Positions 1-64,000 of a stretch of 64,000 nt of DNA are shown one piece after another. The position numbers and the translations under genes are program-made. Within the stretch, counting starts at the first letter, position 1. Every line of letters starts with the position of its first letter. Source of the stretch: Paucibacter sp. KCTC 42545 (lineage in GTDB: Bacteria; Pseudomonadota; Gammaproteobacteria; Burkholderiales; Burkholderiaceae_C); the NCBI RefSeq assembly GCF_001477625.1, contig NZ_CP013692.1, positions 4,650,001 through 4,714,000 on the forward strand. The letters are read 5' to 3'. Under the pieces are notes generated by a model, which saw only the letters and a list, made by a program, of their open reading frames with translations, was not told the origin of the DNA and did no database searches.

Positions 1-57
1 TGCGCGCAAGAACGAGCCCGCGGGCTTTCTGGCAAACGCACACATCGAGGTTTTTGA

Positions 58-71
58 TTGACGAAGGTCAA
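58..71. promoter_or_regulatory. FNR/ANR-type binding site upstream of the universal stress gene
   Basis: The sequence TTGAC-N4-GTCAA is a perfect inverted repeat. It matches the FNR/ANR/CRP-family consensus TTGAT-N4-ATCAA except for the inner base of each arm, a change often seen in real sites. Its centre lies about 77 bases before the usp start codon. A class II activator position would put transcription near base 106. The -10 there is weak, which suits an activated promoter. The regulator itself is not in the window. Confidence 0.5.
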
Positions 72-141
72 GCAAAACGCCTGCTTTGCTGTCAGACTTT
101 GAGTTGGATTTGTTGAGTACCTAACTCTTGGAGCACACACC

Positions 142-564
142 ATGAAGATCTTGATCGCCGTCGATGGCAGCCCCTTTACCAAGCGCATGTTGGCCTATCT
201 GGCGGCTCACGACGAATGGTTGAGCGAGACCAATGCCTACACCGTGATCCATGTGGTGCCGGCCGTGCCACCGCGTGCCGCTGCTGTGCTGGACAAGGAA
301 GTGCTCAAGGGCTACTACGCCGACGAAGGCGAGAAGGTGCTCAAGACCCTGCGCACGTTCTTCGCTCGCAAGAAGGTCAAGGTCGACTACGTCAACAAGG
401 TCGGCCCGGCCGCCGATGTGATCGCCAGCACCGCGGACAAGGGCGACTTCGACCTGCTGGTCCTGGGCTCGCACGGCCATGGCGCGCTGGGCAATCTGGT
501 GATGGGCTCGGTCGCCACCAAGGTGATGGCGAACTGCCGCGTGCCCACCTTGCTGGTGCGCTGA
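142..564 (+). CDS. Universal stress protein, UspA family
   Basis: This 140-residue single-domain protein has the usual UspA length. It starts with the typical first beta strand (MKILIAVDGS), and the aspartate there contacts nucleotide in ATP-binding members. Near residues 109-128 it carries G-x2-G-x9-G-S, the ATP-binding signature (GSHGHGALGNLVMGS), so it probably belongs to the ATP-binding subclass. These cytosolic proteins help cells survive starvation, oxygen limitation and other stress; the exact biochemical role is unknown. The gene stands alone, with an FNR-type box upstream and a strong intrinsic terminator downstream, which suggests induction when oxygen falls. A GGAG precedes the ATG at suitable spacing. 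Confidence 0.93.
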   Translation: MKILIAVDGSPFTKRMLAYLAAHDEWLSETNAYTVIHVVPAVPPRAAAVLDKEVLKGYYADEGEKVLKTLRTFFARKKVKVDYVNKVGPAADVIASTADKGDFDLLVLGSHGHGALGNLVMGSVATKVMANCRVPTLLVR

Positions 565-613
565 GTTGAATTTTCTCGCGCCCTAGGCCATCTGGCCAGG
601 CGCCAAGAAAACG

Positions 614-643
614 ATGGGCCGCGTATTGCGGCCCATTTTTTTT
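614..643 (+). terminator. Intrinsic terminator of the universal stress gene
   Basis: A perfect 9-bp stem (ATGGGCCGC / GCGGCCCAT) with a 5-base loop is followed by seven Ts. It lies about 50 bases after the usp stop. On the opposite strand the stem is followed by CGTTTT, so it may also slow transcripts of the small minus-strand ORF that ends at 665. Confidence 0.85.
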
Positions 644-664
644 GGGCGTGCCGCTGAGGGTGAG

Positions 665-892
665 TCAGTTGCTGCGTCTGGACAGCCAAGCCAGCGGTGA
701 TTCCAGATGGCCGCCATTGCCAGCGGCGGCGCGCTGGGATTCCAGCTCCATCGGGGGCTGGCTGCTGCGGAAATCATCGCTGCCGTCCAGGCTGGCTTCC
801 ATGCCGAAAGCAGTGCCCATATCGGCCGGGTCTTGCTCCAGGGGCGTGGCGGGGCTGCGGCGGAAAAAGCGCAATGCAGGTGCAAATCGCAT
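665..892 (-). CDS. Small hypothetical protein (75 aa)
   Basis: This 75-residue ORF sits alone between usp and argP. A GAGG lies seven bases before its ATG. The start is basic and hydrophobic (MRFAPALRFFRR), the middle is acidic (LEQDPADMGTAFGMEASLDGSDD), and no domain or clear membrane segment is visible. I do not recognise it firmly; short proteins with a similar DPADMGTAFG stretch seem familiar from Burkholderiales. Several other frames are also open here, so the call depends on the ribosome-binding site and the terminator placement. Confidence 0.45.
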   Translation of the reverse strand: MRFAPALRFFRRSPATPLEQDPADMGTAFGMEASLDGSDDFRSSQPPMELESQRAAAGNGGHLESPLAWLSRRSN

Positions 893-995
893 ATCAAACC
901 TCGCTTGTCTCTTCGTGTGGGCCGATTCAGATGGCGGCTTCGAGGCTGCTACTTAGGCGCTGCGTTCTTGTGCTTTGAGTGTGCGGCAGGCAGGC

Positions 996-1021
996 AAAAA
1001 ACGAACCCCCAAACTGGGGGT
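996..1021 (-). terminator. Intrinsic terminator of argP
   Basis: Read on the minus strand, ACCCCC-AGTTT-GGGGGT is followed by TCGTTTTTT. It lies about 85 bases past the argP stop and is the natural end of that transcript. Confidence 0.75.
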
Positions 1022-1105
1022 AAATATGTACTTAGTTGGGAAAAGGTGACTGTTGTCACGGCCGGGGCCGACCGGCGGCGGCAGCACTTGGCGCGCGCGC
1101 CACAG

Positions 1106-2032
1106 TCAGGCCAGGGCCAGCTTGGCGCCGGCCGCCAGGGCCTGGCCAATCTGATCCAGCAAGGCCACACGGGCCGGCGCTGCGGTCTGCTCGGTCAGCA
1201 GCTTCCACTGATGCCAGTAGAGCGTCACATCGACGCTGATCTCGGGCCGCAGCACTTGCAACTCGCCGCTTTGAATCAGCGGGCGCACTTGCAGCTCGGG
1301 TGCCACGCCGACGCCCCAGCCCATGCACACCGCCCGCACATAGGCTTCGCTGGAAGGCACATAGCGTTCTTGCAGGCGTGGCTGGCGCACGCCGAAGGCC
1401 TTGCTGACCCACAGGGCCTGGCTGTCGTCTTTGCGGTTGAACACCAAGAAGGGCGTGCTGGCGAAATTGCCTTCGAACAGCCCCTGGGGCAGGCGCTTGG
1501 CGCAAAAGGCCGGGCTGGCCACCGCCACATAGCGCATCACCCCCAGCGTCTGCACCGCGCAGCCGCGCAGGGCCTGGCGCACGGTGCTGACGCAGCCCAG
1601 CACCTCGCCCTGGCGCAACCAGTCGTGGGTGAAGTCCTGATCGTCCACCACCAATTCCAGGCCGAAGCCCTGATTCAGGCCGTCTTGCACCACCCGGTCC
1701 AGCGCCGGCAGCACCCAGGTGGCCAGGCTGTCGGCGTTAACGGCGATGGCAATGCGCTCGTCCATCGCCACCCGGCTGCCCAGTTCGCGTGCCATATCGG
1801 TGCGCATGGCTTGCAATTGGCGGGCGTAGCGCAGCAGCACTTTGCCGGGCTCGCTCAGGCGCAGCGGGCGCGAGCGCACCACCAGCAACTGGCCGACTTG
1901 CGACTCCAGGCTGCGCAGGCGCTGCGAGACAGCGCTTTGGGTGATGGCCAGGCGCTGGGCGGCGCGCTCGAAGCTGCGTTCATCTGCCAGGGCGGTGAGG
2001 CAATCGAGACTGGCGAGATCGAGGTCTTTCAT
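1106..2032 (-). CDS. argP: LysR-family regulator ArgP (IciA-type)
   Basis: The 308-residue protein has a LysR layout: an N-terminal winged helix-turn-helix (about residues 5-65, with RAAQRLAITQSAVSQRLRSL) and a C-terminal ligand-binding domain. The start LDLASLDCLTALADERSFERAA is typical of ArgP, which binds lysine or arginine and controls the basic amino acid exporter ArgO/LysE. The divergent neighbour is exactly such an exporter. The frame stays open upstream, but the ATG at 2032 fits the family start and leaves a 76-base shared regulatory region. That start codon overlaps a CATTAG-N5-CTAATG palindrome, so autoregulation is likely. Confidence 0.92.
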   Translation of the reverse strand: MKDLDLASLDCLTALADERSFERAAQRLAITQSAVSQRLRSLESQVGQLLVVRSRPLRLSEPGKVLLRYARQLQAMRTDMARELGSRVAMDERIAIAVNADSLATWVLPALDRVVQDGLNQGFGLELVVDDQDFTHDWLRQGEVLGCVSTVRQALRGCAVQTLGVMRYVAVASPAFCAKRLPQGLFEGNFASTPFLVFNRKDDSQALWVSKAFGVRQPRLQERYVPSSEAYVRAVCMGWGVGVAPELQVRPLIQSGELQVLRPEISVDVTLYWHQWKLLTEQTAAPARVALLDQIGQALAAGAKLALA

Positions 2033-2046
2033 TAGTGCGCCTAATG
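2030..2046. promoter_or_regulatory. LysR-type operator between argP and argO
   Basis: CATTAG-TGCGC-CTAATG is a perfect 6-bp-arm palindrome containing the LysR signature T-N11-A. It lies over the argP start codon and about 65 bases before argO. It is the best candidate for the ArgP recognition site. Confidence 0.55.
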
Positions 2047-2108
2047 TGTGCCGAGAAATATGAATCCTACTTCTAGTTTGCCGGCTTCCTGTAGACAATC
2101 CGCGCCCA

Positions 2109-2753
2109 ATGAGCCTCACTCCCGACAGCGCTGCCGCAATGACCCAAGGTTGGCTGACGGGCGCCGGCTTGATCATGGCCATCGGCGCGCAAAACGCGCT
2201 GGTGCTGCGCCAAGGCTTGTTGCGCCGCCATGTGGCGCCGGTGGTGCTGTTTTGCAGCTTGTCGGATGTGCTCTTGATCGCCCTGGGCTTGTTCGGCCTG
2301 GGCACGCTGATTGCTTCCAGCCCGCTCTTGTTGAACGTCTTTCGCTGGGGTGGTGCGGCCTTCTTGCTGCTGTATGGCCTGAAGGCGGCGCAGCGCGCCT
2401 GGGTGGGCGCGGGCAGCTTGCAGGCGCAGGCCAGCGGCACGGACTTGCGCGCCACTTTGCTCAGCGCTGCGGCCATGACATTTCTGAATCCGCATGTCTA
2501 TTTAGACACGGTGCTGCTCTTGGGTACGGTGGGCGCGCAATTTGCCGATGTTGCTGGTGTTGACCTACGCTGGGCTTTTGGCCTGGGCGCGGGCCTGGCC
2601 TCGGTGATGTGGTTTTCCTTGCTGGGTTTCGGGGCGGCTGCGGCGGCGCCCATGCTCAGCAAGCCTTGGGTGTGGCGGGCCATTGATGGCGCCGTTGCCC
2701 TGCTGATGTGGTTTTTGGGTTTTCAACTATTGCTGGGCCCGCTGGGGGCCTGA
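2109..2753 (+). CDS. argO: LysE/ArgO-family basic amino acid exporter
   Basis: The 214-residue inner-membrane protein has about six hydrophobic segments and the LysE-family start GAGLIMAIGAQNALVLRQGL, including the conserved GAQNA. FLNPHVYLDTV is the second family hallmark. Members export arginine and/or lysine (and toxic analogues) using the membrane potential. It is divergent from argP, its usual regulator, and is followed 17 bases later by dadA, so the two genes are probably co-transcribed. The ATG at 2109 has a poor Shine-Dalgarno; an ATG at 2142 is a possible alternative. Confidence 0.9.
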   Translation: MSLTPDSAAAMTQGWLTGAGLIMAIGAQNALVLRQGLLRRHVAPVVLFCSLSDVLLIALGLFGLGTLIASSPLLLNVFRWGGAAFLLLYGLKAAQRAWVGAGSLQAQASGTDLRATLLSAAAMTFLNPHVYLDTVLLLGTVGAQFADVAGVDLRWAFGLGAGLASVMWFSLLGFGAAAAAPMLSKPWVWRAIDGAVALLMWFLGFQLLLGPLGA

Positions 2754-2770
2754 CGCATGGAGTTCAGACA

Positions 2771-4045
2771 ATGAAAGTCGTCGTACTTGGAGCCGGCATC
2801 ATCGGCGTTTGCACCGCCTGGTATTTGCTGGAGCAGGGCCATGAGGTGACGGTGGTGGACCGCCAGAAAGACGCCGCGCTGGAAACCAGCTTTGCCAACG
2901 GTGCGCAGATCTCGGTCAGCTTTTGCGAGCCCTGGGCCAATGCCGGCGCGCCCTTCAAGGTGGCCAAGTGGTTGCTGCGCGATGACTCGCCGCTGCTGTT
3001 CCGCCCCAGCCTGGACCCCAAGCAATGGATCTGGGGCCTGAGCTTTCTGACCCAGTGCACCAGCGCTGCTTTTGAGCGCAATGTTGAGCAGCTGGTGCAG
3101 CTGGGCCGCTACAGCCACGCCGCCCTGAAGGACTTGGTGGGGCAGACCGGCATTGAGTATGAGCGCCTAGAGCGCGGCATCCTGCACTTCTTCTCCTCGC
3201 AAGCTGACTTTGACAATGGCGTGGCCGGGGCCGAAATCATGCGCCGCCACGGCGTGGACCGCCGCGTGCTGAGCCGCGAAGAAGTGCTGAAGGTGGAGCC
3301 GGCCCTGGCCAGCTTCGGTGCCAATATCTTCGGCGGCACCTTCACGCCCAGCGATGAATCGGGTGATGCCTGCGTGTTCACCCAGAAGCTGGCGCTGCTG
3401 TGCCAGCAACGCGGCGCCAAGTTCCTGTGGGAACACGAGGTGCTGCAACTGTCGCGCACGGGTTCCACCATCGACCAGGTGCAGATCGCCTCCGTGCGCA
3501 GCGGCGCCAAGCAAGACCTGAAGGCCGATGCCTTTGTCGCCGCCATGGGCTCTTACACCCCGGCCCTGGTCAAGCCGCTGGGCGAATTCCTCAATATCTA
3601 CCCCGCCAAGGGCTATTCCGCCACCCTGAAGCTGAAGAAGCCCGAGCAGGCCAGCGTGGTGAGCTTGCTGGACGACACGCGCAAGATCGCCATCTCGCGC
3701 CTGGGTGACAGCATCCGCATCGCTGGTACGGCCGAGCTGTGCGGCTTTGACAACGACCTCGACCGCCCCACCTCGCGCACCCGCTGCGCCGCGCTGGTAC
3801 GCCGTTATGAGGAGCTGTTCCCTGGCGTGGCCGATCTGAGCGAACCCAATTACTGGACCGGCCTGCGCCCCAGCACGCCCACCAACATCCCCTACATCGG
3901 CCGCAGCCGCAAGGCCAGCAATCTGTGGATCAATGCCGGCCACGGCACTTTGGGCTGGACCCATGGCGCCGGTTCCGGCCTGGCCATGGCCGAGCTGATG
4001 GCCGGCCGCAAGCCCGCGATGGATTTCGGCTGCTACGGGCTCTAA
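2771..4045 (+). CDS. dadA: D-amino acid dehydrogenase, small subunit type
   Basis: The 424-residue FAD enzyme oxidises D-amino acids (classically D-alanine) to 2-oxo acids and passes electrons to the respiratory chain at the inner face of the membrane. The N-terminus has the dinucleotide-binding fold VVVLGAGIIGVCTAWYLLE, followed by ANGAQISVS, a DadA hallmark. The C-terminal GHGTLGWTHGAGSG is the conserved flavin-contacting end. Length matches E. coli DadA (432). GGAG eight bases before the ATG supports this start. Linkage to the amino acid exporter suggests a joint role in amino acid overflow or catabolism; alanine racemase (alr) lies 35 kb away. Confidence 0.92.
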   Translation: MKVVVLGAGIIGVCTAWYLLEQGHEVTVVDRQKDAALETSFANGAQISVSFCEPWANAGAPFKVAKWLLRDDSPLLFRPSLDPKQWIWGLSFLTQCTSAAFERNVEQLVQLGRYSHAALKDLVGQTGIEYERLERGILHFFSSQADFDNGVAGAEIMRRHGVDRRVLSREEVLKVEPALASFGANIFGGTFTPSDESGDACVFTQKLALLCQQRGAKFLWEHEVLQLSRTGSTIDQVQIASVRSGAKQDLKADAFVAAMGSYTPALVKPLGEFLNIYPAKGYSATLKLKKPEQASVVSLLDDTRKIAISRLGDSIRIAGTAELCGFDNDLDRPTSRTRCAALVRRYEELFPGVADLSEPNYWTGLRPSTPTNIPYIGRSRKASNLWINAGHGTLGWTHGAGSGLAMAELMAGRKPAMDFGCYGL

Positions 4046-4066
4046 GCCCGCGCGCGGGGACTGGGT

Positions 4067-4096
4067 CGCCCTTGCCTTGAGTGAGGGGCAAGGGCG
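4067..4096. other. Long hairpin between dadA and yegD
   Basis: CGCCCTTGCC and GGCAAGGGCG form a perfect 10-bp stem around a 10-base loop just after dadA. There is no T run, so it is more likely a transcript-stabilising or Rho-assisting hairpin than a classical terminator. Confidence 0.5.
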
Positions 4097-4114
4097 GAAG
4101 AAGGGCGCGCCCGG

Positions 4115-4120
4115 TACAAT
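4115..4120 (+). promoter_or_regulatory. Probable -10 element for yegD
   Basis: TACAAT lies 26 bases before the yegD ATG. No good -35 is visible. Confidence 0.35.
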
Positions 4121-4146
4121 CCGCGCCCCTTCTGTTCGCGGTCCCC

Positions 4147-5478
4147 ATGAGCTCCTCCATCCCCCATTCGGCCAGTTTTTGCGCCATCGACTTTGGCACG
4201 TCCAACTCGGCGATTGCCATTCCGCGTCGCCACACCGGTGACGGAAAAGCCGCCATGGACCTGGTTGAGCTGGAGCCCGGCCACCTGACCATGCCCACGG
4301 CGGTGTTCTATTTTGTCGAAGGCCGCCACGACGCCGATGGCCCGCCGCGCGCCTTTGGCCGCGCCGCGGTGGCCGCCTATGTGGAAGGCAGCGACGGCCG
4401 CCTGATGCGCTCGATGAAGAGCATTTTGGGCTCGGGCCTGATCGACCAAACCACCGATGTGGGCGGCGGCCGTGGCATCAAGTACGTCGACATCCTGGCC
4501 GGCTACCTCAAGCGCCTGCGTAGCAAGGCGCTGGCTGCCGGCGCAGACGCGCCACTGAACAAGGTGGTGCTGGGCCGGCCGGTGTTCTTTGTGGATGGCG
4601 AGCCGGCGCGTGACGCCGCTGCGCAAAAGTCGCTGGAAGGCGCGGCCCATGCGGCCGGCTTTGATGAAGTGCATTTCCAGTTTGAGCCCATCGCGGCCGC
4701 GTTCGACTTTGAAAGCCAGGCCACCGAAGAGCAAATCGTGCTGGTGGCCGACATCGGCGGCGGCACCTCGGACTTTTCCGTCGTGCGCGTCGGCCCGCAG
4801 CGCATGCAGCGCCTGGATCGTCGTGACGACATCCTGGCCAACCACGGTGTGCACATCGCCGGCACCGACTTTGACCGCCACGTCGAGCTGGCCAGCATCT
4901 TGCGTGAATTCGGCTACCGCAGCCACGGCCCCGAGCGCCCGGGCTCGCCAGCGCGTGAAGTGCCCAGCGGCGTCTACTTTGACCTCGCCACCTGGCATTT
5001 GATCAACACCGTCTACAGCCCCGGTCGCGTGGCCGAGTTGCGCAGCATGCGCAGTTTCTACGGCAATGTGCAGCATCACCAGCGCCTGATGACGGTGGTG
5101 GAAGACCATCTGGGCCATGAGCTGGCGGCGCGCGCCGAAGGCGCCAAGATCGCGGTCTCGGGCGGCGGCGACACGGTGATCGACCTCGGCATCGTCGAGA
5201 ACGGCTTGCAGATCGAGCTGTCGGAAACCGTGGCCGTGGCGGCGCTGGACGCCGACATCAACCGCATCGTGCAATGCGGCCGCGAAACCGTGGCCATGGC
5301 TGGCTTGAAGCCCGAGCAGATCAACGCGCTCTACTTCACCGGCGGCTCCACCGGCCTGCGCTTGCTGGCCGAGCGCATCGCTGCCGACTATCCGCAAGCC
5401 ACCTTGGTGCGCGGCGACCGCTTTGCCTCGGTGGCCACGGGCCTGGGCTTGCACGCAGCGCGCTTGTTCGCGCGCTGA
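4147..5478 (+). CDS. yegD: Hsp70-family protein, YegD-like
   Basis: The 443-residue protein contains only the actin/Hsp70 ATPase fold: phosphate-1 loop IDFGTSNSAIAI near the start, phosphate-2 VLVADIGGGTSDFSVV near residues 198-213, and adenosine motif ALYFTGGSTGL near residues 395-405. It lacks the substrate-binding domain of DnaK, as E. coli YegD does (450 aa). It is presumed to be a cytosolic chaperone-like ATPase; its client is unknown. The ATG at 4147 was chosen because homology begins right after it. The gene appears monocistronic. Confidence 0.9.
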   Translation: MSSSIPHSASFCAIDFGTSNSAIAIPRRHTGDGKAAMDLVELEPGHLTMPTAVFYFVEGRHDADGPPRAFGRAAVAAYVEGSDGRLMRSMKSILGSGLIDQTTDVGGGRGIKYVDILAGYLKRLRSKALAAGADAPLNKVVLGRPVFFVDGEPARDAAAQKSLEGAAHAAGFDEVHFQFEPIAAAFDFESQATEEQIVLVADIGGGTSDFSVVRVGPQRMQRLDRRDDILANHGVHIAGTDFDRHVELASILREFGYRSHGPERPGSPAREVPSGVYFDLATWHLINTVYSPGRVAELRSMRSFYGNVQHHQRLMTVVEDHLGHELAARAEGAKIAVSGGGDTVIDLGIVENGLQIELSETVAVAALDADINRIVQCGRETVAMAGLKPEQINALYFTGGSTGLRLLAERIAADYPQATLVRGDRFASVATGLGLHAARLFAR

Positions 5479-5524
5479 GCGGCGGTACTGAAGCCCGGTA
5501 TCACGGGCTTACGGGTTCAGCGGC

Positions 5525-6424
5525 TCAATAACGGCCACGAGGCGGCGGCCCGCGCCGGGCAGGCGGGCGCTGTGGCGCTGCTGGCCGGGCTTGCGGCCGC
5601 GACACATCTGCCAGCATCAGGCAGGCGCTGACGAGGCTTTCCACCGCCTCGCTGACGTCCTTGGGCGGCTCCAGCGTTTCAATCTCTTCCAGCAAGTCGT
5701 CGGCGTCCTCCAGATCCTCGGGATCCAGATGCATGAAGATCGCGGCCAGGGGCTCCAGCAAATCGGCCGCATCCTCGCGCAGCAGATCGGGGAAGACATC
5801 GGTGGCCAGGGCAAAACCAGCCACCCAGGAGAACAGCACTTCCGAGGGATTGGCGTCGTCGTCGGCCTCTTCGTCTTCCTCATCGAATGCCAGCTCGAAC
5901 ACCCAGGGGTCGAACCACTGGCGATCGACGATGGCCTGGTTGAGTTCTTGGTAGCGGCGCTTGACCAGATTCATCAACACGCGGCTGTCAAAGCCGGCCG
6001 GCGCGGCGCGGCCTTCGCTGTCCAGCACATAGCGGCCCCACTGAAAAGCCGGCACGGCCTTGGGCTGCAGCAGCACGCCGACCAAATAGCCGTCCAACAT
6101 GCTGATGTCCAGTGGCTCCAGCGGTGCGGGCACGCGGTCCAGCAAGTCTTCCAACTGCGCCATCTCGGTTTCATTGAGCGGCAGCAGGGGCGCCTTGGGT
6201 GTGGGGGCGGCGGCGGGCTTGGCGGCGGCGCCACTGGGTTTCGCACCAGGCCGTGAATCTGGCCGTGAATCCGGCCTGGCACCCGGGCGCTCACTCTGGC
6301 GCTCCCCTTGACGTGCACCTTGGCGCGCGCCCGGATGTGAGGCGGGGCCAGGGCCGCTGCGGCCACCGGGCCTTGCAGCGGCCGGGCGGGAGGAAGAGGG
6401 GCGAGGGGGCTTGGAGGTGCTCAT
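5525..6424 (-). CDS. UPF0149 (YecA/YgfB-like) protein with repetitive basic N-terminus
   Basis: The 299-residue protein has two parts. Residues 1-85 are low-complexity Arg/Pro/Gly/Ser with short repeats (ARQGARQGERQSERPGARPD). From about residue 90 comes a UPF0149 domain: LEDLLDRVPAPLEPLDISMLDGYLVGVLL, WVAGFALATD, and an acidic stretch EEDEEADDD. The C-terminal SEC-C metal motif of some YecA proteins is absent; the end is a basic, proline-rich tail (ARRGPPPRGRY). Function is unknown. The disordered ends could bind nucleic acid or ribosomes, but that is speculation. The coding DNA has a 12-bp in-frame tandem repeat at 6249-6272. Confidence 0.85.
   Translation of the reverse strand: MSTSKPPRPSSSRPAAARPGGRSGPGPASHPGARQGARQGERQSERPGARPDSRPDSRPGAKPSGAAAKPAAAPTPKAPLLPLNETEMAQLEDLLDRVPAPLEPLDISMLDGYLVGVLLQPKAVPAFQWGRYVLDSEGRAAPAGFDSRVLMNLVKRRYQELNQAIVDRQWFDPWVFELAFDEEDEEADDDANPSEVLFSWVAGFALATDVFPDLLREDAADLLEPLAAIFMHLDPEDLEDADDLLEEIETLEPPKDVSEAVESLVSACLMLADVSRPQARPAAPQRPPARRGPPPRGRY
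6249..6272. repeat. Two 12-bp tandem repeats within the UPF0149 gene
   Basis: GGCCGTGAATCT is followed directly by GGCCGTGAATCC. The unit is a multiple of three, so copy-number change adds or removes four residues (read as PDSR) without a frameshift. Confidence 0.7.
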
Positions 6425-6467
6425 GCCGGTATTGTCCCGCCGTTTGGGTGTGGAGGGCTTGATGTGT

Positions 6468-7475
6468 TCAGCCGCTGAGTCGCTTCGAGGCGGCGGCCTT
6501 GCTCACTTCAGGCCCAAACCCCGCCTTCATGTGTTTCGCCAGATGTTCGATCAAGAGCTTGACCGGCCTGGGCGTGGTGTTGCTCCAGGGGTGGATGGCG
6601 TAGATCGCCTCGCCGAAAAAGCCGACCGGCCGCCAGTCGCTGAGCACCTCGACCAAACGGCCATCGCGCAAGGCCGGGCCGACGGTGAAGTCCGGCAACA
6701 GGGTCAGGCCTTGATGGGCGAGGGCGGCCTCGCGCAGGATCTCGCTATTGCCGGCGCGCAGCGGCCCTTGCACCGGCACGCGCTGGCGCTGTGGCTCGGC
6801 GCTTGCTCCTGCGTCGCTGGTGCGTTCGAACAGCCAAGCGGCCGGCCCGGGGCGCAGATAAGCCAGGCAGGCGTGCTCGGCCAGCTCTTGCGGATGGCTG
6901 GGCGCGCCATGCGCCTGCAAATAGCTGGGGCTGGCCACCAGCAGGGCGCGTGAGGCGCAGAGCTTGAAAGCCACATGGGTGTCGGGCGGCGCACTGGTGT
7001 GGCGGATCGCCAGGTCAAAGCCTTCTTGCGCCAGCGGCACCAGGCGGTCGCTCAGGTCCAGCTCCACCTGAATCTCGGGGTACTGCTGGAAAAAACTCAG
7101 CAGCAGCGGCGCCACATGCTGGCGGCCCAGCGCCACCGGTGCGGTGATGCGCAAGAGGCCGCGCGCCTGGCCCACGGCATCACGCGCCGCGCCCAGCGTG
7201 CGGGTGATGTGGGCGAAGCTGGCCTCGGTTTCTGCCACCAGTTCCCGGCCGGCTTCGCTGAGCCGCACCGAGCGGGTGGTGCGCGCCACCAGGGTCTGGC
7301 CCATGGCGCGCTCCAGCTCGCTGATGCGCTGGCTGACCGCCGCTTTCGACAAGCCCAGCCTTTGCGCGGCCTTGGTGAAGCTGCCCAGCTGGGCAATCAC
7401 GGTGAGCGCATGGAGCTGGCCCCACAAGACATCGTGGCGGAATTCGGTGGCTTTGTTGAGCTTGGCGGCTTTCAT
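6468..7475 (-). CDS. LysR-family transcriptional regulator (CrgA-like)
   Basis: This 335-residue regulator has its helix-turn-helix at about residues 20-80 (GSFTKAAQRLGLSKAAVSQRISELE) and a periplasmic-binding-protein-like effector domain after that. The motif order (LRITAPVALGRQHVAPLL, FDLAIRHTSAPPDTHVA) is that of the large CrgA/AaeR-like subgroup. It is divergent from the mmsA-like gene and its start codon overlaps a perfect 9-bp-arm palindrome, so it most likely controls both itself and mmsA. The inducer is unknown. The N-terminus is about 12 residues longer than usual; no better ATG is present downstream. Confidence 0.85.
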   Translation of the reverse strand: MKAAKLNKATEFRHDVLWGQLHALTVIAQLGSFTKAAQRLGLSKAAVSQRISELERAMGQTLVARTTRSVRLSEAGRELVAETEASFAHITRTLGAARDAVGQARGLLRITAPVALGRQHVAPLLLSFFQQYPEIQVELDLSDRLVPLAQEGFDLAIRHTSAPPDTHVAFKLCASRALLVASPSYLQAHGAPSHPQELAEHACLAYLRPGPAAWLFERTSDAGASAEPQRQRVPVQGPLRAGNSEILREAALAHQGLTLLPDFTVGPALRDGRLVEVLSDWRPVGFFGEAIYAIHPWSNTTPRPVKLLIEHLAKHMKAGFGPEVSKAAASKRLSG

Positions 7476-7500
7476 GATTGTTCATGATATCGAACAATCA
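7475..7500. promoter_or_regulatory. Perfect palindromic operator between the LysR gene and mmsA
   Basis: TGATTGTTC-N8-GAACAATCA is a perfect inverted repeat with 9-bp arms. It overlaps the LysR start codon and lies 71-96 bases before mmsA. It contains several T-N11-A spacings and is A+T-rich against its surroundings, so it is a strong regulator-binding candidate. Confidence 0.65.
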
Positions 7501-7570
7501 AATCGGCGAACTGGGATTGGCAGCGCGGCGCGAGCTGCCTAGACTCTGTCCAAGCTCAAGGAGACCTGTC

Positions 7571-9085
7571 ATGCCCACCCCCTACACCAGTACCGCTGAC
7601 CTGACCCACTTCATTGGCGGCCAAGCCCAAGCCGCCAACTCCGGCCGCAGCCAGGCCGTGTTCAACCCGACCACGGGCGCCGTGGCGCGCCAGGTTCAGC
7701 TGGCCAGCATGGATGATGTCAACGCGGCGGTGGCCGGCGCGCTGGCCGCCTTCCCGGCCTGGGCTGATGCGCCCCCGCTGCGCCGCGCCCGCGTGATGTT
7801 CAAGTTCCTGGAACTGCTGAACCAGAACAAAGAAGTGCTGGCCGCCATAATCACGGCCGAGCATGGCAAGGTCTTCACCGACGCGCTGGGCGAAGTGGCG
7901 CGCGGCATCGACATCGTCGAGTTCGCCTGCGGCGCGCCGCAGCTGCTTAAGGGTGATTTCACCGACCAAGTCTCCACCGGCATGGACAACTGGACCCTGC
8001 GCCAGCCCCTGGGCGTGGTGGCCGGCGTGACGCCTTTCAATTTCCCTTTCATGGTGCCGATGTGGATGGCGCCCATGGCCATCGTCACCGGCAATTGCTT
8101 CATCTTGAAGCCCAGCGAGCGCGACCCTTCGCCCAGCTTGTTCGTGGCTGAATTGTTCAAGCAAGCTGGCCTGCCGGATGGCGTGTTCAGCGTCGTGCAG
8201 GGCGACAAGCTGGCGGTGGACGGGCTTTTGAATCACCCCGATGTGAAGGCGCTGAGCTTTGTGGGTTCAACCCCCATCGCCCAATACATCTACGAGACCG
8301 GCGCCAAGAACGGCAAGCGCGTGCAAGCCCTGGGCGGCGCCAAGAACCATATGGTGGTGATGCCTGACGCCGACATCGAGCAAACCGTGGACGCCCTGAT
8401 CGGCGCGGCCTACGGCTCGGCGGGTGAGCGCTGCATGGCCATCTCCGTGGCGGTGCTGGTGGGCGATGTGGCCGACAAGATCGTGCCCAAGCTGGCCGAG
8501 CGTGCCCGTGCATTGAAGATCAAGAACGGCATGGAACTCGACGCCGAGATGGGCCCCATCGTCACCCGCGAGGCGCGTGATCGCATCGAGGGCTATATCG
8601 GCACCGGCGTTGAAGAAGGCGCGCAGTTGTTGGTCGATGGCCGCGGCCACAAGGTGGCGGGTTTTGAAGACGGCTTCTTCACCGGCGGCACCTTGTTCGA
8701 CCATGTCACGCCGGAAATGCGCATCTACAAGGAAGAGATCTTCGGCCCGGTGCTGGCTTGCGTGCGGGTGGCTGACTTTGCGCAGGCGGTGGACCTGGTC
8801 AACGCCCATGAGTTCGGCAACGGCGTGGCTTGCTACACCAGCGACGGCAATGTCGCGCGTGAATTCGCGCGCCGCATCCAAGTCGGCATGGTGGGCATCA
8901 ATGTGCCGATTCCTGTGCCCATGGCCTGGCATGGTTTCGGTGGCTGGAAGAAGAGCCTGTTCGGCGATATGCATGCCTACGGCGAAGAAGGCGTGCGCTT
9001 CTACACCAAGCAAAAGAGCGTGATGCAGCGCTGGCCCGCCAGCGTGGCCAAGGGTGCTGAGTTTGTGATGCCGCAAAGCCGCTGA
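7571..9085 (+). CDS. mmsA: CoA-acylating methylmalonate-semialdehyde dehydrogenase
   Basis: The 504-residue enzyme is an aldehyde dehydrogenase of the MmsA type. It converts methylmalonate semialdehyde (or malonate semialdehyde) plus CoA and NAD to propionyl-CoA (acetyl-CoA), releasing CO2, in valine, inositol or beta-alanine breakdown. [19 protein letters not shown] is the MmsA nucleotide-site signature. [14 protein letters not shown] replaces the general-base Glu of hydrolytic dehydrogenases, the hallmark of CoA-acylating members. The nucleophilic Cys lies in GERCMA near residue 288. AAGGAG lies seven bases before the ATG. mmsB and other valine genes are not adjacent. Control by the divergent LysR protein is likely. 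Confidence 0.93.
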
Positions 9086-9091
9086 ACGCTT

Positions 9092-9132
9092 GCCGAGCGC
9101 AGCGGGCAGGACGCCGCTGCGCTTTGTTCGGC
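9092..9132 (+). terminator. Stem-loop after mmsA
   Basis: GCGCAGCGG and CCGCTGCGC form a perfect 9-bp stem, extended outward by GCCGA/TCGGC. It begins shortly after the mmsA stop. The T content after it is poor, so termination strength is uncertain. Confidence 0.45.
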
Positions 9133-9235
9133 AGCTGCGCCTTGTCGCAGCCCTGCGCTGAAGGCTGCAAGGTTCGCGTCAGCCTTTGGGAATTCTTAGG
9201 CTACGCTACGAGCTTCGCCAAGCTTGTCAGCCATC

Positions 9236-10885
9236 ATGCAAGAAGTTCCCTGCAGTGACGTTTCCTGCGACCAGATACAGCAATGGCTGCATGAGGCCAA
9301 TGCGCAACGCCAAGGCAATGTAGTAGCCGGATTGGCGCTGGCCCAGCGCGCCTGGGAGAGTGCGCGCGCCCAAGGTTTTCTTGAGGAGCATCTGAGCGCG
9401 GCCGTGCTGCGCGCCTTCTTCCTCTACCGCCATGGCGATACCGAAGCCATGCTGGCCGCCAGTGAAGATCTGCTGCCCTTGCTGCGCGAGCAAGGCAGCA
9501 CGCCTCGCTTGTGCGAACTCCTGCGCTGGATGGCATTCGCTTGTGCCGACCTGGGTGAATTTGAAGCCGCCCTGGCTCATATCAACGAAAGCCTGGCGCG
9601 GGCGCGTGAGCTGGGCGACAAGCGCATGGTGGCGGTGGCGCTGAACTCCGTGGGCGCCTGCCTGGAGCGCATGGGCGACCCCTGGCAGGCCGAGCGTCTG
9701 ATGAATGAAGCAGCGGCCCTGCTGGGCGAGGATGCCAGTGAATTTGAGCGCATGGTCTCGCACAACAATCTGGCCACCGTGGCGCTGGGCTTGTTCAATC
9801 TGCTGAATCACAGCCAGCACCCTGAACATCAGCGCGAGCGGCTGGACGCCTTGCAGCGTGCGCGCCTGCATGCTCTGGCGGTGCGCCCGCATGCCTTGAC
9901 GCTGGGCGACAACTATTTGCTGGCCTTGTGCGATACCAATCGGGGTGAAGTCCTGCTGCATCTACACGAGCTGGTCGAGGCCGAGGCCGTCTTGTTGGCC
10001 AGTGTGCAATTGGCTGATCGCCAAGGCTACCTGGCCCTGGGCTGGCGCTTGCGCTGCTCCCTGGCCGAGTTGCATCTGGCGCAGGGTCAGGCACAAGCCG
10101 CCAAGCAATTGCTGGAAGCGGTGCTGGACAGTGCCGCGGGCCGCGTCAAAGCCCATATCGCCCTGCGTCTGCATCATGCCGCCTACCGCGCCAACAAGGC
10201 CCTGGGCCTGGCCGAGCTGGCCCTGCATCACTTGGAGTGCCATCAGGCCATTGCACGCGAACGCAGTGCCGCGCAGCTGCGCGCCCAGGCGCGCTTCTTT
10301 GTCAGCCGCATGGAGGCTGAACGGGCCTTGGCAAACGTCAGCGCCGAGCCGCGCGCGGCCGAATCCTCGGATCCGGTGACACCTAGCGAGGACGAGGAAG
10401 CGCAGCTGCGCGACCCGCTGACCGGCCTGGGCAACCATCGCTGCATGGCCGCGCGCATGCCCGCCCTGGTGCAGCGCGCCGAACGCAGTGGGGCGGCCTT
10501 GACGGTGGCCCTGGTCGATGTGGACCGCTTCAAGATCATCAACGAGCGCCATGGTCGGGCCGTGGCCGACCGGGTGCTGCAGGTGCTGGCGCAAATGCTG
10601 CGCGACAACACCCGCGCCAGCGATCTGCTGCTGCGCTGGGGCGGTGAGGAATTTCTGGTGGTTCTGCCCGACACGGTGCCGGACCGCGCTTTCGAGGTGT
10701 GCGAACGCCTGCGCCAAGCCGTTGAGGCCTATGCCTGGGTGCAACTGGCGCCCGACCTGGATGTGACCCTCAGCATCGGCCTGGCCAATGCGCCGCCCTA
10801 TGCCACCGACTTGCTGGTGGTGCGGGCCGAAAGCGCCATGTTGCGGGCCAAATATCTGGGCCGCAACCGGGTCGCGCTGGCCTGA
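9236..10885 (+). CDS. Diguanylate cyclase with TPR-like helical sensor region
   Basis: This 549-residue soluble protein has a long alpha-helical N-terminus (about 1-370) rich in paired A/L helices resembling TPR repeats, such as LAQRAWESARAQGF and AVALNSVGACLERMGDPWQAE. A C-terminal GGDEF domain follows from DPLTGLGNHR. The catalytic loop is GGEEF (near residue 468), a functional variant. RASD five residues before it is the product-inhibition I-site. It therefore probably makes c-di-GMP from two GTP in response to a partner bound by the helical repeats. An in-frame TTG lies at 9224; the ATG at 9236 was preferred. No transmembrane segment is seen. Confidence 0.88.
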   Translation: MQEVPCSDVSCDQIQQWLHEANAQRQGNVVAGLALAQRAWESARAQGFLEEHLSAAVLRAFFLYRHGDTEAMLAASEDLLPLLREQGSTPRLCELLRWMAFACADLGEFEAALAHINESLARARELGDKRMVAVALNSVGACLERMGDPWQAERLMNEAAALLGEDASEFERMVSHNNLATVALGLFNLLNHSQHPEHQRERLDALQRARLHALAVRPHALTLGDNYLLALCDTNRGEVLLHLHELVEAEAVLLASVQLADRQGYLALGWRLRCSLAELHLAQGQAQAAKQLLEAVLDSAAGRVKAHIALRLHHAAYRANKALGLAELALHHLECHQAIARERSAAQLRAQARFFVSRMEAERALANVSAEPRAAESSDPVTPSEDEEAQLRDPLTGLGNHRCMAARMPALVQRAERSGAALTVALVDVDRFKIINERHGRAVADRVLQVLAQMLRDNTRASDLLLRWGGEEFLVVLPDTVPDRAFEVCERLRQAVEAYAWVQLAPDLDVTLSIGLANAPPYATDLLVVRAESAMLRAKYLGRNRVALA

Positions 10886-10940
10886 GTCTGCTGAGCTGGA
10901 CGGGCCGTGTTCGGCTAGTTTGGCTGCCGCCGCAAGCGGC

Positions 10941-12101
10941 TCAACTCTCCCGCGCAAGTACCAGGTTACGTCCCTGCGCCTTGGCCCAGTAGAGCCCCAA
11001 GTCGGCACGTTGCAACACGGTTTCCGCGCTGATGTCGCTGGGCAGGGCCTCGGCGATGCCGAAGCTGGCACTCAGGGGCCAGGGCTTGCCCTGCCATTGG
11101 AAGTCGCATTCCTCCACCATGCGGCGCATGCGTTCGGCCACCAGGGCGGCGCCGGCCAGGCCGGTCAGGGGCAGCAGCACACAGAATTCCTCGCCGCCGA
11201 TGCGGCCGAGCGCATCCACATCGCGCATGCTTTGCTTGAGGATGGCCACCGTCTGCAGCAAGGCTGCATCGCCAGCGGCATGGCCCAGGCCGTCGTTAAG
11301 CTTTTTGAAGTGATCCATGTCCATCATCACCAGGGCATAGGGCTTGCCGCGCTGCAGGCGCAGATGCTCGGTGTCGATGGCTTCTTGCAGGGCGCGTCGG
11401 TTCAGGGTCTGTGTCAGCGGGTCGAGCCGGGTGAGCTGCTGGATGCGCAGAATCAGCGACATCAGCACCAGAAAGGCCACGGTCGTGTTCAGCAGCAGAT
11501 TCATCAGCAGGCTTGACCACAGAAAGCTCAGGTTCAACAAGTTGGCGTTGCGTAGATCGTTGAGCTGCTCCGACATGAACAGTGATTCCACCACCCGAGT
11601 TGCTAGCAAGAGCGCAATCAGGAAGAAGGGGCTGGACAAGAGCGTTGCCATGCCCGGCTTGAGGCGCTCGCGCAGCTGCCGCCAGGCGTCCAGCGCAGCC
11701 AGCAGAGCCAGCAAGGCCAGGGCACTGAAGACGACGCGGCTGTGCCAGCGCAAGTCACCTTCGTAAGGCATAACACCCAGGGCCAGGCCAGCAATCAGCC
11801 AGACCGCCAGGCCGCTGCGCCAGGCCAGCGCTCTGTTGCTGAGTGCTGGAATGCTGGCCCGCAGCAGGGCCAGGCCGGCCAGGGAACAGAGGTCTGAGCC
11901 CCAGTGCGTCAGCAGGTCGGGTGCTTGGCCGCGCAGGGCATGCGTGGCCAGTGAAATGGCGACCAGGCCATTGGCCAATGCCATGCAGCGCGACACCCGC
12001 ACGGCATCCCCGAGGGCCGTGGCCATGGCCGCCCAAGACAGGCTGGACAGTAGCAGCATCAGCACCAGGGCCGCCATCAGGGTGATGGGATCGGCATTCA
12101 T
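10941..12101 (-). CDS. Membrane-bound diguanylate cyclase (second gene of a tandem)
   Basis: The 386-residue protein has about six to seven hydrophobic segments over the first ~215 residues, then a GGDEF domain (RLDPLTQTLNRRAL to the end). GGEEF at the active site and RDVD five residues upstream indicate an active, feedback-inhibited cyclase. Its start codon overlaps the stop of the preceding gene by an ATGA, so the two cyclases are translationally coupled. The membrane part resembles multi-helix sensor modules of unknown ligand. Transcription converges with the cyclase ending at 10885. Confidence 0.9.
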   Translation of the reverse strand: MNADPITLMAALVLMLLLSSLSWAAMATALGDAVRVSRCMALANGLVAISLATHALRGQAPDLLTHWGSDLCSLAGLALLRASIPALSNRALAWRSGLAVWLIAGLALGVMPYEGDLRWHSRVVFSALALLALLAALDAWRQLRERLKPGMATLLSSPFFLIALLLATRVVESLFMSEQLNDLRNANLLNLSFLWSSLLMNLLLNTTVAFLVLMSLILRIQQLTRLDPLTQTLNRRALQEAIDTEHLRLQRGKPYALVMMDMDHFKKLNDGLGHAAGDAALLQTVAILKQSMRDVDALGRIGGEEFCVLLPLTGLAGAALVAERMRRMVEECDFQWQGKPWPLSASFGIAEALPSDISAETVLQRADLGLYWAKAQGRNLVLARES

Positions 12102-13321
12102 GGCGACTCCGCCTTGGCCGGCCGCAGGAAGCCGCTGGCGCTGATGGCGTCGGAGTCATCCTCGGCCTCGCTGCAGACGCGGTCACGGCCGCTGGCCTTG
12201 GCCCGGTAGAGCTGGGCATCGGCCCTGGCCATGCTTTGTTCACCGCTGGGGTCACCGGCGATGCAACGGGCCACGCCGAAGCTGGCGGTCATGGGAATCG
12301 ACTGCTCGCCCCATTGCAGGGTTTGGCTGCGCACCGCCTGGGCCATGCGCTCTGCCACGCGGCAGGCATCGGCGAGCGAGGTGTGCGGCAGCAGCAGGCA
12401 GAACTCCTCACCGCCCAGGCGGCCCAGCTGATCCAGCGCCCGCATATTGGCGCGCAGCAGGCCGACCAAGTGCAGCAAGGCGGCGTCGCCGCCGGCATGG
12501 CCGTAGTTGGAGTTGATGGACTTGAAGTGGTCCACGTCGATCATGACCAGGCTGTGCACCTGGCCGCGCTCAACCTGAGCTTGCAGGGGCAGCAAAGCGT
12601 TGGCAATGGCGCGGCGATTCAAGGTATCGGTCAGTGGGTCGCGCAGAGTCATATGGGTGATGCGCAGCACCAGCCGCCCCACCAGCACGCCCACCAGGCC
12701 TATGCCTATGCACATCGAAATGAATAACTGGATCCAAGCGGAGATCAGGCTGGGCAGCTGGCCGCGCACAAACCAATGCGTCGCGCTCGGGAACCAGAGA
12801 TAGGTGCTGGCCTGCGCCAGCAACAGCAAGATCAGCAGGGCATAGGGCAAGATCAGCCACAAGGTGATCAGCTTGCGCCGGCCAATGCGCCCACTCATCA
12901 ACACGTCGCGGGCGCAGAACAAGGCCAGGATGCTGGCGCCAAAAGCGAAGGCGCTGATGGCTTGGTCTGACAAGCCCGCGCTGTTCAAGCTCAGCATGCT
13001 CAGCGCCGTCAGACCGCCAATCAGCAGCACCGGGCCGTAACGGAACTGCAAGCGCGTCAGCCTTTGCACGCCCAAGGACAGGAAGCTCAAGCTCAGCAGC
13101 AGCGGCAGCTGCTGCATCCACGGCCCCAGCGCCTCCGGCCACACATTGGCGCAAGTTGGGCAGTACATGCCGGGCAGCGAGCTCAAATTCGCCGCCGCCA
13201 GCAAGAGGCTGGCTTTTGGGGCAATGCGGAACAGCCGTGCCAACACCAGCCACACCAGCACCATGAAGCCGTTGAATACAGCGATCACCAGCAACAGGGT
13301 AGTGGCATCGAATAGAGGCAT
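12098..13321 (-). CDS. Membrane-bound diguanylate cyclase with N-terminal CxxC
   Basis: The 407-residue protein has a similar plan to its downstream neighbour: about six hydrophobic segments, then GGDEF from RDPLTDTLNRRAI. GGEEF and an RALD I-site are intact. Unlike the neighbour it has YCPTC (Cys54 and Cys57) in the loop after the second hydrophobic segment. Such a pair could bind metal or sense redox state. The last ~35 residues are acidic then basic and unlike the family. It heads a two-gene operon; the ATG at 13321 is the only good start before the long N-terminal helix. Confidence 0.88.
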   Translation of the reverse strand: MPLFDATTLLLVIAVFNGFMVLVWLVLARLFRIAPKASLLLAAANLSSLPGMYCPTCANVWPEALGPWMQQLPLLLSLSFLSLGVQRLTRLQFRYGPVLLIGGLTALSMLSLNSAGLSDQAISAFAFGASILALFCARDVLMSGRIGRRKLITLWLILPYALLILLLLAQASTYLWFPSATHWFVRGQLPSLISAWIQLFISMCIGIGLVGVLVGRLVLRITHMTLRDPLTDTLNRRAIANALLPLQAQVERGQVHSLVMIDVDHFKSINSNYGHAGGDAALLHLVGLLRANMRALDQLGRLGGEEFCLLLPHTSLADACRVAERMAQAVRSQTLQWGEQSIPMTASFGVARCIAGDPSGEQSMARADAQLYRAKASGRDRVCSEAEDDSDAISASGFLRPAKAESP

Positions 13322-13423
13322 GACGGAGGATGTGGGGCGGCTAGCTGGATGATCGCTATTTGGGCGCTTCTACACAAGCGCTACACAAGCGTGTTTGCGG
13401 GGGAACTGCTTGTTGCTCGCGCC

Positions 13424-14425
13424 TCAGCGCCGCTCCAGCACCACGCCTTGCACGGCCAGGGCCAGGCGCACCCGCTCGGCGGCGCGGCCGGCATCTTCAC
13501 GGCTGGCATAGGGGCCGGCTTGCAAGCGGTGCAAATTATTGTCTTTGAAGACGGCCAGCAAAGGTGCCATCCAGTCGGCCTCCTGAACCAACTTCTGCCG
13601 GAAAGACTCGGCGCCCGCCAGCTTGCTGAAGGCGCCGAACTGCACCCAGAAGCCCGGCGCGGCCTTGGCGGGCATGACGCTGGGCGCCGTCAACGGGGTG
13701 GGAAGGCTGCCCGCCGAGGCCAGTGTGGCCGTGCTGGGTGCCTGCGGGGCGCCCACCGCTTCGGTGGCGGCGTACACGGGGGTGTCGGCCGGCTTGTCGT
13801 CCAGGCCCTGCCATTTACCGCTGCGGATGTCTTCGTAGGTGATGCGGCTCAGCTCCACCGTGGACACGCCGTGCAGCACCCCGAGCTTGAGCGCGGCCGT
13901 GTAGCTCAAGTCAATGACGCGGCCCTTGTGAAAGGGCCCGCGGTCATTGATGCGCACAATCACTTCGCGGCCATTGGCCGGGTTGCGCACCCGCGCATAG
14001 CTGGGAATGGGCATGGTGGCATGTGCCGCCGTCATGGCGTACATGTTGTAGACCTCGCCGCTGGCGGTGGGGCGACCGTGGAACTTGTTGCCGTACCAGG
14101 AGGCTAGGCCGCGTTGCACCAGAGGCACGTCGCCCGTCTCGGGTTCGTAGCGTTCTCCCAGCACCTCGTAAGGCTTGTTGGGGCCACCCTTGCGAATGTT
14201 CTCCAGCTGCGGGCTGGCATTGGGCACCAGGTGCAGATTGGCTGGTGGTGTGGCGCCGGGGCCGTCTTTATCGGGCCAGCTGCCGGTGTTGGCGGGCTTG
14301 CTGCTCGCGCCGCCGGGCGCAGGGCTGTTGCGGCTGGCGCAGCCGCCCAGGCACAGGCTGATGGCCAGCGGCAGCAGGCCGGCGTGAACGGTGCGAAGGG
14401 ATGAAAAAGCGCGTGCAATGAACAT
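13424..14425 (-). CDS. rlpA: Septal-ring lytic transglycosylase RlpA (lipoprotein, DPBB plus SPOR)
   Basis: The 333-residue protein begins with a lipoprotein signal (LLPLAISLCLGGC), so it should be anchored in the outer membrane. A double-psi beta-barrel follows at about residues 103-195 (RGLASWYGNKFHGRPTASGE ... INDRGPFHKGRVIDLSY), with the conserved RlpA core. A C-terminal SPOR domain (about 260-333, FWVQFGAFSKLAGAESF) binds peptide-free glycan at the division septum. In Pseudomonas RlpA cleaves such denuded strands. The frame is open further upstream, but only the ATG at 14425 gives the signal peptide. The gene appears single. Confidence 0.92.
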   Translation of the reverse strand: MFIARAFSSLRTVHAGLLPLAISLCLGGCASRNSPAPGGASSKPANTGSWPDKDGPGATPPANLHLVPNASPQLENIRKGGPNKPYEVLGERYEPETGDVPLVQRGLASWYGNKFHGRPTASGEVYNMYAMTAAHATMPIPSYARVRNPANGREVIVRINDRGPFHKGRVIDLSYTAALKLGVLHGVSTVELSRITYEDIRSGKWQGLDDKPADTPVYAATEAVGAPQAPSTATLASAGSLPTPLTAPSVMPAKAAPGFWVQFGAFSKLAGAESFRQKLVQEADWMAPLLAVFKDNNLHRLQAGPYASREDAGRAAERVRLALAVQGVVLERR

Positions 14426-14571
14426 GGCCGCCACCCTAAACGATTCCAGGCGTATCGCGTGGAAACAGTCCACATTTGTGCGCAAAGCAACCGGAATATG
14501 GCCGTTTGCCGCGCTGCCGCCCAAGTATGCTGTGCGTCTTACTCATCATGCCTGACCTGCCTTCGACCATC

Positions 14572-15285
14572 ATGAGCCCCAACACCCCCACCGTCTATAT
14601 TTTCCCGCCTGCCGAGCAGCCCAGTGTGGCCGTGCGTGGCAGCACGGCGCGTTATGCCGTTAGCCGTATTTTCTGTGTGGGCCGCAACTATGCCGCCCAC
14701 GCCCGCGAAATGGGCGGCAACCCCGAGCGCGAAGCCCCGTTCTACTTCACCAAGCCCGCCAGCGCCCTGGTGCCCTCGGGCGCCACCGTGCCCTATCCGC
14801 CGGGCACCAAGAACTACCACTACGAGATGGAACTGGTGATTGCCATCGGCGCGCCGGTGTTCAAGCTCACGCCCGACTCCGCCGGTGCCGCCGTGTGGGC
14901 TTACGGCGCGGGCCTGGACATGACCCGGCGCGACCTGCAAGCCGAGTCCAAGGCCGCCGGCAGGCCCTGGGACACGGCCAAGAGCTTTGAGCAAAGCGCG
15001 GTCATCACCGAGCTGGTGCGGGCCAGCGAAACAGGCCCGCTGACGCGCGGCAATATCAGCCTGGCGGTCAACGGCGTGCCCAAGCAACAAGGCGATTTGT
15101 CCGACATGATCTGGAGCGTGCCCGAGATCGTGGCCAATCTGTCCCAGCTCTATCACCTGCAGCCCGGCGACTTGATTTACACCGGCACGCCCGAGGGCGT
15201 GGGCCCGCTGCAGCCGGGCGACATGATCACCGGCGAGATTGCCGGCCTGCCGCCACTGACGCTGTGGATCAGCGAGCCGGCCTGA
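14572..15285 (+). CDS. Fumarylacetoacetate hydrolase (FAH) family protein
   Basis: The 237-residue protein is a compact single-domain FAH-family member. RIFCVGRNYAAHAREMG and FYFTKPASALV form the active-site entrance, and YHYEMELVIAIG supplies the metal-binding acidic residues. DLIYTGTPEGVGPLQPGD is the conserved C-terminal loop. Relatives hydrolyse or decarboxylate acylpyruvates and oxaloacetate in aromatic catabolism or housekeeping repair; substrate cannot be chosen from sequence. In-frame ATGs also lie upstream (for example 14548); 14572 fits homologue length. nadC follows 86 bases later and may be co-transcribed. Confidence 0.88.
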   Translation: MSPNTPTVYIFPPAEQPSVAVRGSTARYAVSRIFCVGRNYAAHAREMGGNPEREAPFYFTKPASALVPSGATVPYPPGTKNYHYEMELVIAIGAPVFKLTPDSAGAAVWAYGAGLDMTRRDLQAESKAAGRPWDTAKSFEQSAVITELVRASETGPLTRGNISLAVNGVPKQQGDLSDMIWSVPEIVANLSQLYHLQPGDLIYTGTPEGVGPLQPGDMITGEIAGLPPLTLWISEPA

Positions 15286-15371
15286 TCCGGCTTGGCTGGC
15301 TTCGGCGCTTGCCGCCGGAGCCGGTGCTGAAGAAACTAAACTAGCGGCCCGATTTCAGCTCAGGCGCCGCC

Positions 15372-16238
15372 ATGTTCGACCACAACGAAACCCTCACCGA
15401 AGCCCGCGCCCGCAATATCCGCGAAGCGCTGCAGGAAGACATCGGCGTGTGTGACTGGACCGCGCAGCTTGTGCCGGCCGGGCGCCGCGTCAAAGCGCAT
15501 GTGCGGGTACGCGAAGCCGCCGTGCTGTGCGGGCGTGACTGGTTTGAGGGCGTGTTCGCCGCGCTCGACCCCAGCGCCCGCATCGAGTGGCTGTATGCCG
15601 AAGGCGCCGAGATGGTGGCCGACACCCTGGTCTGCCGCATCGAGGCCGATGGCCGCGCCCTGCTTTCGGCCGAACGCCCGGCGCTGAACTTTTTGCAATT
15701 GCTCTCGGCCACTGCTTCGCTCACCCATGCGCATGTGAAGGCCATCGAGGGCGCCAGCAGCAACCCGCGCGGCTGCGCCGTGCTGGACACCCGCAAAACC
15801 ATTCCCGGCCTGCGCCTGGCGCAGAAGTACGCCGTGCGGGTGGGCGGCGGCGCCAACCAGCGGCTGGCGCTGTACGCCGGCATCTTGATCAAGGAAAACC
15901 ATATCGCCGCAGCCGGCGGCGTGGCTGCAGCGCTGCATGCGGCGCAGGCCTTGCAGTCTGGCGTTGATATTCAGGTCGAAGTGGAAAGCATCGCCCAGTT
16001 GCAAGAGGCCCTGGGCGCCGGCGCGGTGAGCGTGCTGCTGGACAACTTCAGCGAGGCCATGATGCGCGAAGCGGTGGCGCTGAATGCCGGCCGCGCCTTG
16101 CTGGAGGTGTCGGGTGGCGTGGCGCTGGAGCAGCTGCGCTGGATCGCCGCCACTGGTGTGGACCGCATCTCCATCGGCCGCCTGACCAAGGATGTGCGGG
16201 CGGTGGATTACTCGATGCGGGTGGATGGCCCCGTCTGA
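15372..16238 (+). CDS. nadC: Nicotinate-nucleotide pyrophosphorylase (quinolinate phosphoribosyltransferase)
   Basis: The 288-residue cytosolic enzyme condenses quinolinate with PRPP to nicotinate mononucleotide, CO2 and pyrophosphate in de novo NAD synthesis. Landmarks in order: EALQEDIGVCDWTAQLVP, ERPALNFLQLLSATAS, the catalytic VLDTRKTIPGLRLAQKYAV, GGGANQRLALYAGILIKENHI, and VSGGVALEQLRWIAATGVD with SIGRLTK at the end. Length is normal. nadA and nadB are not adjacent. A G+C-rich hairpin follows the stop. Confidence 0.95.
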   Translation: MFDHNETLTEARARNIREALQEDIGVCDWTAQLVPAGRRVKAHVRVREAAVLCGRDWFEGVFAALDPSARIEWLYAEGAEMVADTLVCRIEADGRALLSAERPALNFLQLLSATASLTHAHVKAIEGASSNPRGCAVLDTRKTIPGLRLAQKYAVRVGGGANQRLALYAGILIKENHIAAAGGVAAALHAAQALQSGVDIQVEVESIAQLQEALGAGAVSVLLDNFSEAMMREAVALNAGRALLEVSGGVALEQLRWIAATGVDRISIGRLTKDVRAVDYSMRVDGPV

Positions 16239-16249
16239 GACGATGCCTT

Positions 16250-16269
16250 GGCGGCCTTGCTTGGCCGCC
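16250..16269. terminator. Bidirectional hairpin between nadC and the Anbu gene
   Basis: GGCGGCC-TTGCTT-GGCCGCC is a perfect 7-bp stem between two convergent genes. Short C/T-rich flanks on both sides suggest it can end transcripts from either direction, though no long T run is present. Confidence 0.5.
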
Positions 16270-16274
16270 CTTGA

Positions 16275-17009
16275 TTACTTGCTGAACCAGTCCTCATCCG
16301 GCAGGGCGGCAAACGCCTTCTTCAGCCCCTCGCCCCAGCTATTGCGCAGCATATTGAAATAGGGGTCGTTGGCGGTGATGCGGTGCGGTTCGGCGGGGGC
16401 GAAACTGTCGCTCAGGTAGAGCAGCATGTCGATGGGCAGGCCGACCGAGAGGTTGCTGCGAATGGTCGAGTCAAACGACACCAGCGTGCATTTGGCCGCT
16501 TCCTTCAGCGAGGTGCTGGGGTTGATGACGCGGTCGATGATGGGCTTGCCGTACTTGGATTCGCCGATCTGGAAGTAGGGCGTGTCATCGGTCGCTTCGA
16601 TGAAATTGCCCTGCGCGTAGACGTGGAAGATGCGCGGTTCTTCGCCCTTGATCTGGCCGCCGACGATGAAGTTGCCGCCGAAGTCCACGCCCTGGCCCAG
16701 GCTTTGCGCATTGGCATCGCGGGCGACGATTTCCTTCACCGTCTTGCCCACCAACTCGGCCACGTCGTACATGCTGCGGCGGTTGTTGAGGTGGTCTTTG
16801 TGGTCCAGCAAGCGCTGGCGCAGCAGGGTCACCACGCTTTGGGTGGTGGCCAGATTGCCGGCGCTCAGCAAGGTGATCAGGCGCTCACCCGGCACCTCGA
16901 AGATGCTCATCTTGCGGAAGGTGGCGATCTGATCCACCCCGGCGTTGGTGCGGGAATCGGAGGCGAACAGCAGGCCCGCGTTGAGGCGCATGGCGACGCA
17001 ATAAGTCAT
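16275..17009 (-). CDS. Anbu: proteasome-type peptidase (beta-proteobacterial proteasome homologue)
   Basis: The 244-residue protein is an N-terminal-nucleophile hydrolase of the Anbu/BPH family. It starts MTYCVAMRLNAGLLFASDSRTNAG; after Met removal Thr2 would be the nucleophile, and the SDSRTNAG turn and a following basic residue match proteasome beta subunits. The GNLATTQSVV and GGNFIVGGQ segments are also typical. Anbu forms large open-ring or helical assemblies, and its substrate is unknown. It is the last gene of a same-strand cluster with ATP-grasp, alpha-E and transglutaminase-like proteins, an association described by comparative genomics. It probably processes the product of those ligases. 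Confidence 0.92.
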   Translation of the reverse strand: MTYCVAMRLNAGLLFASDSRTNAGVDQIATFRKMSIFEVPGERLITLLSAGNLATTQSVVTLLRQRLLDHKDHLNNRRSMYDVAELVGKTVKEIVARDANAQSLGQGVDFGGNFIVGGQIKGEEPRIFHVYAQGNFIEATDDTPYFQIGESKYGKPIIDRVINPSTSLKEAAKCTLVSFDSTIRSNLSVGLPIDMLLYLSDSFAPAEPHRITANDPYFNMLRNSWGEGLKKAFAALPDEDWFSK

Positions 17010-17061
17010 GGTGGCGGTGGGCTGGTGAAGGCTAGATAGAGGGGCAATTATCCCAGGCCGC

Positions 17062-17889
17062 TCAGGCTTGGGTCTGGGCGCTGGCCAGCGTCACTTGCAC
17101 CGCGGCCTGCATCGCTTCGATGCCGCCGCCTAAGCGCATGCCGCGCACGGGGCAGGCGTCCAGATAGTCCAGGCCGATGGCCAGGCGCACATAACGCGCA
17201 TCCGCCAGGCATTGGTTCGACACATCAAAACCCAGCCAGCCGCCACCTTGCTCGGCCGTGCCGGGTAGGCGGGCCTCGGCCCAGGCGTGGCTGGCCACAT
17301 GCTCGGCATCGGTGGCCAGATAGCCGCTGACGTAACGCGTTGGCACACCGAGCAGGCGCGCGCAGGTGGCAAACACTTGGGCGTGATCCTGGCAGACGCC
17401 CAGCCGGCGCTCAAAGGCTTCGGCCGCTGGTGTGGCGGCGTCCGTCGTGCCGGGCGTGTAGGGCATGTGTTGGGCCAGGGCATGCATCAGGCCCAGCAGG
17501 CCTTGCAGGGGCTGGGCCGCCACGGCCTCGGCATGGCTGGCGGCAAAGGCGCGCAGCGCGGCATCGGCCTGGGTCAGGGGCGAGTCGCGCAGGAACACGG
17601 CCGGGGGGAAGCGCCCGTCCTGCGGGTCCGGGGCGGGCGGGGCGTCCAGCGTTTCCACCACGCCGCGGGCGAAGAGGTGGATCTCGCTGTGCGGCTGGTC
17701 CATGCTCAGCACATGCATCACATTGCCGTAGGCGTCCAGGCAGCGGCTGGCCTGGGCGGGCAAGTCCAGGGCCCAGCTCAGCACTTTTTGGTGGGGGGTG
17801 TCCACCGGCGTCAGGCGCAGGTATTGGGTGCTGCGCTTGACGGGGCTGGCGTAGCGGTAAACCGTTTCGTGGTGGATGGCGAGGTGCAC
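17062..17889 (-). CDS. Transglutaminase-like cysteine peptidase family protein
   Basis: The 275-residue protein has an N-terminal beta-rich domain (MHLAIHHETVYRYASPV), then the transglutaminase core. The catalytic triad is visible: Cys in RLGVCQDHAQVFA (about residue 166), His in VASHAWAEARL, Asp in GWLGFDVSN. Bacterial members act as peptidases or amide-forming enzymes. No ATG exists in the right place; the GTG at 17889, 32 bases after the alpha-E gene stop, gives the family's usual start and was chosen over a longer reading through that gene. It lies between the alpha-E and Anbu genes of the same cluster. Confidence 0.9.
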   Translation of the reverse strand: MHLAIHHETVYRYASPVKRSTQYLRLTPVDTPHQKVLSWALDLPAQASRCLDAYGNVMHVLSMDQPHSEIHLFARGVVETLDAPPAPDPQDGRFPPAVFLRDSPLTQADAALRAFAASHAEAVAAQPLQGLLGLMHALAQHMPYTPGTTDAATPAAEAFERRLGVCQDHAQVFATCARLLGVPTRYVSGYLATDAEHVASHAWAEARLPGTAEQGGGWLGFDVSNQCLADARYVRLAIGLDYLDACPVRGMRLGGGIEAMQAAVQVTLASAQTQA

Positions 17890-17920
17890 GGCAAGACCCA
17901 GGTCGTCGTTCAGAGGCCGC

Positions 17921-18889
17921 TCAATTGGCCTCGAAATAGGCTTCGCGTACCGCGTCGCCCAGCTGTGCTGACTTGGCCAGGAAGGTGGTGAGCCAATGGT
18001 GCACACCCAGCTCCAGCACTTCGTCCACCGTACCATGTTCCAGGCGTAAAGCCATGCGCCCTGCCATTTGCTTGACGATGCGGCCAGCGTCCCGCGAGCC
18101 GCTGCGGGCCTCGATATGCGGCAGCACATCGCGGATTTCGTCGCAGCAAGCGCGCAGCGAGCGCGGCACATCGGGGCGCAGGATCAGCAGCTCGGCCACC
18201 CGGCGCGCGTCCAGCCGGTCGCTGTAAACCGCGTGGTAAGCCTCGAAGGCGGAGAGCGAGCGCAGCAGCGCGCTCCAGGTGTAGAAGTCCTGCGCGCTTT
18301 CCGCCGCCACCTTCACCGGCGCCAGATTGGCCTGGGCCGGTTCGATCAGCTGCGACTTCACATCCAGCAGGCGGGCGGTGTTGTCGGCACGTTCGATGAA
18401 GGTGCCCAGGCGGATGAAGTAGTAGGCATCGTTGCGCTGCAAAGTGCCCTGTGTGGCGCCGCGGATCAGGTGCGAGCGCTCCTTCACCCAGTCGAAAAAG
18501 GTCGACACATTGGGCACGCCGCGCTTGGGCAGCTCGCGCCCGTCCAGCCAGGTGGCGTTGATGGCCTCCCACATCTCGGCGGTGATCTGGCCGCGCACTG
18601 CGTGGGCGTTCTCACGCGCCTGGCGCAGGCAGCTCAGCACCGAGGCCGGGTTGTTGAGGTCCAGCGCCATGAAGTGAAACAGCTGATCGGCTTGCAGGGC
18701 CTGATTGCTTTTGGTGAAGGCTTCCAGCGTGCCTGTCACGGCCAGAGGTGCTGCCAACTCGGTCATGGCGCCACGCGACTGCGGCAGCAGCGAGAGGGAA
18801 TAGGTCACGTCCAGCATGCGCACGAGGTTCTCGGCGCGCTCCACGTAGCGGCTCATCCAGTAAAGCTGGGCGGCGGTTCTAGAAAGCAT
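17921..18889 (-). CDS. Alpha-E domain protein
   Basis: The 322-residue all-helical protein opens with the alpha-E signature MLSRTAAQLYWMSRYVERAENLVRML and carries the repeated charged motif in LGTFIERADNTARLLDVK. The family was named for conserved glutamates in helices and is nearly always encoded beside circularly permuted ATP-grasp and transglutaminase-like genes. It has no assigned activity and may carry or position the growing peptide. GGAGG lies ideally before the ATG at 18889. The transglutaminase-like gene follows within 32 bases. Confidence 0.93.
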   Translation of the reverse strand: MLSRTAAQLYWMSRYVERAENLVRMLDVTYSLSLLPQSRGAMTELAAPLAVTGTLEAFTKSNQALQADQLFHFMALDLNNPASVLSCLRQARENAHAVRGQITAEMWEAINATWLDGRELPKRGVPNVSTFFDWVKERSHLIRGATQGTLQRNDAYYFIRLGTFIERADNTARLLDVKSQLIEPAQANLAPVKVAAESAQDFYTWSALLRSLSAFEAYHAVYSDRLDARRVAELLILRPDVPRSLRACCDEIRDVLPHIEARSGSRDAGRIVKQMAGRMALRLEHGTVDEVLELGVHHWLTTFLAKSAQLGDAVREAYFEAN

Positions 18890-19102
18890 GTCAATCCTCC
18901 ATTCGGTAAACGGCGCTCGGCTTGCACACAAGCAGCCAAGCCCGGTGGAGCGCGGGGATCCGGCTTTGCCGGGCCATCGCGCTGGCCCCTTTGAGGGGCT
19001 GAGGCCGGACACAAACGGCAAGCCGTTTGTGCCTGCCGAAGTGCTGAGCCTCTGGCGAAGCGCGGCCTGCAAGGCTGCGCGCAGCGCTTCGGGGGTGGGT
19101 CA
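18890..19102. repeat. Intergenic cluster of hairpins inside the ATP-grasp/alpha-E operon
   Basis: This 213-base spacer has no convincing gene. It holds three perfect hairpins: CCGGC-TTT-GCCGG (18960-18972), CCCC-TTTGA-GGGG (18986-18998) and CACAAACGGC-AA-GCCGTTTGTG (19010-19031). The composition resembles the dispersed palindromic elements common between Burkholderiales genes. It may set different mRNA levels for the upstream ATP-grasp gene and the downstream three genes. Repeat status needs a genome-wide search. Confidence 0.5.
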
Positions 19103-20530
19103 TTACGCCTCCAGAATCCAAGTGTCTTTGGTGCCGCCGCCTTGGCTGCTGTTCACCACCAGCGAGCCTTGCTTGAGCGCTACCCGTGTCAGGCCGCCGG
19201 CCACCATGGTGACCTCTTTGCCGGTCAGCACAAAAGGCCGCAGGTCAATATGGCGCGGTGCGATGCCGGCCTCCACGAACGTGGGGCAGCTGGACAGGCA
19301 CAGCGTCGGCTGGGCGATGTAATTGCTCGGGTTGGCGCTGACGCGGGCGCGGAAGTCTTCAATCTCGGCCTGGGTGGAGGCGGGCCCCACCAACATGCCG
19401 TAGCCGCCCGCGCCGTGTACCTCCTTGACCACCAGCTCGGCCATATTGGCCAGCACATGGTCCAGGTCGGCCGGCTTGCGGCATTGCCAGGTTGGCACGT
19501 TGTGCAGGATGGGTTCCTCGTTCAGGTAGAAGCGAATCATGTCCGGCACATAGGGGTAGATGGACTTGTCGTCCGCCACGCCGGTGCCGATGGCATTGGC
19601 CAGAATCACATGGCCCTGCTTGTAAACCGACAGCAGCCCCGGCACGCCCAGCATGGAGTCGGCGCGGAAGGCCAGCGGGTCGAGGAAAGCGTCGTCGATG
19701 CGGCGGTAGATCACATCTACCCGCTTCGGGCCGACCGTGGTGCGCATGTACAAGAACTCGTCCTTGACGAAGAGGTCTTGGCCTTCCACCAACTCCACCC
19801 CCATCTGCTGGGCCAGGAAGGCGTGCTCGAAGTAAGCGCTGTTGAAGGGGCCCGGCGTCAGCACCACGCAGGTTGGGTGTTCGGCCACGCTGGCGTGGCG
19901 CAAGGTGTTGAGCAGCAGGGTGGGGTAGTGCGCCACCGGCGCCACCGCGTAGCGGGCGAACAGCTCGGGGAAGAGCCGCATCATCATCTTGCGGTTTTCC
20001 AGCATATAGCTGACGCCCGAGGGCACGCGCAGATTGTCTTCCAGCACGTAATAGCCGCCGTCGGAATGGCGAATCAGATCGACCCCGGTGATGTGGGCGT
20101 AGATGCCCAGCGGCAAGTCCAGGCCCTGCATGGCCGGCTGGTACTGCGCATTGGCAAACACCTGCTCGGCCGGGATCAGGCCGGCCTTGATGATTTCATG
20201 GTCGTGATAAATGTCCCAGAGGAATTTGTTCAGGGCGCTGACGCGTTGGCGCAGGCCCGCTTCAAGCATCTGCCACTCCGAGGCGGGCACGATGCGCGGC
20301 ACCGTGTCGAAAGGAATCAGGCGCTCGGCGCCGGCCTCATCGCCATAGACCGCGAAGGTGATGCCCACGCGGTGGAAGAGCAAATCAGCCTCGGCGCGCT
20401 TGTGCGCCAGGGCGGCGGGCGTCTGGGCGTGCAGCCAATCGGCAAAAGCCTGGTAGTGCGGTCTGAGTGCACCGCTGGCCAACAGCATTTCATCGAAATG
20501 ACCCGGTGCGGGAAGAGTGAGCGCATGCAT
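19103..20530 (-). CDS. Circularly permuted ATP-grasp protein (type 2 family)
   Basis: The 475-residue protein belongs to the circularly permuted ATP-grasp family. Landmarks: LFHRVGITFAVYGDEAGAERLIPFD near the N-terminus, GVDLIRHSDGGYYVLEDNLRVPSGVSYMLENR in the middle, RVDVIYRRIDDAFLDP, then KEVHGAGGYGMLVGP and RHIDLRPFVL at the C-terminus. These supply nucleotide- and Mg-binding residues. ATP-grasp enzymes make amide bonds via acyl phosphates, so this is predicted to ligate amino acids to a peptide or protein. It leads the cluster ending in Anbu. The ATG at 20530 follows GGGAG at slightly long spacing; an upstream in-frame start is possible. Confidence 0.92.
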   Translation of the reverse strand: MHALTLPAPGHFDEMLLASGALRPHYQAFADWLHAQTPAALAHKRAEADLLFHRVGITFAVYGDEAGAERLIPFDTVPRIVPASEWQMLEAGLRQRVSALNKFLWDIYHDHEIIKAGLIPAEQVFANAQYQPAMQGLDLPLGIYAHITGVDLIRHSDGGYYVLEDNLRVPSGVSYMLENRKMMMRLFPELFARYAVAPVAHYPTLLLNTLRHASVAEHPTCVVLTPGPFNSAYFEHAFLAQQMGVELVEGQDLFVKDEFLYMRTTVGPKRVDVIYRRIDDAFLDPLAFRADSMLGVPGLLSVYKQGHVILANAIGTGVADDKSIYPYVPDMIRFYLNEEPILHNVPTWQCRKPADLDHVLANMAELVVKEVHGAGGYGMLVGPASTQAEIEDFRARVSANPSNYIAQPTLCLSSCPTFVEAGIAPRHIDLRPFVLTGKEVTMVAGGLTRVALKQGSLVVNSSQGGGTKDTWILEA

Positions 20531-21042
20531 GAGTGAAAAGACTCCCGGTGGGCGTGAACCAGATTGATGCATCCAGCAATGCAAGGCCTGTGCCTGAGCC
20601 ACGGCCCAAGCCGGTGCGCCAGCAAGGCCTGAGCTTGAACGATCTTGGTGCGCTTTGTGTACGGACTTGAACCTAGCCCGGGTCCATGCACTGCGCTGGG
20701 GCGGCAAGCGAGGTCGCAGTCTTGGTGGCGACGGCCGCATATGTCATCACGATGACATCTCGGCTTCAGAAAATTAGGGATTGACGCCTTGTGCTTTTCT
20801 GAAAATTTCTGTCTTGCGTTTCGAATCCAAAGACTTAGCTCGCTCCGCCCAGAAGCCAGGCCTGGGCAATCGCACCGCGCCTTGGCGGCATCGCCAGGCC
20901 CGAACGAGCGCAATGCCCCCCGCCTTTCCACACGCCACCTCGCTTCGCCTGCTTGACGAGGCGAGCGCGAGTGCTGCTGGCTCAGGCCGACGCATTGCCT
21001 CCTCCCCAAAACACTGAATCCAAACACGTCGAGTCGACCCGC
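20531..21042. other. Divergent regulatory region between the ATP-grasp cluster and the chemoreceptor
   Basis: About 510 bases separate the divergent starts. I see no gene. It has a perfect palindrome at 20741-20758 and an A+T-rich stretch around 20765-20840 (AAAATTAGGGATTGAC, CTGAAAATTTCTG) that probably holds the promoters. I did not find a convincing sigma-28 motif for the chemoreceptor. Confidence 0.5.
20741..20758. promoter_or_regulatory. Palindromic operator candidate
   Basis: ATGTCATC-AC-GATGACAT is a perfect 8-bp-arm inverted repeat in the divergent region, next to the A+T-rich promoter-like stretch. It is a plausible dimeric regulator site. The regulator is unknown. Confidence 0.5.
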
Positions 21043-22947
21043 ATGACCCAACACCATCTGAGTCTGAAAACCCGCTTGATCCTGGTCGGGCTGATCGCCT
21101 TGCTGCTGAGCGTGGTGCCCAGCGCCTTGCTGATTGGCAAATACGCCAGCGAATCCGAGCAGGCTGCCCGTGAGGCCCAGGGTTTGCCGCCCAACGAGGC
21201 CTGGCAAGCGGCGCTGAAGACTTTGCAAATACACCGCCAACTCGGCGCCGAAGCCTTGTCGACCCGACCCGCCGCGCGTGAAGAGTTGCCTGCCGCGCAG
21301 CAGGCGGTGCGTGCGGCGTTGGCGGCCGTCTCGACCCGCCTCGCGGCCAATGAAGACGCGTCTGCTCGCAACCTGGCTGCGGTGAAAGCCGTGGCGAGCG
21401 AGTTCGATCTGCTCGCCGCCGATCTGCGCGATGGCAAGCTGGACTTGGCCAAGCTGCTGGCCGGCCAGCAGGCGCTGGCGGCGCAAGCCTTTCGGGCCAT
21501 GGGTGAGCTCAATCACGATGCGGGCCTGTCGCTGGAGGTGGACCCGGCTCTGTATCACGCCGTCATCGCCGGCTTGCAGATTTCGCCCCAGGTGGGCGAC
21601 GCGCTGTCCGAGCTCAGCAGCATGGCGCGCGCCGCCGCGGTGGATGAGATCGCCCAGCTGACCGCCGCCCTGACCCGCTACCGTGAGAACAACGAGGCCC
21701 TGCAGCAAGAGATGCGCCTGGCGATTCACGCCAGTGGCAGCGAGAGTCATTTGGCCCCGGCCCTCAGCGCGCTGCTGCCCCAGGCGCAACAGCAACGCAA
21801 GCTGGTGGACGATGCCTTGAAAGCGGCGAGCCTGGATGTGAACTACCCGCTGGAGCAGTTGGCCGCCAGCTTTTCCAATGCGGCCGCGCTGCAGTCGGAC
21901 CTGTCGGCCCAGGTGCTCAAAACTTTGGGCAGCGAGCTGACGCAGCGTCGAGAAAGCAGTGCCTTCAAGCGCAATGCCTTGCTGATCACGCTGGTCCTGC
22001 TGCTGTCCGTCATGGGCATGGTCATGTTGCGCGCCATGCGCCGCTTGCTGGCGCCGGTGGCGCAGATGATTGAAGTGGCCGAGCGCATTGCCGGTGGCGA
22101 CTTGAGCCAGCCGGTGCCGCAAGGCCGGCGTGATGAGATGGGCCGGGTGCTGGTCGCGCTGCAGCATATGCAAGCGCGGCTGCGCCAACTGGTGGAAGAG
22201 ATTCATGCCGGCGCCGGCAATATTCGCAGCGCGGCGCAGGAGATTGCGCTGGGCAATCAAGACTTGGCTTCACGCACCGAGCAGGCGGCAGCGCAGTTGC
22301 AGCAAACCTCGGCCAATGTGGACTTTTTGGATCAGGTGGTGCGTGACAGCACCCGCGCCGTCGGCGAAGCGGCCGGTCTGGCGCAACGCACCTCGGGCGT
22401 GGCGGGTGATGGCGGCCGGGTGGTTGAGCAGCTGGCCAGCACCATGGCCTCCATCCATGAGTCCTCGAATCGCATTGCCGACATCACCGGATTGATCGAT
22501 GGCCTGGCCTTTCAGACCAATATCCTGGCCCTGAATGCCGCGGTTGAAGCCGCCCGCGCCGGCGAACAAGGGCGCGGCTTTGCTGTGGTGGCGGCCGAGG
22601 TGCGTTCGCTGGCCGGGCGTAGCGCTGCAGCGGCACGCGAGATCAAGGTCTTGATTCAGCACTCGGTCGAGCGGGTGGAGAGTGGCGCCACCCTGGCCAC
22701 CGATGCCGGCGAGTCCATGCAAAGAATTCTGGCCCAGGTGAACCAGGTGAGCAGCGTGATTCAGGGCATGGACGGCCGGGCACGCAGCCAGGCTGAACAG
22801 ACCCATGACCTGGGCGATGCCGTGCGTGCCATCGACGCGATGACTCAGCAGAACGCCGCCTTGGTGGAGCAATCGGCCGCCTCGGCCCTGTCTTTGCGCG
22901 GCCAGGCCGAGAGCATGGATGCGGCGGTGCAGGCCTTCAGGCTCTGA
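21043..22947 (+). CDS. Methyl-accepting chemotaxis protein
   Basis: The 634-residue chemoreceptor has a first membrane helix at about 10-30 ([21 protein letters not shown]), a helical periplasmic domain of ~270 residues, and a second membrane helix at about 309-331. A HAMP domain follows ([26 protein letters not shown]). The signalling hairpin is near residues 490-525 ([20 protein letters not shown]). It relays ligand binding to CheA/CheW. No C-terminal CheR pentapeptide is present; the protein ends AVQAFRL. The ligand domain is all-helical and unfamiliar. The gene stands alone, divergent from the ATP-grasp cluster. Confidence 0.93.
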
Positions 22948-23161
22948 GCTGGCGCGAGCCTTCGGTCGGGCGGCGTGCCGATGCAGCGCAGTCCGCCGCC
23001 CGCAGTGCATATTGTGTGAAAGATGAGCCCGGGTGAGCCCAGTGGATTGCGCCGACGAAGAAGGTGAATGTCAGTGATGGCCGCCCCTCGGCCAAGGCGA
23101 TATGCTCGCCCGCATCGAACGCCGCGTTCGCAACTCGCAGCCCTCGGGCTCGACATTCACC

Positions 23162-24910
23162 ATGCTCGCCATCCTTCGCATGCGCCTGGCTGCTGCCTCT
23201 GTTTTGTTCTGCCTGACTGCACTGGCGGCGGGCACTTTTATTGCGGCCCCTGTGGCCCATGCGGCGGCGCCACATAAGCAGCAACAGCAGTCGCAACAAC
23301 AAGCGGCGCCAGCCCCTGCCAGCGTCGACGCTGAGCCCGCTGATGCGCCGGGCTCGGCCGGGTCATTGCTGGCCCAGGGCGGCGCCTTGCCGGCCAGCGT
23401 GGGCGCGCCGGTGACGGTGCTGAATCGCCAGATCACCGCCTTTCGTGCCAGCTTCATGGGTACGCAGCCGGCCGATCGGGCGCGCCGGGCGCAGCTGGTC
23501 ATCAACGAGATGCTGTCGCGGGTGGGCCCGGGTGCGGTCACGGTGCGCAAAGAACTCCAGGGCCGGGTGTTGATGGTGGACGGCGAGATGGTCTTCTTCC
23601 TCACCGCCGACGATGTCAACCTGGACGAGCGCGAAACGCTGGAGCAGGCCGCCAGCCATGCCAAGCATCAACTGGAACAAGTCATCAACGAAACCCGTGA
23701 AAGCCGCGACGGCTCGCGCCTCTGGCATGGCGCGCTGGCCACCCTGGTGGCCACGGCGGTTTTTGTGGGCCTGGTGCTGCTGGTGCTGCGCGGGCGCAAT
23801 CTGGCCGGCACCAAACTGGCGGGCTTGATGACCACCAAGGACATGCGCCTGGAAATTGCAGGCACCCAGCTGCTGCAGCGCGACAAGCTGCTGGCCTTTT
23901 TGCGCCTGGCCTTGCGTCTGGCCAGCTGGGTGCTGCTGGCTTTGCTGTCCTACCAATGGCTCAGTTATGTGCTGAGCCAGTTCCCCTACACCCGGCCTTG
24001 GGGTGAGCAGCTCAGCGGCTACTTGCTGCACGTGGCGGGACGGATCGCCATGGGCATCTTGCATGCGCTGCCCGATCTGTTTGTGGCGCTGGTGATCTTT
24101 GCCATCGCACGCACGGCCATCAACATCATGAGCCCGGTGTTTGACCGCATCGAGCGCGGCGAAGTCAGCTTGGGCTGGCTGGACCGCGACACAGTGCGCG
24201 CCACGCGCCGCATCATCAGCTTCGCCGTTTGGATGTTCGCGCTGGTGATGGCCTATCCCTATCTGCCGGGCTCAGGCTCCGAGGCCTTCAAGGGCGTGTC
24301 GGTGCTTTTGGGTTTGATGATTTCCCTGGGCGCCTCCAGCATCGTGGGCCAGGGCGCCAGCGGCATGATTTTGATGTTCTCGCGCACCATCCGCGTCGGC
24401 GAGTTTGTGCGCATTGCCGACCACGAGGGCACGGTGGTGGAGCTGGGCATGTTTGCCACCCGCATCCGCACCGGCCTGGGCGAGGAGCTCAGCATGCCCA
24501 ACTCCCTGGTGCTGGGCACGGTAACCAAGAACTATTCGCGCGCGGTGAAGGGCCTGGGCTTCATCGTCGACACCACGGTGACGATTGGCTACGACACGCC
24601 TTGGCGCCAGGTCGAGGCCATGCTGGAAGAAGCCGCGCGGCGCACGCCCGGCGTTTTGGCCAGCCCGGCGCCGCAGGTGTTCCAGACGGCGCTGTCCGAC
24701 TTTTATCCCGAGTACCGCCTGGTCTGCCAGGCCGTGCCCAGCGAGCCGCGCCCACGCGCCTTGGTCTTGAGCAATTTACACGCCAATATTCAGGACGTGT
24801 TCAATGAGTACGGCGTGCAAATCATGTCGCCCCACTACTTGGCCGACCCCGAGCAAGCCAAGTTCGTGCCCAAGAGCGCCTGGTTCACCGCGCCGGCCAA
24901 GCCGGGCTGA
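23162..24910 (+). CDS. MscS-family mechanosensitive ion channel
   Basis: The 582-residue protein has a Sec signal peptide (RLAAASVLFCLTALAAG ... AHA), a Gln/Ala-rich linker, a periplasmic domain, and about five membrane segments. The pore helix and beta domain are clear: SLGASSIVGQGASGMILMFSRT, then IRVGEFVRIADHEGTVVELGMFATRIRT and the conserved MPNSLVLG. It would release solutes under hypo-osmotic stress, though many MscS relatives with large periplasmic domains have other roles. The frame opens at 23102; 23162 gives the best signal peptide (23180 is also possible). It appears monocistronic. Confidence 0.9.
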   Translation: MLAILRMRLAAASVLFCLTALAAGTFIAAPVAHAAAPHKQQQQSQQQAAPAPASVDAEPADAPGSAGSLLAQGGALPASVGAPVTVLNRQITAFRASFMGTQPADRARRAQLVINEMLSRVGPGAVTVRKELQGRVLMVDGEMVFFLTADDVNLDERETLEQAASHAKHQLEQVINETRESRDGSRLWHGALATLVATAVFVGLVLLVLRGRNLAGTKLAGLMTTKDMRLEIAGTQLLQRDKLLAFLRLALRLASWVLLALLSYQWLSYVLSQFPYTRPWGEQLSGYLLHVAGRIAMGILHALPDLFVALVIFAIARTAINIMSPVFDRIERGEVSLGWLDRDTVRATRRIISFAVWMFALVMAYPYLPGSGSEAFKGVSVLLGLMISLGASSIVGQGASGMILMFSRTIRVGEFVRIADHEGTVVELGMFATRIRTGLGEELSMPNSLVLGTVTKNYSRAVKGLGFIVDTTVTIGYDTPWRQVEAMLEEAARRTPGVLASPAPQVFQTALSDFYPEYRLVCQAVPSEPRPRALVLSNLHANIQDVFNEYGVQIMSPHYLADPEQAKFVPKSAWFTAPAKPG

Positions 24911-25083
24911 AATGCTTTGGGGCACCGCGCTGGCGGCGCCGTCCCCAAGATTGCACTTGGCCTGCGGCCCGCTTCGGTCAGATACTCAAGCGCCACGCTC
25001 AGCGGCGCCTCAACAGGCGCTGACGGTGTGGCCCGCGGGGTGCCGGCTGCGCCCTCCAATCAGTGGCTTGGGAGTGTCAGACC

Positions 25084-25887
25084 ATGTGCATTCAAGGACC
25101 GGTGGGGCGGGGCTCGCATAACGACATCATCGATGTGATGGTGGTGCAGAACCTTTTGAATATGAACCTGGGCCGCTATGCGGGTGTGCAGCCGCCTGCC
25201 CAGTTGCAGCCCGATGGGCGCATCGGCCTGAAGACCATCGATGCGATCCAGCAATTTGAGACCCGCATCATGGGCTTGCCCGAGTCCGACGGCATCATCG
25301 TGCCCGGCGATGCCACCCTCAAAGCGCTGATCGCGGGCCTGCCGCCCGGCTATGTCGAAGAAAAGCTGGCCATCGTGATGCCGCAGGCCACCGCCAGCCG
25401 CATTGATCTGTATTACCAGCCTCTCTTGACCGCCATGCCCAAATACGGCATCACCAGTGAGCTGCAAATCGCGCACTTTCTGGCCCAGCTGGCGCATGAG
25501 TCAGGCTCCTTTTTGTACCCGGAAGAGCTGGCCAGCGGCGAGGCCTACGAAGGCCGCAATGATCTAGGCAATAAGCAGCCGGGTGATGGCCGCCGCTTCA
25601 AAGGCCGCGGCCTGATCCAGCTCACCGGCCGCGCCAATTACACCCGCTACAGCCAGGCCAGCGGGCAGGACTTTCTGGCGCACCCCGAGCGCATCGCCAA
25701 TGAACCGCTGTTGGCGGTGGATGTGGCTTGCTGGTTCTGGGCCGATAAGCGCATCGGCGCCATGGCCGACCGTGATGATGTGAAGGCGGTCACCAAGGCC
25801 ATCAACGGCCAGGCTGATGGCCCCAACACGCACTTGAAAGCCCGGCTGGAGTTTTTGTTCCGCGCCAAGGCCTTGATCGGCATTTAA
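25084..25887 (+). CDS. GH19 chitinase/endolysin-like muralytic enzyme with peptidoglycan-binding-like N-terminus
   Basis: The 267-residue protein has an N-terminal helical module (about 8-85: DIIDVMVVQNLLN ... DGRIGLKTIDAIQQFE) resembling peptidoglycan-binding domains, then a GH19 catalytic domain. FLAQLAHESGSFLYPEELA carries the catalytic Glu, and GRGLIQLTGRANYTRY is the conserved GH19 core. No signal peptide is visible, as in phage endolysins and type VI secretion effectors. No holin, other phage gene or immunity candidate is adjacent. GGGAG precedes the ATG at 25084. A tRNA gene lies 120 bases downstream, a common integration site. Confidence 0.87.
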   Translation: MCIQGPVGRGSHNDIIDVMVVQNLLNMNLGRYAGVQPPAQLQPDGRIGLKTIDAIQQFETRIMGLPESDGIIVPGDATLKALIAGLPPGYVEEKLAIVMPQATASRIDLYYQPLLTAMPKYGITSELQIAHFLAQLAHESGSFLYPEELASGEAYEGRNDLGNKQPGDGRRFKGRGLIQLTGRANYTRYSQASGQDFLAHPERIANEPLLAVDVACWFWADKRIGAMADRDDVKAVTKAINGQADGPNTHLKARLEFLFRAKALIGI

Positions 25888-26008
25888 GTGCCGAAAGCGT
25901 GCGTGGTGCTGAAAGAAGGAGGGGTGTTGCGGCTGCCTGGCTCAACCCGTGGCGGGTGGCAGCGGCGTCTGTTGCAAGGAACAGCGCGGAGGGAGCAGTG
26001 GGGGGATT

Positions 26009-26083
26009 TGGTGCGACCGGCAAGAATCGAACTTGCGCCTAAGCCTTCGGAGGGCCCAATGATATCCACTTCACCACGGTCGC
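26009..26083 (-). tRNA. tRNA-Arg(CCG)
   Basis: The minus strand folds as a full cloverleaf: acceptor GCGACCG/CGGTCGC, D arm GTGA/TCAT, anticodon stem GGGCC/GGCTT with loop CTCCGAA (anticodon CCG), T arm GCAAG-TTCGATT-CTTGC, discriminator A and an encoded CCA. It reads the CGG arginine codon. Confidence 0.95.
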
Positions 26084-26382
26084 AGCGATTGGAGCCGGAT
26101 TCTAACCCGGCCCGGCCAGCCCTCTGCAAAGTGCAGGCGTGATTGCTTGGCTTGACTCAGCCCGCGCATGGCCTGACCCCGCGCCATCACTTGTGCCACA
26201 GCGCCCGCAGCATCTGGCCGCGCGCCGACAGCGCCCCGCCGGCCGGTGCAGTCGCGCTAGCGCCACGCTGCCGGCGGTGCGCCTGGCTTGAGCGTGCGCA
26301 TGGCGACTTATAATCTCGCGGTTTTGCGCCCTGCGCTTTGTGGGGCGCAACCAGCCCACCTGATTGAGCCAACGAGGATTTC
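26084..26382. other. Intergenic region between tRNA-Arg and the cytochrome gene
   Basis: About 300 bases with no convincing gene. The tRNA promoter must lie in the left part; the cytochrome promoter (TATAAT) is at its right end. The middle is G+C-rich without clear repeats. Confidence 0.5.
26288..26314 (+). promoter_or_regulatory. Sigma-70 promoter of the cytochrome c gene
   Basis: TTGAGC at 26288 and a consensus TATAAT at 26309 are separated by 15 bases (16 if CTTGAG is used). The start codon is about 70 bases downstream. Confidence 0.6.
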
Positions 26383-26934
26383 ATGAGCGGAACCCCAGAC
26401 CACGCGAACGACCATCACGACGAAGATGCGCACACCGGGCCGATCAAGACGCCCAAGCAATTGGCTTGGGCCGTGTTCTTCGCCTTCTTGATCCCAATCA
26501 TCGTGATCATCCTGCTGGCCAATTACGTCACCACGTCGAGCAAGCCCTCGGCCGGCACCGAAGCACTGCAGGCCATGGCTGTGGCCGCTCGCATCCAGCC
26601 CATCGGTGGCATTGAGATCAAAGACGCCAGCAGCGCCGGCGTGATGAAGACCGGTGAACAAGTCTTCCAAGCCCAGTGCTCCGCTTGCCATGCCACCGGC
26701 GCCGCCGGCGCGCCCAAGTTGGCCGATGCCGCCGCTTGGGGCCCACGCCTGGGCCAGGGTTATGACTTGCTGCTGGAACACGCCCTGAAGGGCAAGGGCG
26801 CCATGGGTGCGCAAGGCGGCGGTGATTTCAGCGACTACGAAATCGGCCGTGCCGTGGTCTATATGGCCAACCAAGGTGGCGCCAAGTTTGAAGAGCCCAA
26901 GGCTCCGGCGGCTGCCGCTTCGGCCGCGAACTGA
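26383..26934 (+). CDS. Membrane-anchored class I cytochrome c (c5-like)
   Basis: The 183-residue protein has a His/Asp-rich start (HANDHHDEDAH), one membrane anchor at about 27-48 (AWAVFFAFLIPIIVIILLANYV), and a periplasmic haem c domain. CSACH near residue 98 binds haem, and the Met in LKGKGAMGAQ is the likely sixth ligand. A low-complexity Ala/Pro tail follows. Such proteins pass electrons between respiratory complexes and terminal oxidases in the periplasm. The gene has its own promoter and terminator. Confidence 0.9.
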   Translation: MSGTPDHANDHHDEDAHTGPIKTPKQLAWAVFFAFLIPIIVIILLANYVTTSSKPSAGTEALQAMAVAARIQPIGGIEIKDASSAGVMKTGEQVFQAQCSACHATGAAGAPKLADAAAWGPRLGQGYDLLLEHALKGKGAMGAQGGGDFSDYEIGRAVVYMANQGGAKFEEPKAPAAAASAAN

Positions 26935-26976
26935 TGCCTTGATGGCCTGAGCCCAGACGGCAGGCCGATGCAAGAG

Positions 26977-27003
26977 AAAAGCCGACCCGTGGGTCGGCTT
27001 TTT
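26977..27003 (+). terminator. Intrinsic terminator after the cytochrome c gene
   Basis: AAAAGCCGACCC-GT-GGGTCGGCTTTT is a perfect 12-bp stem ending in a T run. The A run on the left lets it work for the convergent minus-strand operon as well. Confidence 0.85.
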
Positions 27004-27043
27004 CACGTCTGTATGGCGGTCTGAATGGCGATGTGACTTGCGC

Positions 27044-27571
27044 TTATGCCGCGCTCGCCGGGGCTGGGCAAAGCTCGACCCGATACTCCCGCAGCAACTC
27101 GGCAAACTGGCGAGGCTGTGGGTCCCAGCGGCCGGCCTGTACCGCATCGGCGGCAGCCAGCATGTCCATGCTGTGCACCAGGCCCAGGCCTATTGGCGTG
27201 GCGAGGAAGAGCCGGTCATGCTCGTCCAAGTAACTGGCCAGCACCTCGGTAGCCAGACCGGTGTGGCTGCTGACGGCGCCGGTGGCGTCAATGCGCCAGA
27301 CCCAGGGGGCGGCTTCCAGCTGCAGATATACCCGCTGTGGGCCGTTCTGGAAGAACCAGCAGCCGTGTTCGTCCCCCGCGTAATTGCGCTCGATGAAGTG
27401 GCGCAGCTTTTCGTGCGTGACCCGGCTGCCCTTGACTTGGGGGAAGGGGCCGGCGGCCTGGATGCGTTCGTCGCGCATATACCAGTCGCCGCGCGCGTCC
27501 AGCGCCAGCCAGCCGTAGCAATGCGGCACATTCGGCCATTTCTTCAGGGCGGCTTCGACTATTGCGTCCAC
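27044..27571 (-). CDS. Conserved hypothetical protein (175 aa)
   Basis: I recognise the sequence style as a conserved Burkholderiales family of unknown function, but am not sure of its DUF number. Landmarks are KKWPNVPHCYGWLALDARGDWY, FIERNYAGDEHGCWFFQNGPQRVYL and PWVWRID, a Trp-rich pattern suggesting a compact beta fold. No signal peptide or membrane helix is seen. It is the last gene of the minus-strand run ilvE, zinc finger, SnoaL-like, hydrolase, this gene, each separated by under 75 bases. Function not assigned. Confidence 0.8.
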   Translation of the reverse strand: MDAIVEAALKKWPNVPHCYGWLALDARGDWYMRDERIQAAGPFPQVKGSRVTHEKLRHFIERNYAGDEHGCWFFQNGPQRVYLQLEAAPWVWRIDATGAVSSHTGLATEVLASYLDEHDRLFLATPIGLGLVHSMDMLAAADAVQAGRWDPQPRQFAELLREYRVELCPAPASAA

Positions 27572-27641
27572 GGGCGGGGGCTTTCTTCTCTAGCGTTTGC
27601 GGGCAATCAACGGCGAGATCAAGGGCGTGTCAATGCTGCAC

Positions 27642-28643
27642 TTAGGGCAGCGACTGCGCCAGCCATTGGCAGACCTGCTCGGGCATCGCGAACAAATGGC
27701 CGGGCGGGCGCCCTTGCGGGAAACCGACATGGCCGCCTTGCGCGGGTTGCCAGAGTGTCACATGCGGGCCGGCATCGGCGGCGGTGGGCAGGCAGTGGGC
27801 GGGCACAAAAGGATCGTTGGCGGCATTCAGCACCAGAGCGGGGATGCGGATGTCGCGCAGATGCGGTTTGGCCGACGCACGCTGCCAATAGTCCTCGGTG
27901 CTGCGGAAACCGTGCAGGGGCGCGGTGAACAGATTGTCGAATTCGTACAAATTCTTGGCCGCGCGCAGGCGCTCGCCATCGAACAAGCCGGGGTGCTGCG
28001 CCAGCTTGTGCAAGGCCTTGGGCACCATGGAGCGCAGAAACATGCGGGTGTAGACCAAGCGGTTGAAGCCCCGGCCAATGGCGTGTCCCGCCGCTGCCAG
28101 ATCCACTGGCGAGCAGATCGCGCAAACCGCTTGCACGGTGGCGGCTGCCGCAGCCCCGCTTTCTTCGGCCCAGCGCAGCAAGGCATTGCCGCCCAGCGAG
28201 ACGCCGGCGGCAATCATCGGGCCGCCGTAGCTGGCTTTGCAGCGCGCCAGGATCCAGCCGATTTCCTCAAAATCACCTGAGTGATAGGCACGCGGCGCCA
28301 GGTTCAGCTCACCCGAGCAGCCACGGAAATGCGGCAGCGCCAAGGCCCAGCCGCGCGCGCGCGCCACCGAGGCAAAGGCCTGCGAGGAGTGGCTTTGTGA
28401 GCTGCCTTCGAGGCCGTGGAAGAGCACCAGCAGGGGCGGCTTTGGGCTTGATTGCGCCGTGGATGCCTGGCTTGTTGGCAGCACAGGGTCCAGCCAGTCC
28501 ACATCGATGAAGTCGGCATCCGGCGTCAGCCAGCGTTCGCGCCGGAACTGCAGTGCCGGCGCCTCGCTGCTGCGGGCGAAAAAAGCGGGCCAGATGGTCT
28601 GGGCATGGCCGCCGGGCAGCCAGGCGGGGGCTTGGTACTTCAT
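27642..28643 (-). CDS. Alpha/beta hydrolase, YheT family
   Basis: The 333-residue protein matches the YheT/EMB8 family. The start APAWLPGGHAQTIWPAFF is the family signature. VLFHGLEGSSQSH is the oxyanion-hole region, GVSLGGNALLRW the nucleophile elbow with Ser, and Asp and His of the triad fit NAANDPFVP and GGHVGF. Relatives are cytosolic or peripheral esterases of unknown physiological substrate. It lies 52 bases after the SnoaL-like gene in a probable ilvE operon. Length equals E. coli YheT (340). Confidence 0.9.
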   Translation of the reverse strand: MKYQAPAWLPGGHAQTIWPAFFARSSEAPALQFRRERWLTPDADFIDVDWLDPVLPTSQASTAQSSPKPPLLVLFHGLEGSSQSHSSQAFASVARARGWALALPHFRGCSGELNLAPRAYHSGDFEEIGWILARCKASYGGPMIAAGVSLGGNALLRWAEESGAAAAATVQAVCAICSPVDLAAAGHAIGRGFNRLVYTRMFLRSMVPKALHKLAQHPGLFDGERLRAAKNLYEFDNLFTAPLHGFRSTEDYWQRASAKPHLRDIRIPALVLNAANDPFVPAHCLPTAADAGPHVTLWQPAQGGHVGFPQGRPPGHLFAMPEQVCQWLAQSLP

Positions 28644-28695
28644 GCCGGTCGCGCGCTGCGAGTGAAGCTGCCGGGAGCGAAACGCGGGCGAACTT

Positions 28696-29145
28696 TCAAT
28701 GCAGGGTCGCCGGTTCTTCGATCACTTCTTGAATGTCATGCGCCGTGCCGGGGCTGGCATGGTGCACCACCATGCGCCAGCCGAAAGCGGTTTTCAGATA
28801 GACATTGGTGGCGATCACCCAGGCGCTTTGCTGGCCTTCGGGCGTTTCCATCGTGATGCGTTCCAGCACTTGGTGAATGGCGGTGTCGCCGGTGTGGATG
28901 CGGCGCACCCGCTCGGGCGTCACGCCGATCGCGCCTTGCTGAAAAATCGTCTCGAAGGCCGCGCGGATGGCGCCGCAGCCCACCAGGCGTGGGCCGCCGG
29001 GGTGGACGCAGGAAACATCGTCCTCATCGGACCAGACGTTCATCAAGCGGTCCAGATCGGCCGACTGCAGGGCTTCGTAGAACTGCTGCTCGGTGTCCTC
29101 GGGCGAGGCGAGCAGGGCGGCGGTCTGGGCCTTGGGGCGTTGCAT
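28696..29145 (-). CDS. SnoaL-like/NTF2-fold protein
   Basis: The 149-residue protein has the cone-shaped NTF2/SnoaL pattern: EQQFYEALQSADLDRLMNVWSDEDDVSCVHPGG, then AIRAAFETIF and the strand run ending GWRMVVHHASPG. This subfamily is common in proteobacteria and uncharacterised. There is no signal peptide. It follows the zinc-finger gene by nine bases, so it is almost certainly co-transcribed with ilvE. Confidence 0.87.
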   Translation of the reverse strand: MQRPKAQTAALLASPEDTEQQFYEALQSADLDRLMNVWSDEDDVSCVHPGGPRLVGCGAIRAAFETIFQQGAIGVTPERVRRIHTGDTAIHQVLERITMETPEGQQSAWVIATNVYLKTAFGWRMVVHHASPGTAHDIQEVIEEPATLH

Positions 29146-29154
29146 GGGCTGAGA

Positions 29155-29361
29155 TCAGTGGTGGCTGTGCAGCACTTCACCGGCCTTGAGCTGGTAGACG
29201 GTGCCGCAGTAGGGGCACTTGCCGTGGCCGTCGAGGCTGATGTCGATGAACACCTTGGGGTGGCTGCTCCACAGCGCCATCTTGGGGTTGGGGCAGGCCA
29301 CCACGCCGGGGCCTTGGACGTCGGCAGCGGTGACTTCGACGATGGACTTTGCTTCGCTCAT
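29155..29361 (-). CDS. Zinc-finger protein, zf-CHCC family (68 aa)
   Basis: This short protein has the zf-CHCC pattern: ACPNPKMALWSSHPKVFIDI followed by GKCPYCGTVYQL. One Cys, one His and the CPYC pair would bind a single zinc. The family includes a mitochondrial complex I subunit domain, but bacterial stand-alone members have no proven role. It sits 44 bases after ilvE, a pairing I know from many betaproteobacteria. Confidence 0.9.
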   Translation of the reverse strand: MSEAKSIVEVTAADVQGPGVVACPNPKMALWSSHPKVFIDISLDGHGKCPYCGTVYQLKAGEVLHSHH

Positions 29362-29405
29362 GGGCTTCTTTCGGGGGTCAATGGGGCTGGATCGGGTGGC
29401 TGGTC

Positions 29406-30341
29406 TCAGACCAGGCTCAGCCAGTCAGCGTACTTCGGATTGCGGCCGCCCACGATGTCAAAAAAGGCAGCCTGGATTTTTTCGGTGATGGGGCCGCGTG
29501 TGCCGACGTAATCGTCACGGCCCAGCTCGATGCGGTCCAGCTCGCGGATCGGCGTCACTTCAGCGGCGGTGCCGGTGAAGAAGGCCTCGTCGCAGATATA
29601 GACCTCATCGCGGGTGATGCGCTTTTCCACCAGCTGCAGGCCCAGGTCCTGGCAGATGTGGAAGATGGTGTTGCGGGTGATGCCGTTGAGGGCGCCGGCC
29701 GACAGATCGGGCGTGTAGACCACGCCGTTCTTGATCACAAACAGGTTCTCGCCTGCGCCTTCGGAGACAAAACCCGAGGCATCCAGCAGCATGGCTTCGT
29801 CGTAACCATCCTCGGTGGCTTCCATATTGGCCAGGATGGAGTTGGTGTAGTTGCTGACCGCCTTGGCCTGCGTCATGGTGATGTTGACGTGGTGGCGGGT
29901 GTAGCTGCTGGTTTTGACGCGGATGCCGCGCTTCATGCCTTCTTCGCCCAGATAGGCGCCCCAGGCCCAGGCGGCCACCATCAGGTGAATCTTGTTGCCC
30001 TTGGGGCTGACGCCCAGCTTTTCGGAGCCGATCCAGGTCAGCGGGCGCAAATAGCAGCTTTCCAGCTGGTTCTCACGCACGACCTGCTTTTGCGCCTCGG
30101 CCACTTGCTCGAAGCTGAATGGGATCCTCATGCGCAGGATCTTGGCGCTGTTGAAGAGCCGCTCGGTGTGCTCCTTCAGGCGGAAGATGGCGGTGCCCTT
30201 ATCGGTCTTGTAGGCGCGCACGCCCTCAAAAGCGCCGCAGCCGTAATGCAGGGTGTGGCTCAGCACATGGATCTTGGCGTCGCGCCAGTCGACCAGCTGG
30301 CCGTCCATCCAAATTTTGCCGTCGCGGTCGTCCAGAGACAT
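29406..30341 (-). CDS. ilvE: Branched-chain amino acid aminotransferase
   Basis: The 311-residue class IV PLP enzyme catalyses the last step of leucine, isoleucine and valine synthesis (and the first of their breakdown), using glutamate/2-oxoglutarate. The N-terminal WMDGQLVDWRDAKIHVLSHTLHYG is diagnostic. The PLP lysine lies in TMTQAKAVSNYTNSILA, and GFVSEGAGENLFVIKNG is the conserved class IV motif. Length matches E. coli IlvE (309). It heads the five-gene minus-strand operon. Confidence 0.96.
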   Translation of the reverse strand: MSLDDRDGKIWMDGQLVDWRDAKIHVLSHTLHYGCGAFEGVRAYKTDKGTAIFRLKEHTERLFNSAKILRMRIPFSFEQVAEAQKQVVRENQLESCYLRPLTWIGSEKLGVSPKGNKIHLMVAAWAWGAYLGEEGMKRGIRVKTSSYTRHHVNITMTQAKAVSNYTNSILANMEATEDGYDEAMLLDASGFVSEGAGENLFVIKNGVVYTPDLSAGALNGITRNTIFHICQDLGLQLVEKRITRDEVYICDEAFFTGTAAEVTPIRELDRIELGRDDYVGTRGPITEKIQAAFFDIVGGRNPKYADWLSLV

Positions 30342-30537
30342 GAGAGGTCCTTGCTGTGGGGTGGCGGCATTTTATGCGCGGCAAGCAGGCGGCTGGAGCG
30401 TGACTTTTTTGGCGGAATGACCCGCCTGGCGCCTGGCTGCCCCCCGCGCCTCAGGGGGCAGGGTGGCGTGTGTGGCGGCGGGGCGTCCCTATATTGGAGC
30501 CATCAAGTAGTTTTTGGCCCACGCAGGAGGCCCCACC

Positions 30538-31137
30538 ATGAAATCCACTTCAACTCTGAGCAGCCTCGTTGCCGTCGCGATGATGGCCCTTGCCGGTCCG
30601 ACGCATGCGCTGAACATCAGCGCCAGCAATCTCAGCTGCGCCGCCTCCAGCACCTTGCTCAGCCAGCCGGGTTATGTCTCATGCCTGGGCGCCTTCAGCG
30701 GCAATATCGACAACCAGCTGAACGGCGCCAGCGGTGCATTCGCCACCATCAACAGTGCTTTTTCCTTCAGCACCAACCAGTATTTCAGCAGCGAAAAGTT
30801 CGCCGCTGCGGGCAATCCGTTCACGGAAGACGCGGGTGCGCTGGACAACGGCCGCGTCCGCTTTGATCAGGCGCTAACCGGCAAATTCGTGCTCGGCATC
30901 AAGCAGGGCAATGCGTTTTCGCTCTACCTGTTCAATGCCGAGAATGTGGCGGGGGGCATCTCGCAATTGCTCATCGATGCCAACGGTGTCAAGGCCGGCA
31001 GCGGCAGCACCATTTCGCATGCGGGCTTCTTCGGCACGCCAACGGCTGCGGTGCCTGAGCCTCAAAGCTATGCGCTGATGCTGGCCGGACTGGGTGTGAT
31101 GGGCTTTGTGGCCAGCCGCCGCCGTCGACGCGGCTGA
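30538..31137 (+). CDS. PEP-CTERM-sorted exported protein
   Basis: The 199-residue protein has a signal peptide (residues 1-24, ending THA) and a C-terminal PEP-CTERM tail (VPEPQSYALMLAGLGVMGF then an Arg cluster). The exosortase EpsH/XrtA family cleaves this tail and the protein reaches the envelope or exopolysaccharide matrix. The ~140-residue body is Ser/Asn/Gly-rich with two cysteines (SCAASS, SCLGAF) and matches no domain I know. AGGAGG precedes the ATG. The exosortase is not in the window. It stands alone between ilvE and a convergent pair. Confidence 0.9.
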   Translation: MKSTSTLSSLVAVAMMALAGPTHALNISASNLSCAASSTLLSQPGYVSCLGAFSGNIDNQLNGASGAFATINSAFSFSTNQYFSSEKFAAAGNPFTEDAGALDNGRVRFDQALTGKFVLGIKQGNAFSLYLFNAENVAGGISQLLIDANGVKAGSGSTISHAGFFGTPTAAVPEPQSYALMLAGLGVMGFVASRRRRRG

Positions 31138-31184
31138 GGGCTGATCGAAACAGCCTAATCCGCCGCCTTAGTCATTCGTCTTAC

Positions 31185-31595
31185 TCAGGCGCCTTGCTCG
31201 GGCGTCTGGCTTGGCTGGTTTTCCGCGCCTCTGAGCAATTCCCAGCTTTGCACTTTGCCCTTTTGCAGGACCACCGCCACTTGGTCGCCGCCGGCGTCGA
31301 TCCAGCCGAAGGTCTCCGGCGTGTCGCTGAGCTTGCGGCCTAGGCTGCGGGTCAAGGTGATGATCTGGGCCACCGTCATGCCCGCGCGCAGCTGGCTATT
31401 GAACATCACCGCGCTGTGGACCTGACCCACCGGGCTTTCTGACGCCGCGCGCATCGCCCGCATCAGGCGCGAGAACTGCAGCAGCAGCCAGAACACGATG
31501 CCCGTCAGGGCCAGGATCACACCCTTCCAGCCCCACAGGCCACCGCCCAAAAACATCGCCGCCACGGCCAAAGCGCCACCGATCCAGGCGTTCAT
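31185..31595 (-). CDS. Small membrane protein of unknown function (136 aa)
   Basis: Two adjacent hydrophobic segments fill residues 5-43 (AVAAMFLGGGLWGWKGVILALTGIVFWLLLQFS). A soluble ~90-residue region follows (MTVAQIITLTRSLGRKLSDTPETFGWIDAGGDQVAVVLQKGKV), probably cytoplasmic. I do not recognise a domain. Its start overlaps the stop of the monooxygenase-like gene by an ATGA, so the two are translationally coupled. Confidence 0.78.
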   Translation of the reverse strand: MNAWIGGALAVAAMFLGGGLWGWKGVILALTGIVFWLLLQFSRLMRAMRAASESPVGQVHSAVMFNSQLRAGMTVAQIITLTRSLGRKLSDTPETFGWIDAGGDQVAVVLQKGKVQSWELLRGAENQPSQTPEQGA

Positions 31596-32041
31596 GGCTG
31601 CACCTCACCATTTGTTTGGCCGTTTGTTTGGCCATTTGCTTGGACGGTTGCCAGCGGATTGGCCGGGTCAGCGCTGCCATCGGCTGCGCACCAGCCGTAG
31701 GCGCGTTCGACCTTGGCAATGCGCACGGTGTAGTGGCTGTACCAGGCTTGGCGACCACGGTCGCGCGCCAGTTGGTGTTCGCCATGGCGACGCCAGGCGG
31801 CGATATCGGCCTCGCTGCGCCAGTAGGACATGGTGATGCCCAAACCCGTGGCATCGCGCACGCTCTCGGCGCCCAGATAGCCGGGCTGATCGGCGGCCAG
31901 TGCCACCATCTGATCGGCCATGGCGTCGTAGCCTGCATCACCAGCCGTTCTTTGGCTGGTGAACATCACCGCGAAATAAGGCGGCTCAAACAGTGGCGCC
32001 AGTCCGGCCGGGGCGGGGGAAATAGGGCTTTGATTCGTCAT
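31592..32041 (-). CDS. Antibiotic biosynthesis monooxygenase (ABM)-domain protein
   Basis: The 149-residue protein has one ABM ferredoxin-like domain: YFAVMFTSQRTAGDAGYDAMADQMVALAADQPGYLGAESVRD ... MSYWRSEADIAAWRRHGEH. Members are small oxygenases or haem-degrading enzymes, many without known substrate. The C-terminus carries three copies of a 4-residue repeat (QANG-QTNG-QTNG) encoded by 12-bp tandem units around 31609-31645. It overlaps the next gene by four bases. Confidence 0.85.
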   Translation of the reverse strand: MTNQSPISPAPAGLAPLFEPPYFAVMFTSQRTAGDAGYDAMADQMVALAADQPGYLGAESVRDATGLGITMSYWRSEADIAAWRRHGEHQLARDRGRQAWYSHYTVRIAKVERAYGWCAADGSADPANPLATVQANGQTNGQTNGEVQP

Positions 32042-32241
32042 GGGCTTGGCGTATTCTGCGGGTTCTTTGGGAGTGATCCAGCCCGCATTGTGCGGGTTTG
32101 CCGTGCTCCCTTGTCATGCAGGCCGAGGCTTCGCGCCATCACACCTGCTCAGCCTCAGAGGCCATGAGACATGGAAGGTGTGTTGTCGGCAAAGCGGCCG
32201 CTCCAGGGCCAGCGATCACAGCAGCTCAGCTGTGAGCAGCC

Positions 32242-34206
32242 ATGAGTCTGGCGCCTATGCCCGCGCGCATCCCCGAGGCCTTTGCTTGGCCGCGGGCCTT
32301 GCGGCCGCTGCGCGTGCTTTTGCCCTTGTTGGTGTTGTTGCTGGCGCTGGCACTGACGGCGGCCTTTTGGCGCTTCGAGTCGCAACGCGAACAGACGCAA
32401 GTCAATCAAGCTTTTGATCGCAATCTGCAGGAATTGAGCCAGCGCTTTGAGCAGCAGCTGAATGCGCAGCGCCAGGTCTTGCAGGGTTTGCAAGGTTTTC
32501 TGGCGGCCTATCCGCAAGCTGATGAGGCGGCATTGCGCCTCTACGCTCAGACCTTGCCGCCACACGCGGGCCAAGCGGATATGCATGACCTTTTGGTGGC
32601 TTGGGCGCGGCCTGGGCAGGATGAATTGGCCCTGTTGCTGCGCCTGCATCCCGGGCCTGGGGCTCCGATTCGTGCGGGTTCAGAATTAGCCAAGGTGTCG
32701 CCCAGCCTGCTGACGAAGCTGCCCCAGCTGCCGCTCTTGCTGGCGCAGGCCCGCGATGGGGGGCGCTTGAGCTTGTCCGGGCGGCTGGACCTGAGTGAGT
32801 TGCAAGTGGGCGTGGCCGAAGGCTATTTGCAAGCGCTGCCGGTGTTCAAAGGGGCGGTGCGCCCTTCCAACGAAGCCTTGCGACGTGAGCAGTTGCTGGC
32901 CTGGGTGCTTGCCCCCATCGACCCGACGGCCATGTTCGCCGGCCTCTACCAGCATTTGCCCGAGGGGCTGTCGCTGGCGCTTTACACCGAGCAGCATTTG
33001 CAGGCGCGCAGCACGTACTTTCGCAGCACGGCTTTGAATAGCGACGGCGAATTCATCGAAGCGGGCGAGGGCTTGCAGACCGCCCGCAAGCTGCGCATCC
33101 CGGAGGGCGCGAACTGGACCTTGGTCATGCAAGCGGGGCCGGACTTTGCGCCCGCTCACGGCGCCGGGTTCGCGAGCCAAGTGCCTTGGCTGGGCGGCGT
33201 ATTGAGCGTGATGCTGGCCTTGTTGGTCTGGCTGATGTTGACCTCGCGCGAGCGCGCTCAGCATCTGGCCGAACGCATGACGGTGGTGCTGCGTGAGACC
33301 GAGCAGCGCTGGGCCTTCGCGCTGGAAGGCGCGGGCGATGGCGTGTGGGAATGGCAGGTCGGTAGTGGCCAGCTGAACTGCTCGCTGCGCTGGAAGGCCA
33401 TCATGGGCATCAGCGCCGATCAGGCCGAGCCCAGCATGAGCCAGCTGCGTGAACTGATTCATCCGCAGGACCTTGAGCGGGTGCAAGGCGATTTTCAGCA
33501 TTGCCTGGACGGCCTGACCTCCTCGCTGGCCAGCGAGTACCGGGTCAAGGGACCGGGCGGCCAATGGCTGTGGGTCTTGTCGCGTGGCATGGTGGTGCAG
33601 CGCGATGCCGATGGCCTGGCGCTGACCATGGTGGGCACCTTGTCGGACATCCACCAGCGCCGCCAAACCGAGGAGCAGATGCGCTACCTCGCGCTGCATG
33701 ATCCGCTCACCGATCTGGCCAACCGGGCCCATTTCGACGAACGCTTCCGCTTCGCCCTGGCCAATGCGCGCCGCTACCAGGAGCGCCTGGGCCTGATTCT
33801 GCTGGACCTGGACCGCTTCAAGCCTATCAACGACCAGTTCGGCCATGCCGTGGGCGACCAGTTGCTGCAAACCGTGGCACGCCGCATCAAGGCCGCGGTG
33901 CGTGAAACGGATACGGTGGGCCGCATTGGCGGCGATGAATTCGTCGTGCTGTTGACCGGCCCGATGAGCAATGAAACCGCCCAGCTGGTGGTCGAGAAGA
34001 TCTTCAATCAGGTCTCATTGCCGATGGAGCTGAGCGGCGCGCGCCTGGAAGTCACTTGCTCGCTGGGCCTGGCCATGTACCCGCAGGATGGGCAAGACGA
34101 GCTGAGCCTGGCCAAAAGCGCCGACGACGCCATGTACCGCAACAAGCGCGAGGGACGCAAATTGCTGGACGAAGCGCAGCGCTCGCGGCCCTTTACAGGC
34201 CTCTGA
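32242..34206 (+). CDS. CHASE-PAS-GGDEF diguanylate cyclase
   Basis: The 654-residue inner-membrane protein has one helix at about 26-46 (LLPLLVLLLALALTAAFW) and a periplasmic CHASE-like domain (QLNAQRQVLQGLQGFLAAYP onward). A second helix lies near 315-335, then a PAS domain (WAFALEGAGDGVWEWQVGSG) and a GGDEF domain (DPLTDLANRAHF). The active site is a canonical GGDEF with an RETD I-site five residues upstream. It should convert periplasmic and cytoplasmic cues into c-di-GMP. Its end overlaps the end of convergent radA by 14 bases. Confidence 0.93.
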   Translation: MSLAPMPARIPEAFAWPRALRPLRVLLPLLVLLLALALTAAFWRFESQREQTQVNQAFDRNLQELSQRFEQQLNAQRQVLQGLQGFLAAYPQADEAALRLYAQTLPPHAGQADMHDLLVAWARPGQDELALLLRLHPGPGAPIRAGSELAKVSPSLLTKLPQLPLLLAQARDGGRLSLSGRLDLSELQVGVAEGYLQALPVFKGAVRPSNEALRREQLLAWVLAPIDPTAMFAGLYQHLPEGLSLALYTEQHLQARSTYFRSTALNSDGEFIEAGEGLQTARKLRIPEGANWTLVMQAGPDFAPAHGAGFASQVPWLGGVLSVMLALLVWLMLTSRERAQHLAERMTVVLRETEQRWAFALEGAGDGVWEWQVGSGQLNCSLRWKAIMGISADQAEPSMSQLRELIHPQDLERVQGDFQHCLDGLTSSLASEYRVKGPGGQWLWVLSRGMVVQRDADGLALTMVGTLSDIHQRRQTEEQMRYLALHDPLTDLANRAHFDERFRFALANARRYQERLGLILLDLDRFKPINDQFGHAVGDQLLQTVARRIKAAVRETDTVGRIGGDEFVVLLTGPMSNETAQLVVEKIFNQVSLPMELSGARLEVTCSLGLAMYPQDGQDELSLAKSADDAMYRNKREGRKLLDEAQRSRPFTGL

Positions 34207-35557
34207 CCAGATCCATCGCGTCCTCGATGCGATCCACCGCATGCACGGTCAGGCCCTCGATGGCCTTTTTGGGCGCATTCGCCTTGGGCACCACGGCCAC
34301 GGTGAAGCCCAGCTTGGCGGCTTCCTTCAAACGCTCTTGCCCGCGCGGCGCCGGCCGTACTTCGCCGGCCAAGCCCACCTCACCGAAGGCGATGAAGCCG
34401 CGCGGCAGCGGCTTGCCGCGCAGCGAGCTTTGAATCGCCAGCAGCACCGCCAAGTCGGCCGCCGGCTCGCTGATGCGCACGCCGCCCACGGCGTTGATGA
34501 AAACGTCTTGATCCATGGTCGCCACGCCAGCGTGGCGGTGCAGCACCGCCAGCAGCATGGCCAGGCGGTCTTTCTCCAGGCCCACCGACAGGCGGCGCGG
34601 ATTTGGCCCACCCGCATCCACCAGGGCTTGCAGCTCGACCAGCATGGGCCGCGTGCCTTCCAGGGTCACCAGCACGCAGGAGCCTGGCACCGGCTCGCCG
34701 TGGGTGGACAGAAAAATGGCGCTGGGGTTGGTCACGCCTTTGAGTCCTTTTTCGGTCATGGCGAAGACGCCAATCTCGTTCACAGCGCCGAAGCGGTTCT
34801 TGATCGCCCGCACCAGGCGGAAGCTGCTGTGCGTGTCGCCCTCGAAGTAAAGCACCGTGTCAACGATGTGCTCCAGCACGCGCGGCCCGGCCAGCGCGCC
34901 TTCCTTGGTGACATGGCCCACCAGCACCATGGCGCAGCCCGAGGCCTTGGCCTTGCGGGTCAGGTGGGCGGCGCACTCGCGCACCTGCGCCACCGAGCCC
35001 GGCGCGGAGGACAGGTGTTCGGAATACAGGGTCTGAATCGAATCGATGACGCAAAAAGCCGGCTGCTCCGCATCCAGGGTGGCCAGGATTTTCTCCAGGC
35101 TGATCTCAGCCAGCACCCGCACCTGCGTGCCCGCCAGCCCGAGGCGGCGCGAGCGCATGGCGATTTGCGCGCCCGACTCCTCGCCGGTGACGTACAGCAC
35201 GCGCATCTTGGCCGACAAATCGTCAATCGCCTGCAGCAGCAAGGTGGACTTGCCGATGCCGGGGTCGCCGCCGATCAGCACCACGCCGCCTTCGACGATG
35301 CCGCCGCCCAGCACGCGGTCCAGCTCTTCCTGCCCGGTGGGGGTGCGCTCGAAGTCGCTGGCCTCGATGTCGGCCAGGGTGGCCACGGGCTGGCTCTTGG
35401 CCAGGGCTTGGTAGCGGTTCTTGCTGCCGCCCGCCGGTTCAGCCGCGCCTTCGACCAAGGTGTTCCAGGCCCCGCAGCTGGGGCATTTGCCCAGCCATTT
35501 GGCGCTGTTGCCGCCACAGTCGGAACAGGTGTAGATGGATTTTTCTTTGCTTGCCAT
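34193..35557 (-). CDS. radA: DNA repair protein RadA
   Basis: The 454-residue RecA-like ATPase promotes branch migration of recombination intermediates. It starts with the RadA C4 zinc finger (YTCSDCGGNSAKWLGKCPSC), followed by Walker A GGDPGIGKSTLL near residue 90 and the RadA-specific KNRFG motif (AIKNRFGAVNEIG). The C-terminal Lon-protease-like domain includes NAVGGVRISEPAADLAVL and PRGFIAFGEVGLAGEVR. Length matches E. coli RadA (460). The start at 35557 places the zinc finger at the N-terminus. It is divergent from a LysE-family gene. Confidence 0.96.
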   Translation of the reverse strand: MASKEKSIYTCSDCGGNSAKWLGKCPSCGAWNTLVEGAAEPAGGSKNRYQALAKSQPVATLADIEASDFERTPTGQEELDRVLGGGIVEGGVVLIGGDPGIGKSTLLLQAIDDLSAKMRVLYVTGEESGAQIAMRSRRLGLAGTQVRVLAEISLEKILATLDAEQPAFCVIDSIQTLYSEHLSSAPGSVAQVRECAAHLTRKAKASGCAMVLVGHVTKEGALAGPRVLEHIVDTVLYFEGDTHSSFRLVRAIKNRFGAVNEIGVFAMTEKGLKGVTNPSAIFLSTHGEPVPGSCVLVTLEGTRPMLVELQALVDAGGPNPRRLSVGLEKDRLAMLLAVLHRHAGVATMDQDVFINAVGGVRISEPAADLAVLLAIQSSLRGKPLPRGFIAFGEVGLAGEVRPAPRGQERLKEAAKLGFTVAVVPKANAPKKAIEGLTVHAVDRIEDAMDLVRGL

Positions 35558-35658
35558 GGGGCTGATTGTCCCCGGCTTGCCCGGGTCTGTCGTGAGAGCG
35601 ACTGACATGGCCGACCCGGCATGTTAAAAACCGCGGTTCTTTCTCGGAGTGCTGTTTC

Positions 35659-36291
35659 ATGGAATTCTCTGTCTGGCTGGGCTTTTTCGCGGCCTCCTGG
35701 GCCATCAGCCTGTCGCCGGGCGCTGGCGCCATCGCAGCCATGAGCTCGGGCCTCAACCATGGTTTTCGACGCGGCTACTTCACCACTTTTGGTCTGATCC
35801 TGGGCATCCTGACCCAGATCCTGCTGGTCGGCGTGGGCCTGGGGGCCTTGATCGCGGCCTCCAATCTGGGCTTTGCCATCGTCAAGTGGGCCGGTGTGGC
35901 TTATCTGGTGTGGATGGGCGTGCAGCAATGGCGTGCCCCGGCCAAGCCGCTGGTGGCCGAAGCCGAGGAGGGCGGGCCACAGGTCAGCCTGCGCCAGTTG
36001 GTGCTGCGCGGCTGGATGCTCAATGCCGTCAACCCCAAGGGCACGGTGTTCTTGCTGGCGGTGATGCCGCAGTTCCTCAACCTCAAGCAAGACCTGCTGC
36101 CGCAATATGTGGTGATTGCTGCCACCCTGATGTTCACCGACTTGGTGGTGATGGCGGGTTACACCATCCTGGCCTCGCGGGTCTTGAAGGCCTTGCGCAC
36201 GGAGCGTCAGGTCAAGCTGCTGAACCGCGTTTTCGGCAGCTTGTTCATTGGCGCGGGCTTGCTGCTCTCGGCCTTCAAGCGCAGCGCCTGA
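35659..36291 (+). CDS. LysE/RhtB-family amino acid exporter
   Basis: The 210-residue inner-membrane protein has about six hydrophobic segments. SLSPGAGAIAAMSSGLNHGFRRGY is the RhtB-type N-terminal signature (SPGP-like) and LNAVNPKGTVFLLAVMPQF the second motif. Relatives export homoserine, threonine or other amino acids; the substrate is unknown. CGGAG lies before the ATG, and a strong terminator follows the gene, so it is monocistronic. It is a distant paralogue of argO at 2109. Confidence 0.9.
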   Translation: MEFSVWLGFFAASWAISLSPGAGAIAAMSSGLNHGFRRGYFTTFGLILGILTQILLVGVGLGALIAASNLGFAIVKWAGVAYLVWMGVQQWRAPAKPLVAEAEEGGPQVSLRQLVLRGWMLNAVNPKGTVFLLAVMPQFLNLKQDLLPQYVVIAATLMFTDLVVMAGYTILASRVLKALRTERQVKLLNRVFGSLFIGAGLLLSAFKRSA

Positions 36292-36314
36292 GCGGCGTTT
36301 CGTTCCTCTTCAAT

Positions 36315-36350
36315 CGGCGCCTAGCCAGCTGGCCAGGCGCCGTTCTTTTT
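36315..36350 (+). terminator. Intrinsic terminator after the LysE-family gene
   Basis: CGGCGCCT and AGGCGCCG arms, with an inner GCC-AGCT-GGC, are followed by TTCTTTTTC. It separates this gene from the EamA transporter 18 bases later. Confidence 0.75.
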
Positions 36351-36367
36351 CTTGTCCGCCCATTTTG

Positions 36368-37249
36368 ATGAAACCGCAACTCTCCGACCGCTGGCTGTTC
36401 TGGGGCCCGACGCTGATCTGGGCCAGCACCTGGCATGTGATCCTCTACCAGCTCGATTCGAGCGTGCCGGTGCTGAACTCGGTGGCCTGGCGCTTTGCCT
36501 TGGCCGCCGTCTTGCTACTGGCGCTGGCGCGTTGGCGCGGTGAGAGCCTGCGCCTGCCCCTGAGTGCCCATGTGCTGATGCTGGCGACCGGCATCGTGCA
36601 GTACAGCGGCAACTACTGGTCGGTCTACGAGGCCGAGCGGCATATCCCCAGCGGCCTGGTGGCGGTCTTGTTCTCGCTGATGGTGTTTGGCAATGCCTTG
36701 TCCGGGCGGCTGTTCTTCGGCCAGCGAGTGACGTCTCGCTTTTTGCTGGCCGCCAGCGGCGGCGTGCTGGGCGTGGTGATGATTTTCTGGCCCGAGATTG
36801 CCGCCACCGGCGCCCGACCCAATGCCGCTCTCGGCTTAGGTCTGGGCCTGCTGGCCGTGCTGGCCGCCTGCATCGGCAATGTGTTGACGCTCACGCTGAC
36901 GCGGCGCGGCCTGGCCCTGGTGCCCATCCTGGCCTGGAGCATGGGTTATGGCGCGGTCTTCCTGATGCTGCTGGCGCTGGGCACCGGCGTGGGCCTGCGT
37001 TTTGACAGCTCCCTGCCCTATTTGCTGTCGCTGCTTTACCTGGCAGTCTTCGGCTCGGTGACGGCTTTTGTGCTTTATTTCAAGCTGGCCCAGCGCCAGG
37101 GCCCGGCGCGGGCCGCCTTGACCGGCGTGGTGATCCCGGTGATTGCGCTGGCCATCTCCGCCTTGTTGGAGGGCTGGCAACCGACTTTGCTGTCCTTGGC
37201 TGGCATGGGCCTGTGCCTGGCCAGCCTGTACGCCGCTACGCGTAAGTGA
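36368..37249 (+). CDS. EamA-family (drug/metabolite) transporter
   Basis: The 293-residue protein has ten predicted membrane helices in two EamA repeats. Typical segments are LFWGPTLIWASTWHVILYQL, IVQYSGNYWSVYEAERHIPSGLVAVLFSL and GVVIPVIALAISALLEGW. Transport direction and substrate cannot be read from sequence; most members export small metabolites. The ATG at 36368 was preferred because the long upstream extension runs through the terminator. Confidence 0.88.
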   Translation: MKPQLSDRWLFWGPTLIWASTWHVILYQLDSSVPVLNSVAWRFALAAVLLLALARWRGESLRLPLSAHVLMLATGIVQYSGNYWSVYEAERHIPSGLVAVLFSLMVFGNALSGRLFFGQRVTSRFLLAASGGVLGVVMIFWPEIAATGARPNAALGLGLGLLAVLAACIGNVLTLTLTRRGLALVPILAWSMGYGAVFLMLLALGTGVGLRFDSSLPYLLSLLYLAVFGSVTAFVLYFKLAQRQGPARAALTGVVIPVIALAISALLEGWQPTLLSLAGMGLCLASLYAATRK

Positions 37250-37324
37250 ATGGGTAAGCAAATGCGCAAGTGACTGTGAGTGGCGCCCTGGCCGTGATGT
37301 CGGCCAGGACGGATCACCCTCCGC

Positions 37325-37738
37325 CTATTGCGCCTTCGGGTCTTGCCAGCCCAACTGCAGCAGCGGCGGCTTTTCTACCGGCACCAGCAGCCACAGCAGC
37401 AGGTAAGCCAACACGCCAAAGCCGTGGCAGCTCACGAGGCCCACAAAAATCAGGCGCCAGAGCCAGGACGCCAGCCCGCTGACCTGCGCCAGCCCGCCGC
37501 ACACGCCGCCCAGCCAGCGGTCATCGCGGCTGCGCTGAAGGGCATTCAGGGCACCGCCCATGCCAGGGGCGCTTGTGCGTTGTTGCTGCTGCTGTTGTTG
37601 CTGCGGCTGGGGCCGCGCCGCGGGCTGAGGGTCATCGTCCTGCAGCAAGCGGGCCTTAGCGCGCTGGAATTCTTCGTCGCTCAAGGCGCCCCGCTGATGC
37701 AGTTCCGTCAGGCGTTCAAGTTCGGTGGCAAGTGACAT
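37325..37738 (-). CDS. SHOCT plus PspC domain membrane protein
   Basis: The 137-residue protein starts with a SHOCT-like motif (LERLTELHQRGALSDEEFQRAKARLL). A disordered PQPQQQQQQQQR linker with eight consecutive glutamines follows. A PspC domain ends it (RDDRWLGGVCGGLAQVSGLASWLWRLIFV, then a second membrane helix). PspC proteins sense envelope stress in the inner membrane; this stand-alone form is not linked to pspA/F here. It is the last gene of the alr-arfB-pspC run on the minus strand. Confidence 0.88.
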   Translation of the reverse strand: MSLATELERLTELHQRGALSDEEFQRAKARLLQDDDPQPAARPQPQQQQQQQQRTSAPGMGGALNALQRSRDDRWLGGVCGGLAQVSGLASWLWRLIFVGLVSCHGFGVLAYLLLWLLVPVEKPPLLQLGWQDPKAQ

Positions 37739-37870
37739 GGTGTTGAGCTCCTTGGCTGGTGGCGCCGGTTGGTCCGGCCCATGGAGTCCAATGTGCCGCA
37801 GCCGCTTCAACCTTGCACCCCGCTTGCGACGAACTGCAGCGCTGGCCGACTCAGCGGATTGGCGGCTGCT

Positions 37871-38281
37871 TCAATGGTCGGAGCCGACCTTGCCGCGCCC
37901 GGCCTTGATGCTGCTGCGCTGTGCCTTGCCCTCCAGCCGGCGCATCTTGGAGCCATAGGTCGGCTTGGTGGCGCGCCTGGCTTTGGGGGTGTGGGCCACG
38001 CTTTGCACCAGCTCAATCAGGCGGGCCACCGCGTCGGCGCGGTTTTGCTCTTGGCTTCTGCTGTCTTGCGCCTTGATCACCACCACGCCGTCTTGCGTGA
38101 TGCGCTGGTCCGATAGCGCCGCCAAGCGGGTCTTGATCAGGGCGGGCAGGCTGGAGCGCTGAATGTCAAAGCGCAGATGCACGGCGCTGGAGACCTTGTT
38201 GACGTTTTGCCCGCCCGGGCCGCTGGCGCGGATGAAGCTGAAGTCCAACTCCCAATCGGCCGGCGTCCAGTCAAGTTGCAT
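37871..38281 (-). CDS. arfB: Peptidyl-tRNA hydrolase ArfB (alternative ribosome rescue)
   Basis: The 136-residue protein is a stand-alone release-factor domain. ASGPGGQNVNKVSSAVHLRF carries the GGQ (residues 23-25) that hydrolyses peptidyl-tRNA on stalled ribosomes. The basic C-terminal tail (KMRRLEGKAQRSSIKAGRGK) enters the empty mRNA channel. Length matches E. coli YaeJ (140). It lies 40 bases after alr and is probably co-transcribed. Confidence 0.95.
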   Translation of the reverse strand: MQLDWTPADWELDFSFIRASGPGGQNVNKVSSAVHLRFDIQRSSLPALIKTRLAALSDQRITQDGVVVIKAQDSRSQEQNRADAVARLIELVQSVAHTPKARRATKPTYGSKMRRLEGKAQRSSIKAGRGKVGSDH

Positions 38282-38321
38282 GGGGCGCCAACTCCGTGGG
38301 TGGCAGGGCGAGGCGCAAGGC

Positions 38322-39434
38322 CTAGCCTGCCAGGCCAGCGGCGCCGTGATCAACCGTCACCGGCACCCGCAGCGCCAGGGCGCACATCAGCTCATAGCCG
38401 ATGGTCTTGGCGGCCTGGGCCACTTCGTCGATCGGCAAGACCTGACCCTTGCTGCTACGCCCCCACAGCGTGACCTCGCTGCCGGCGCCGGCTTTGGGCA
38501 GCGCCGTCAGGTCCACCGCCAGCATGTCCATCGATACCCGGCCGACCGTGCTGCAGCGCTGGCCGTCCACCAGCACGGGTGTGCCGGTGGGGCAGTGGCG
38601 CGGGTAGCCGTCGGCATAACCGCAGGCCACCACGCCGATGCGCATGGGCGCCGTGGCGGTGAAGCTGGAGCCATAGCCCACCGTGTCGCCGGGCTGCAGG
38701 TGCTGGACGGCGATGATCTTGGAGCGCAAGCTCATGGCCGGCTGCAAATCCCAGAAGCCTTGGTCGTGCACCGGATAGTCGGGCACGCCGCCGTAAGTCA
38801 AGATGCCGGCGCGCACCCAGTCGCTGCGCAGGCGTTCGCTGTGGCGCAGGATGGCGGCGCTATTGCTCAAGGAGCGCTCGCCCGGCAGGTCGGCGCAGAC
38901 GCGCTCGAAAGCCGCCACCTGGGCCTCGATGCCAATCTCGCCGTCGGCGTCGGAGAAGTGCGTCATCAGCGAAATTTCGTCCACCTGGGGCAGCACATTC
39001 AGGCGCGTCCACGCCGCGCGGAAGGCTTGCGGTGTGAAACCCAGGCGGTTCATGCCGCTATTGAGCTTGAGGAACACGCGGTGCGGCTCGTGCGTCTTAT
39101 GCATGGCCAGCCAGTCGATCTGCTGCTCGCAATGCACCGTGTGCCACAGCTTCAGGCGCGAGCACAGCTCCAGGTCGCGCGCCTCGAAGCAGCCTTCCAG
39201 CAGCAAGATCGGGCCGCGCCAGCCCAGTTCACGCAGCAATTTGGCCTCGGCAAAGTCCAGCAGGGCGAAGCCGTCGGCGCTGCGCATCGCTTCATAAGCA
39301 TGGGCAATGCCATGGCCGTAGGCATTGGCCTTGACGACGGCCCAGAGCTTGGCGTCGGGCGCACGGGCGCGTGCGCGGGCCAGGTTGTGGGCGATGGCGG
39401 GGAGGTGGATATGGGCTTCAATAGGACGCGGCAT
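38322..39434 (-). CDS. alr: Alanine racemase
   Basis: The 370-residue PLP enzyme interconverts L- and D-alanine for peptidoglycan. [12 protein letters not shown] holds the PLP lysine, and [14 protein letters not shown] holds the catalytic tyrosine of the second subunit interface. [10 protein letters not shown] is also conserved. The start [18 protein letters not shown] fits the family; the longer reading runs into the divergent promoter. It is divergent from lplT. D-alanine catabolism (dadA) is encoded elsewhere in the window. Confidence 0.95.
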
Positions 39435-39512
39435 GGCCTGAATTGTGGCACCGCCCGGCGAGCCGACGCCGACGCAGGCCGCACCTCGGTGACGGCACTG
39501 CCATGAGCTGCG

Positions 39513-39521
39513 TGCTATAAA
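39513..39521 (+). promoter_or_regulatory. Extended -10 promoter for lplT
   Basis: TGCTATAAA is an extended -10 (TG-N-TATAAA). It lies about 105 bases before the lplT start. No good -35 is visible, which is acceptable for this promoter type. Confidence 0.45.
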
Positions 39522-39626
39522 CCCGCCGCAGCATCCACTTTGCCGACCGATCAAATGTCAGGATGCCGGGCCGCGCTTGCATGCGTCGGACCGGTAGGCC
39601 TTTTTCCCGCAGTATTGAATGGGCTC

Positions 39627-40907
39627 ATGAAAAAAGGCTTTTCCATCATCATGTCAGCGCAGTTTTTCAGCTCGCTGGCTGATCAGGCGTTGTTGGTCGG
39701 TGCGATCGAGTTGTTGAAGACCAATGGCTCGCCGGCCTGGCAGATTCCGGCCCTGGGCCCGATGTTTGCGCTGTTTTACGTGCTGCTGGCGCCTTTTGTC
39801 GGCGCGTTTGCCGATGCGGTGCCCAAAGGCAAGGTCATGTTCTATTCGAACCTGATCAAGATATTCGGCTGTTTGATGATGTTGTTCGGCGCGCATCCGC
39901 TGCTGGCCTATGCCATCGTGGGCTTGGGCGCCGCCGCCTATTCGCCGGCCAAATACGGCATCCTGACCGAGTTGCTGCCGCCCTCGCAGCTGGTCAAGGC
40001 CAATGGCTGGATCGAGGGCCTGACCATCGCCTCCATCATTCTGGGCATTTTGCTGGGCGGGCAATTGGTGGGGCCGCATCTGGCGCCGATGCTTTTGAGC
40101 ATCGATCTGCCCTTCATCAACACCGGCATCGACACCGCACCCGAGGCCGCCATCAGCAGCTTGGTCGTGCTGTATCTGATCGCCGCGGCCTTCAATCTCT
40201 ACATCCCGCGCACCCAAACCGCCTTGCAGCCGCTGTCGCACAGCCCGTTGACCTTGCTGCGCGACTTCGCTTCTTGCAACTCGCGTCTGTGGGCCGACAA
40301 GCTGGGGCAGATCTCGCTGGCCACTACCACCTTGTTCTGGGGCGTGTCGGGCAATCTGCGCATCATCGTGTTCGCTTGGGCAGCCATGGCGCTGGGCTAC
40401 ACCACCACGCAAGCCTCCACCTTGGGCGGCGTGGTCGCCATCGGCACGGCCATTGGCGCCGTGGTGGCTTCGGTCTATATGCGTTTGGACCGCGCCACGC
40501 GCGTGATTCCGCTGGGCATTTTGATGGGCGTGTTGATCATTGGCTTGAACATGATCACCAATGTCTGGGCGGCGATTCCCTTCCTGATCGTGCTGGGCAT
40601 GATTGGCGGCTATCTGGTCGTGCCCATGAATGCGCTGCTGCAGCACCGTGGCCACAACCTGATGGGCGCCGGCCGCTCCATCGCCGTGCAGAACTTCAAC
40701 GAGCAGGCCTGCATCCTGGCGCTGGGCGCGCTCTACACCGGCATGACGCGCATCGGCTTGTCGGCCTTCATCGCCATTTCCATCTTCGGCCTGCTGGTGG
40801 CCAGCACGATGTGGATTGTGCGGCGCTGGCATCAGCGCAACTGCGTCAATCACCGCGATGAGGTGGAGCGCCTGCTGGCCTTGGCGCGCTGCGACGAGGT
40901 GCACTGA
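39627..40907 (+). CDS. lplT: Lysophospholipid transporter LplT
   Basis: The 426-residue major facilitator protein has about twelve hydrophobic segments. MKKGFSIIMSAQFFSSLADQALLVGAIELL and AYSPAKYGILTELLPPSQLVKANGWIEG are typical of LplT, which flips lysophosphatidylethanolamine across the inner membrane for re-acylation. The usual partner aas is not adjacent. The ATG at 39627 was chosen because homology begins there; the open frame extends to 39540. Confidence 0.92.
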   Translation: MKKGFSIIMSAQFFSSLADQALLVGAIELLKTNGSPAWQIPALGPMFALFYVLLAPFVGAFADAVPKGKVMFYSNLIKIFGCLMMLFGAHPLLAYAIVGLGAAAYSPAKYGILTELLPPSQLVKANGWIEGLTIASIILGILLGGQLVGPHLAPMLLSIDLPFINTGIDTAPEAAISSLVVLYLIAAAFNLYIPRTQTALQPLSHSPLTLLRDFASCNSRLWADKLGQISLATTTLFWGVSGNLRIIVFAWAAMALGYTTTQASTLGGVVAIGTAIGAVVASVYMRLDRATRVIPLGILMGVLIIGLNMITNVWAAIPFLIVLGMIGGYLVVPMNALLQHRGHNLMGAGRSIAVQNFNEQACILALGALYTGMTRIGLSAFIAISIFGLLVASTMWIVRRWHQRNCVNHRDEVERLLALARCDEVH

Positions 40908-40979
40908 GCCTCGAATAACACTTGCTGCTGTTGCGCAAGCAAGGCGGGCAGTGCCCGATGACACGCTTGAGGGTGGGGC

Positions 40980-41984
40980 ATGGACGATATCCGCTTGGTC
41001 TTGTATCGCTGGGTCGGCCGACACGGCCTTGACGCGAACCAGCATGCGCAATTGCTGCGCGAGGCCGGTCTGGGCCAGGAGCCCGCAGGGCTGCAGCAAC
41101 GCTTGATCCAAGGCCTGGCCGTGCTGGCCGCAGCGTTGGCCGCCTTTGGCCTGCTGATGTGGTTGGCCGCCAACTGGGACGATCTGGGGCGCTTCGGCCG
41201 CTTCGCCTTGCTGCAAGGTTTGGTCTTGCTGCTGGCCCTGGCCGCTTGGCTGCTGCCAAGGCTGCGCGCCGCCTTGGGCTTGGCGCTGTTCTTGGTGCTG
41301 GGCGGCTTGTTCGCCTATTTCGGTCAGACCTACCAGACCGGCGCCGATCCCTGGCAGTTGTTCGCGCTTTGGGCCGCACTGGGCTTGCCGCTGGGCCTGG
41401 CCTTGCGCAGCGATGTGCTCTTGGCGCCCTGGGTGCTGGTGTTGATGGCCGCGATCGCGCTGTGGTGGCAGGCCGAGGCCCCATCGATCAGGCTCTTCAA
41501 TAGCCATTTGCCGGCGCAGATCCGTGGCCTGCAATTGCTGCACTGGGCGCTGCTGGCGGTGCCTCTTGCTTTTCTGGGGCGGCCTTTGCGGCGCTGGACG
41601 GGCGCAGGCATCTGGTCCTGGCGCCTGGCCTTGTTGCTGGCGGTGGGGCAACTGAGCGTTAGCGCCTTGCTTTTGCTGTTCGGCGGGGATGAGACGGTGC
41701 TGTTTAGCTTGGCGCTTTTGCTGTTGGCGGGCGCAACGTTCGGCTTGGCACGGCCCGCGCATATCGAGATTTTTGGCCTTAGCGTGCTGGCCTTGGCCCT
41801 CAATGTCTTGCTGCTGGCTGGCCTGGGGCGCTGGTTGCTGGAAGACCACCGGGTCGAGCCAATTGCCAGCTTTGCCCTGCTGACCTTGGTGGGGGCAGGC
41901 TTGCTGAGCCTCTCGGTCAAGGGCTTGCTGGCGGCTGCGCGCCGGCAGCGCGAGTCGGAACAGAAACTTGGGGCGGCCGCATGA
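40980..41984 (+). CDS. DUF2157 membrane protein
   Basis: The 334-residue protein has a soluble ~35-residue helical start (LVLYRWVGRHGLDANQHAQLLREAG), then about ten hydrophobic segments. LLMWLAANWDDLGRFGRFALLQG and LFAYFGQTYQTGADPWQLF are DUF2157 hallmarks. No biochemical role is established. Its stop overlaps the next start by an ATGA, so it is coupled to the DUF4401/GDYXXLXY gene. Confidence 0.87.
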   Translation: MDDIRLVLYRWVGRHGLDANQHAQLLREAGLGQEPAGLQQRLIQGLAVLAAALAAFGLLMWLAANWDDLGRFGRFALLQGLVLLLALAAWLLPRLRAALGLALFLVLGGLFAYFGQTYQTGADPWQLFALWAALGLPLGLALRSDVLLAPWVLVLMAAIALWWQAEAPSIRLFNSHLPAQIRGLQLLHWALLAVPLAFLGRPLRRWTGAGIWSWRLALLLAVGQLSVSALLLLFGGDETVLFSLALLLLAGATFGLARPAHIEIFGLSVLALALNVLLLAGLGRWLLEDHRVEPIASFALLTLVGAGLLSLSVKGLLAAARRQRESEQKLGAAA

Positions 41985-43738
41985 ACTTGCTTGAACAACA
42001 AGCCCTGTGGTCCCGCGCCCAAGCCCAAGGCCTGCTGCCACCTGAGGCCCAGCCGCCCGCGGAAGCGCCCGCACGGCCTTGGCCCGTGGTGGTGTTGACG
42101 GCGCTGGGCGCTTGGCTTTTAGCCTGCTTGCTGTTGGTCTTGCTGGCCCTGATTCTGAAGAGCGCGCTCGAAGGCCTGGGCAGCTTGCCGGTGGCGGCGC
42201 TGCTGCTGGGCGCGGCGGTGCAGGTGTTGCGCCAGAGTGAGGTCGATGGCGAGGGCGGTGCTGAGCGCGGAAAAGCTGCCAGTGGCCTGTTCCAGCAACA
42301 ACTGGCCCTGGCCGCCATGGCCGCGGGCATGGGCTTGCTGGCATACGGACTGTCGCAGGGCTTGCATCTGCCCTTCGGTGCGGTGCTGCTGACGCTGGCC
42401 TTGTTCAGCACCGGCTTGGCCTGGGTTTTGCCGCAAGCCTGGTTGCGCGCTTTGTTGGGGGCGCTGGCAGCAGGCTTGGCGCTGGGTGCGCTGTGGCAGG
42501 CTTGGTTTGAATTTTCCGGCGAATTTGCGCGTGACTTTGGTCGCGAATACCGCCGTGAAGCCTGGGCTTTGAGCCTGAACCTGGGCCTCTATCTTTTGCT
42601 GGGCCTTTGGCTTGCCGCGCAATGGCAGCTGGCCAAGGGCTGGCTGGGGTCCGGCCGGGCGCAGGCGGCTGCCGCCTTGGAAAGTTTCGCCAGCGGCTGG
42701 GGCCTGGGCCTCTTGCTGGGCTTTGCCCTGGTGTCGGGCAGCACGTTTTTGTTGCCGGCTAACCCGGGCCTGGGTTTGGCCCATGAGTTGCGCGGCAGCG
42801 TCGGCGGCTGGCCATCGAGTGCGCACACGGTTTTGGCCTGGCTGGCACCCCTGCTGTCGGCGCTCAGCAGCCTCGCCGCTGCCACTTGCTTGCTGCGCTG
42901 CTGGCCGGCGCTGCGCAGCCAAGTCTGGCTGCTGGGTGTGGCGGGAGCCTTGGCCCTGCTGGCCTGGTTCAACCCCTTGCTGGGTGCTGGCTTGCTGATG
43001 CTGGCGCAGTGCGCCACCGCAGGGCGCTGGCGCATGGCGGCCGCGGCCGGCGTGAGCTGCGCCTGGATGCTGGGCGCTTTTTACTATCAGCTGAGCTGGA
43101 GCTTGAGCAGCAAGGCCTTGGTTTTGATCCTGGTGGCGGCCGTCTTGGCGGCCATGGCGTATTGGGCTCAGCGCAGCCGTCGGTTTGAAACGGCCTCGCT
43201 CGCTGGTGCTGCCGCCACACCGCCACGCTGGACGCGCCCTGCTGCAGGCCTGCTGGGCCTGACGGTCTTGCTCACTTTGCTGCTGGCGAACTTGGGCATC
43301 TGGCAGAAGGAGCAACTGATCCGCCACGGCCGACCGATCTTTTTGCCGCTGGCGCCAGTGGACCCGCGCTCGCTGATGCAGGGCGACTATATGGCGCTGA
43401 ACTTTCGGGTCATGGCCGCTGCCGCCGCGCCGGGGTCAGGTCTCGCAGGCACACCCAGCGAGCTTCCCAAGGATGCGGCGCAGCTGGTACTCAAGCTGGA
43501 TGTGCGCGGCTTGGCGATCGCGCAGCGCGCCGCGGATGGCCAAGCGCTGGCGCCGGACGAGGTCCTGATCCCGCTGGTGCAGAAAAACGGCCGCCGCGTG
43601 CTGGTGACCGATGCCTACTTCTTCAAGGAAGGCGAGGCCGAGCGCTATGCCAAAGCCCGCTTCGGCGAGTTTCGCGTCGACGGCTCAGGCCGCGCCCTGC
43701 TGGTGGGCCTGCGCGGGGAGAACCTGGCGCCGCTTTGA
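41981..43738 (+). CDS. DUF4401 plus GDYXXLXY-domain membrane protein
   Basis: The 585-residue protein joins two families often encoded separately. Residues ~1-420 hold about twelve hydrophobic segments of the DUF4401 type. The last ~150 residues, after one more helix, are a periplasmic GDYXXLXY domain with DPRSLMQGDYMALNF near residue 468. The fused form with DUF2157 immediately upstream recurs in proteobacteria, and the signal-peptidase-like membrane topology is suggestive only. Function is unknown. Confidence 0.85.
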   Translation: MNLLEQQALWSRAQAQGLLPPEAQPPAEAPARPWPVVVLTALGAWLLACLLLVLLALILKSALEGLGSLPVAALLLGAAVQVLRQSEVDGEGGAERGKAASGLFQQQLALAAMAAGMGLLAYGLSQGLHLPFGAVLLTLALFSTGLAWVLPQAWLRALLGALAAGLALGALWQAWFEFSGEFARDFGREYRREAWALSLNLGLYLLLGLWLAAQWQLAKGWLGSGRAQAAAALESFASGWGLGLLLGFALVSGSTFLLPANPGLGLAHELRGSVGGWPSSAHTVLAWLAPLLSALSSLAAATCLLRCWPALRSQVWLLGVAGALALLAWFNPLLGAGLLMLAQCATAGRWRMAAAAGVSCAWMLGAFYYQLSWSLSSKALVLILVAAVLAAMAYWAQRSRRFETASLAGAAATPPRWTRPAAGLLGLTVLLTLLLANLGIWQKEQLIRHGRPIFLPLAPVDPRSLMQGDYMALNFRVMAAAAAPGSGLAGTPSELPKDAAQLVLKLDVRGLAIAQRAADGQALAPDEVLIPLVQKNGRRVLVTDAYFFKEGEAERYAKARFGEFRVDGSGRALLVGLRGENLAPL

Positions 43739-43764
43739 GGGATGGCGCGGCGGCGCGGCTCTGC

Positions 43765-44760
43765 TTAACTGCGGCGTTTGCTCGGCTCCACCGCCTTGAC
43801 GCCGCTCAGCACGTTTTCCACATGCTCTGACCAAGCGCGGGCGATCTTGAAGCAGCCGCTGTGGTTGAGGTGGATCTCGTTATGCCAGTCGCCGCTGCTA
43901 CCGCTGCTGCCGGGGGTGGCCGGGGCCAGCGGCACGGTGGTGGAGTCGAACACATGCAGGCCGGGGAATTGCTCTTTGTCGGCCGCCATGCTCTTCAGCA
44001 GCAAGGCCAGGTGGAAGACCATCAACCGGCTCACCGCCGCCCAATCGGCGGCCGGCAGGGCGTAAGCCTTCAGCGCGGGGTAGAGCCAGGGGCCTGATTG
44101 CCCCAGGCCCACATCCTCGGCGCCGGCCGGGCGCGGCATCGGCACGGCGTAGCAGTGCATGAACATCGGCTTGCCGGCCGAGGGGCCTTGGTCGCGCAGG
44201 GTCAGCAGGTGGCGGACATTGGTGCGCAGATACTCGCTGTAAGTGGCCCAGCCGGGTTCAGAGAAATAACGCGCCACGCCGCTGGCCGGTGTGCCCCATT
44301 CGGTTTGGTGGCGCAAGAGGCGCAGATGCAGGGGCACGCGTGTGCCGTCCGCGGCATTGGCGGGCGTTTGCGCGGCGGCGATCATGTCGTTGCCACCCAT
44401 GGACAGCAGCACGCCGTCCCAGACCGGTGAATCCGGGCCGCTGAGCAGGCGCACAAAGTCGGGCGCCGATTCCAGATCCACCAGATGGCTCAACGCGCCG
44501 CCCTTGCCGGCGCAGTTCACGGCGCAGGTGGGTGCCTTGTAGACCATCTCTTGCAGCAGATTGGCGTGCGCATTGAGCTTGTCATCGGCGGTGGAAAACC
44601 AGGAGTCGCCTTGCGCGAGCAAGCGCCAACGGAAGCTCGTCAGATCAGGCGCGGGGTCGGCAATGAAGTCCCCCGGGGTGAAGCAGGCCAGATGATTCAA
44701 AAGAGTCTCTCCCTTGCAAAACTGTGAATGACAGCAATCCCAGCGTTTGAGGGGCGCCAT
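43765..44760 (-). CDS. SGNH/GDSL-hydrolase-like protein of unknown function
   Basis: The 331-residue ORF has the SGNH block order: LAQGDSWFS (block I, Ser nucleophile), a middle Gly region, SMGGNDMIAAA (block III, Asn) and DWHNEIHLNHSG (block V, His). This suggests an esterase or lipase fold, but overall I do not recognise the subfamily. No signal peptide is seen. The start is uncertain: ATGs at 44796, 44778 and 44760 all lack a good ribosome-binding site, and I chose the shortest. The gene is single and divergent from an EamA transporter. Confidence 0.72.
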   Translation of the reverse strand: MAPLKRWDCCHSQFCKGETLLNHLACFTPGDFIADPAPDLTSFRWRLLAQGDSWFSTADDKLNAHANLLQEMVYKAPTCAVNCAGKGGALSHLVDLESAPDFVRLLSGPDSPVWDGVLLSMGGNDMIAAAQTPANAADGTRVPLHLRLLRHQTEWGTPASGVARYFSEPGWATYSEYLRTNVRHLLTLRDQGPSAGKPMFMHCYAVPMPRPAGAEDVGLGQSGPWLYPALKAYALPAADWAAVSRLMVFHLALLLKSMAADKEQFPGLHVFDSTTVPLAPATPGSSGSSGDWHNEIHLNHSGCFKIARAWSEHVENVLSGVKAVEPSKRRS

Positions 44761-44776
44761 GCCCACGCAAAACACC

Positions 44777-44786
44777 ATGCTATAAA
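44777..44786 (+). promoter_or_regulatory. Extended -10 promoter candidate for the EamA gene at 44944
   Basis: TGCTATAAAC resembles the extended -10 seen before lplT. It lies about 160 bases before the EamA start. It also overlaps the ambiguous 5' end of the opposite gene. Confidence 0.35.
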
Positions 44787-44943
44787 CCCCGGCCATTGTT
44801 GACCGACAAAGCGGCCGGGCGCCCGCGCTTTCGCACGAATCTGTTGTTGCCGGCCAACCGCCGCCAAGCACGATCAACCGCGCTGTCTTGTATCGCCCCC
44901 GGCGATCTTTTTCAAGCCCATATTCATCTCTGAGCCCATTTTT

Positions 44944-45816
44944 TTGAAGCCACAACTCGCGCTGATGTTTAACGCCCTGATCTGGGGGCTTTCCTGGTGG
45001 CCGTTTCGGCAGTTTCAAGCGCTCGGGCTGCACCCGCTGTGGACCACGGTGGCGCTGTACGTGCTGTCGCTGCTGGTGCTCAGCGCCAGTCAGCCGCAGG
45101 CCTGGCGCGAGCTGGCGCGTACGCCCGCCCTCTGGCTGGTGACGCTGGCTGCCGGCGTGACCAATACCGCCTTCAACTGCGGCGTGGCCACCGGGGATGT
45201 GGTGCGGGTGGTGCTGCTGTTCTATTTGATGCCGCTATGGGCGGTGCTGCTGGCGCGCCTGATTCTGGGCGAGCGCCTGACGGCCCTGGCCGGCCTGCGC
45301 ATGGTGCTGGCTTTGGGCGGCGCGGCCATTGTGCTGTCGCCTGAAGGGGGCGGCCTGCCGCTGCCGGCGGGTCTTTCTGACTGGCTGGGCCTGGCCGGCG
45401 GCTTCACTTTTGCGCTCAACAATGTGATGTTGCGGCGCCAGTCCGCCAGCAATGGCCCGGCCGCTTGCGCCTTGGCCATGTTTGCCGGTGGCGTTGGCGT
45501 GGCCGGCACGGCGGCGGCCTTGCTGGCTGGCGCGTCGGTGATCAGCTGGCCCGGCCTGCCGGGTCCGATCTGGTTGCTGCCCTTGGCGGGCATGGCACTG
45601 CTGTTCTTTTTGTCCAACCTCAGCCTGCAGTATGGCGCCGGGCGCCTGCCGGCCAATGTGACGGCCATCATCATGCTGACCGAGGTGCCGGTGGCCGCAC
45701 TCTCGGCCCTGTGGCTGGGCGGCGGCCAGTTGGATGTGAAGACGGCGCTGGGCGGGGTTTGCATTCTGGCCGCGGCCCTGCTGGCGGCGCTGGAGCGCAA
45801 GGCAAGCGCTGCATAA
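44944..45816 (+). CDS. EamA-family transporter
   Basis: The 290-residue protein has ten hydrophobic segments and two EamA repeats (FNALIWGLSWWPFRQFQALGLHPLW; AFNCGVATGDVVRVVLLFYLMPLWAVLLARLILGERL). The second half includes VTAIIMLTEVPVAALSALWLGGG. The substrate is unknown. The start is probably the TTG at 44944, which gives KPQLALMFNALIWG; an ATG at 44965 would remove only seven residues. The gene is followed by glutathione peroxidase 97 bases later. Confidence 0.87.
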   Translation: MKPQLALMFNALIWGLSWWPFRQFQALGLHPLWTTVALYVLSLLVLSASQPQAWRELARTPALWLVTLAAGVTNTAFNCGVATGDVVRVVLLFYLMPLWAVLLARLILGERLTALAGLRMVLALGGAAIVLSPEGGGLPLPAGLSDWLGLAGGFTFALNNVMLRRQSASNGPAACALAMFAGGVGVAGTAAALLAGASVISWPGLPGPIWLLPLAGMALLFFLSNLSLQYGAGRLPANVTAIIMLTEVPVAALSALWLGGGQLDVKTALGGVCILAAALLAALERKASAA

Positions 45817-45877
45817 ATCGGGGCGAGGCTGCGCAGCAGGGATCAGCCTGATTTGTGCAGAGCTTCCCCGGGCCGGC

Positions 45878-45883
45878 TAATAT
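45878..45883 (+). promoter_or_regulatory. Probable -10 element for glutathione peroxidase
   Basis: TAATAT lies 31 bases before the ATG. A TTGTGC about 19 bases upstream could be a poorly spaced -35. Confidence 0.35.
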
Positions 45884-45913
45884 CCGCGCAACTCAGCAGA
45901 TCGGAGCATCCCC

Positions 45914-46426
45914 ATGGCGTCCAGCGTTTACGACTTTCAGGCCTTGTCCATCGACGGCAAGCCGGCCGATTTGGCCAGCCAGCGCGGCAAGGTCCTGCTG
46001 ATCGTCAACACCGCCAGCCAATGCGGCTTCACCCCGCAGTTCAAAGGCCTGGAGTCGCTGTGGCAGGAATTTGGCGAGCAAGGCCTGGTGATCGTGGGTT
46101 TCCCCAGCAATGAGTTCGGTGGGCAGGACCCCGGCAGCAATGAGGACATCGCCTCGTTTTGTGAGCTGAACTTCGGCGTCAGCTTCCCGATGATGGAGAA
46201 GATCAAGGTCAATGGCGCCGACGCTCACCCGCTGTGGCAATGGCTGAAAAGCCAGAAGCCCGGTTTTCTGGGCACCGAGCTGATCAAGTGGAACTTCACC
46301 AAATTCCTGATCGGCCGCGATGGCCAGGTGATCAAGCGTTATGCCCCGAATGACGCACCGGCCAGCCTGCGCGCGGACATCGAGGCGGCGCTGAAGGGGG
46401 ACTGCGGCATTGGCAGTACCTTGTAA
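45914..46426 (+). CDS. Glutathione peroxidase (thioredoxin-type, Cys)
   Basis: The 170-residue protein reduces hydroperoxides in the cytosol. The catalytic motif is NTASQCGFTPQFKGLE with Cys, encoded by TGC rather than a selenocysteine TGA. The Gln and Trp partners are in GFPSNEFGGQDPGSNEDI and KWNFTKFLIGRDG. Like many bacterial homologues it may use thioredoxin rather than glutathione. It is the last normal-composition gene before the low-G+C patch. Confidence 0.94.
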   Translation: MASSVYDFQALSIDGKPADLASQRGKVLLIVNTASQCGFTPQFKGLESLWQEFGEQGLVIVGFPSNEFGGQDPGSNEDIASFCELNFGVSFPMMEKIKVNGADAHPLWQWLKSQKPGFLGTELIKWNFTKFLIGRDGQVIKRYAPNDAPASLRADIEAALKGDCGIGSTL

Positions 46427-46457
46427 CTTCAGTCCCCCCTTAAATTAGCTACGCCCG

Positions 46458-47591
46458 TCAGGTCGTACAGTAAATATTTCTGAAGGCTGTTATTGACGAA
46501 AACTCGTAGCGTGCCAGCGCTGTACGATTGAAGTTGCGGCGTTGCTGGGAATCGATGCCTTGAATTTCCAATTTCTCGAGTGGGGATAATAAGAGTCCAA
46601 TATCCGCTGTCACCGCTAATTCATTGGCAGTATTTGGAAAAATTGAAATTAAGTCTAAACCGTAGCGAACAGCGTCGCGAATCGTTGATAGGCCCCCTCG
46701 CGGAACAATCACTAGCCCATGTGATGCGGCGATAATGCGGTGGTACATGTCTTCGTAGATCGGGTATGGGTAGCAGCGAAGCCAAACTGGTCTTGTGCCT
46801 GCATCAATGAGCGACAGGGTGGGCATGTCATTGCGGAAGCTAACAATCTCGAGAGCGAGTGTTTTGTTTTCTTGCACGATCTTTCGCGCGGCTTCCAGGA
46901 AATGGTCTTTTCCTACCGATGGCTTCGGGAAGAGGACGATTCGGTAAACACTCTCGCTTCGTTCTACATCCTGTAAGCCAGGAATTCGGTTGAGAATTGG
47001 AGGTATGTGAGGAAGAATTTCAATAGGTGCTCGCCGACCTGTGCGCAGCATTTCTTCCCAGGGGGTGCGCCCGATTAGCCAACGACGCATCCCTTCGAAT
47101 GCCTTTTCAACGCTGGGAGGGTAGAGCAATTTTTCGCGTAGTTCTGCATCGCGTTCCGAAGAGCGATTTGGTTCGCTCCTTATTAGGCACTGATACTTCC
47201 AGTGACGGTCAATTTCGTCATCGGAGCAAATAATGCTAAGCTTCTCTTGGGGGTACAGTTCAATCAAACGATTGATTAAGTCGGCATTCCAAGGATTTAC
47301 CGAGTAAACTGCAATTTGATTGTATTGCTCAAATAGATCTAATACATTCGTTCCGTCTGTAGATACTTCATCATCGAGGGTCTCGGCGACATATTCGCGA
47401 ACTCCGCGTGGCCACGCTAGCATCGCCACTTGGTCTACAAAATCCTGCGGCGATTTGTCTTTGTGAATAATGCCGAAGCGCAGTACATCAATTGGCAATG
47501 GTTCATGAATATCTAATTGAACGCTTGCGAGCAACTTCGGCATGAAGAAATCAGCTCTGGTGGTAACGACTAGTGTTCTTTTTTGGCTCAT
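46458..47591 (-). CDS. Low-G+C orphan protein, possibly glycosyltransferase-like (377 aa)
   Basis: This ORF is much less G+C-rich (about half, by eye) than its neighbours and uses codons they avoid, so it was probably acquired recently. It has no signal peptide or membrane helix. I do not recognise it. ALYPQEKLSIICSDDEID-type and VYRIVLFPKPSVGKDHFLEAARKIV segments alternate strands and helices. HGLVIVPRGGLSTIRDAVRYGLDLIS resembles the donor-side loop of GT-B glycosyltransferases (a WecF-like pattern), but that is a weak guess. It points away from an AT-rich, gene-poor stretch and an IS element. Confidence 0.75.
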   Translation of the reverse strand: MSQKRTLVVTTRADFFMPKLLASVQLDIHEPLPIDVLRFGIIHKDKSPQDFVDQVAMLAWPRGVREYVAETLDDEVSTDGTNVLDLFEQYNQIAVYSVNPWNADLINRLIELYPQEKLSIICSDDEIDRHWKYQCLIRSEPNRSSERDAELREKLLYPPSVEKAFEGMRRWLIGRTPWEEMLRTGRRAPIEILPHIPPILNRIPGLQDVERSESVYRIVLFPKPSVGKDHFLEAARKIVQENKTLALEIVSFRNDMPTLSLIDAGTRPVWLRCYPYPIYEDMYHRIIAASHGLVIVPRGGLSTIRDAVRYGLDLISIFPNTANELAVTADIGLLLSPLEKLEIQGIDSQQRRNFNRTALARYEFSSITAFRNIYCTT

Positions 47592-48052
47592 TTGTTCGAG
47601 TTATCTGATTGGTGCGAAAAAAATCTAACAAAGAGATCCCTCCCTGATCAAGGACCTCCAAAAAAACTGCGCTTCATTGTAATTCGGTAAATTCATAAAA
47701 GACCTCCATCTTGGCGTTGCCCAATCCCAATGGTAAGAAACTCCGGGATGGCTACAGTTATGTTTGGCACTCGGGCCGGTGAAGCGCGCCTCCATTTAGC
47801 CATGGGTCATGGCGTAAAAGGTCTGTGTGGGCTCGCCCTGAGGGGACAGGCTGCGTCCGCGTGCCACGCGGCGGGCTGGCATCAGGCGTTGCAATTGAGG
47901 CAACAGGGGAGGGTCTTACTCCCAATCCAGTGTGGCGAATTGCTCTGCAGCGCGGTCATGAGGGCCAGGGCGGGGGGGGCGGACATGCTTGTGCGGGGTT
48001 AATTTGTCGGCTAGCCGACATTTTCTGCGGCGCCGGCCACTAAGCTGGCGGC
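47592..48052. other. Gene-poor stretch between the low-G+C gene and the broken DUF2332 gene
   Basis: The first ~130 bases are A+T-rich and probably hold the promoter of the orphan gene. The rest returns to high G+C and has short open frames (for example 47730-48002) that look like nothing known. A G tract of eight or more lies near 47971-47980, and a terminator-like palindrome is at 48005-48020. It may be the decayed end of an acquired segment. Confidence 0.5.
48005..48025 (+). terminator. Perfect palindrome followed by TTTT
   Basis: TGTCGGC-TA-GCCGACA is followed by TTTTC. It could be a short terminator closing the preceding stretch or an operator of the DUF2332 gene that begins 30 bases later. 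Confidence 0.4.
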
Positions 48053-48087
48053 ATGAATCTCGAATCAAGCCAAGCCTGGGCGCAGCA

Positions 48088-48092
48088 GTTTC
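48088..48092 (+). repeat. Left target-site duplication (GTTTC)
   Basis: GTTTC here is repeated at 49317-49321 on the other side of the element. Because the duplication ends in G and C, a 17-bp terminal repeat with a 3-bp TTT duplication is equally consistent. Confidence 0.75.
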
Positions 48093-49316
48093 GAGACCGC
48101 TGCATAACATCCCTAATGCGCGCAACTTGAAGATGCGGTGCAATACAGGGCATGGACAGTTTCTTCCTGATGGGTGCCAAGCCGCTGGTTCAAGACTCGC
48201 CGACGATGAAGTTGCACGAGTTGCTGGATTGGGTTGAGATCAGCCACAAGCTCAAAGGCTTGTACAAGCGTGAGGCCAGTAATGGCGGCGGACCTGAGCC
48301 CTATGCGCCGCTGGCGATGTTCAAGCTGATGCTGCTGGGCCAGTGGCATGGTCTGTCGGACACGCAGTTGGAGCATGCGCTCAAGGTTCGACTGGACTTT
48401 ATGGTGTTCACTGGCTTCGAGCCCGGTGACGACAGCTTTCCTGATGCCACCACCATCTGCCGCTTCCGCAACCGATTGGTGACGGCCAAGCTCGATCAAG
48501 TGCTGCTGCGCCGGGTCAATGTGCAACTTGAAGGCCAGGGGCTCAAGGTGGCCGGCAGCCGGGGCGCCATCATCGACGCCACGATCATCGAGAGCGCGGC
48601 TCGGCCGAATCAACACATCGAAGTCGATGAGGACGGCCAGGCCGATGTGGTGGACAGTGCAGACGACGAAGCCCGCTGGGTCAAGAAAGGCAAGGACGCC
48701 TTCTTCGGCTATCGCGGCTACAGCGCGGTGGACACAGAAGATGGCTATGTCGAGCACGTCGAAGTCCACCCCGCCAACCAAGCCGAAGTCAACAAGTTGC
48801 CCGGCATCGTGGAGGCGCTCGCAGCGCAAGGCGTCCAGCCTGAGGGTGTGCTGGCCGACAAGGGCTACGCGAGCGCAGCCAACCGGGAGTACCTCAAGAA
48901 CAAGGGCATCGGCGACCTGATCCAGTTCAAGGGGAGCCGAGGCAACCCGGTGCATCCTTTGCAGACGCAGATGAACCGGGCCATCGCCACGCTGCGCTAC
49001 AAGGTCGAGCAAGGCTTCGGGACAATGAAGAGAAAGTTCCACCTGAGCCGAGCGCGGTACTTTGGCGCGGCCAAAACGCAGGCGCAAATGGCGTGGGCGG
49101 CGCTGGGTGTCAACCTGCTCAAGGCGATGAGGAAGCTGCAAAGCGGACGGCTGCAGCCGTGTGCAGGGAGTAGTCCGTCTTGATGGGCCAAAGGGCCCGA
49201 AGGAAGGGCCGAAAACCCTTCAAAACGCTCTAAAACCGAGCGATTTTTCCGCATCATGGAATCCTCGCCTGCCGCTGAGGTGGGCGAGTTTGCAGAGCGG
49301 GTTATGCAGCGGTCTC
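48093..49316 (+). mobile_element. IS5-family insertion sequence (1224 bp)
   Basis: Perfect 16-bp terminal inverted repeats bound it: GAGACCGCTGCATAAC at 48093-48108 and its complement at 49301-49316. One transposase gene fills it. Both repeats, the target duplication and the reading frame of the interrupted gene agree on the ends. The GAGACC start is common among IS5-family elements. The intact ends and gene suggest a recent, possibly still mobile copy. Confidence 0.95.
48152..49183 (+). CDS. IS5-family transposase
   Basis: The 343-residue DDE transposase cuts and joins the element's ends. The N-terminus has the IS5 DNA-binding region (YAPLAMFKLMLLGQWHGLSDTQLEHAL), then the catalytic core: first Asp in GAIIDATIIESAA, second Asp in GVLADKGYASAANREYL, Glu in YKVEQGFGTMKRKF with the IS4/IS5 Y-(2)R-(3)E-(6)K-like spacing. 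The ORF is full length with no frameshift, so it should be active. It reads in the same direction as the gene it disrupts. Confidence 0.95.
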   Translation: MDSFFLMGAKPLVQDSPTMKLHELLDWVEISHKLKGLYKREASNGGGPEPYAPLAMFKLMLLGQWHGLSDTQLEHALKVRLDFMVFTGFEPGDDSFPDATTICRFRNRLVTAKLDQVLLRRVNVQLEGQGLKVAGSRGAIIDATIIESAARPNQHIEVDEDGQADVVDSADDEARWVKKGKDAFFGYRGYSAVDTEDGYVEHVEVHPANQAEVNKLPGIVEALAAQGVQPEGVLADKGYASAANREYLKNKGIGDLIQFKGSRGNPVHPLQTQMNRAIATLRYKVEQGFGTMKRKFHLSRARYFGAAKTQAQMAWAALGVNLLKAMRKLQSGRLQPCAGSSPS

Positions 49317-49321
49317 GTTTC
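49301..49321. repeat. Right terminal inverted repeat and target duplication
   Basis: GTTATGCAGCGGTCTC (49301-49316) is the exact reverse complement of the left end. GTTTC (49317-49321) is the second target copy. Confidence 0.9.
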
Positions 49322-50408
49322 GTCATTTTGCCGCGCTGGAATGCCTGCAAGACCCGCTCTACGTGGCGATATGCCAAGCGGTGGCGGATACGCCTGAGCT
49401 GCTCGCCCTGATGGCCCATGCGCCGCCCACTCAAGCCATTCCCAATCTGCTGCTGGCGGCCCTGCATGAGCGGGTGTTGGCCGGCGTGGCCCATCCCTTG
49501 GCGGACTACTACCCCAGCGTGGGCGGCCAACGCTTGCCTGACGCGCAGCTGCCGGCGCTGCTGCTGGATTTCGCGCGCCAGCAGCAGGCCAGCCTGATCG
49601 AATCCCTGCGTGAGCGCCGCACTCAGACCAATGAGATCGGCCGTTGCGCCGTGCTCTGGCCGGCCCTGCAACACATCGCGGGCTTGAGCGGAAGCCGCAG
49701 CCGCGTGCTGAGCTTGATCGACTTCGGCTGCAGCGCGGGCCTGAACCTGGGCGTGGACCGTTACCGCTACCGCTATCAAACCGAGTCCGGCGCGGGCTTT
49801 GTGCGCGGCGCGCCAGTCGGGCCCGAGCGGCCCGAGATCGTGTGTGACTGGCTGGGCGCAGCCGCCGCGCCCCCGGCCGAGCAGGCTTGGCAGCTTCAGC
49901 AGCGCGTGGGTTTGGATCTGGCCCCGCTGGATGTTCAGGACCCGGCGGCCCTGCGCTGGCTGCATGCCTGCTTATGGCCGCATGAGCGTGAGCGGGCGCG
50001 CCGGCTCGATCAAGCCGTGGCCCTGGTGGACCAGCACCGCATAAAGCAATGTGAAGATGGGCTGAGTGTGCTGGAGGCGCAGTTGGCCGCGGGTGACTTT
50101 GCCGGCAGCCAGGTGGTGCTGTTCAATAGCTGGGTGCTGTACTACTTCACGCCCGCCGCCTTGCAGGACTATCAGGCGCGCGTGCGGCGACTGGTGCTGC
50201 AGCATGGCCTGATTTGGCTCAGCGCCGAGGGGGCGGCCTTGCGTCCACCGGGCCTGGATCTGCCGCCCTTGGCCGCCGAGCGCGCCGGCGCCAGCGCCAC
50301 CTTGTGGACGCTGCAGTGGGCCGCTAATGGGCAGATTCAGCAGCAGGCGCTGGCTTGGTCACACCCGCATGGGCGCTGGCTGGCTTGGTGTGCTTGAGCG
50401 GGGCGTGA

Positions 50409-52301
50409 TCAGGCGGGCTCACTCGACGGCGCGCTGAACACCTTGAAGCCGTCTCCGCCCGCATGCTTGGCTTCGTACAAGGCCAGGTCGGCTTGCTTGA
50501 AGATGTCGCCGGTGGCGCTGTCGCGGCCGACAAACAAGCTGATGCCTATGCTGCAGCGGCAGGGCCAGTCCGGCGCGCCAGCCCCCAGCGCGACGGGCGC
50601 GTTCAAGGCGTCGAGGAGTTTGGCGGCGATCCGCCCGGCGTTGGCGGCGGCGGTGTCAAAGTCCTCGCCCAAGCCGCTCAGCAGCACCACGAACTCATCG
50701 CCGCCCATGCGGGCCACGGTGTCTTGGCCGCGGATCAAGGTCTTCATGCGGCGGGCCACCTCGATCAGGAGCAGGTCACCGGCATCGTGGCCCCACTGGT
50801 CGTTGAGACGTTTGAACTTGTCCAGGTCCAGCATCATCAAGGCACAGAACTGCCTGCTGCGCTGGCTGGCTGCGAGAGCAAGCTCCAGCCGGTCGCTGAG
50901 CAGGCGGCGGTTGGGCAACTGGGTCAGTTGATCGAGGTAGGCCATCTCCCGGATCTGGTCTTGAATCGCCTTGCGCTCGCTGATGTCGCGCACCGAGATG
51001 TAGAAGCAGGGCTCGCCGGCGATCTCAAAAGCGCTGACATTGAGTTCCACGTCACGCATCTCGCCTGCCTGCCCTTTGCGGATCAACGTTTCCAGGCTCA
51101 GCAACTCATTGCCCGCGCGCAGGGCGACAAAGGTGCGCGCCCGTGCGCGCTTGTCCGGCCACAGCTGCAGCAGTTCGAGCCGGCTCATGGCCACCAGCTG
51201 TTCGCGGCTCAGGCCCAGCAACTCGCACAAGCGGTCGTTGACGATGTTCAGGCGACCCTTGCCGTCCAGCACCATGATGCCGTCGCTGGCCCGCTTCAGA
51301 TACATGCGATTGCGCAGGCTGGCTTGCAAAGTGGCTTGGGTGGCTTTGCGCAGGGTCAGGCCCAGCAGCACCGAGACGATGGCGAAGCAGCAAACCAAAG
51401 CGGCGGCCGCTGCGATCTCGCCATACCAGCCGCGCAGATAGTCTTGGCTGGCCAGGCCCACCGCCAGCAAAAAGGGTGCGGCGTGCAGTCGCCGCATGCT
51501 CACCACCCGGTCGATGCCACCGGCACCGTCAGCGTTATGAAAATTCCCGGTCACGGCGCCGGCGTCGATCAGTTTCTGGAATTCCTTGGACACGACGCGG
51601 TTGCCGATCTCACCCGCCGGGCTGTCGGGTAGTGGCGGGTTGCGCGCGATCAGGCGCTGATCGGCGTCGCGCAAAGCGACGGTGCCGCCGCTACCCAGGT
51701 CAAGTCCGTAAATCAGCTTGCTGAAATACTCAACTCCGATGGGCGCGATGACCACGCCGGCGAAGTGCCCCTGGGCATCGACAAAGCGGCGCGCCGAGAC
51801 AATCACATAGCTTTGATCCACGCGCGAGCGGAGCAGGGGCGACAAGATGCGCTGCGGCTCGGTCTGGGTCTTGGCGCGTTGAAAATAGTCCCGGTCAGCG
51901 ATGTTGACCACATCGGCGGCGGGCTCCACACCCTCATTGACCAGGCCGTTGCCCTCGGCGTCGTAGACGCGCAAGGCCGGCAGCTCGGGCATGTTTTGCA
52001 GGCGGCGGGCCAGAAAGCTCAAGGCTTGGTCGGTCTGAATGCCACCGGCGCGGATTTCGCGCTCCAGCTCATCGGCGACGCTGGCCAGCACCAGATCAAT
52101 CTTCTCGATGCTGCTGGAGATATTGCCGTCCAACGTGTTGGCGATATTGGCCGTCTGCGCGTAAGCGCGCTCGTCAAAGAGCTGTTTGCTGCTGCTCAGC
52201 GACCACCAGAAGAAGATCGCCACGGTGGCGTTGGCGAGCAAGAGAATGGCCACGATGGAGGGCCAGAGCCACGACTCCCTGCGGGTGCTGAGTTTGGGCA
52301 T
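50409..52301 (-). CDS. dCache-PAS-GGDEF diguanylate cyclase
   Basis: The 630-residue protein has a membrane helix at about 12-35 (SIVAILLLANATVAIFFWW) and a periplasmic double-Cache domain (about 45-270: NIADRDYFQRAKTQTEPQRILSP). A second helix lies near 278-300, followed by a PAS domain (RASDGIMVLDGKGRLNIVNDRLCELLG) and a GGDEF domain (YLDQLTQLPNRRLL). GGDEF and an RGQD I-site are intact. Cache domains usually bind small organic molecules. A TTG at 52349 would add 16 residues; the ATG at 52301 is preferred. Confidence 0.92.
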   Translation of the reverse strand: MPKLSTRRESWLWPSIVAILLLANATVAIFFWWSLSSSKQLFDERAYAQTANIANTLDGNISSSIEKIDLVLASVADELEREIRAGGIQTDQALSFLARRLQNMPELPALRVYDAEGNGLVNEGVEPAADVVNIADRDYFQRAKTQTEPQRILSPLLRSRVDQSYVIVSARRFVDAQGHFAGVVIAPIGVEYFSKLIYGLDLGSGGTVALRDADQRLIARNPPLPDSPAGEIGNRVVSKEFQKLIDAGAVTGNFHNADGAGGIDRVVSMRRLHAAPFLLAVGLASQDYLRGWYGEIAAAAALVCCFAIVSVLLGLTLRKATQATLQASLRNRMYLKRASDGIMVLDGKGRLNIVNDRLCELLGLSREQLVAMSRLELLQLWPDKRARARTFVALRAGNELLSLETLIRKGQAGEMRDVELNVSAFEIAGEPCFYISVRDISERKAIQDQIREMAYLDQLTQLPNRRLLSDRLELALAASQRSRQFCALMMLDLDKFKRLNDQWGHDAGDLLLIEVARRMKTLIRGQDTVARMGGDEFVVLLSGLGEDFDTAAANAGRIAAKLLDALNAPVALGAGAPDWPCRCSIGISLFVGRDSATGDIFKQADLALYEAKHAGGDGFKVFSAPSSEPA

Positions 52302-52444
52302 GAAGGGGCGGAATGGGTAGGCGCGGCTGATGGCCGCGCGGCGGATCAAAAACTTGAGGCCAATTGGACCTCATCCGAGCCCTGCCGATGGGGGCAACAG
52401 GCTTTTATTCGTGGCTTTATTCCGGCGCGCCTAGCCGCAAATGC

Positions 52445-54028
52445 TCAGCCGAGCCGGAAAGCGCTTCTTGGCCCCTCGACGCCGACGCGGCTCAGGCGCG
52501 AAATCACCAGGGCGTTGAGATCCTGCTCTGCGATGACAAACTCGCTGCCGAGTTGCCAGCGCCATTGCTCGCCATGCCGGCTCCAGAGCAGGTAGCGCTC
52601 ACCCTCCGCCGGCTTGCCGGGCGGCAGGCGCAACTGCCAAGCCGGTGCGGCATCGGCCGGCTCGGTTGTGGGCAAAGCCAGCAGCAGCGGGGTGGGGGCG
52701 GGCTCCGGCAGCGTGACGTCCAGCCAGGGCGTGGCCGGCGGCATGGCGGCTTGAGCGTAGACGCCTTGCTTGAGCGCAAGTGCCAGGCCGCGCCGGTTCT
52801 GCAGCAAGGCCACCATGCTGAAGTGCGCATGGCCGGTGGCGGGCGCGCGAGCACGCTGCAATTCGATCTGCGCGCTGATCTCACTGATCGGCCAGCTGTC
52901 GGCCTTGTCCGTCACCTTGCTGGTGAACAGGCCTGGCCAGATATGGCGCTGCAGCGGGTTCTGCGCGCGCCAATAGTCCAGCAAGACATCAAACGCCTGC
53001 GGCGCTTGCTTGATGGGCCAGTAGAGCTGGGGCGCCAGATAGTCCAGCCAGCCATTGGCCAGCCACAGCTCCACATCGGCATAAAGCTTGTCGTACTGGC
53101 TGAAGCCGGCAATGCCCGGCGGCCGCAGCGCCGGCTTGGGTAGGCCGAAGGGGCTGATGCCAAAGCGCACCCAGGGCTTGCTGCTGAGCCGGATGGTTTG
53201 CTGCATGCGCTGCACCAGCTGATCGACATTGCGCCGGCGCCAGTCCGCGCGGCTCAGGCTGCCGCCGCTTTGCACAAAGCGCTGCCAGCTCGGCTCATCC
53301 GGGAAATCAAGCTCTTGCTTGCTGGCCGGCTCGGTGATGGGGTAGGGGTAGAAATAGTCGTCGATGTGGATGCCGTCCACCTCGTAGCGCGCCAGCACAT
53401 CGGCGATGACGGCCAGGCAGTGGTTGGCGGCGGCTTCTTCGCCGGGGTCGATCCAGAGCTGGTCGCCGTAACGCTTGACCCATTGCGGCTGGGTCTGGCT
53501 CAGGTGGCTGGCGGCGGGCGCCGATTGGGCCTGGCTTTGGCGCGCGCGGAAGGGGTTGAACCAGGCGTGCAGCTCCAGCCCGCGCGCATGGGCCTCGTTG
53601 ATCCAAAAGGCCAGCGGGTCGTAGAAGGGCTCTGGGGCCAGGCCTTGCGTGCCGCTCAGGTACTCGCTCCATGGCTCCAGCGCGCTGGGGTAGAGCGCAT
53701 CGGCGCTGGTGCGCACCTGCAAGATGATGGCGTTGAGCTTGAGCGCCACGGCGCTGTCCAGCAGCGTCCGCACTTCGGCCTGCTGCTCGGCCGTGCTGAG
53801 GCCTTTGCGGCTGGGCCAGTCGATATTGGCCACCGTCGCCACCCAGGCGGCGCGGAACTCGCGCGGCACTGCGGGCGCTTGCTCGGCCAGTTCGGGCGCG
53901 GGCAGCAAGCGCGGTGGATTGGCCAGGGCAGGCTTCAGCGGCGACTGCGCGCAAGCCATCAGCGCGGCGGCGCTGCCGCCAATCAGGCTGCGGCGCGACA
54001 AGGCTTTGGACTTGGGCTCGGCACTCAT
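52445..54028 (-). CDS. GHL10-family glycosyl hydrolase lipoprotein (DigH/YddW-like)
   Basis: The 527-residue protein has an export signal with a twin-arginine-like start (LSRRSLIGGSAAALMAC) and a lipobox Cys. The catalytic domain follows: REFRAAWVATVANIDWPS, then LNAIILQVRTSADALYPSALEPWSEYL, GLELHAWFNPFRA and VDGIHIDDYFYPYP, all GHL10 hallmarks. E. coli DigH of this family cleaves peptide-free glycan at the septum. It overlaps the AmpG-like gene by an ATGA, so it is co-translated with sugar-recycling genes. The C-terminal ~110 residues are a beta-rich add-on. Confidence 0.9.
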   Translation of the reverse strand: MSAEPKSKALSRRSLIGGSAAALMACAQSPLKPALANPPRLLPAPELAEQAPAVPREFRAAWVATVANIDWPSRKGLSTAEQQAEVRTLLDSAVALKLNAIILQVRTSADALYPSALEPWSEYLSGTQGLAPEPFYDPLAFWINEAHARGLELHAWFNPFRARQSQAQSAPAASHLSQTQPQWVKRYGDQLWIDPGEEAAANHCLAVIADVLARYEVDGIHIDDYFYPYPITEPASKQELDFPDEPSWQRFVQSGGSLSRADWRRRNVDQLVQRMQQTIRLSSKPWVRFGISPFGLPKPALRPPGIAGFSQYDKLYADVELWLANGWLDYLAPQLYWPIKQAPQAFDVLLDYWRAQNPLQRHIWPGLFTSKVTDKADSWPISEISAQIELQRARAPATGHAHFSMVALLQNRRGLALALKQGVYAQAAMPPATPWLDVTLPEPAPTPLLLALPTTEPADAAPAWQLRLPPGKPAEGERYLLWSRHGEQWRWQLGSEFVIAEQDLNALVISRLSRVGVEGPRSAFRLG

Positions 54029-55314
54029 GCGGGCTCCTCGTCCTGCTTCTTGCCGAAGTCGGCCGGGATCTTGATCAGCGCCGCCATCGCGAAGGAAGGA
54101 ATCGTGGCCACCAGCACCCAGATGAAGAAGTTCAGATAGCCCAGCTGATCCTGCAGCCAGCCGCTCCACATGCCAGGAATCATCATGCCCAGCGCCATGA
54201 AGCCGGTGCAGATGGCGTAGTGCGCCGTCTTGTGGGGACCATCCGCGACCAAAATCATGTACATCAGATAGGCGGTGAAACCGAGGCCATAACCGAACTG
54301 TTCAACGGCCAGCGCCGCGCTGATCAGTACCAAGCTGCCGGGGTGCGCCAGGGCCAGCGCCACAAAAGCGATATTGGGCACATGCATCATCAGCACCAGC
54401 GGCCACAGCGCTTTTTTAAGGCCCACGCGCGAGATGATCCAGCCGCCCAGCAAGCCGCCCAGGGTCAGGGCGGTGAGGCCCACCGTGCCGTAGGCGATGC
54501 CGACTTGCTTGGTCGTTAGGCCCAGGCCGCCGTCGGCTTGGCTATCCAGCAAGAAAGGCGTGGCCAGCTTGAGCAGCTGTGCTTCCGGAAAACGGTAAAG
54601 CAGCAAAAAGCCCAGGATCACCCAGATGCCGGGCTTGCGGAAGAACTCCGCGAATACTTGCAAGAAGTCGCGCAGCAAGCCGGCCGAGCCGGCGCGGCCC
54701 GGCCCTTGGGCATCGGCCGCCGGGCGCGGCAGCACGAAGAAGTGATAGGCCGCCATCAGCGCAAACAGCCCGGCCAGCAGCGCGAAGACGGCGCTCCAGG
54801 CGGTCGTCATGCTGCCGGTGCGCTCTTGCAGCTCACCGGCCAGATAGACCAAGCCGCCCTGGCCGCCGATATTGGCCAGGCGGTAGAAGGTGGAGCGCAC
54901 ACCGACAAAAGCGGCTTGGCTGTGCTGCGGCAGGGCCAGCATATAAAAGCCGTCTGCGGCAATGTCGTGCGAGGCCGAGGCGAAGGCCATCAGCCAGAAC
55001 ACCGCCAGCGTCATTTGAAAGGCCTGCGGGCCGGGGATGGTCAGGGCCACCATGGCCAGGGCCACGCCGATCAGGAATTGCAGCGCAATGATCCAGCTGC
55101 GCTTGGTGTGGAAGAGCTCAATCAGCGGCGACCACAGCGGCTTGATGACCCAGGGCAGATAGAGCCAGCTGGTGTAGAGCGCGATGTCGGTGTTCGAAAA
55201 TCCCAGGTTTTTGTACATGATGACCGACAGCGTCATCACCACCACATACGGAATGCCTTGGCCGAAATAGAGCGAGGGGATCCAGCGCCAGGGGTTGACC
55301 TTTTTTTCGCTCAT
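54025..55314 (-). CDS. AmpG-like MFS permease
   Basis: The 429-residue protein has about twelve membrane helices. The start WRWIPSLYFGQGIPYVVVMTLSVIMYKNLGFSNTDIALYTSWLYLPWVIKPLWSPL is AmpG/PAT-family in pattern; these permeases import anhydro-muropeptides in wall recycling. Length is shorter than E. coli AmpG (491). ATGA overlaps join it to murQ upstream and the GHL10 hydrolase downstream, which supports import of a wall-derived sugar or glycan. Substrate is inferred from context. Confidence 0.88.
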   Translation of the reverse strand: MSEKKVNPWRWIPSLYFGQGIPYVVVMTLSVIMYKNLGFSNTDIALYTSWLYLPWVIKPLWSPLIELFHTKRSWIIALQFLIGVALAMVALTIPGPQAFQMTLAVFWLMAFASASHDIAADGFYMLALPQHSQAAFVGVRSTFYRLANIGGQGGLVYLAGELQERTGSMTTAWSAVFALLAGLFALMAAYHFFVLPRPAADAQGPGRAGSAGLLRDFLQVFAEFFRKPGIWVILGFLLLYRFPEAQLLKLATPFLLDSQADGGLGLTTKQVGIAYGTVGLTALTLGGLLGGWIISRVGLKKALWPLVLMMHVPNIAFVALALAHPGSLVLISAALAVEQFGYGLGFTAYLMYMILVADGPHKTAHYAICTGFMALGMMIPGMWSGWLQDQLGYLNFFIWVLVATIPSFAMAALIKIPADFGKKQDEEPA

Positions 55315-56195
55315 GGTGATAACAAGGCCTGGCGCAGATTGCCGTCGGCGGCGTCCAGGGCGGCGCGAGCCTCGCCCACGCTCAGCTGCTTGTTCAGGGC
55401 CAGCACCGCCAGCTTGACGTGGTGGCCGCACTGCGCCAGCACGGCTTGCGCGCGCGCCTCATCGGCGCCGCTGATGCGCATGGTCAACGCCAGGGCGCGT
55501 TGCAGCAGCTTGGCATTGGTGGGTTTGAGGTCCACCATCAGATTGCCGTAGACCTTGTTGAGTTTGACCATCAGTGCGCTCGAGAATGTGTTGAGCGCTA
55601 TTTTCTGCGAGCTACCGGCCTTCAGCCGCGTGCTGCCTGCAATCAATTCAGCTCCGGTGTCCAGAAAGATGCCGATATCGGCCTGCGCCGTCAGCGCCGC
55701 CCCAGGGTTGTTGGCAAAACCCAGGGTTAATGCGCCCCCTGCGCGTGCCGCCCGCAGAGCGCCCATCACATAAGGCGTGGCGCCGGAAGCGGCCAGCAGC
55801 AAGACCACATCGTTGGGCGTGGGCGCCAGGGCCAGCATCTCCGCCGCGCCTTGCGGGCCATCGTCTTCCGCCCCTTCAATGGCCACAAACATGGCGCGCT
55901 CGCCTCCGGCCAGCAGGGCCAGGGCGCGCTCGCGCGGCCAGGAGAAGGTGGGGTAGAGCTCCACGCTGTCCAGCACACCCAGCCGGCCCGATGTGCCGGC
56001 ACCCACATAAATCAAGCGCCCGCCGGCCTGGATGCGCGGCAAGGCCGCCGCCACCGCAGCGGCAATTTGAGCGCCCGCCGCCTGCACCGCCCGCACCGCG
56101 TCGAGCTGGTCCTGCACCAAGGTGTCCACCAGCGTGGGCAGGGCGTAGAGGTCCAGATCTGGGTGTTGGGTGCTGGAGGCTTCGGTGTTCAACAT
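55311..56195 (-). CDS. murQ: N-acetylmuramic acid 6-phosphate etherase
   Basis: The 294-residue SIS-fold enzyme splits the lactyl ether of MurNAc-6-phosphate to GlcNAc-6-phosphate and D-lactate, in the cytosol. GGRLIYVGAGTSGRLGVLDSVELYPTF and AIEGAEDD are diagnostic, with LLLAASGATPYVMGAL and the DAEGAEDD-type catalytic region. LKAGSSQKIALNTFSSALMVKLNKVYGNLMVDLKPTN is the C-terminal signature. The ATG at 56195 fits length; the upstream extension is not homologous. It leads the murQ-ampG-GHL10 operon. A MurNAc kinase is not adjacent. Confidence 0.95.
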   Translation of the reverse strand: MLNTEASSTQHPDLDLYALPTLVDTLVQDQLDAVRAVQAAGAQIAAAVAAALPRIQAGGRLIYVGAGTSGRLGVLDSVELYPTFSWPRERALALLAGGERAMFVAIEGAEDDGPQGAAEMLALAPTPNDVVLLLAASGATPYVMGALRAARAGGALTLGFANNPGAALTAQADIGIFLDTGAELIAGSTRLKAGSSQKIALNTFSSALMVKLNKVYGNLMVDLKPTNAKLLQRALALTMRISGADEARAQAVLAQCGHHVKLAVLALNKQLSVGEARAALDAADGNLRQALLSP

Positions 56196-56339
56196 GGCGG
56201 GTGTGGGCTGCAGCCAGGCAGCCAGGCATGACAAGGTGCTGCCGACTCTAGTGAGTTCGCTGCGCTCACGCCAATATGCAGCGTCTTTGCTCCCATAACC
56301 CCAGCTCATTCAGAAATGTCGAAAATTTTTTCGGCGGGC

Positions 56340-56368
56340 TGTAAGAAGGGCGGGGTGCCGGGCGACAC
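56340..56368 (+). promoter_or_regulatory. ECF-sigma-like promoter upstream of bufA
   Basis: TGTAAG at 56340 and CGACAC at 56363 are separated by 17 bases. This resembles ECF-type -35 (TGTAA) and -10 (CG-rich) elements. Buf operons elsewhere are often under ECF factors, but no sigma gene is adjacent here. It is a tentative call. Confidence 0.3.
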
Positions 56369-56422
56369 AAGCAGCGTGGGCGTATCAAGCGCCTGCATGA
56401 AGCGTCAAACCTTGTCACCCCT

Positions 56423-56449
56423 TTCATCCAGTTCATCCATTCCATCCAG
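56423..56449 (+). repeat. Three 9-bp tandem repeats before the bufA ribosome-binding site
   Basis: TTCATCCAG, TTCATCCAT and TCCATCCAG follow each other directly and run into the AGGAG at 56448. They lie in the untranslated leader. Confidence 0.6.
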
Positions 56450-56458
56450 GAGCAAGTC

Positions 56459-56746
56459 ATGCAACAAACCACTTCCACTCTGAAGACCCTGTCCGCCACC
56501 GGCCTGAGCATCGCTGCCGCCGCCGCCACCTTGTTCGCCGCCGCCGGCTTTGCCAATGTGGCTCAGGCCGCTGACGGCGATATGGGCATGGTCAAGTGCT
56601 CGGGCATCAATGGCTGCAAGGGCAGCTCCGAATGCAAAACCGCCAAGAGCGAGTGCAAGGGCCACAACAGCTGCAAGGGCCAGGGCTGGGTCAGCAAGAA
56701 GACGGCAGAAGAGTGCACCAAGGAAGGCGGCAAGGTGCTGAAGTAA
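56459..56746 (+). CDS. bufA: Bufferin-type metallophore precursor (BufA, probably BufA2-like)
   Basis: This 95-residue protein has a signal peptide cleaved after about residue 37 (ANVAQA) and a ~57-residue mature part with six cysteines (47, 53, 59, 66, 72, 86). The spacing C-K-G-S-S-E-C ... C-K-G-H-N-S-C-K-G-Q-G-W resembles the BufA2-type bufferins, ribosomal peptides whose cysteines are modified by a DUF692 enzyme and which buffer copper in the periplasm. AGGAG precedes the ATG. The DUF692 and DUF2063 genes follow directly, so this is the substrate of that machinery. Confidence 0.87.
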   Translation: MQQTTSTLKTLSATGLSIAAAAATLFAAAGFANVAQAADGDMGMVKCSGINGCKGSSECKTAKSECKGHNSCKGQGWVSKKTAEECTKEGGKVLK

Positions 56747-56860
56747 GCAAAAGAAGGCAGCCACTGTCACTGGGGCGGGGCAAGACCTGACCCTGCCCCC
56801 TGTCACATGCCCGATGTATTGACCGCGCTGGCCGCGCCTTGTTCCGCAGGATCGATCACC

Positions 56861-57814
56861 ATGCCCGTCCCCTCGCCCTCACCCCTGCAAGGTTTCGGCC
56901 TTGGCTTGCGCAGCGAGCACTACGCTGCTTTTGCCGATGCCGCGCGGCCGCTGCCCGCTGGGCTCAAGCCGGATTGGCTGGAGATCATCAGCGAGAACTA
57001 TCTGGTGCCCGGTGGCCGCCCGCTGCGGCACTTGGAGCGCATTCGCCCGGACTATCCCCTGGTGATGCACGGCGTGTCGATGTCGATCGGCAGCAGCGAC
57101 GCGCTGAATCTGGACTATCTGCGCGCGCTCAAAGCCCTGGCTGATCGGGTGCAGCCGGCCTGGGTATCCGACCATCTGTGCTGGACCGGGGTGGACCACC
57201 GCAATCTGCACGATCTGCTGCCCATGCCCTACACCGAGGCCGCGCTGGCGCATCTGCTGCCGCGCATCGCTCAGGTGCAAGACCTGCTGCAGCGGCCGCT
57301 GGTGCTGGAGAACGTGTCCAGCTATATCCGCTTCGCCGAAGACGAGATGAGCGAGGCCGAGTTTGTGGCCCAGCTGCTGCGCCGCAGCGGCTGCCGCCTG
57401 CTGCTCGACGTTAACAATGTTTATGTGTCCAGCCGCAATCACGGCTTTGATGCGCGCGACTACATCGACCACATGCCGCCCGAGCAAGTGGTGCAAATCC
57501 ACCTGGCCGGCCATGAGGATCAGGGCGACTTGATCATCGACACCCATGATGCGCCGGTGTGCGACGCGGTCTGGCAGCTTTACGTCTACACCGTGCTGCG
57601 CTTGGGGGCCAAACCCACCATGATTGAGCGCGATGACAAGATCCCGCCGCTGCAGGACTTGCTGCTGGAGTTGGACCAGGCGCGCCAGCTCCTGCGCCAG
57701 ACCTGCAGCCCAATGGACCCTCAGCCCAGGCCTGAGCCGATGCGCCAGCGGGTCTGGCCCATGCCACCCAGGCAGGACCTGGCCCCGGCTGCTGGATCGG
57801 GGCTAGCCGCATGA
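56861..57814 (+). CDS. bufB: BufB, DUF692 multinuclear-iron peptide-modifying enzyme
   Basis: The 317-residue protein has a TIM-barrel DUF692 fold. Metal-binding stretches are LVMHGVSMSIGSSD, WVSDHLCWTG, LVLENVSSYIRF, LLLDVNNVYVSSRNHGFD, VQIHLAGHED and ERDDKIPPL. Family members (MbnB and BufB) use iron and oxygen to convert peptide cysteines into oxazolone/thiooxazole-type groups. It should act on the BufA peptide before export. An ATG at 56807 would add 18 residues; 56861 fits better. The stop overlaps the bufC start by an ATGA. Confidence 0.92.
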   Translation: MPVPSPSPLQGFGLGLRSEHYAAFADAARPLPAGLKPDWLEIISENYLVPGGRPLRHLERIRPDYPLVMHGVSMSIGSSDALNLDYLRALKALADRVQPAWVSDHLCWTGVDHRNLHDLLPMPYTEAALAHLLPRIAQVQDLLQRPLVLENVSSYIRFAEDEMSEAEFVAQLLRRSGCRLLLDVNNVYVSSRNHGFDARDYIDHMPPEQVVQIHLAGHEDQGDLIIDTHDAPVCDAVWQLYVYTVLRLGAKPTMIERDDKIPPLQDLLLELDQARQLLRQTCSPMDPQPRPEPMRQRVWPMPPRQDLAPAAGSGLAA

Positions 57815-58626
57815 TCAGCTCGCCAGCAAACACCGCCACCGTCCTGCGCCGGCAACAGCAGCGCCTGCAGTTCCAGATCGCGGGTGAGGATTCGCCCGAT
57901 TCGTCATCAGGCCCCGCCACCTTCAGCCCCGGCCTGCGCGCCTACCGCCATGCCTACCGCGCCCGCCTGCAAGCCGCCTTGCGTGACAACTATCTGGTCT
58001 TGCACCGCGCGCTGGGCGATGAGGCTTTTGATGCCCTGGCGCTGCGCTACCTAAATGCCCACCCGCCCCACCAGCCTTCCATCCGCTGGTTTGGCGATGG
58101 CCTGGCTGAATTTATGGCGGACGAGGCGCAGTTGCATCCCTCCTTGATTGAGCTGGCCCGCATGGACTGGGCTTTGCGTGCCGCCTTCGATGCGGCCGAG
58201 GCCGCGGCGTTGCTGGGCGTGGAGGACTTAGCGGCGCTTGCGCCCGAAGATTGGGGTGGCCAATGCTTTCGGCTGCAGCCCAGCGTGCAGCTGCTGCCCC
58301 TGCAATGGGCGATCGAGCCGGCCTGGCGGCAGCTGCGTGAGTACGAACCGGAGCAAGGTGAAGCGGAACCCGAGCTCGCGGAGCCCGAGGCGCATGCGCA
58401 TTGGCTGCTGATCTGGCGCGACGCCGCGCTGGAAACGCGCTGGCGCTCCCTCGAGCCGCTGGAAGCGCAACAACTGCTGGCCCTGCAGGCGGGCGATAGT
58501 TTTGCGAGCCTTTGCGAGATGGCGGCCGCCGCCGCCGCCGACCCCGAGCAGAGTCCGCACGCCGCCGCCCTGGCCGCGCAGGCCCTGGGCCGCTGGTTGG
58601 GCGAGGGGCTGCTGGCGCGCAACTGA
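57811..58626 (+). CDS. bufC: BufC, DUF2063-family partner protein
   Basis: The 271-residue protein has an N-terminal DUF2063 helical domain (FSPGLRAYRHAYRARLQAALRDNYLVLHRALGDEAFDALALRYL). Family proteins resemble the recognition partner MbnC and pair with DUF692 enzymes to bind the leader of the precursor peptide. The C-terminal half is acidic and less conserved. Coupling to bufB by a four-base overlap supports a BufBC complex. The name of the domain as a DNA-binding one in databases is probably misleading here. Confidence 0.9.
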   Translation: MISSPANTATVLRRQQQRLQFQIAGEDSPDSSSGPATFSPGLRAYRHAYRARLQAALRDNYLVLHRALGDEAFDALALRYLNAHPPHQPSIRWFGDGLAEFMADEAQLHPSLIELARMDWALRAAFDAAEAAALLGVEDLAALAPEDWGGQCFRLQPSVQLLPLQWAIEPAWRQLREYEPEQGEAEPELAEPEAHAHWLLIWRDAALETRWRSLEPLEAQQLLALQAGDSFASLCEMAAAAAADPEQSPHAAALAAQALGRWLGEGLLARN

Positions 58627-58654
58627 AGTCCCTCGGACTCTGCGGCTCGGCGCC

Positions 58655-61036
58655 TCAGCGATTCTCCAGCCGGTTGTAGTCAAACAAGCCGCCGTCCGGC
58701 CCGGCCAGGCGGGGCCTGGCGCGGTGCAAGGCGTCGCTGGCGGCCCAGAAGTCGGGGTTGCTGCGGCGCACGGCCCATCGGTCAGCCAAGCGGCGGTAGT
58801 CGGCCTCGCTGCCCAGGGCGGCCACGGCGGCGCTGAACTCGGCCAGCTCGCTGGCCTTCACCCGCAGCAGCACATTGGGGTAGGCGCCGATCAGGCCATT
58901 GGCCACCGTGAGGGCGTTCTCGGCCGGCAACAGCTCGCCTTCTTCGCGCAGCAAGCGGGTCATATTCAGGTGGCCCAGCTCGCGCAGCAGGCTGAAGTAA
59001 CGCGGCGGCCCGGCGACGTCGCTGACTTCCATGAACAGCGTCGCCGGCAGCCAGCCCAGGCTGGGGCCGCGCAGGGCGGCCAGCTGGGCCAGATCGCGGC
59101 GCAGGCCGGCGTTGGGCTCTTGCTGCAAGGCCCAGCGTTGCGGCAGGGCGGGGCCGATGCGCTTGGCCAGCAGGCTCAGCAGCTCCGCCTTGGGGTCTGC
59201 GGTCTTGAAGGGGATGGCGCTTTCATGCGTGCCGGTCAGCGCCAGGGTTTGCATCTGTTCCAGCGCGGCGGGCCGGGCCTGGCGATACCAATGCGCCACC
59301 ACGCCGGGCCGCGCCGCACGCGGCAGCAAATTGATGAAATTGGATTCACCCTCCATGCGCAGAAAGTCCATGAACAGCCGGCTGTGCAGCTGATGACCAA
59401 TGTCGCCGTAGACATCAAAGCCAGCCGCCAGCAAATAGAAGATGCGCTCGAACAGCGGGTAGCCGATCACCCAGGCTGTTTTGGGCGTATCGCCCACCAG
59501 ACCTTGGACGACGCTGGCGCTTTCAAACTGGCGGAACACGGTCAGTGCGGCGTTGGGGTTATGGCGGTCGCCGTCCCACACCATGGCCAGGGTGGGGCCG
59601 CCGTGGGCGGCGAAGTTGGCGCTCAGGCTTTGCGCCTTCTCGCGCTGGAACTGCTTTTCTTGTTTGGCGTAAATGGTCCAGAAGTCGAACACCGAGGCAT
59701 CGCTGCCCTGGGCGGCGGGCAGGCCGGCGGCGGCGCCGGCTCGCAGCACCAGCTCGCCGGCGTCACGGCCCAGGCTGCTGTCGGGGTCGGTGAAGAAGAC
59801 CCAGAAGCGATCCTCAATCACGTTCAACGCCACCTGGCCCCGGCACACCGGGCCTTTGATGAAGTTCATGATGAAGAACTGCGCGTCGTCCAGCAAGAAG
59901 CGGTAGCGCGCGTCGCTGGGCATGGCCTGAAAGCTGGCCAGGCCGTTGGAGGCCATGGTGGGCTCGTAGCCGGGCAGCTGCGCCACCTCGTAGCGCGGCT
60001 TCAAGAACAAGGCGCGGTAGCGTTCGCGGCGTGCCGCGTCGAAGCGGTAAGGCATATGCGTCTTGGCGACGATGGGTTCCAAGTCACGCTGCAAGCGGTA
60101 GTAAAACGGTGCGCTGCCGGGGTCGTCAAACGGCCGCATTGTGGCGATGGGCGCAATCGCCTGGCCGGGCGGCGTGCTGCTGCGCACCAGCTTGTAGGCT
60201 TGGCGCGCCGCCTCGTCGCTGAGGTAGAGGTGGCCCAGGAATAAATGCTCGTAGAGGTAGCGGCTCATCAGCCGCTCTTTATTGCTGCCTCCGTTGTTGA
60301 GGAATTTCTCCCAGGCGATGACTTCGCGCTGCTCGGTGGCCGTGGGGGCCGAGGCGCCGTCATCGGGCGCGCCGGCTTCCAGCCAGCGTGCCACCAGATT
60401 CAATTCCTCGGCGCTGATGCCGGGCAGGCCGTAAGGCATGCCGGCCAGGGGCTGGGCCTTGGCATGGGCCTCGAAGTTTTCGATCCGCGGGCAGCTTTGC
60501 GCCCGGTCCATCGAGAAGTCAAAAGACTTGGCCGGCAGCACGTCCACCGCCGGCAGCGGATGCTCTTGCTTGAGCAGCAGGCTGCGGTAGAGCAAGCTGG
60601 CCGAGCGCATGGCCTGCGGCGTGTTCTCAAATTCGTTGAGCACCGGTTGGAAGCCACGCTCGCGCCATTGCGAGGCCACTTGCGCGTCGGTGAACAGCCG
60701 CGTCGGCTCGGCCGGGCGCAGGCGGGTGCCGTCGTAAACCGGGGTGCTGCTCAGGCCGCGTGCGATGCCCTCCCAGCTGCCCAGTTTGAGTTGGCAGGGC
60801 GCGTCGTAGCAGGCGTGGCAAACCACGCAGCGGCTTTGCAGCAAGGGTTTGATCTGCTGCTGATAGCTGACGCCGCCGTGCGGTGTCGCCTGGGCCTGGT
60901 CATAACGCTGCGGATCAGGGGCGCCGTGCTCGCGCTGGTAAGCCTGCTGATTCAGCGCCGCGCAAGCGGACAAGAGCAGGGCGGGCAGGGCAACAGCGCA
61001 GCGGCTGACAAGGCGGTGAGGCAAGAGGGCGGGCAT
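58655..61036 (-). CDS. cti: Fatty acid cis/trans isomerase (Cti)
   Basis: The 793-residue protein converts cis- to trans-unsaturated fatty acids of membrane lipids, a rapid solvent and heat response. It has a lipoprotein-like signal (VALPALLLSAC) and a haem c motif (QSRCVVCHACYDAPCQLKLGSWEG) near residue 70. RFKDIDSF-like core motifs include EFENTPQAMRSASLLYRSLLLKQEHPL and VMGTHESAIPF-type TGTHESAIPFKTADPKAE. It is a periplasmic cytochrome-type enzyme. The ATG at 61036 gives the signal peptide; 61096 is an alternative. It converges on bufC. Confidence 0.93.
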   Translation of the reverse strand: MPALLPHRLVSRCAVALPALLLSACAALNQQAYQREHGAPDPQRYDQAQATPHGGVSYQQQIKPLLQSRCVVCHACYDAPCQLKLGSWEGIARGLSSTPVYDGTRLRPAEPTRLFTDAQVASQWRERGFQPVLNEFENTPQAMRSASLLYRSLLLKQEHPLPAVDVLPAKSFDFSMDRAQSCPRIENFEAHAKAQPLAGMPYGLPGISAEELNLVARWLEAGAPDDGASAPTATEQREVIAWEKFLNNGGSNKERLMSRYLYEHLFLGHLYLSDEAARQAYKLVRSSTPPGQAIAPIATMRPFDDPGSAPFYYRLQRDLEPIVAKTHMPYRFDAARRERYRALFLKPRYEVAQLPGYEPTMASNGLASFQAMPSDARYRFLLDDAQFFIMNFIKGPVCRGQVALNVIEDRFWVFFTDPDSSLGRDAGELVLRAGAAAGLPAAQGSDASVFDFWTIYAKQEKQFQREKAQSLSANFAAHGGPTLAMVWDGDRHNPNAALTVFRQFESASVVQGLVGDTPKTAWVIGYPLFERIFYLLAAGFDVYGDIGHQLHSRLFMDFLRMEGESNFINLLPRAARPGVVAHWYRQARPAALEQMQTLALTGTHESAIPFKTADPKAELLSLLAKRIGPALPQRWALQQEPNAGLRRDLAQLAALRGPSLGWLPATLFMEVSDVAGPPRYFSLLRELGHLNMTRLLREEGELLPAENALTVANGLIGAYPNVLLRVKASELAEFSAAVAALGSEADYRRLADRWAVRRSNPDFWAASDALHRARPRLAGPDGGLFDYNRLENR

Positions 61037-61104
61037 GGCGAGAAAAGCAGTGGCGCAGCTCCGCAAGAATAGCGCGCGGGTTTTACCAAACGCCAAGCAG
61101 GCCC

Positions 61105-62094
61105 TCAGAGTGCCGCGAGCAAGGCGTAGGAATGGCGCCTGGCGGCATCGTCATGCACGGCGCAGGCGACGATGAACTCGTCGGCACCGGTGCGCGTCTG
61201 GGTGGCTCGCAGGCCGGCGGCCACGGTGGCGGGCGAGCCCACCAGCGACTCCGCCAACATGCGCCCCACTCCGGCTTCTTCCTGCGGTGTCCAGCGCCCG
61301 GCCATGCTGTCCACCGGGCGCGGCAGCAGGCCGCGCTGGCCGCGTTGCATGCCCAGAAAGCGCTGCTGCAGCGAGGTGAAGAGGTAGGCAGCCTGCGCAT
61401 CATCGTCGGCCACCACCACGTTCAGGCCCACCATGGCATAGGGCTTGGGGTGCTTCTCGCTGGGGCGGTAGTGGGCGCGGTAGAGGTCCAGCGCTTGCTG
61501 CAGCAAATCGGGCGCGAAGTGTGAGGCGAAGGCAAAGGGCAGGCCCAGGTAGGCCGCCAGCTGGGCGCTGTAGAGGCTAGAGCCCAGCAGCCAGATCGGC
61601 ACCTCGCTGCCCTGGCCGGGGATGGCGCGCACGACCTGACCCTCGCGGGCCGGGGCCAGATAGCTTTGCAGCTCAATCACATCGTCGGGGAAACGGTCTT
61701 CGCTGGCGCTGCTGAGGTGGCGGCGCAGCGCCCGCATGGTGGCTTGATCGGTGCCGGGGGCGCGGCCCAGGCCCAGATCGATGCGATCCGGGAACAGGCA
61801 GGCCAGGGTGCCGAACTGCTCGGCCACCATCAGCGGCGCATGGTTGGGCAGCATGATGCCGCCGGAGCCGACCCGCAGGGTTTTCGTGGCCGCCGCGAGC
61901 TGGCCGATCAACACGGCAGTGGCCGAGCTGGCCACGCCGTCCATATTGTGGTGTTCCGCCACCCAGAAGCGGCGGTAGCCCAGGGCTTCGGCATGCTGGG
62001 CCAGGGCGATGCTTCGGCGCAAGGCCTCGCCGGCATTGCTGCCTTCAACGATGGGCGCGAGGTCGAGAACGGAAAGGGGGCAGGGATGAGGCAT
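61105..62094 (-). CDS. LLM-class flavin-dependent oxidoreductase (luciferase-like)
   Basis: The 329-residue protein is a single-domain bacterial-luciferase-like oxidoreductase. Features: [79 protein letters not shown] and [26 protein letters not shown]. These are typical of the MsnO8/YhbW-type group. FMNH2 and substrate are unknown. The reading frame has several low-confidence ATGs but the long N-terminal block begins at 62094. It is divergent from the HDOD gene. Confidence 0.9.
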
Positions 62095-62235
62095 GGGGCC
62101 AGTCTAGTCCGCGCGCTGTTTTTCTGCCGAGCCAAGGTCTTGGCGCCGGAGTAAGTCGGCGTAGGTCAAATTGGCCCGGATTGCCCCTGCTTCACGACCG
62201 AGCGTGCGAGCCGAAAAGCTGCGAGGCTAGCGGGA

Positions 62236-63597
62236 ATGAGTTTTTTGTCCCAAATCTTGTCTTGCTTGCCCGGGCGCAAGCAACCCTTGCCTGCGCCCCA
62301 ACCCGGGCGGGGGCAGGCGAGGGTGCCCGTTCAGGTGCAGGCCAAGCCGCTCGCCCCACAGCCTGCCGCGGAGCCGGTCTTGACGGTGGTCGGCGCCCGC
62401 CGGCCGCTGGTGTCGGCGCAAGGTCATTTGGCGGGCTTTGAGTTTCAACTCGGCGCGGCTCAGCAGGAGCGCTTGCTGGCGCGTGCCGACGCCAGCACCG
62501 GTGCTGCCCATGCCAATGCCTTGCTGGCGGCCATGCGTTTGTGCGTGGCCCAGGGTCAGCGGGCCTTGACCGAATTGCCCTTGGCCTGGTTGGCGCGCAG
62601 CGTGGATGCGAATGAACAACCCGGCGCAGTCTTGGCCGGCATGGTCTTGCTGATTCGACCCGGAGCCCCCTTGGCCAGCAGCGAGCAAGCCCTGACCCTG
62701 CTGGCGCGCTTGCGTGCCGCCGGTGCCCTGGTGGGCTGGCGCCAACAACATGGCCAGGCTTTGGCTGAGTTGGGCCGACCCGACTTCATCGTGCCCCAAT
62801 TGGCTGAGGCCAGCAGCGATGCCGCACGCCGCCAGGCCATCAGCCTGTGCCTGCTGCAAAGCGGTGCCTTGCCCCAGCTGCTGCTGGATTTGCCGGATGT
62901 TGATGCACTGGAAGCCTTGCTGAATCAGCCCTCGGTGATGCTGGCCAGCTGCCGCCTGGATGCGGCAGCACCTGCCGGCCCGGCCGCCGATTTGAGTCAT
63001 GCCTTGCCGCCCCAAGCCGCGGCCCTGATGCAGCTGCTGGGCCGCTTGGTGCGCGACGATGATGTGGCCTTGCTGGCTGCCGACATCAAGGCCGACGCGG
63101 CGCTGAGCGTGCGCCTGCTGCAGCATCTCAATAGCGCGGGCGCCAGCCCGGGCCGGGTGCTGGATTCGATCGAACATGCGGTGATGGTGCTTGGCCGCGA
63201 CGCGCTTTACCGCTGGACTTCGCGCCTGCTGGTGCGTTTGGCGCCGCCGCGCCCGGCCGGCCAGGCCTTGCAAGCGCACGCGCTGGCGCGCGCCCGTTTG
63301 CTTGAAGCCTTGGCACGCGCCAGCGGCGAGGCCGAGTCCGGCGCCCTGTATTTGCTGGGCCTGGCCAGCAGCCTGCCGCGCCTCCTGGGTTGCCAGGCCG
63401 CCGCGGCGGTGGCGATGTTGCAGCTGCCGCCATTCGCCAAGCAAGCGATGTTGGAGGGCAGCGGGCCCTGGGCGGCTTATCTGAGCTTGGCGCAAGCTCT
63501 GGATGCTGGCTTGCCGGGCGAACAATTCGACACCTTGGCCGCGCCCTTCGGCGGCACCGAGGCAGTGCAGCTGCTGGCCGCGCAGGCCTGGGAATAG
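62236..63597 (+). CDS. HDOD-domain signalling protein with degenerate EAL-like N-terminus
   Basis: The 453-residue protein resembles the YuxH/EAL-HDOD group. After a Pro/Gln-rich start, residues ~50-240 have an EAL-like barrel pattern without catalytic motifs. The HDOD domain runs from about 255 to 440 (LPPQAAALMQLLGRLVRDDDVALLAADIKADAALSVRLLQHLNSAG, DSIEHAVMVLGRDALYRW). HDOD domains lack metal-binding His-Asp pairs and act as signalling scaffolds. It may bind c-di-GMP or a regulator rather than hydrolyse it. It is single. Confidence 0.85.
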   Translation: MSFLSQILSCLPGRKQPLPAPQPGRGQARVPVQVQAKPLAPQPAAEPVLTVVGARRPLVSAQGHLAGFEFQLGAAQQERLLARADASTGAAHANALLAAMRLCVAQGQRALTELPLAWLARSVDANEQPGAVLAGMVLLIRPGAPLASSEQALTLLARLRAAGALVGWRQQHGQALAELGRPDFIVPQLAEASSDAARRQAISLCLLQSGALPQLLLDLPDVDALEALLNQPSVMLASCRLDAAAPAGPAADLSHALPPQAAALMQLLGRLVRDDDVALLAADIKADAALSVRLLQHLNSAGASPGRVLDSIEHAVMVLGRDALYRWTSRLLVRLAPPRPAGQALQAHALARARLLEALARASGEAESGALYLLGLASSLPRLLGCQAAAAVAMLQLPPFAKQAMLEGSGPWAAYLSLAQALDAGLPGEQFDTLAAPFGGTEAVQLLAAQAWE

Positions 63598-63608
63598 TCA
63601 GGCCCGGC

Positions 63609-64000
63609 TCAGAGCCTGGCGTCGTAGCTGATATGGTGGCCGGCGCTGCGCTCGGCGCGGATGCTGCTGTACTTGGACAAGGTGGCCGCTGTTTTGCCGG
63701 GTTTGCTGAGCAACCAGTTGAAGTCCAGCTCGCAGCTCTGCACCGGTGATTTATTGGGGGTGCTGCCGCCCAGGCCGAGGCCCACATTGTTCAGCGCCAG
63801 GTCAAGGTCAAGGGTGCTGACCCGCCATGCCGGGCCGCCGCTGGCATTGGCGTCATAACTGCTTGGCACAGCGGTATCGCCCTTGAAGCTGCTACCGTCT
63901 GCGCGTACGCAGCTCAGCGCGGTCTGCAGGCTCAGCGGTGCATCTCCGGCCAAATCCATGCGTACCCACAGAAAGCCGCTTTGCCGCCCGAGGTTGATGG
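63609..64000 (-). CDS. Partial protein of unknown function (C-terminal ~130 aa)
   Basis: The frame stays open to the window edge, so the start is missing. The visible C-terminus is rich in Ser/Gly/Asn with two cysteines (LSCVRADGSS and QSCELDFNW) and beta-like spacing (FLWVRMDLAGDAPLSLQTALSC). It looks exported but no domain was recognised. It converges on the HDOD gene 11 bases away. Confidence 0.75.
   Translation of the reverse strand, partial: INLGRQSGFLWVRMDLAGDAPLSLQTALSCVRADGSSFKGDTAVPSSYDANASGGPAWRVSTLDLDLALNNVGLGLGGSTPNKSPVQSCELDFNWLLSKPGKTAATLSKYSSIRAERSAGHHISYDARL

Follow-up and report, generated by a model that had tools for sequence, protein, structure and literature searches.

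Anbu, a proteasome-beta-like protein whose name dates from 2008 (PMC5666114) and for which no function was known as of 2021 (PMC8665760), is encoded in a four-gene operon whose canonical order and peptide-ligation hypothesis are already in print (PMC6376114, PMC5666114; here and below, statements on published work refer to the accessible portions of the cited texts). Solved structures of Anbu exist in the PDB, an open dodecameric ring or lock-washer assembly being a mark of the family. Two groups found neither peptidase nor amidase activity of Anbu, and detected no complex with the other operon proteins and no modified Anbu form (accessible text of PMC5666114 and PMC6376114). Epoxomicin is bound by Anbu at Thr1, and protein degradation was preferred over a role in peptide synthesis (PMC5666114).

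The Anbu operon of Yersinia bercovieri (PMC6376114) comprises the four families of the locus described here, arranged alike. Homologues are also found in P. putida as PP_2685-2688, where, in the accessible published data, the genes are induced by nitrogen limitation; PP_2687, termed hypothetical in the papers, is probably the alpha-E protein as judged from its place. The NtrC-dependent locus I35_5080-5083 of B. cenocepacia (PMC5491218) likewise has separate DUF404/DUF407 (ATP-grasp), DUF403 (alpha-E) and transglutaminase-like (TG) genes, whereas its fourth gene encodes a large TG-domain protein in place of Anbu.

A further relative is the type II locus L094, which consists of a small TG, an ATP-grasp-alpha-E fusion and a large TG-DUF2126 protein. 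It shares the ATP-grasp, alpha-E and TG domains with our locus but differs from it by the fusion, by the second predicted ligase and by having no Anbu among its three genes. Besides L094, the 120 homologues listed for this fusion protein also show it, as judged from their precomputed domains. We read DUF2126 as the circularly permuted GS-like ligase of the peptide-tagging system that Iyer 2009 reportedly described.

The Anbu operon of Paucibacter sp. KCTC 42545

The stretch of 64,000 nucleotides analysed here (the window) carries at 16275-20530 a complete and single-copy Anbu operon, the ATP-grasp, alpha-E, TG and Anbu genes following each other in canonical order on one strand. Four same-strand genes with a Thr nucleophile and a Cys-His-Asp triad had been proposed from the letters alone, which profiles and residue alignments bear out. 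The accompanying claim of an undescribed biochemical system does not stand, as operon, gene order and peptide-ligation hypothesis have been published (PMC6376114, PMC5666114).

The first gene (20530-19103, minus strand) encodes a 475-residue circularly permuted type 2 ATP-grasp protein, a predicted carboxylate-amine ligase, which covers the PF14403 profile in full (positions 1-374 of 374, E 6.8e-167), also matches PF04174 and resembles PDB entry 3n6x (E 1.1e-219) over nearly its full length (residues 13-476). The name of 3n6x, putative glutathionylspermidine synthase, is itself a putative annotation, and the likeness is one of sequence. The alpha-E protein (18889-17921, minus strand, 322 residues) reaches 308.5 bits against PF04168 in a profile search (E 8.3e-92, cut-off 20.8) and contains the conserved ER motif, with E17, R18, E20, E166 and R167 invariant in 14 sequences; R14 is a further invariant residue of this alignment. 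A profile search of the PDB sequences with alpha-E returned only a designed helical bundle (E 0.028), and single-sequence structure prediction was not usable (mean pLDDT 45).

The TG gene (17889-17062, minus strand, 275 residues), whose GTG start was picked by eye, matches PF08379 (E 4.7e-22) and PF01841 (E 1.9e-18), and its product is probably an amidohydrolase. The His and Asp of its triad are present in all 70 aligned sequences and the Cys in 67, the exceptions having the Cys one position earlier (L030), a Val (L027) or a deletion (L059). Anbu (17009-16275, minus strand, 244 residues, PF00227) is a proteasome-beta-like Ntn hydrolase with Thr1, which matches the Anbu entries 5loy, 5nyw and 5lox with E-values of 4.1e-99 to 1e-78, and further 5nyj and 5nyf. 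All 69 aligned sequences, that of the window among them, share Thr1, Asp17 and Lys32/33 (T2, D18 and K33 when Met is counted). Transglutaminases can form bonds, and Anbu is closest to proteasome beta; both points count against the make-and-break amide reading given below.

At the thresholds used, the genome holds one ATP-grasp, one alpha-E, one Anbu and one TG-family (PF08379) gene, the last count covering 17 of 24 first-look candidates; the operon is its sole ATP-grasp/alpha-E copy. Searches of the same genome gave no Peptidase_Mx and, for DUF2126, no match at E <= 1e-100 and no candidate. A role in anti-phage defence was discarded, the four proteins being without a PADLOC match at E <= 0.01.

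The junction between ATP-grasp and alpha-E is occupied by a hairpin-rich spacer of 213 nt (18890..19102, minus strand), which is partly a dispersed repeat, a portion of it being found again at two further sites of the genome. The spacer is present as foreseen, and its folding energy of -106.6 kcal/mol (z -3.4) is better than that of its shuffles, 1 of 200 of which folds as well. In 80 relatives the same junction has a median length of 5 nt (range -4 to 204), so that the spacer is longer than any of these, and it is lineage-specific. A conserved regulatory RNA was rejected because of the short junctions in relatives and the repeat elsewhere in the genome, and on the same observations the proposed division of expression between ATP-grasp and the other three genes is not supported. 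Nor do the accessible P. putida data fit such a division, as it is Anbu that is induced less than ATP-grasp in one set, the two being induced alike in another.

Upstream region and nitrogen regulation

About 50-66 nt upstream of the ATP-grasp start lies a candidate sigma-54 -24/-12 site (CAGGCACAGGCCTTGCA, 20580..20596, minus strand) with two mismatches to the general consensus; across the whole window 10 such sites were found versus 12.7 expected, and the site taken alone is not above chance. The GG-N10-GC pattern is conserved in 14 aligned upstream regions, and 47 of 81 upstream regions contain a site with at most two mismatches, where shuffles give 2.25 and the reverse strand 7 of 81. When only non-redundant regions are considered, 18 of 34 carry such a site (100 shuffle sets: mean 0.93, largest 5). 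It is lacking from many loci of the Oxalobacteraceae. With the general NtrC consensus, the palindrome with at most two mismatches is found in 50 of 81 upstream regions versus 6.2 expected. Its best full match in the window, at about 20687-20703 with two mismatches, is weak alone, and a weak candidate half-site, GCACCAA (20645..20651, minus strand), was seen by eye in the upstream alignment. Both ntrC and rpoN are present in the genome, and no sigma-70-type promoter was found in 16150-20950.

Three homologous genes of B. cenocepacia are NtrC-dependent (PMC5491218), and, as a weak further point, the operon domains correlate with urea-metabolism domains in marine metagenomes (PMC3597751). The accessible text of three nitrogen-starvation papers (PMC5748707, PMC10532344, PMC8443478) has no occurrence of the terms looked for. 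Control of type II loci by the same promoter is not clearly supported: of the regions preceding the large TG in 20 genomes, 2 have a sigma-54-like site (shuffles: 0.42; reverse strand: 1 of 20) and 3 an NtrC palindrome with at most two mismatches (versus 1.24).

Gene order and co-occurrence in relatives

A search for the same gene order, as had been suggested, found all four genes in the same order and on one strand in 64 of 80 related loci; three are cut by a contig end, and TG and/or Anbu are missing locally in 13. ATP-grasp and alpha-E are adjacent in all 80. Conserved neighbours beyond the operon were rejected, since the flanking genes vary and the largest conserved ORF cluster outside the operon spans only 10 of the 80 loci, all larger clusters being the four operon genes or antisense ORFs over them.

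Among 299 Pseudomonadota genomes, ATP-grasp and alpha-E are found in the identical 171, never apart, and each in 104 of 181 genera; alpha-E is the constant partner of ATP-grasp. The pair is present in 113 of 115 Anbu genomes and in 164 of 167 TG genomes, p-values for such co-occurrence being too small because the genomes are related. The expectation that the genes are seldom found without one another is borne out in one direction, Anbu lacking the pair in 2 and TG in 3 genomes; in the other direction the pair often occurs without Anbu, with no match in 58 of 171 genomes. Of the eight loci without Anbu, seven had their whole genomes searched, with no Anbu in any of them; several of these genomes are drafts or MAGs. 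In G082 and G218, one-contig genomes with one alpha-E copy each, Anbu is retained far from the pair. At least one predicted hydrolase accompanies the pair in every genome (TG and Anbu in 106, TG only in 58, Anbu only in 7), which is only suggestive, as about 2.4 genomes with neither would be expected under independence by our own arithmetic. These sequence comparisons support the four genes as one functional unit, with an amide ligase and hydrolases predicted among their products. The original prediction, in which ligases build and Anbu later processes, is upheld as to the single unit and not supported as to Anbu being a required last step.

Peptidase_Mx, a zinc peptidase family, is accompanied by the ATP-grasp/alpha-E pair in 56 of 57 genomes. 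With its HExxH motif it adjoins the pair or Anbu in G102, G234 and G165, which have no TG match, and likewise in G218, where a TG-family match lies elsewhere. Of the 7 TG-less genomes 5 have it, versus 51 of the 164 with TG (p 0.04, too small a value as the genomes are related); G031 and G230 have neither TG nor Peptidase_Mx. The absence of TG is not certain in G082 and G171, as 17 of 19 and 17 of 32 candidates were scored. Peptidase_Mx may replace TG, an exchange for which few lineages give evidence. A link of Peptidase_Mx to the operon was not found in a literature search, one of whose listed papers has a single occurrence of the name (PMC2701414); Iyer 2009 may mention the peptidase.

Interpretation of the operon

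Our preferred reading, to which we give slightly less than an even chance, is that of a nitrogen-starvation operon which makes and breaks an amide compound by means of a ligase pair and hydrolases. Under nitrogen starvation, sigma-54 and NtrC would switch the operon on, and ATP-grasp and alpha-E, acting as one enzyme, would make an amide bond at the expense of ATP, the most likely acceptor being a small molecule or short peptide. As partly interchangeable amide hydrolases, TG and Anbu would open or trim this product, Peptidase_Mx possibly replacing TG in some other lineages, and the cell would in this manner bank or scavenge nitrogen. We infer the reaction, its reversal by TG and Anbu, its direction in the cell and a small product rather than a protein tag. 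More tentatively, ATP-grasp and alpha-E could be the halves of one amide synthetase, the product of which is opened by any of Cys-type TG, Thr-type Anbu or Zn-type Peptidase_Mx in a nitrogen-starvation cycle.

It is possible, if rather unlikely, that the ligase pair instead puts a peptide on proteins, TG trims or crosslinks it and Anbu degrades or de-tags the products, following the tagging hypotheses of Iyer 2009 and of Valas and Bourne 2008, to which PMC6376114 and PMC5666114 refer. Anbu resembles the proteasome, has many active sites per assembly and binds epoxomicin at Thr1 (PMC5666114), and the predicted amide-forming proteins share an operon with this proteasome homologue (PMC6376114); yet Anbu is missing from 58 of 171 pair genomes, the genome studied here lacks DUF2126, the second predicted ligase, and no interaction or activity was found in the accessible text of PMC6376114. 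That TG and Anbu are transferases and all four proteins build one amide product appears improbable: connectase, a proteasome-like member of the same family, is a ligase (PMC8665760), and Anbu did not hydrolyse standard substrates (PMC5666114, PMC6376114), but Anbu and TG are each dispensable by the co-occurrence counts, and lineages in which no TG was detected have a putative metal peptidase in these loci.

If Anbu and TG were general proteases of nitrogen starvation and ATP-grasp/alpha-E a separate pathway under the same promoter, the nitrogen induction in P. putida and the proposed turnover role (PMC5666114) would be accounted for; Anbu, however, occurs without the pair in just 2 of 115 genomes and is retained together with it even where unlinked (G082, G218), and we give this account a low probability. 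A neighbourhood formed by chance or hitchhiking, with no common function, is hardly credible in view of the co-occurrence and of a gene order that 64 of 80 loci share despite changing flanking genes, and no point in its favour was found.

The counts make ATP-grasp and alpha-E, taken together as one enzyme under nitrogen limitation, the place to look. Since ATP-grasp, alpha-E, TG-family and Anbu genes are each single in this Paucibacter genome at the thresholds used, no type II paralogue should hide the effects of deleting them.

Operon architecture and the spacer

The four genes of the Anbu operon are located on the minus strand within 16275-20530. The first encodes a circularly permuted ATP-grasp of 475 aa; it is followed by the genes for alpha-E (322 aa), for TG, a transglutaminase-like protein of 275 aa read from a GTG start, and for Anbu (244 aa). 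The coordinates and motifs in the original prediction, which described a peptide-ligation cluster, are correct as checked for everything except the ATP-grasp metal sites; the operon is, however, already in print with this gene order (PMC6376114) and not an undescribed system. It is preceded on the plus strand by genes for an FAA-hydrolase and a nadC-like quinolinate phosphoribosyltransferase. Past the ATP-grasp gene and divergent from it lies a methyl-accepting chemotaxis protein gene (20953-22947, plus strand), and an MscS-type channel gene (23102-24910, plus strand) also neighbours the cluster; the plus-strand gene at 25063-25887 encodes a protein matching the class I chitinase (GH19) domain. 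The genome of the organism, a single 5.17-Mb contig, contains one match each to ATP-grasp, alpha-E, PF08379 (TG) and Anbu, and none to DUF2126, a second predicted ligase, or to the putative zinc peptidase Peptidase_Mx at the threshold set for each family. The nearest loci by ATP-grasp (at most 93% identity) include Paucibacter and Roseateles.

The spacer between the ATP-grasp and alpha-E genes measures 213 nt (18890-19102) versus a median of 5 nt (range -4 to 204) in 80 related loci, and folds well (z -3.4). Two overlapping stretches of it, 57 and 45 nt long, are found again with 86-87% identity as a dispersed repeat at 1499017-1499073 and 3106518-3106562 of the same genome, and the spacer is probably inserted repeat sequence. 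It may affect expression, as originally proposed, in this species.

A co-occurring pair and its variable partners

Families were counted across 299 genomes of Pseudomonadota, of which 293 reach at least 90% completeness with no more than 5% contamination. Thresholds were set family by family, and counts are preferred over p-values because related genomes are not independent. Alpha-E and ATP-grasp occur in the same 171 genomes (104 of 181 genera each), Anbu in 115, DUF2126 in 91, Peptidase_Mx in 57 and TG (PF08379) in 167, a few absences of the last being possibly false because in many genomes the first-look candidates were only partly scored. The ATP-grasp/alpha-E pair accompanies DUF2126 in 91/91 genomes, Anbu in 113/115 (exceptions G094 and G248, one genus), TG in 164/167 (exceptions G115, G134 and G294) and Peptidase_Mx in 56/57 (exception G086). 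Among the pair-bearing genomes, 106 have TG and Anbu, 58 TG only, seven Anbu only and none neither. The co-loss originally suggested as a check holds for the pair, whose members are never found apart in these genomes, and is one-sided for Anbu, which rarely lacks the pair but to which a third of the pair-bearing genomes have no match.

At the locus level, 64 of the 80 relatives have all four genes, three end early, five are without TG, six without Anbu and two without both, while alpha-E adjoins ATP-grasp in all 80 (in part only at contig ends). For seven of the eight Anbu-less loci (all but L059) the search was extended to the whole genome and found no Anbu match; these genomes, several of them drafts or MAGs, are of unstated completeness. 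At least one TG-family gene is present in all 11 locus genomes searched, so that in Herbaspirillum and in the genome of L012 TG is missing from the locus but not from the genome. Anbu is retained at a distance from the pair in G082 (1.7 Mb) and G218 (1.3 Mb), on one contig and with one alpha-E each. At two Anbu-less loci the catalytic Cys of TG is replaced by Val or deleted (L027, 8357-9160; L059, from 8345). A divergent Anbu (29-31% identity) lies 0.37 Mb from the pair in G016 (L091, L092). Orphan Anbu genes are located at 6258-7001 of L083 (G248) and at C88:6050-6775 of G094, in a genus where genome searches did not detect ATP-grasp, alpha-E or TG; judged by eye, these loci have one neighbouring gene in common with L088, from another genus of the same family, which retains ATP-grasp, alpha-E and Anbu.

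In G102, G234, G165 and G218 a gene next to the pair or Anbu encodes Peptidase_Mx, a protein of 349-367 aa that matches PF15887 at E 4.5e-90 to 1.4e-102 and carries both a zinc ribbon and HExxH. Counted by eye from coordinates, at least 16 of the 56 genomes have it no more than 10 kb away from ATP-grasp, alpha-E, Anbu or DUF2126. It is found in 5/7 TG-less versus 51/164 TG-bearing genomes (p 0.04, the genomes being related and not independent); G031 and G230 lack both TG and Peptidase_Mx, and G218 has Peptidase_Mx plus a TG-family match. DUF2126 is present in 44/56 genomes with Peptidase_Mx versus 47/115 without. If a zinc peptidase can fill the TG position, TG would more likely be a hydrolase than a crosslinker.

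Two types of system exist, the Anbu operon and the type II locus, exemplified by L094, where a small TG accompanies an 836-aa fusion of ATP-grasp with alpha-E and a 1123-aa protein joining a large TG to DUF2126. In G270 (C2:855387-865308), which has no Anbu match, a large TG-DUF2126 gene shortly follows alpha-E as if replacing Anbu, similar to the B. cenocepacia cluster.

Upstream sites and nitrogen response

Upstream regions of the window and the 80 related loci were scanned with sigma-54 and NtrC consensus patterns, starts being estimated from tblastn. Sigma-54-like sites (GG-N10-GC, like TGGCACGNNNNTTGCW; at most two mismatches, about 300 bp upstream of ATP-grasp) occur in 47/81 regions versus 2.25 in dinucleotide shuffles and 7/81 on the opposite strand, and in 18 of 34 loci below 88% identity (shuffles: mean 0.93, maximum 5 in 100). 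The NtrC palindrome TGCACYNNNNNRGTGCA (at most two mismatches, within 450 bp) is found in 50/81 versus 6.2 in random windows from the same loci, and in 23 of the 34 non-redundant loci (shuffles: mean 3.15, maximum 8 in 40). The window's own sigma-54-like site, with two mismatches, is by itself not above chance (10 found versus 12.7 expected over 64 kb); in an alignment with the 13 closest relatives its GGCAC and TTGC halves are the only runs of invariant columns, such columns occurring singly elsewhere, and conservation and position support it as a candidate. The same scan yielded no good sigma-54 match in Herbaspirillum, Collimonas, Noviherbaspirillum and relatives, nor in the Limnobacter loci, where NtrC-like palindromes with one or two mismatches are present. 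Complete or partial operons without a good sigma-54 site upstream are seen in L022, L031, L038, L056 and L061, from Oxalobacteraceae-type bacteria, and their promoter may be of a different type.

Expression data concern P. putida and B. cenocepacia. On nitrate versus ammonium the proteasome beta-like PP_2685 rises by log2 4.44 and the ATP-grasp gene PP_2688 by log2 3.99 (PMC8050072), and nitrogen limitation raises PP2685 11.1-fold, PP2686 (TG) 6.6-fold and PP2687 7.1-fold (PMC3325844). In three P. putida strains PP_2686-2688 are induced 11- to 37-fold but PP_2685 1.1- to 4.8-fold, and PP_2685-2688 are placed under NtrB/NtrC (PMC7801951). A B. cenocepacia ntrC mutant loses expression of the DUF404/407, DUF403, TG and large TG genes (log2 -8.2, -9.4, -9.4 and -6.0; PMC5491218), and a sigma-54 regulon survey includes COG3484, the proteasome-type protease (PMC12316311).

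Proposed function

Tagging of proteins with Anbu as the end protease ranks second, held at well below an even chance. Anbu Thr1 is labelled by epoxomicin, and a role in peptide synthesis is judged less likely in the same study (PMC5666114). A small product is preferred because a third of the pair-bearing genomes are without an Anbu match and because TG and the metal peptidase are not compartmental proteases. The best-supported mechanism, held tentatively at somewhat less than an even chance, is an amide-forming system in which ATP-grasp and alpha-E would form an amide bond at the expense of ATP, partly interchangeable hydrolases would act alongside this pair, and the whole set would be under nitrogen control.
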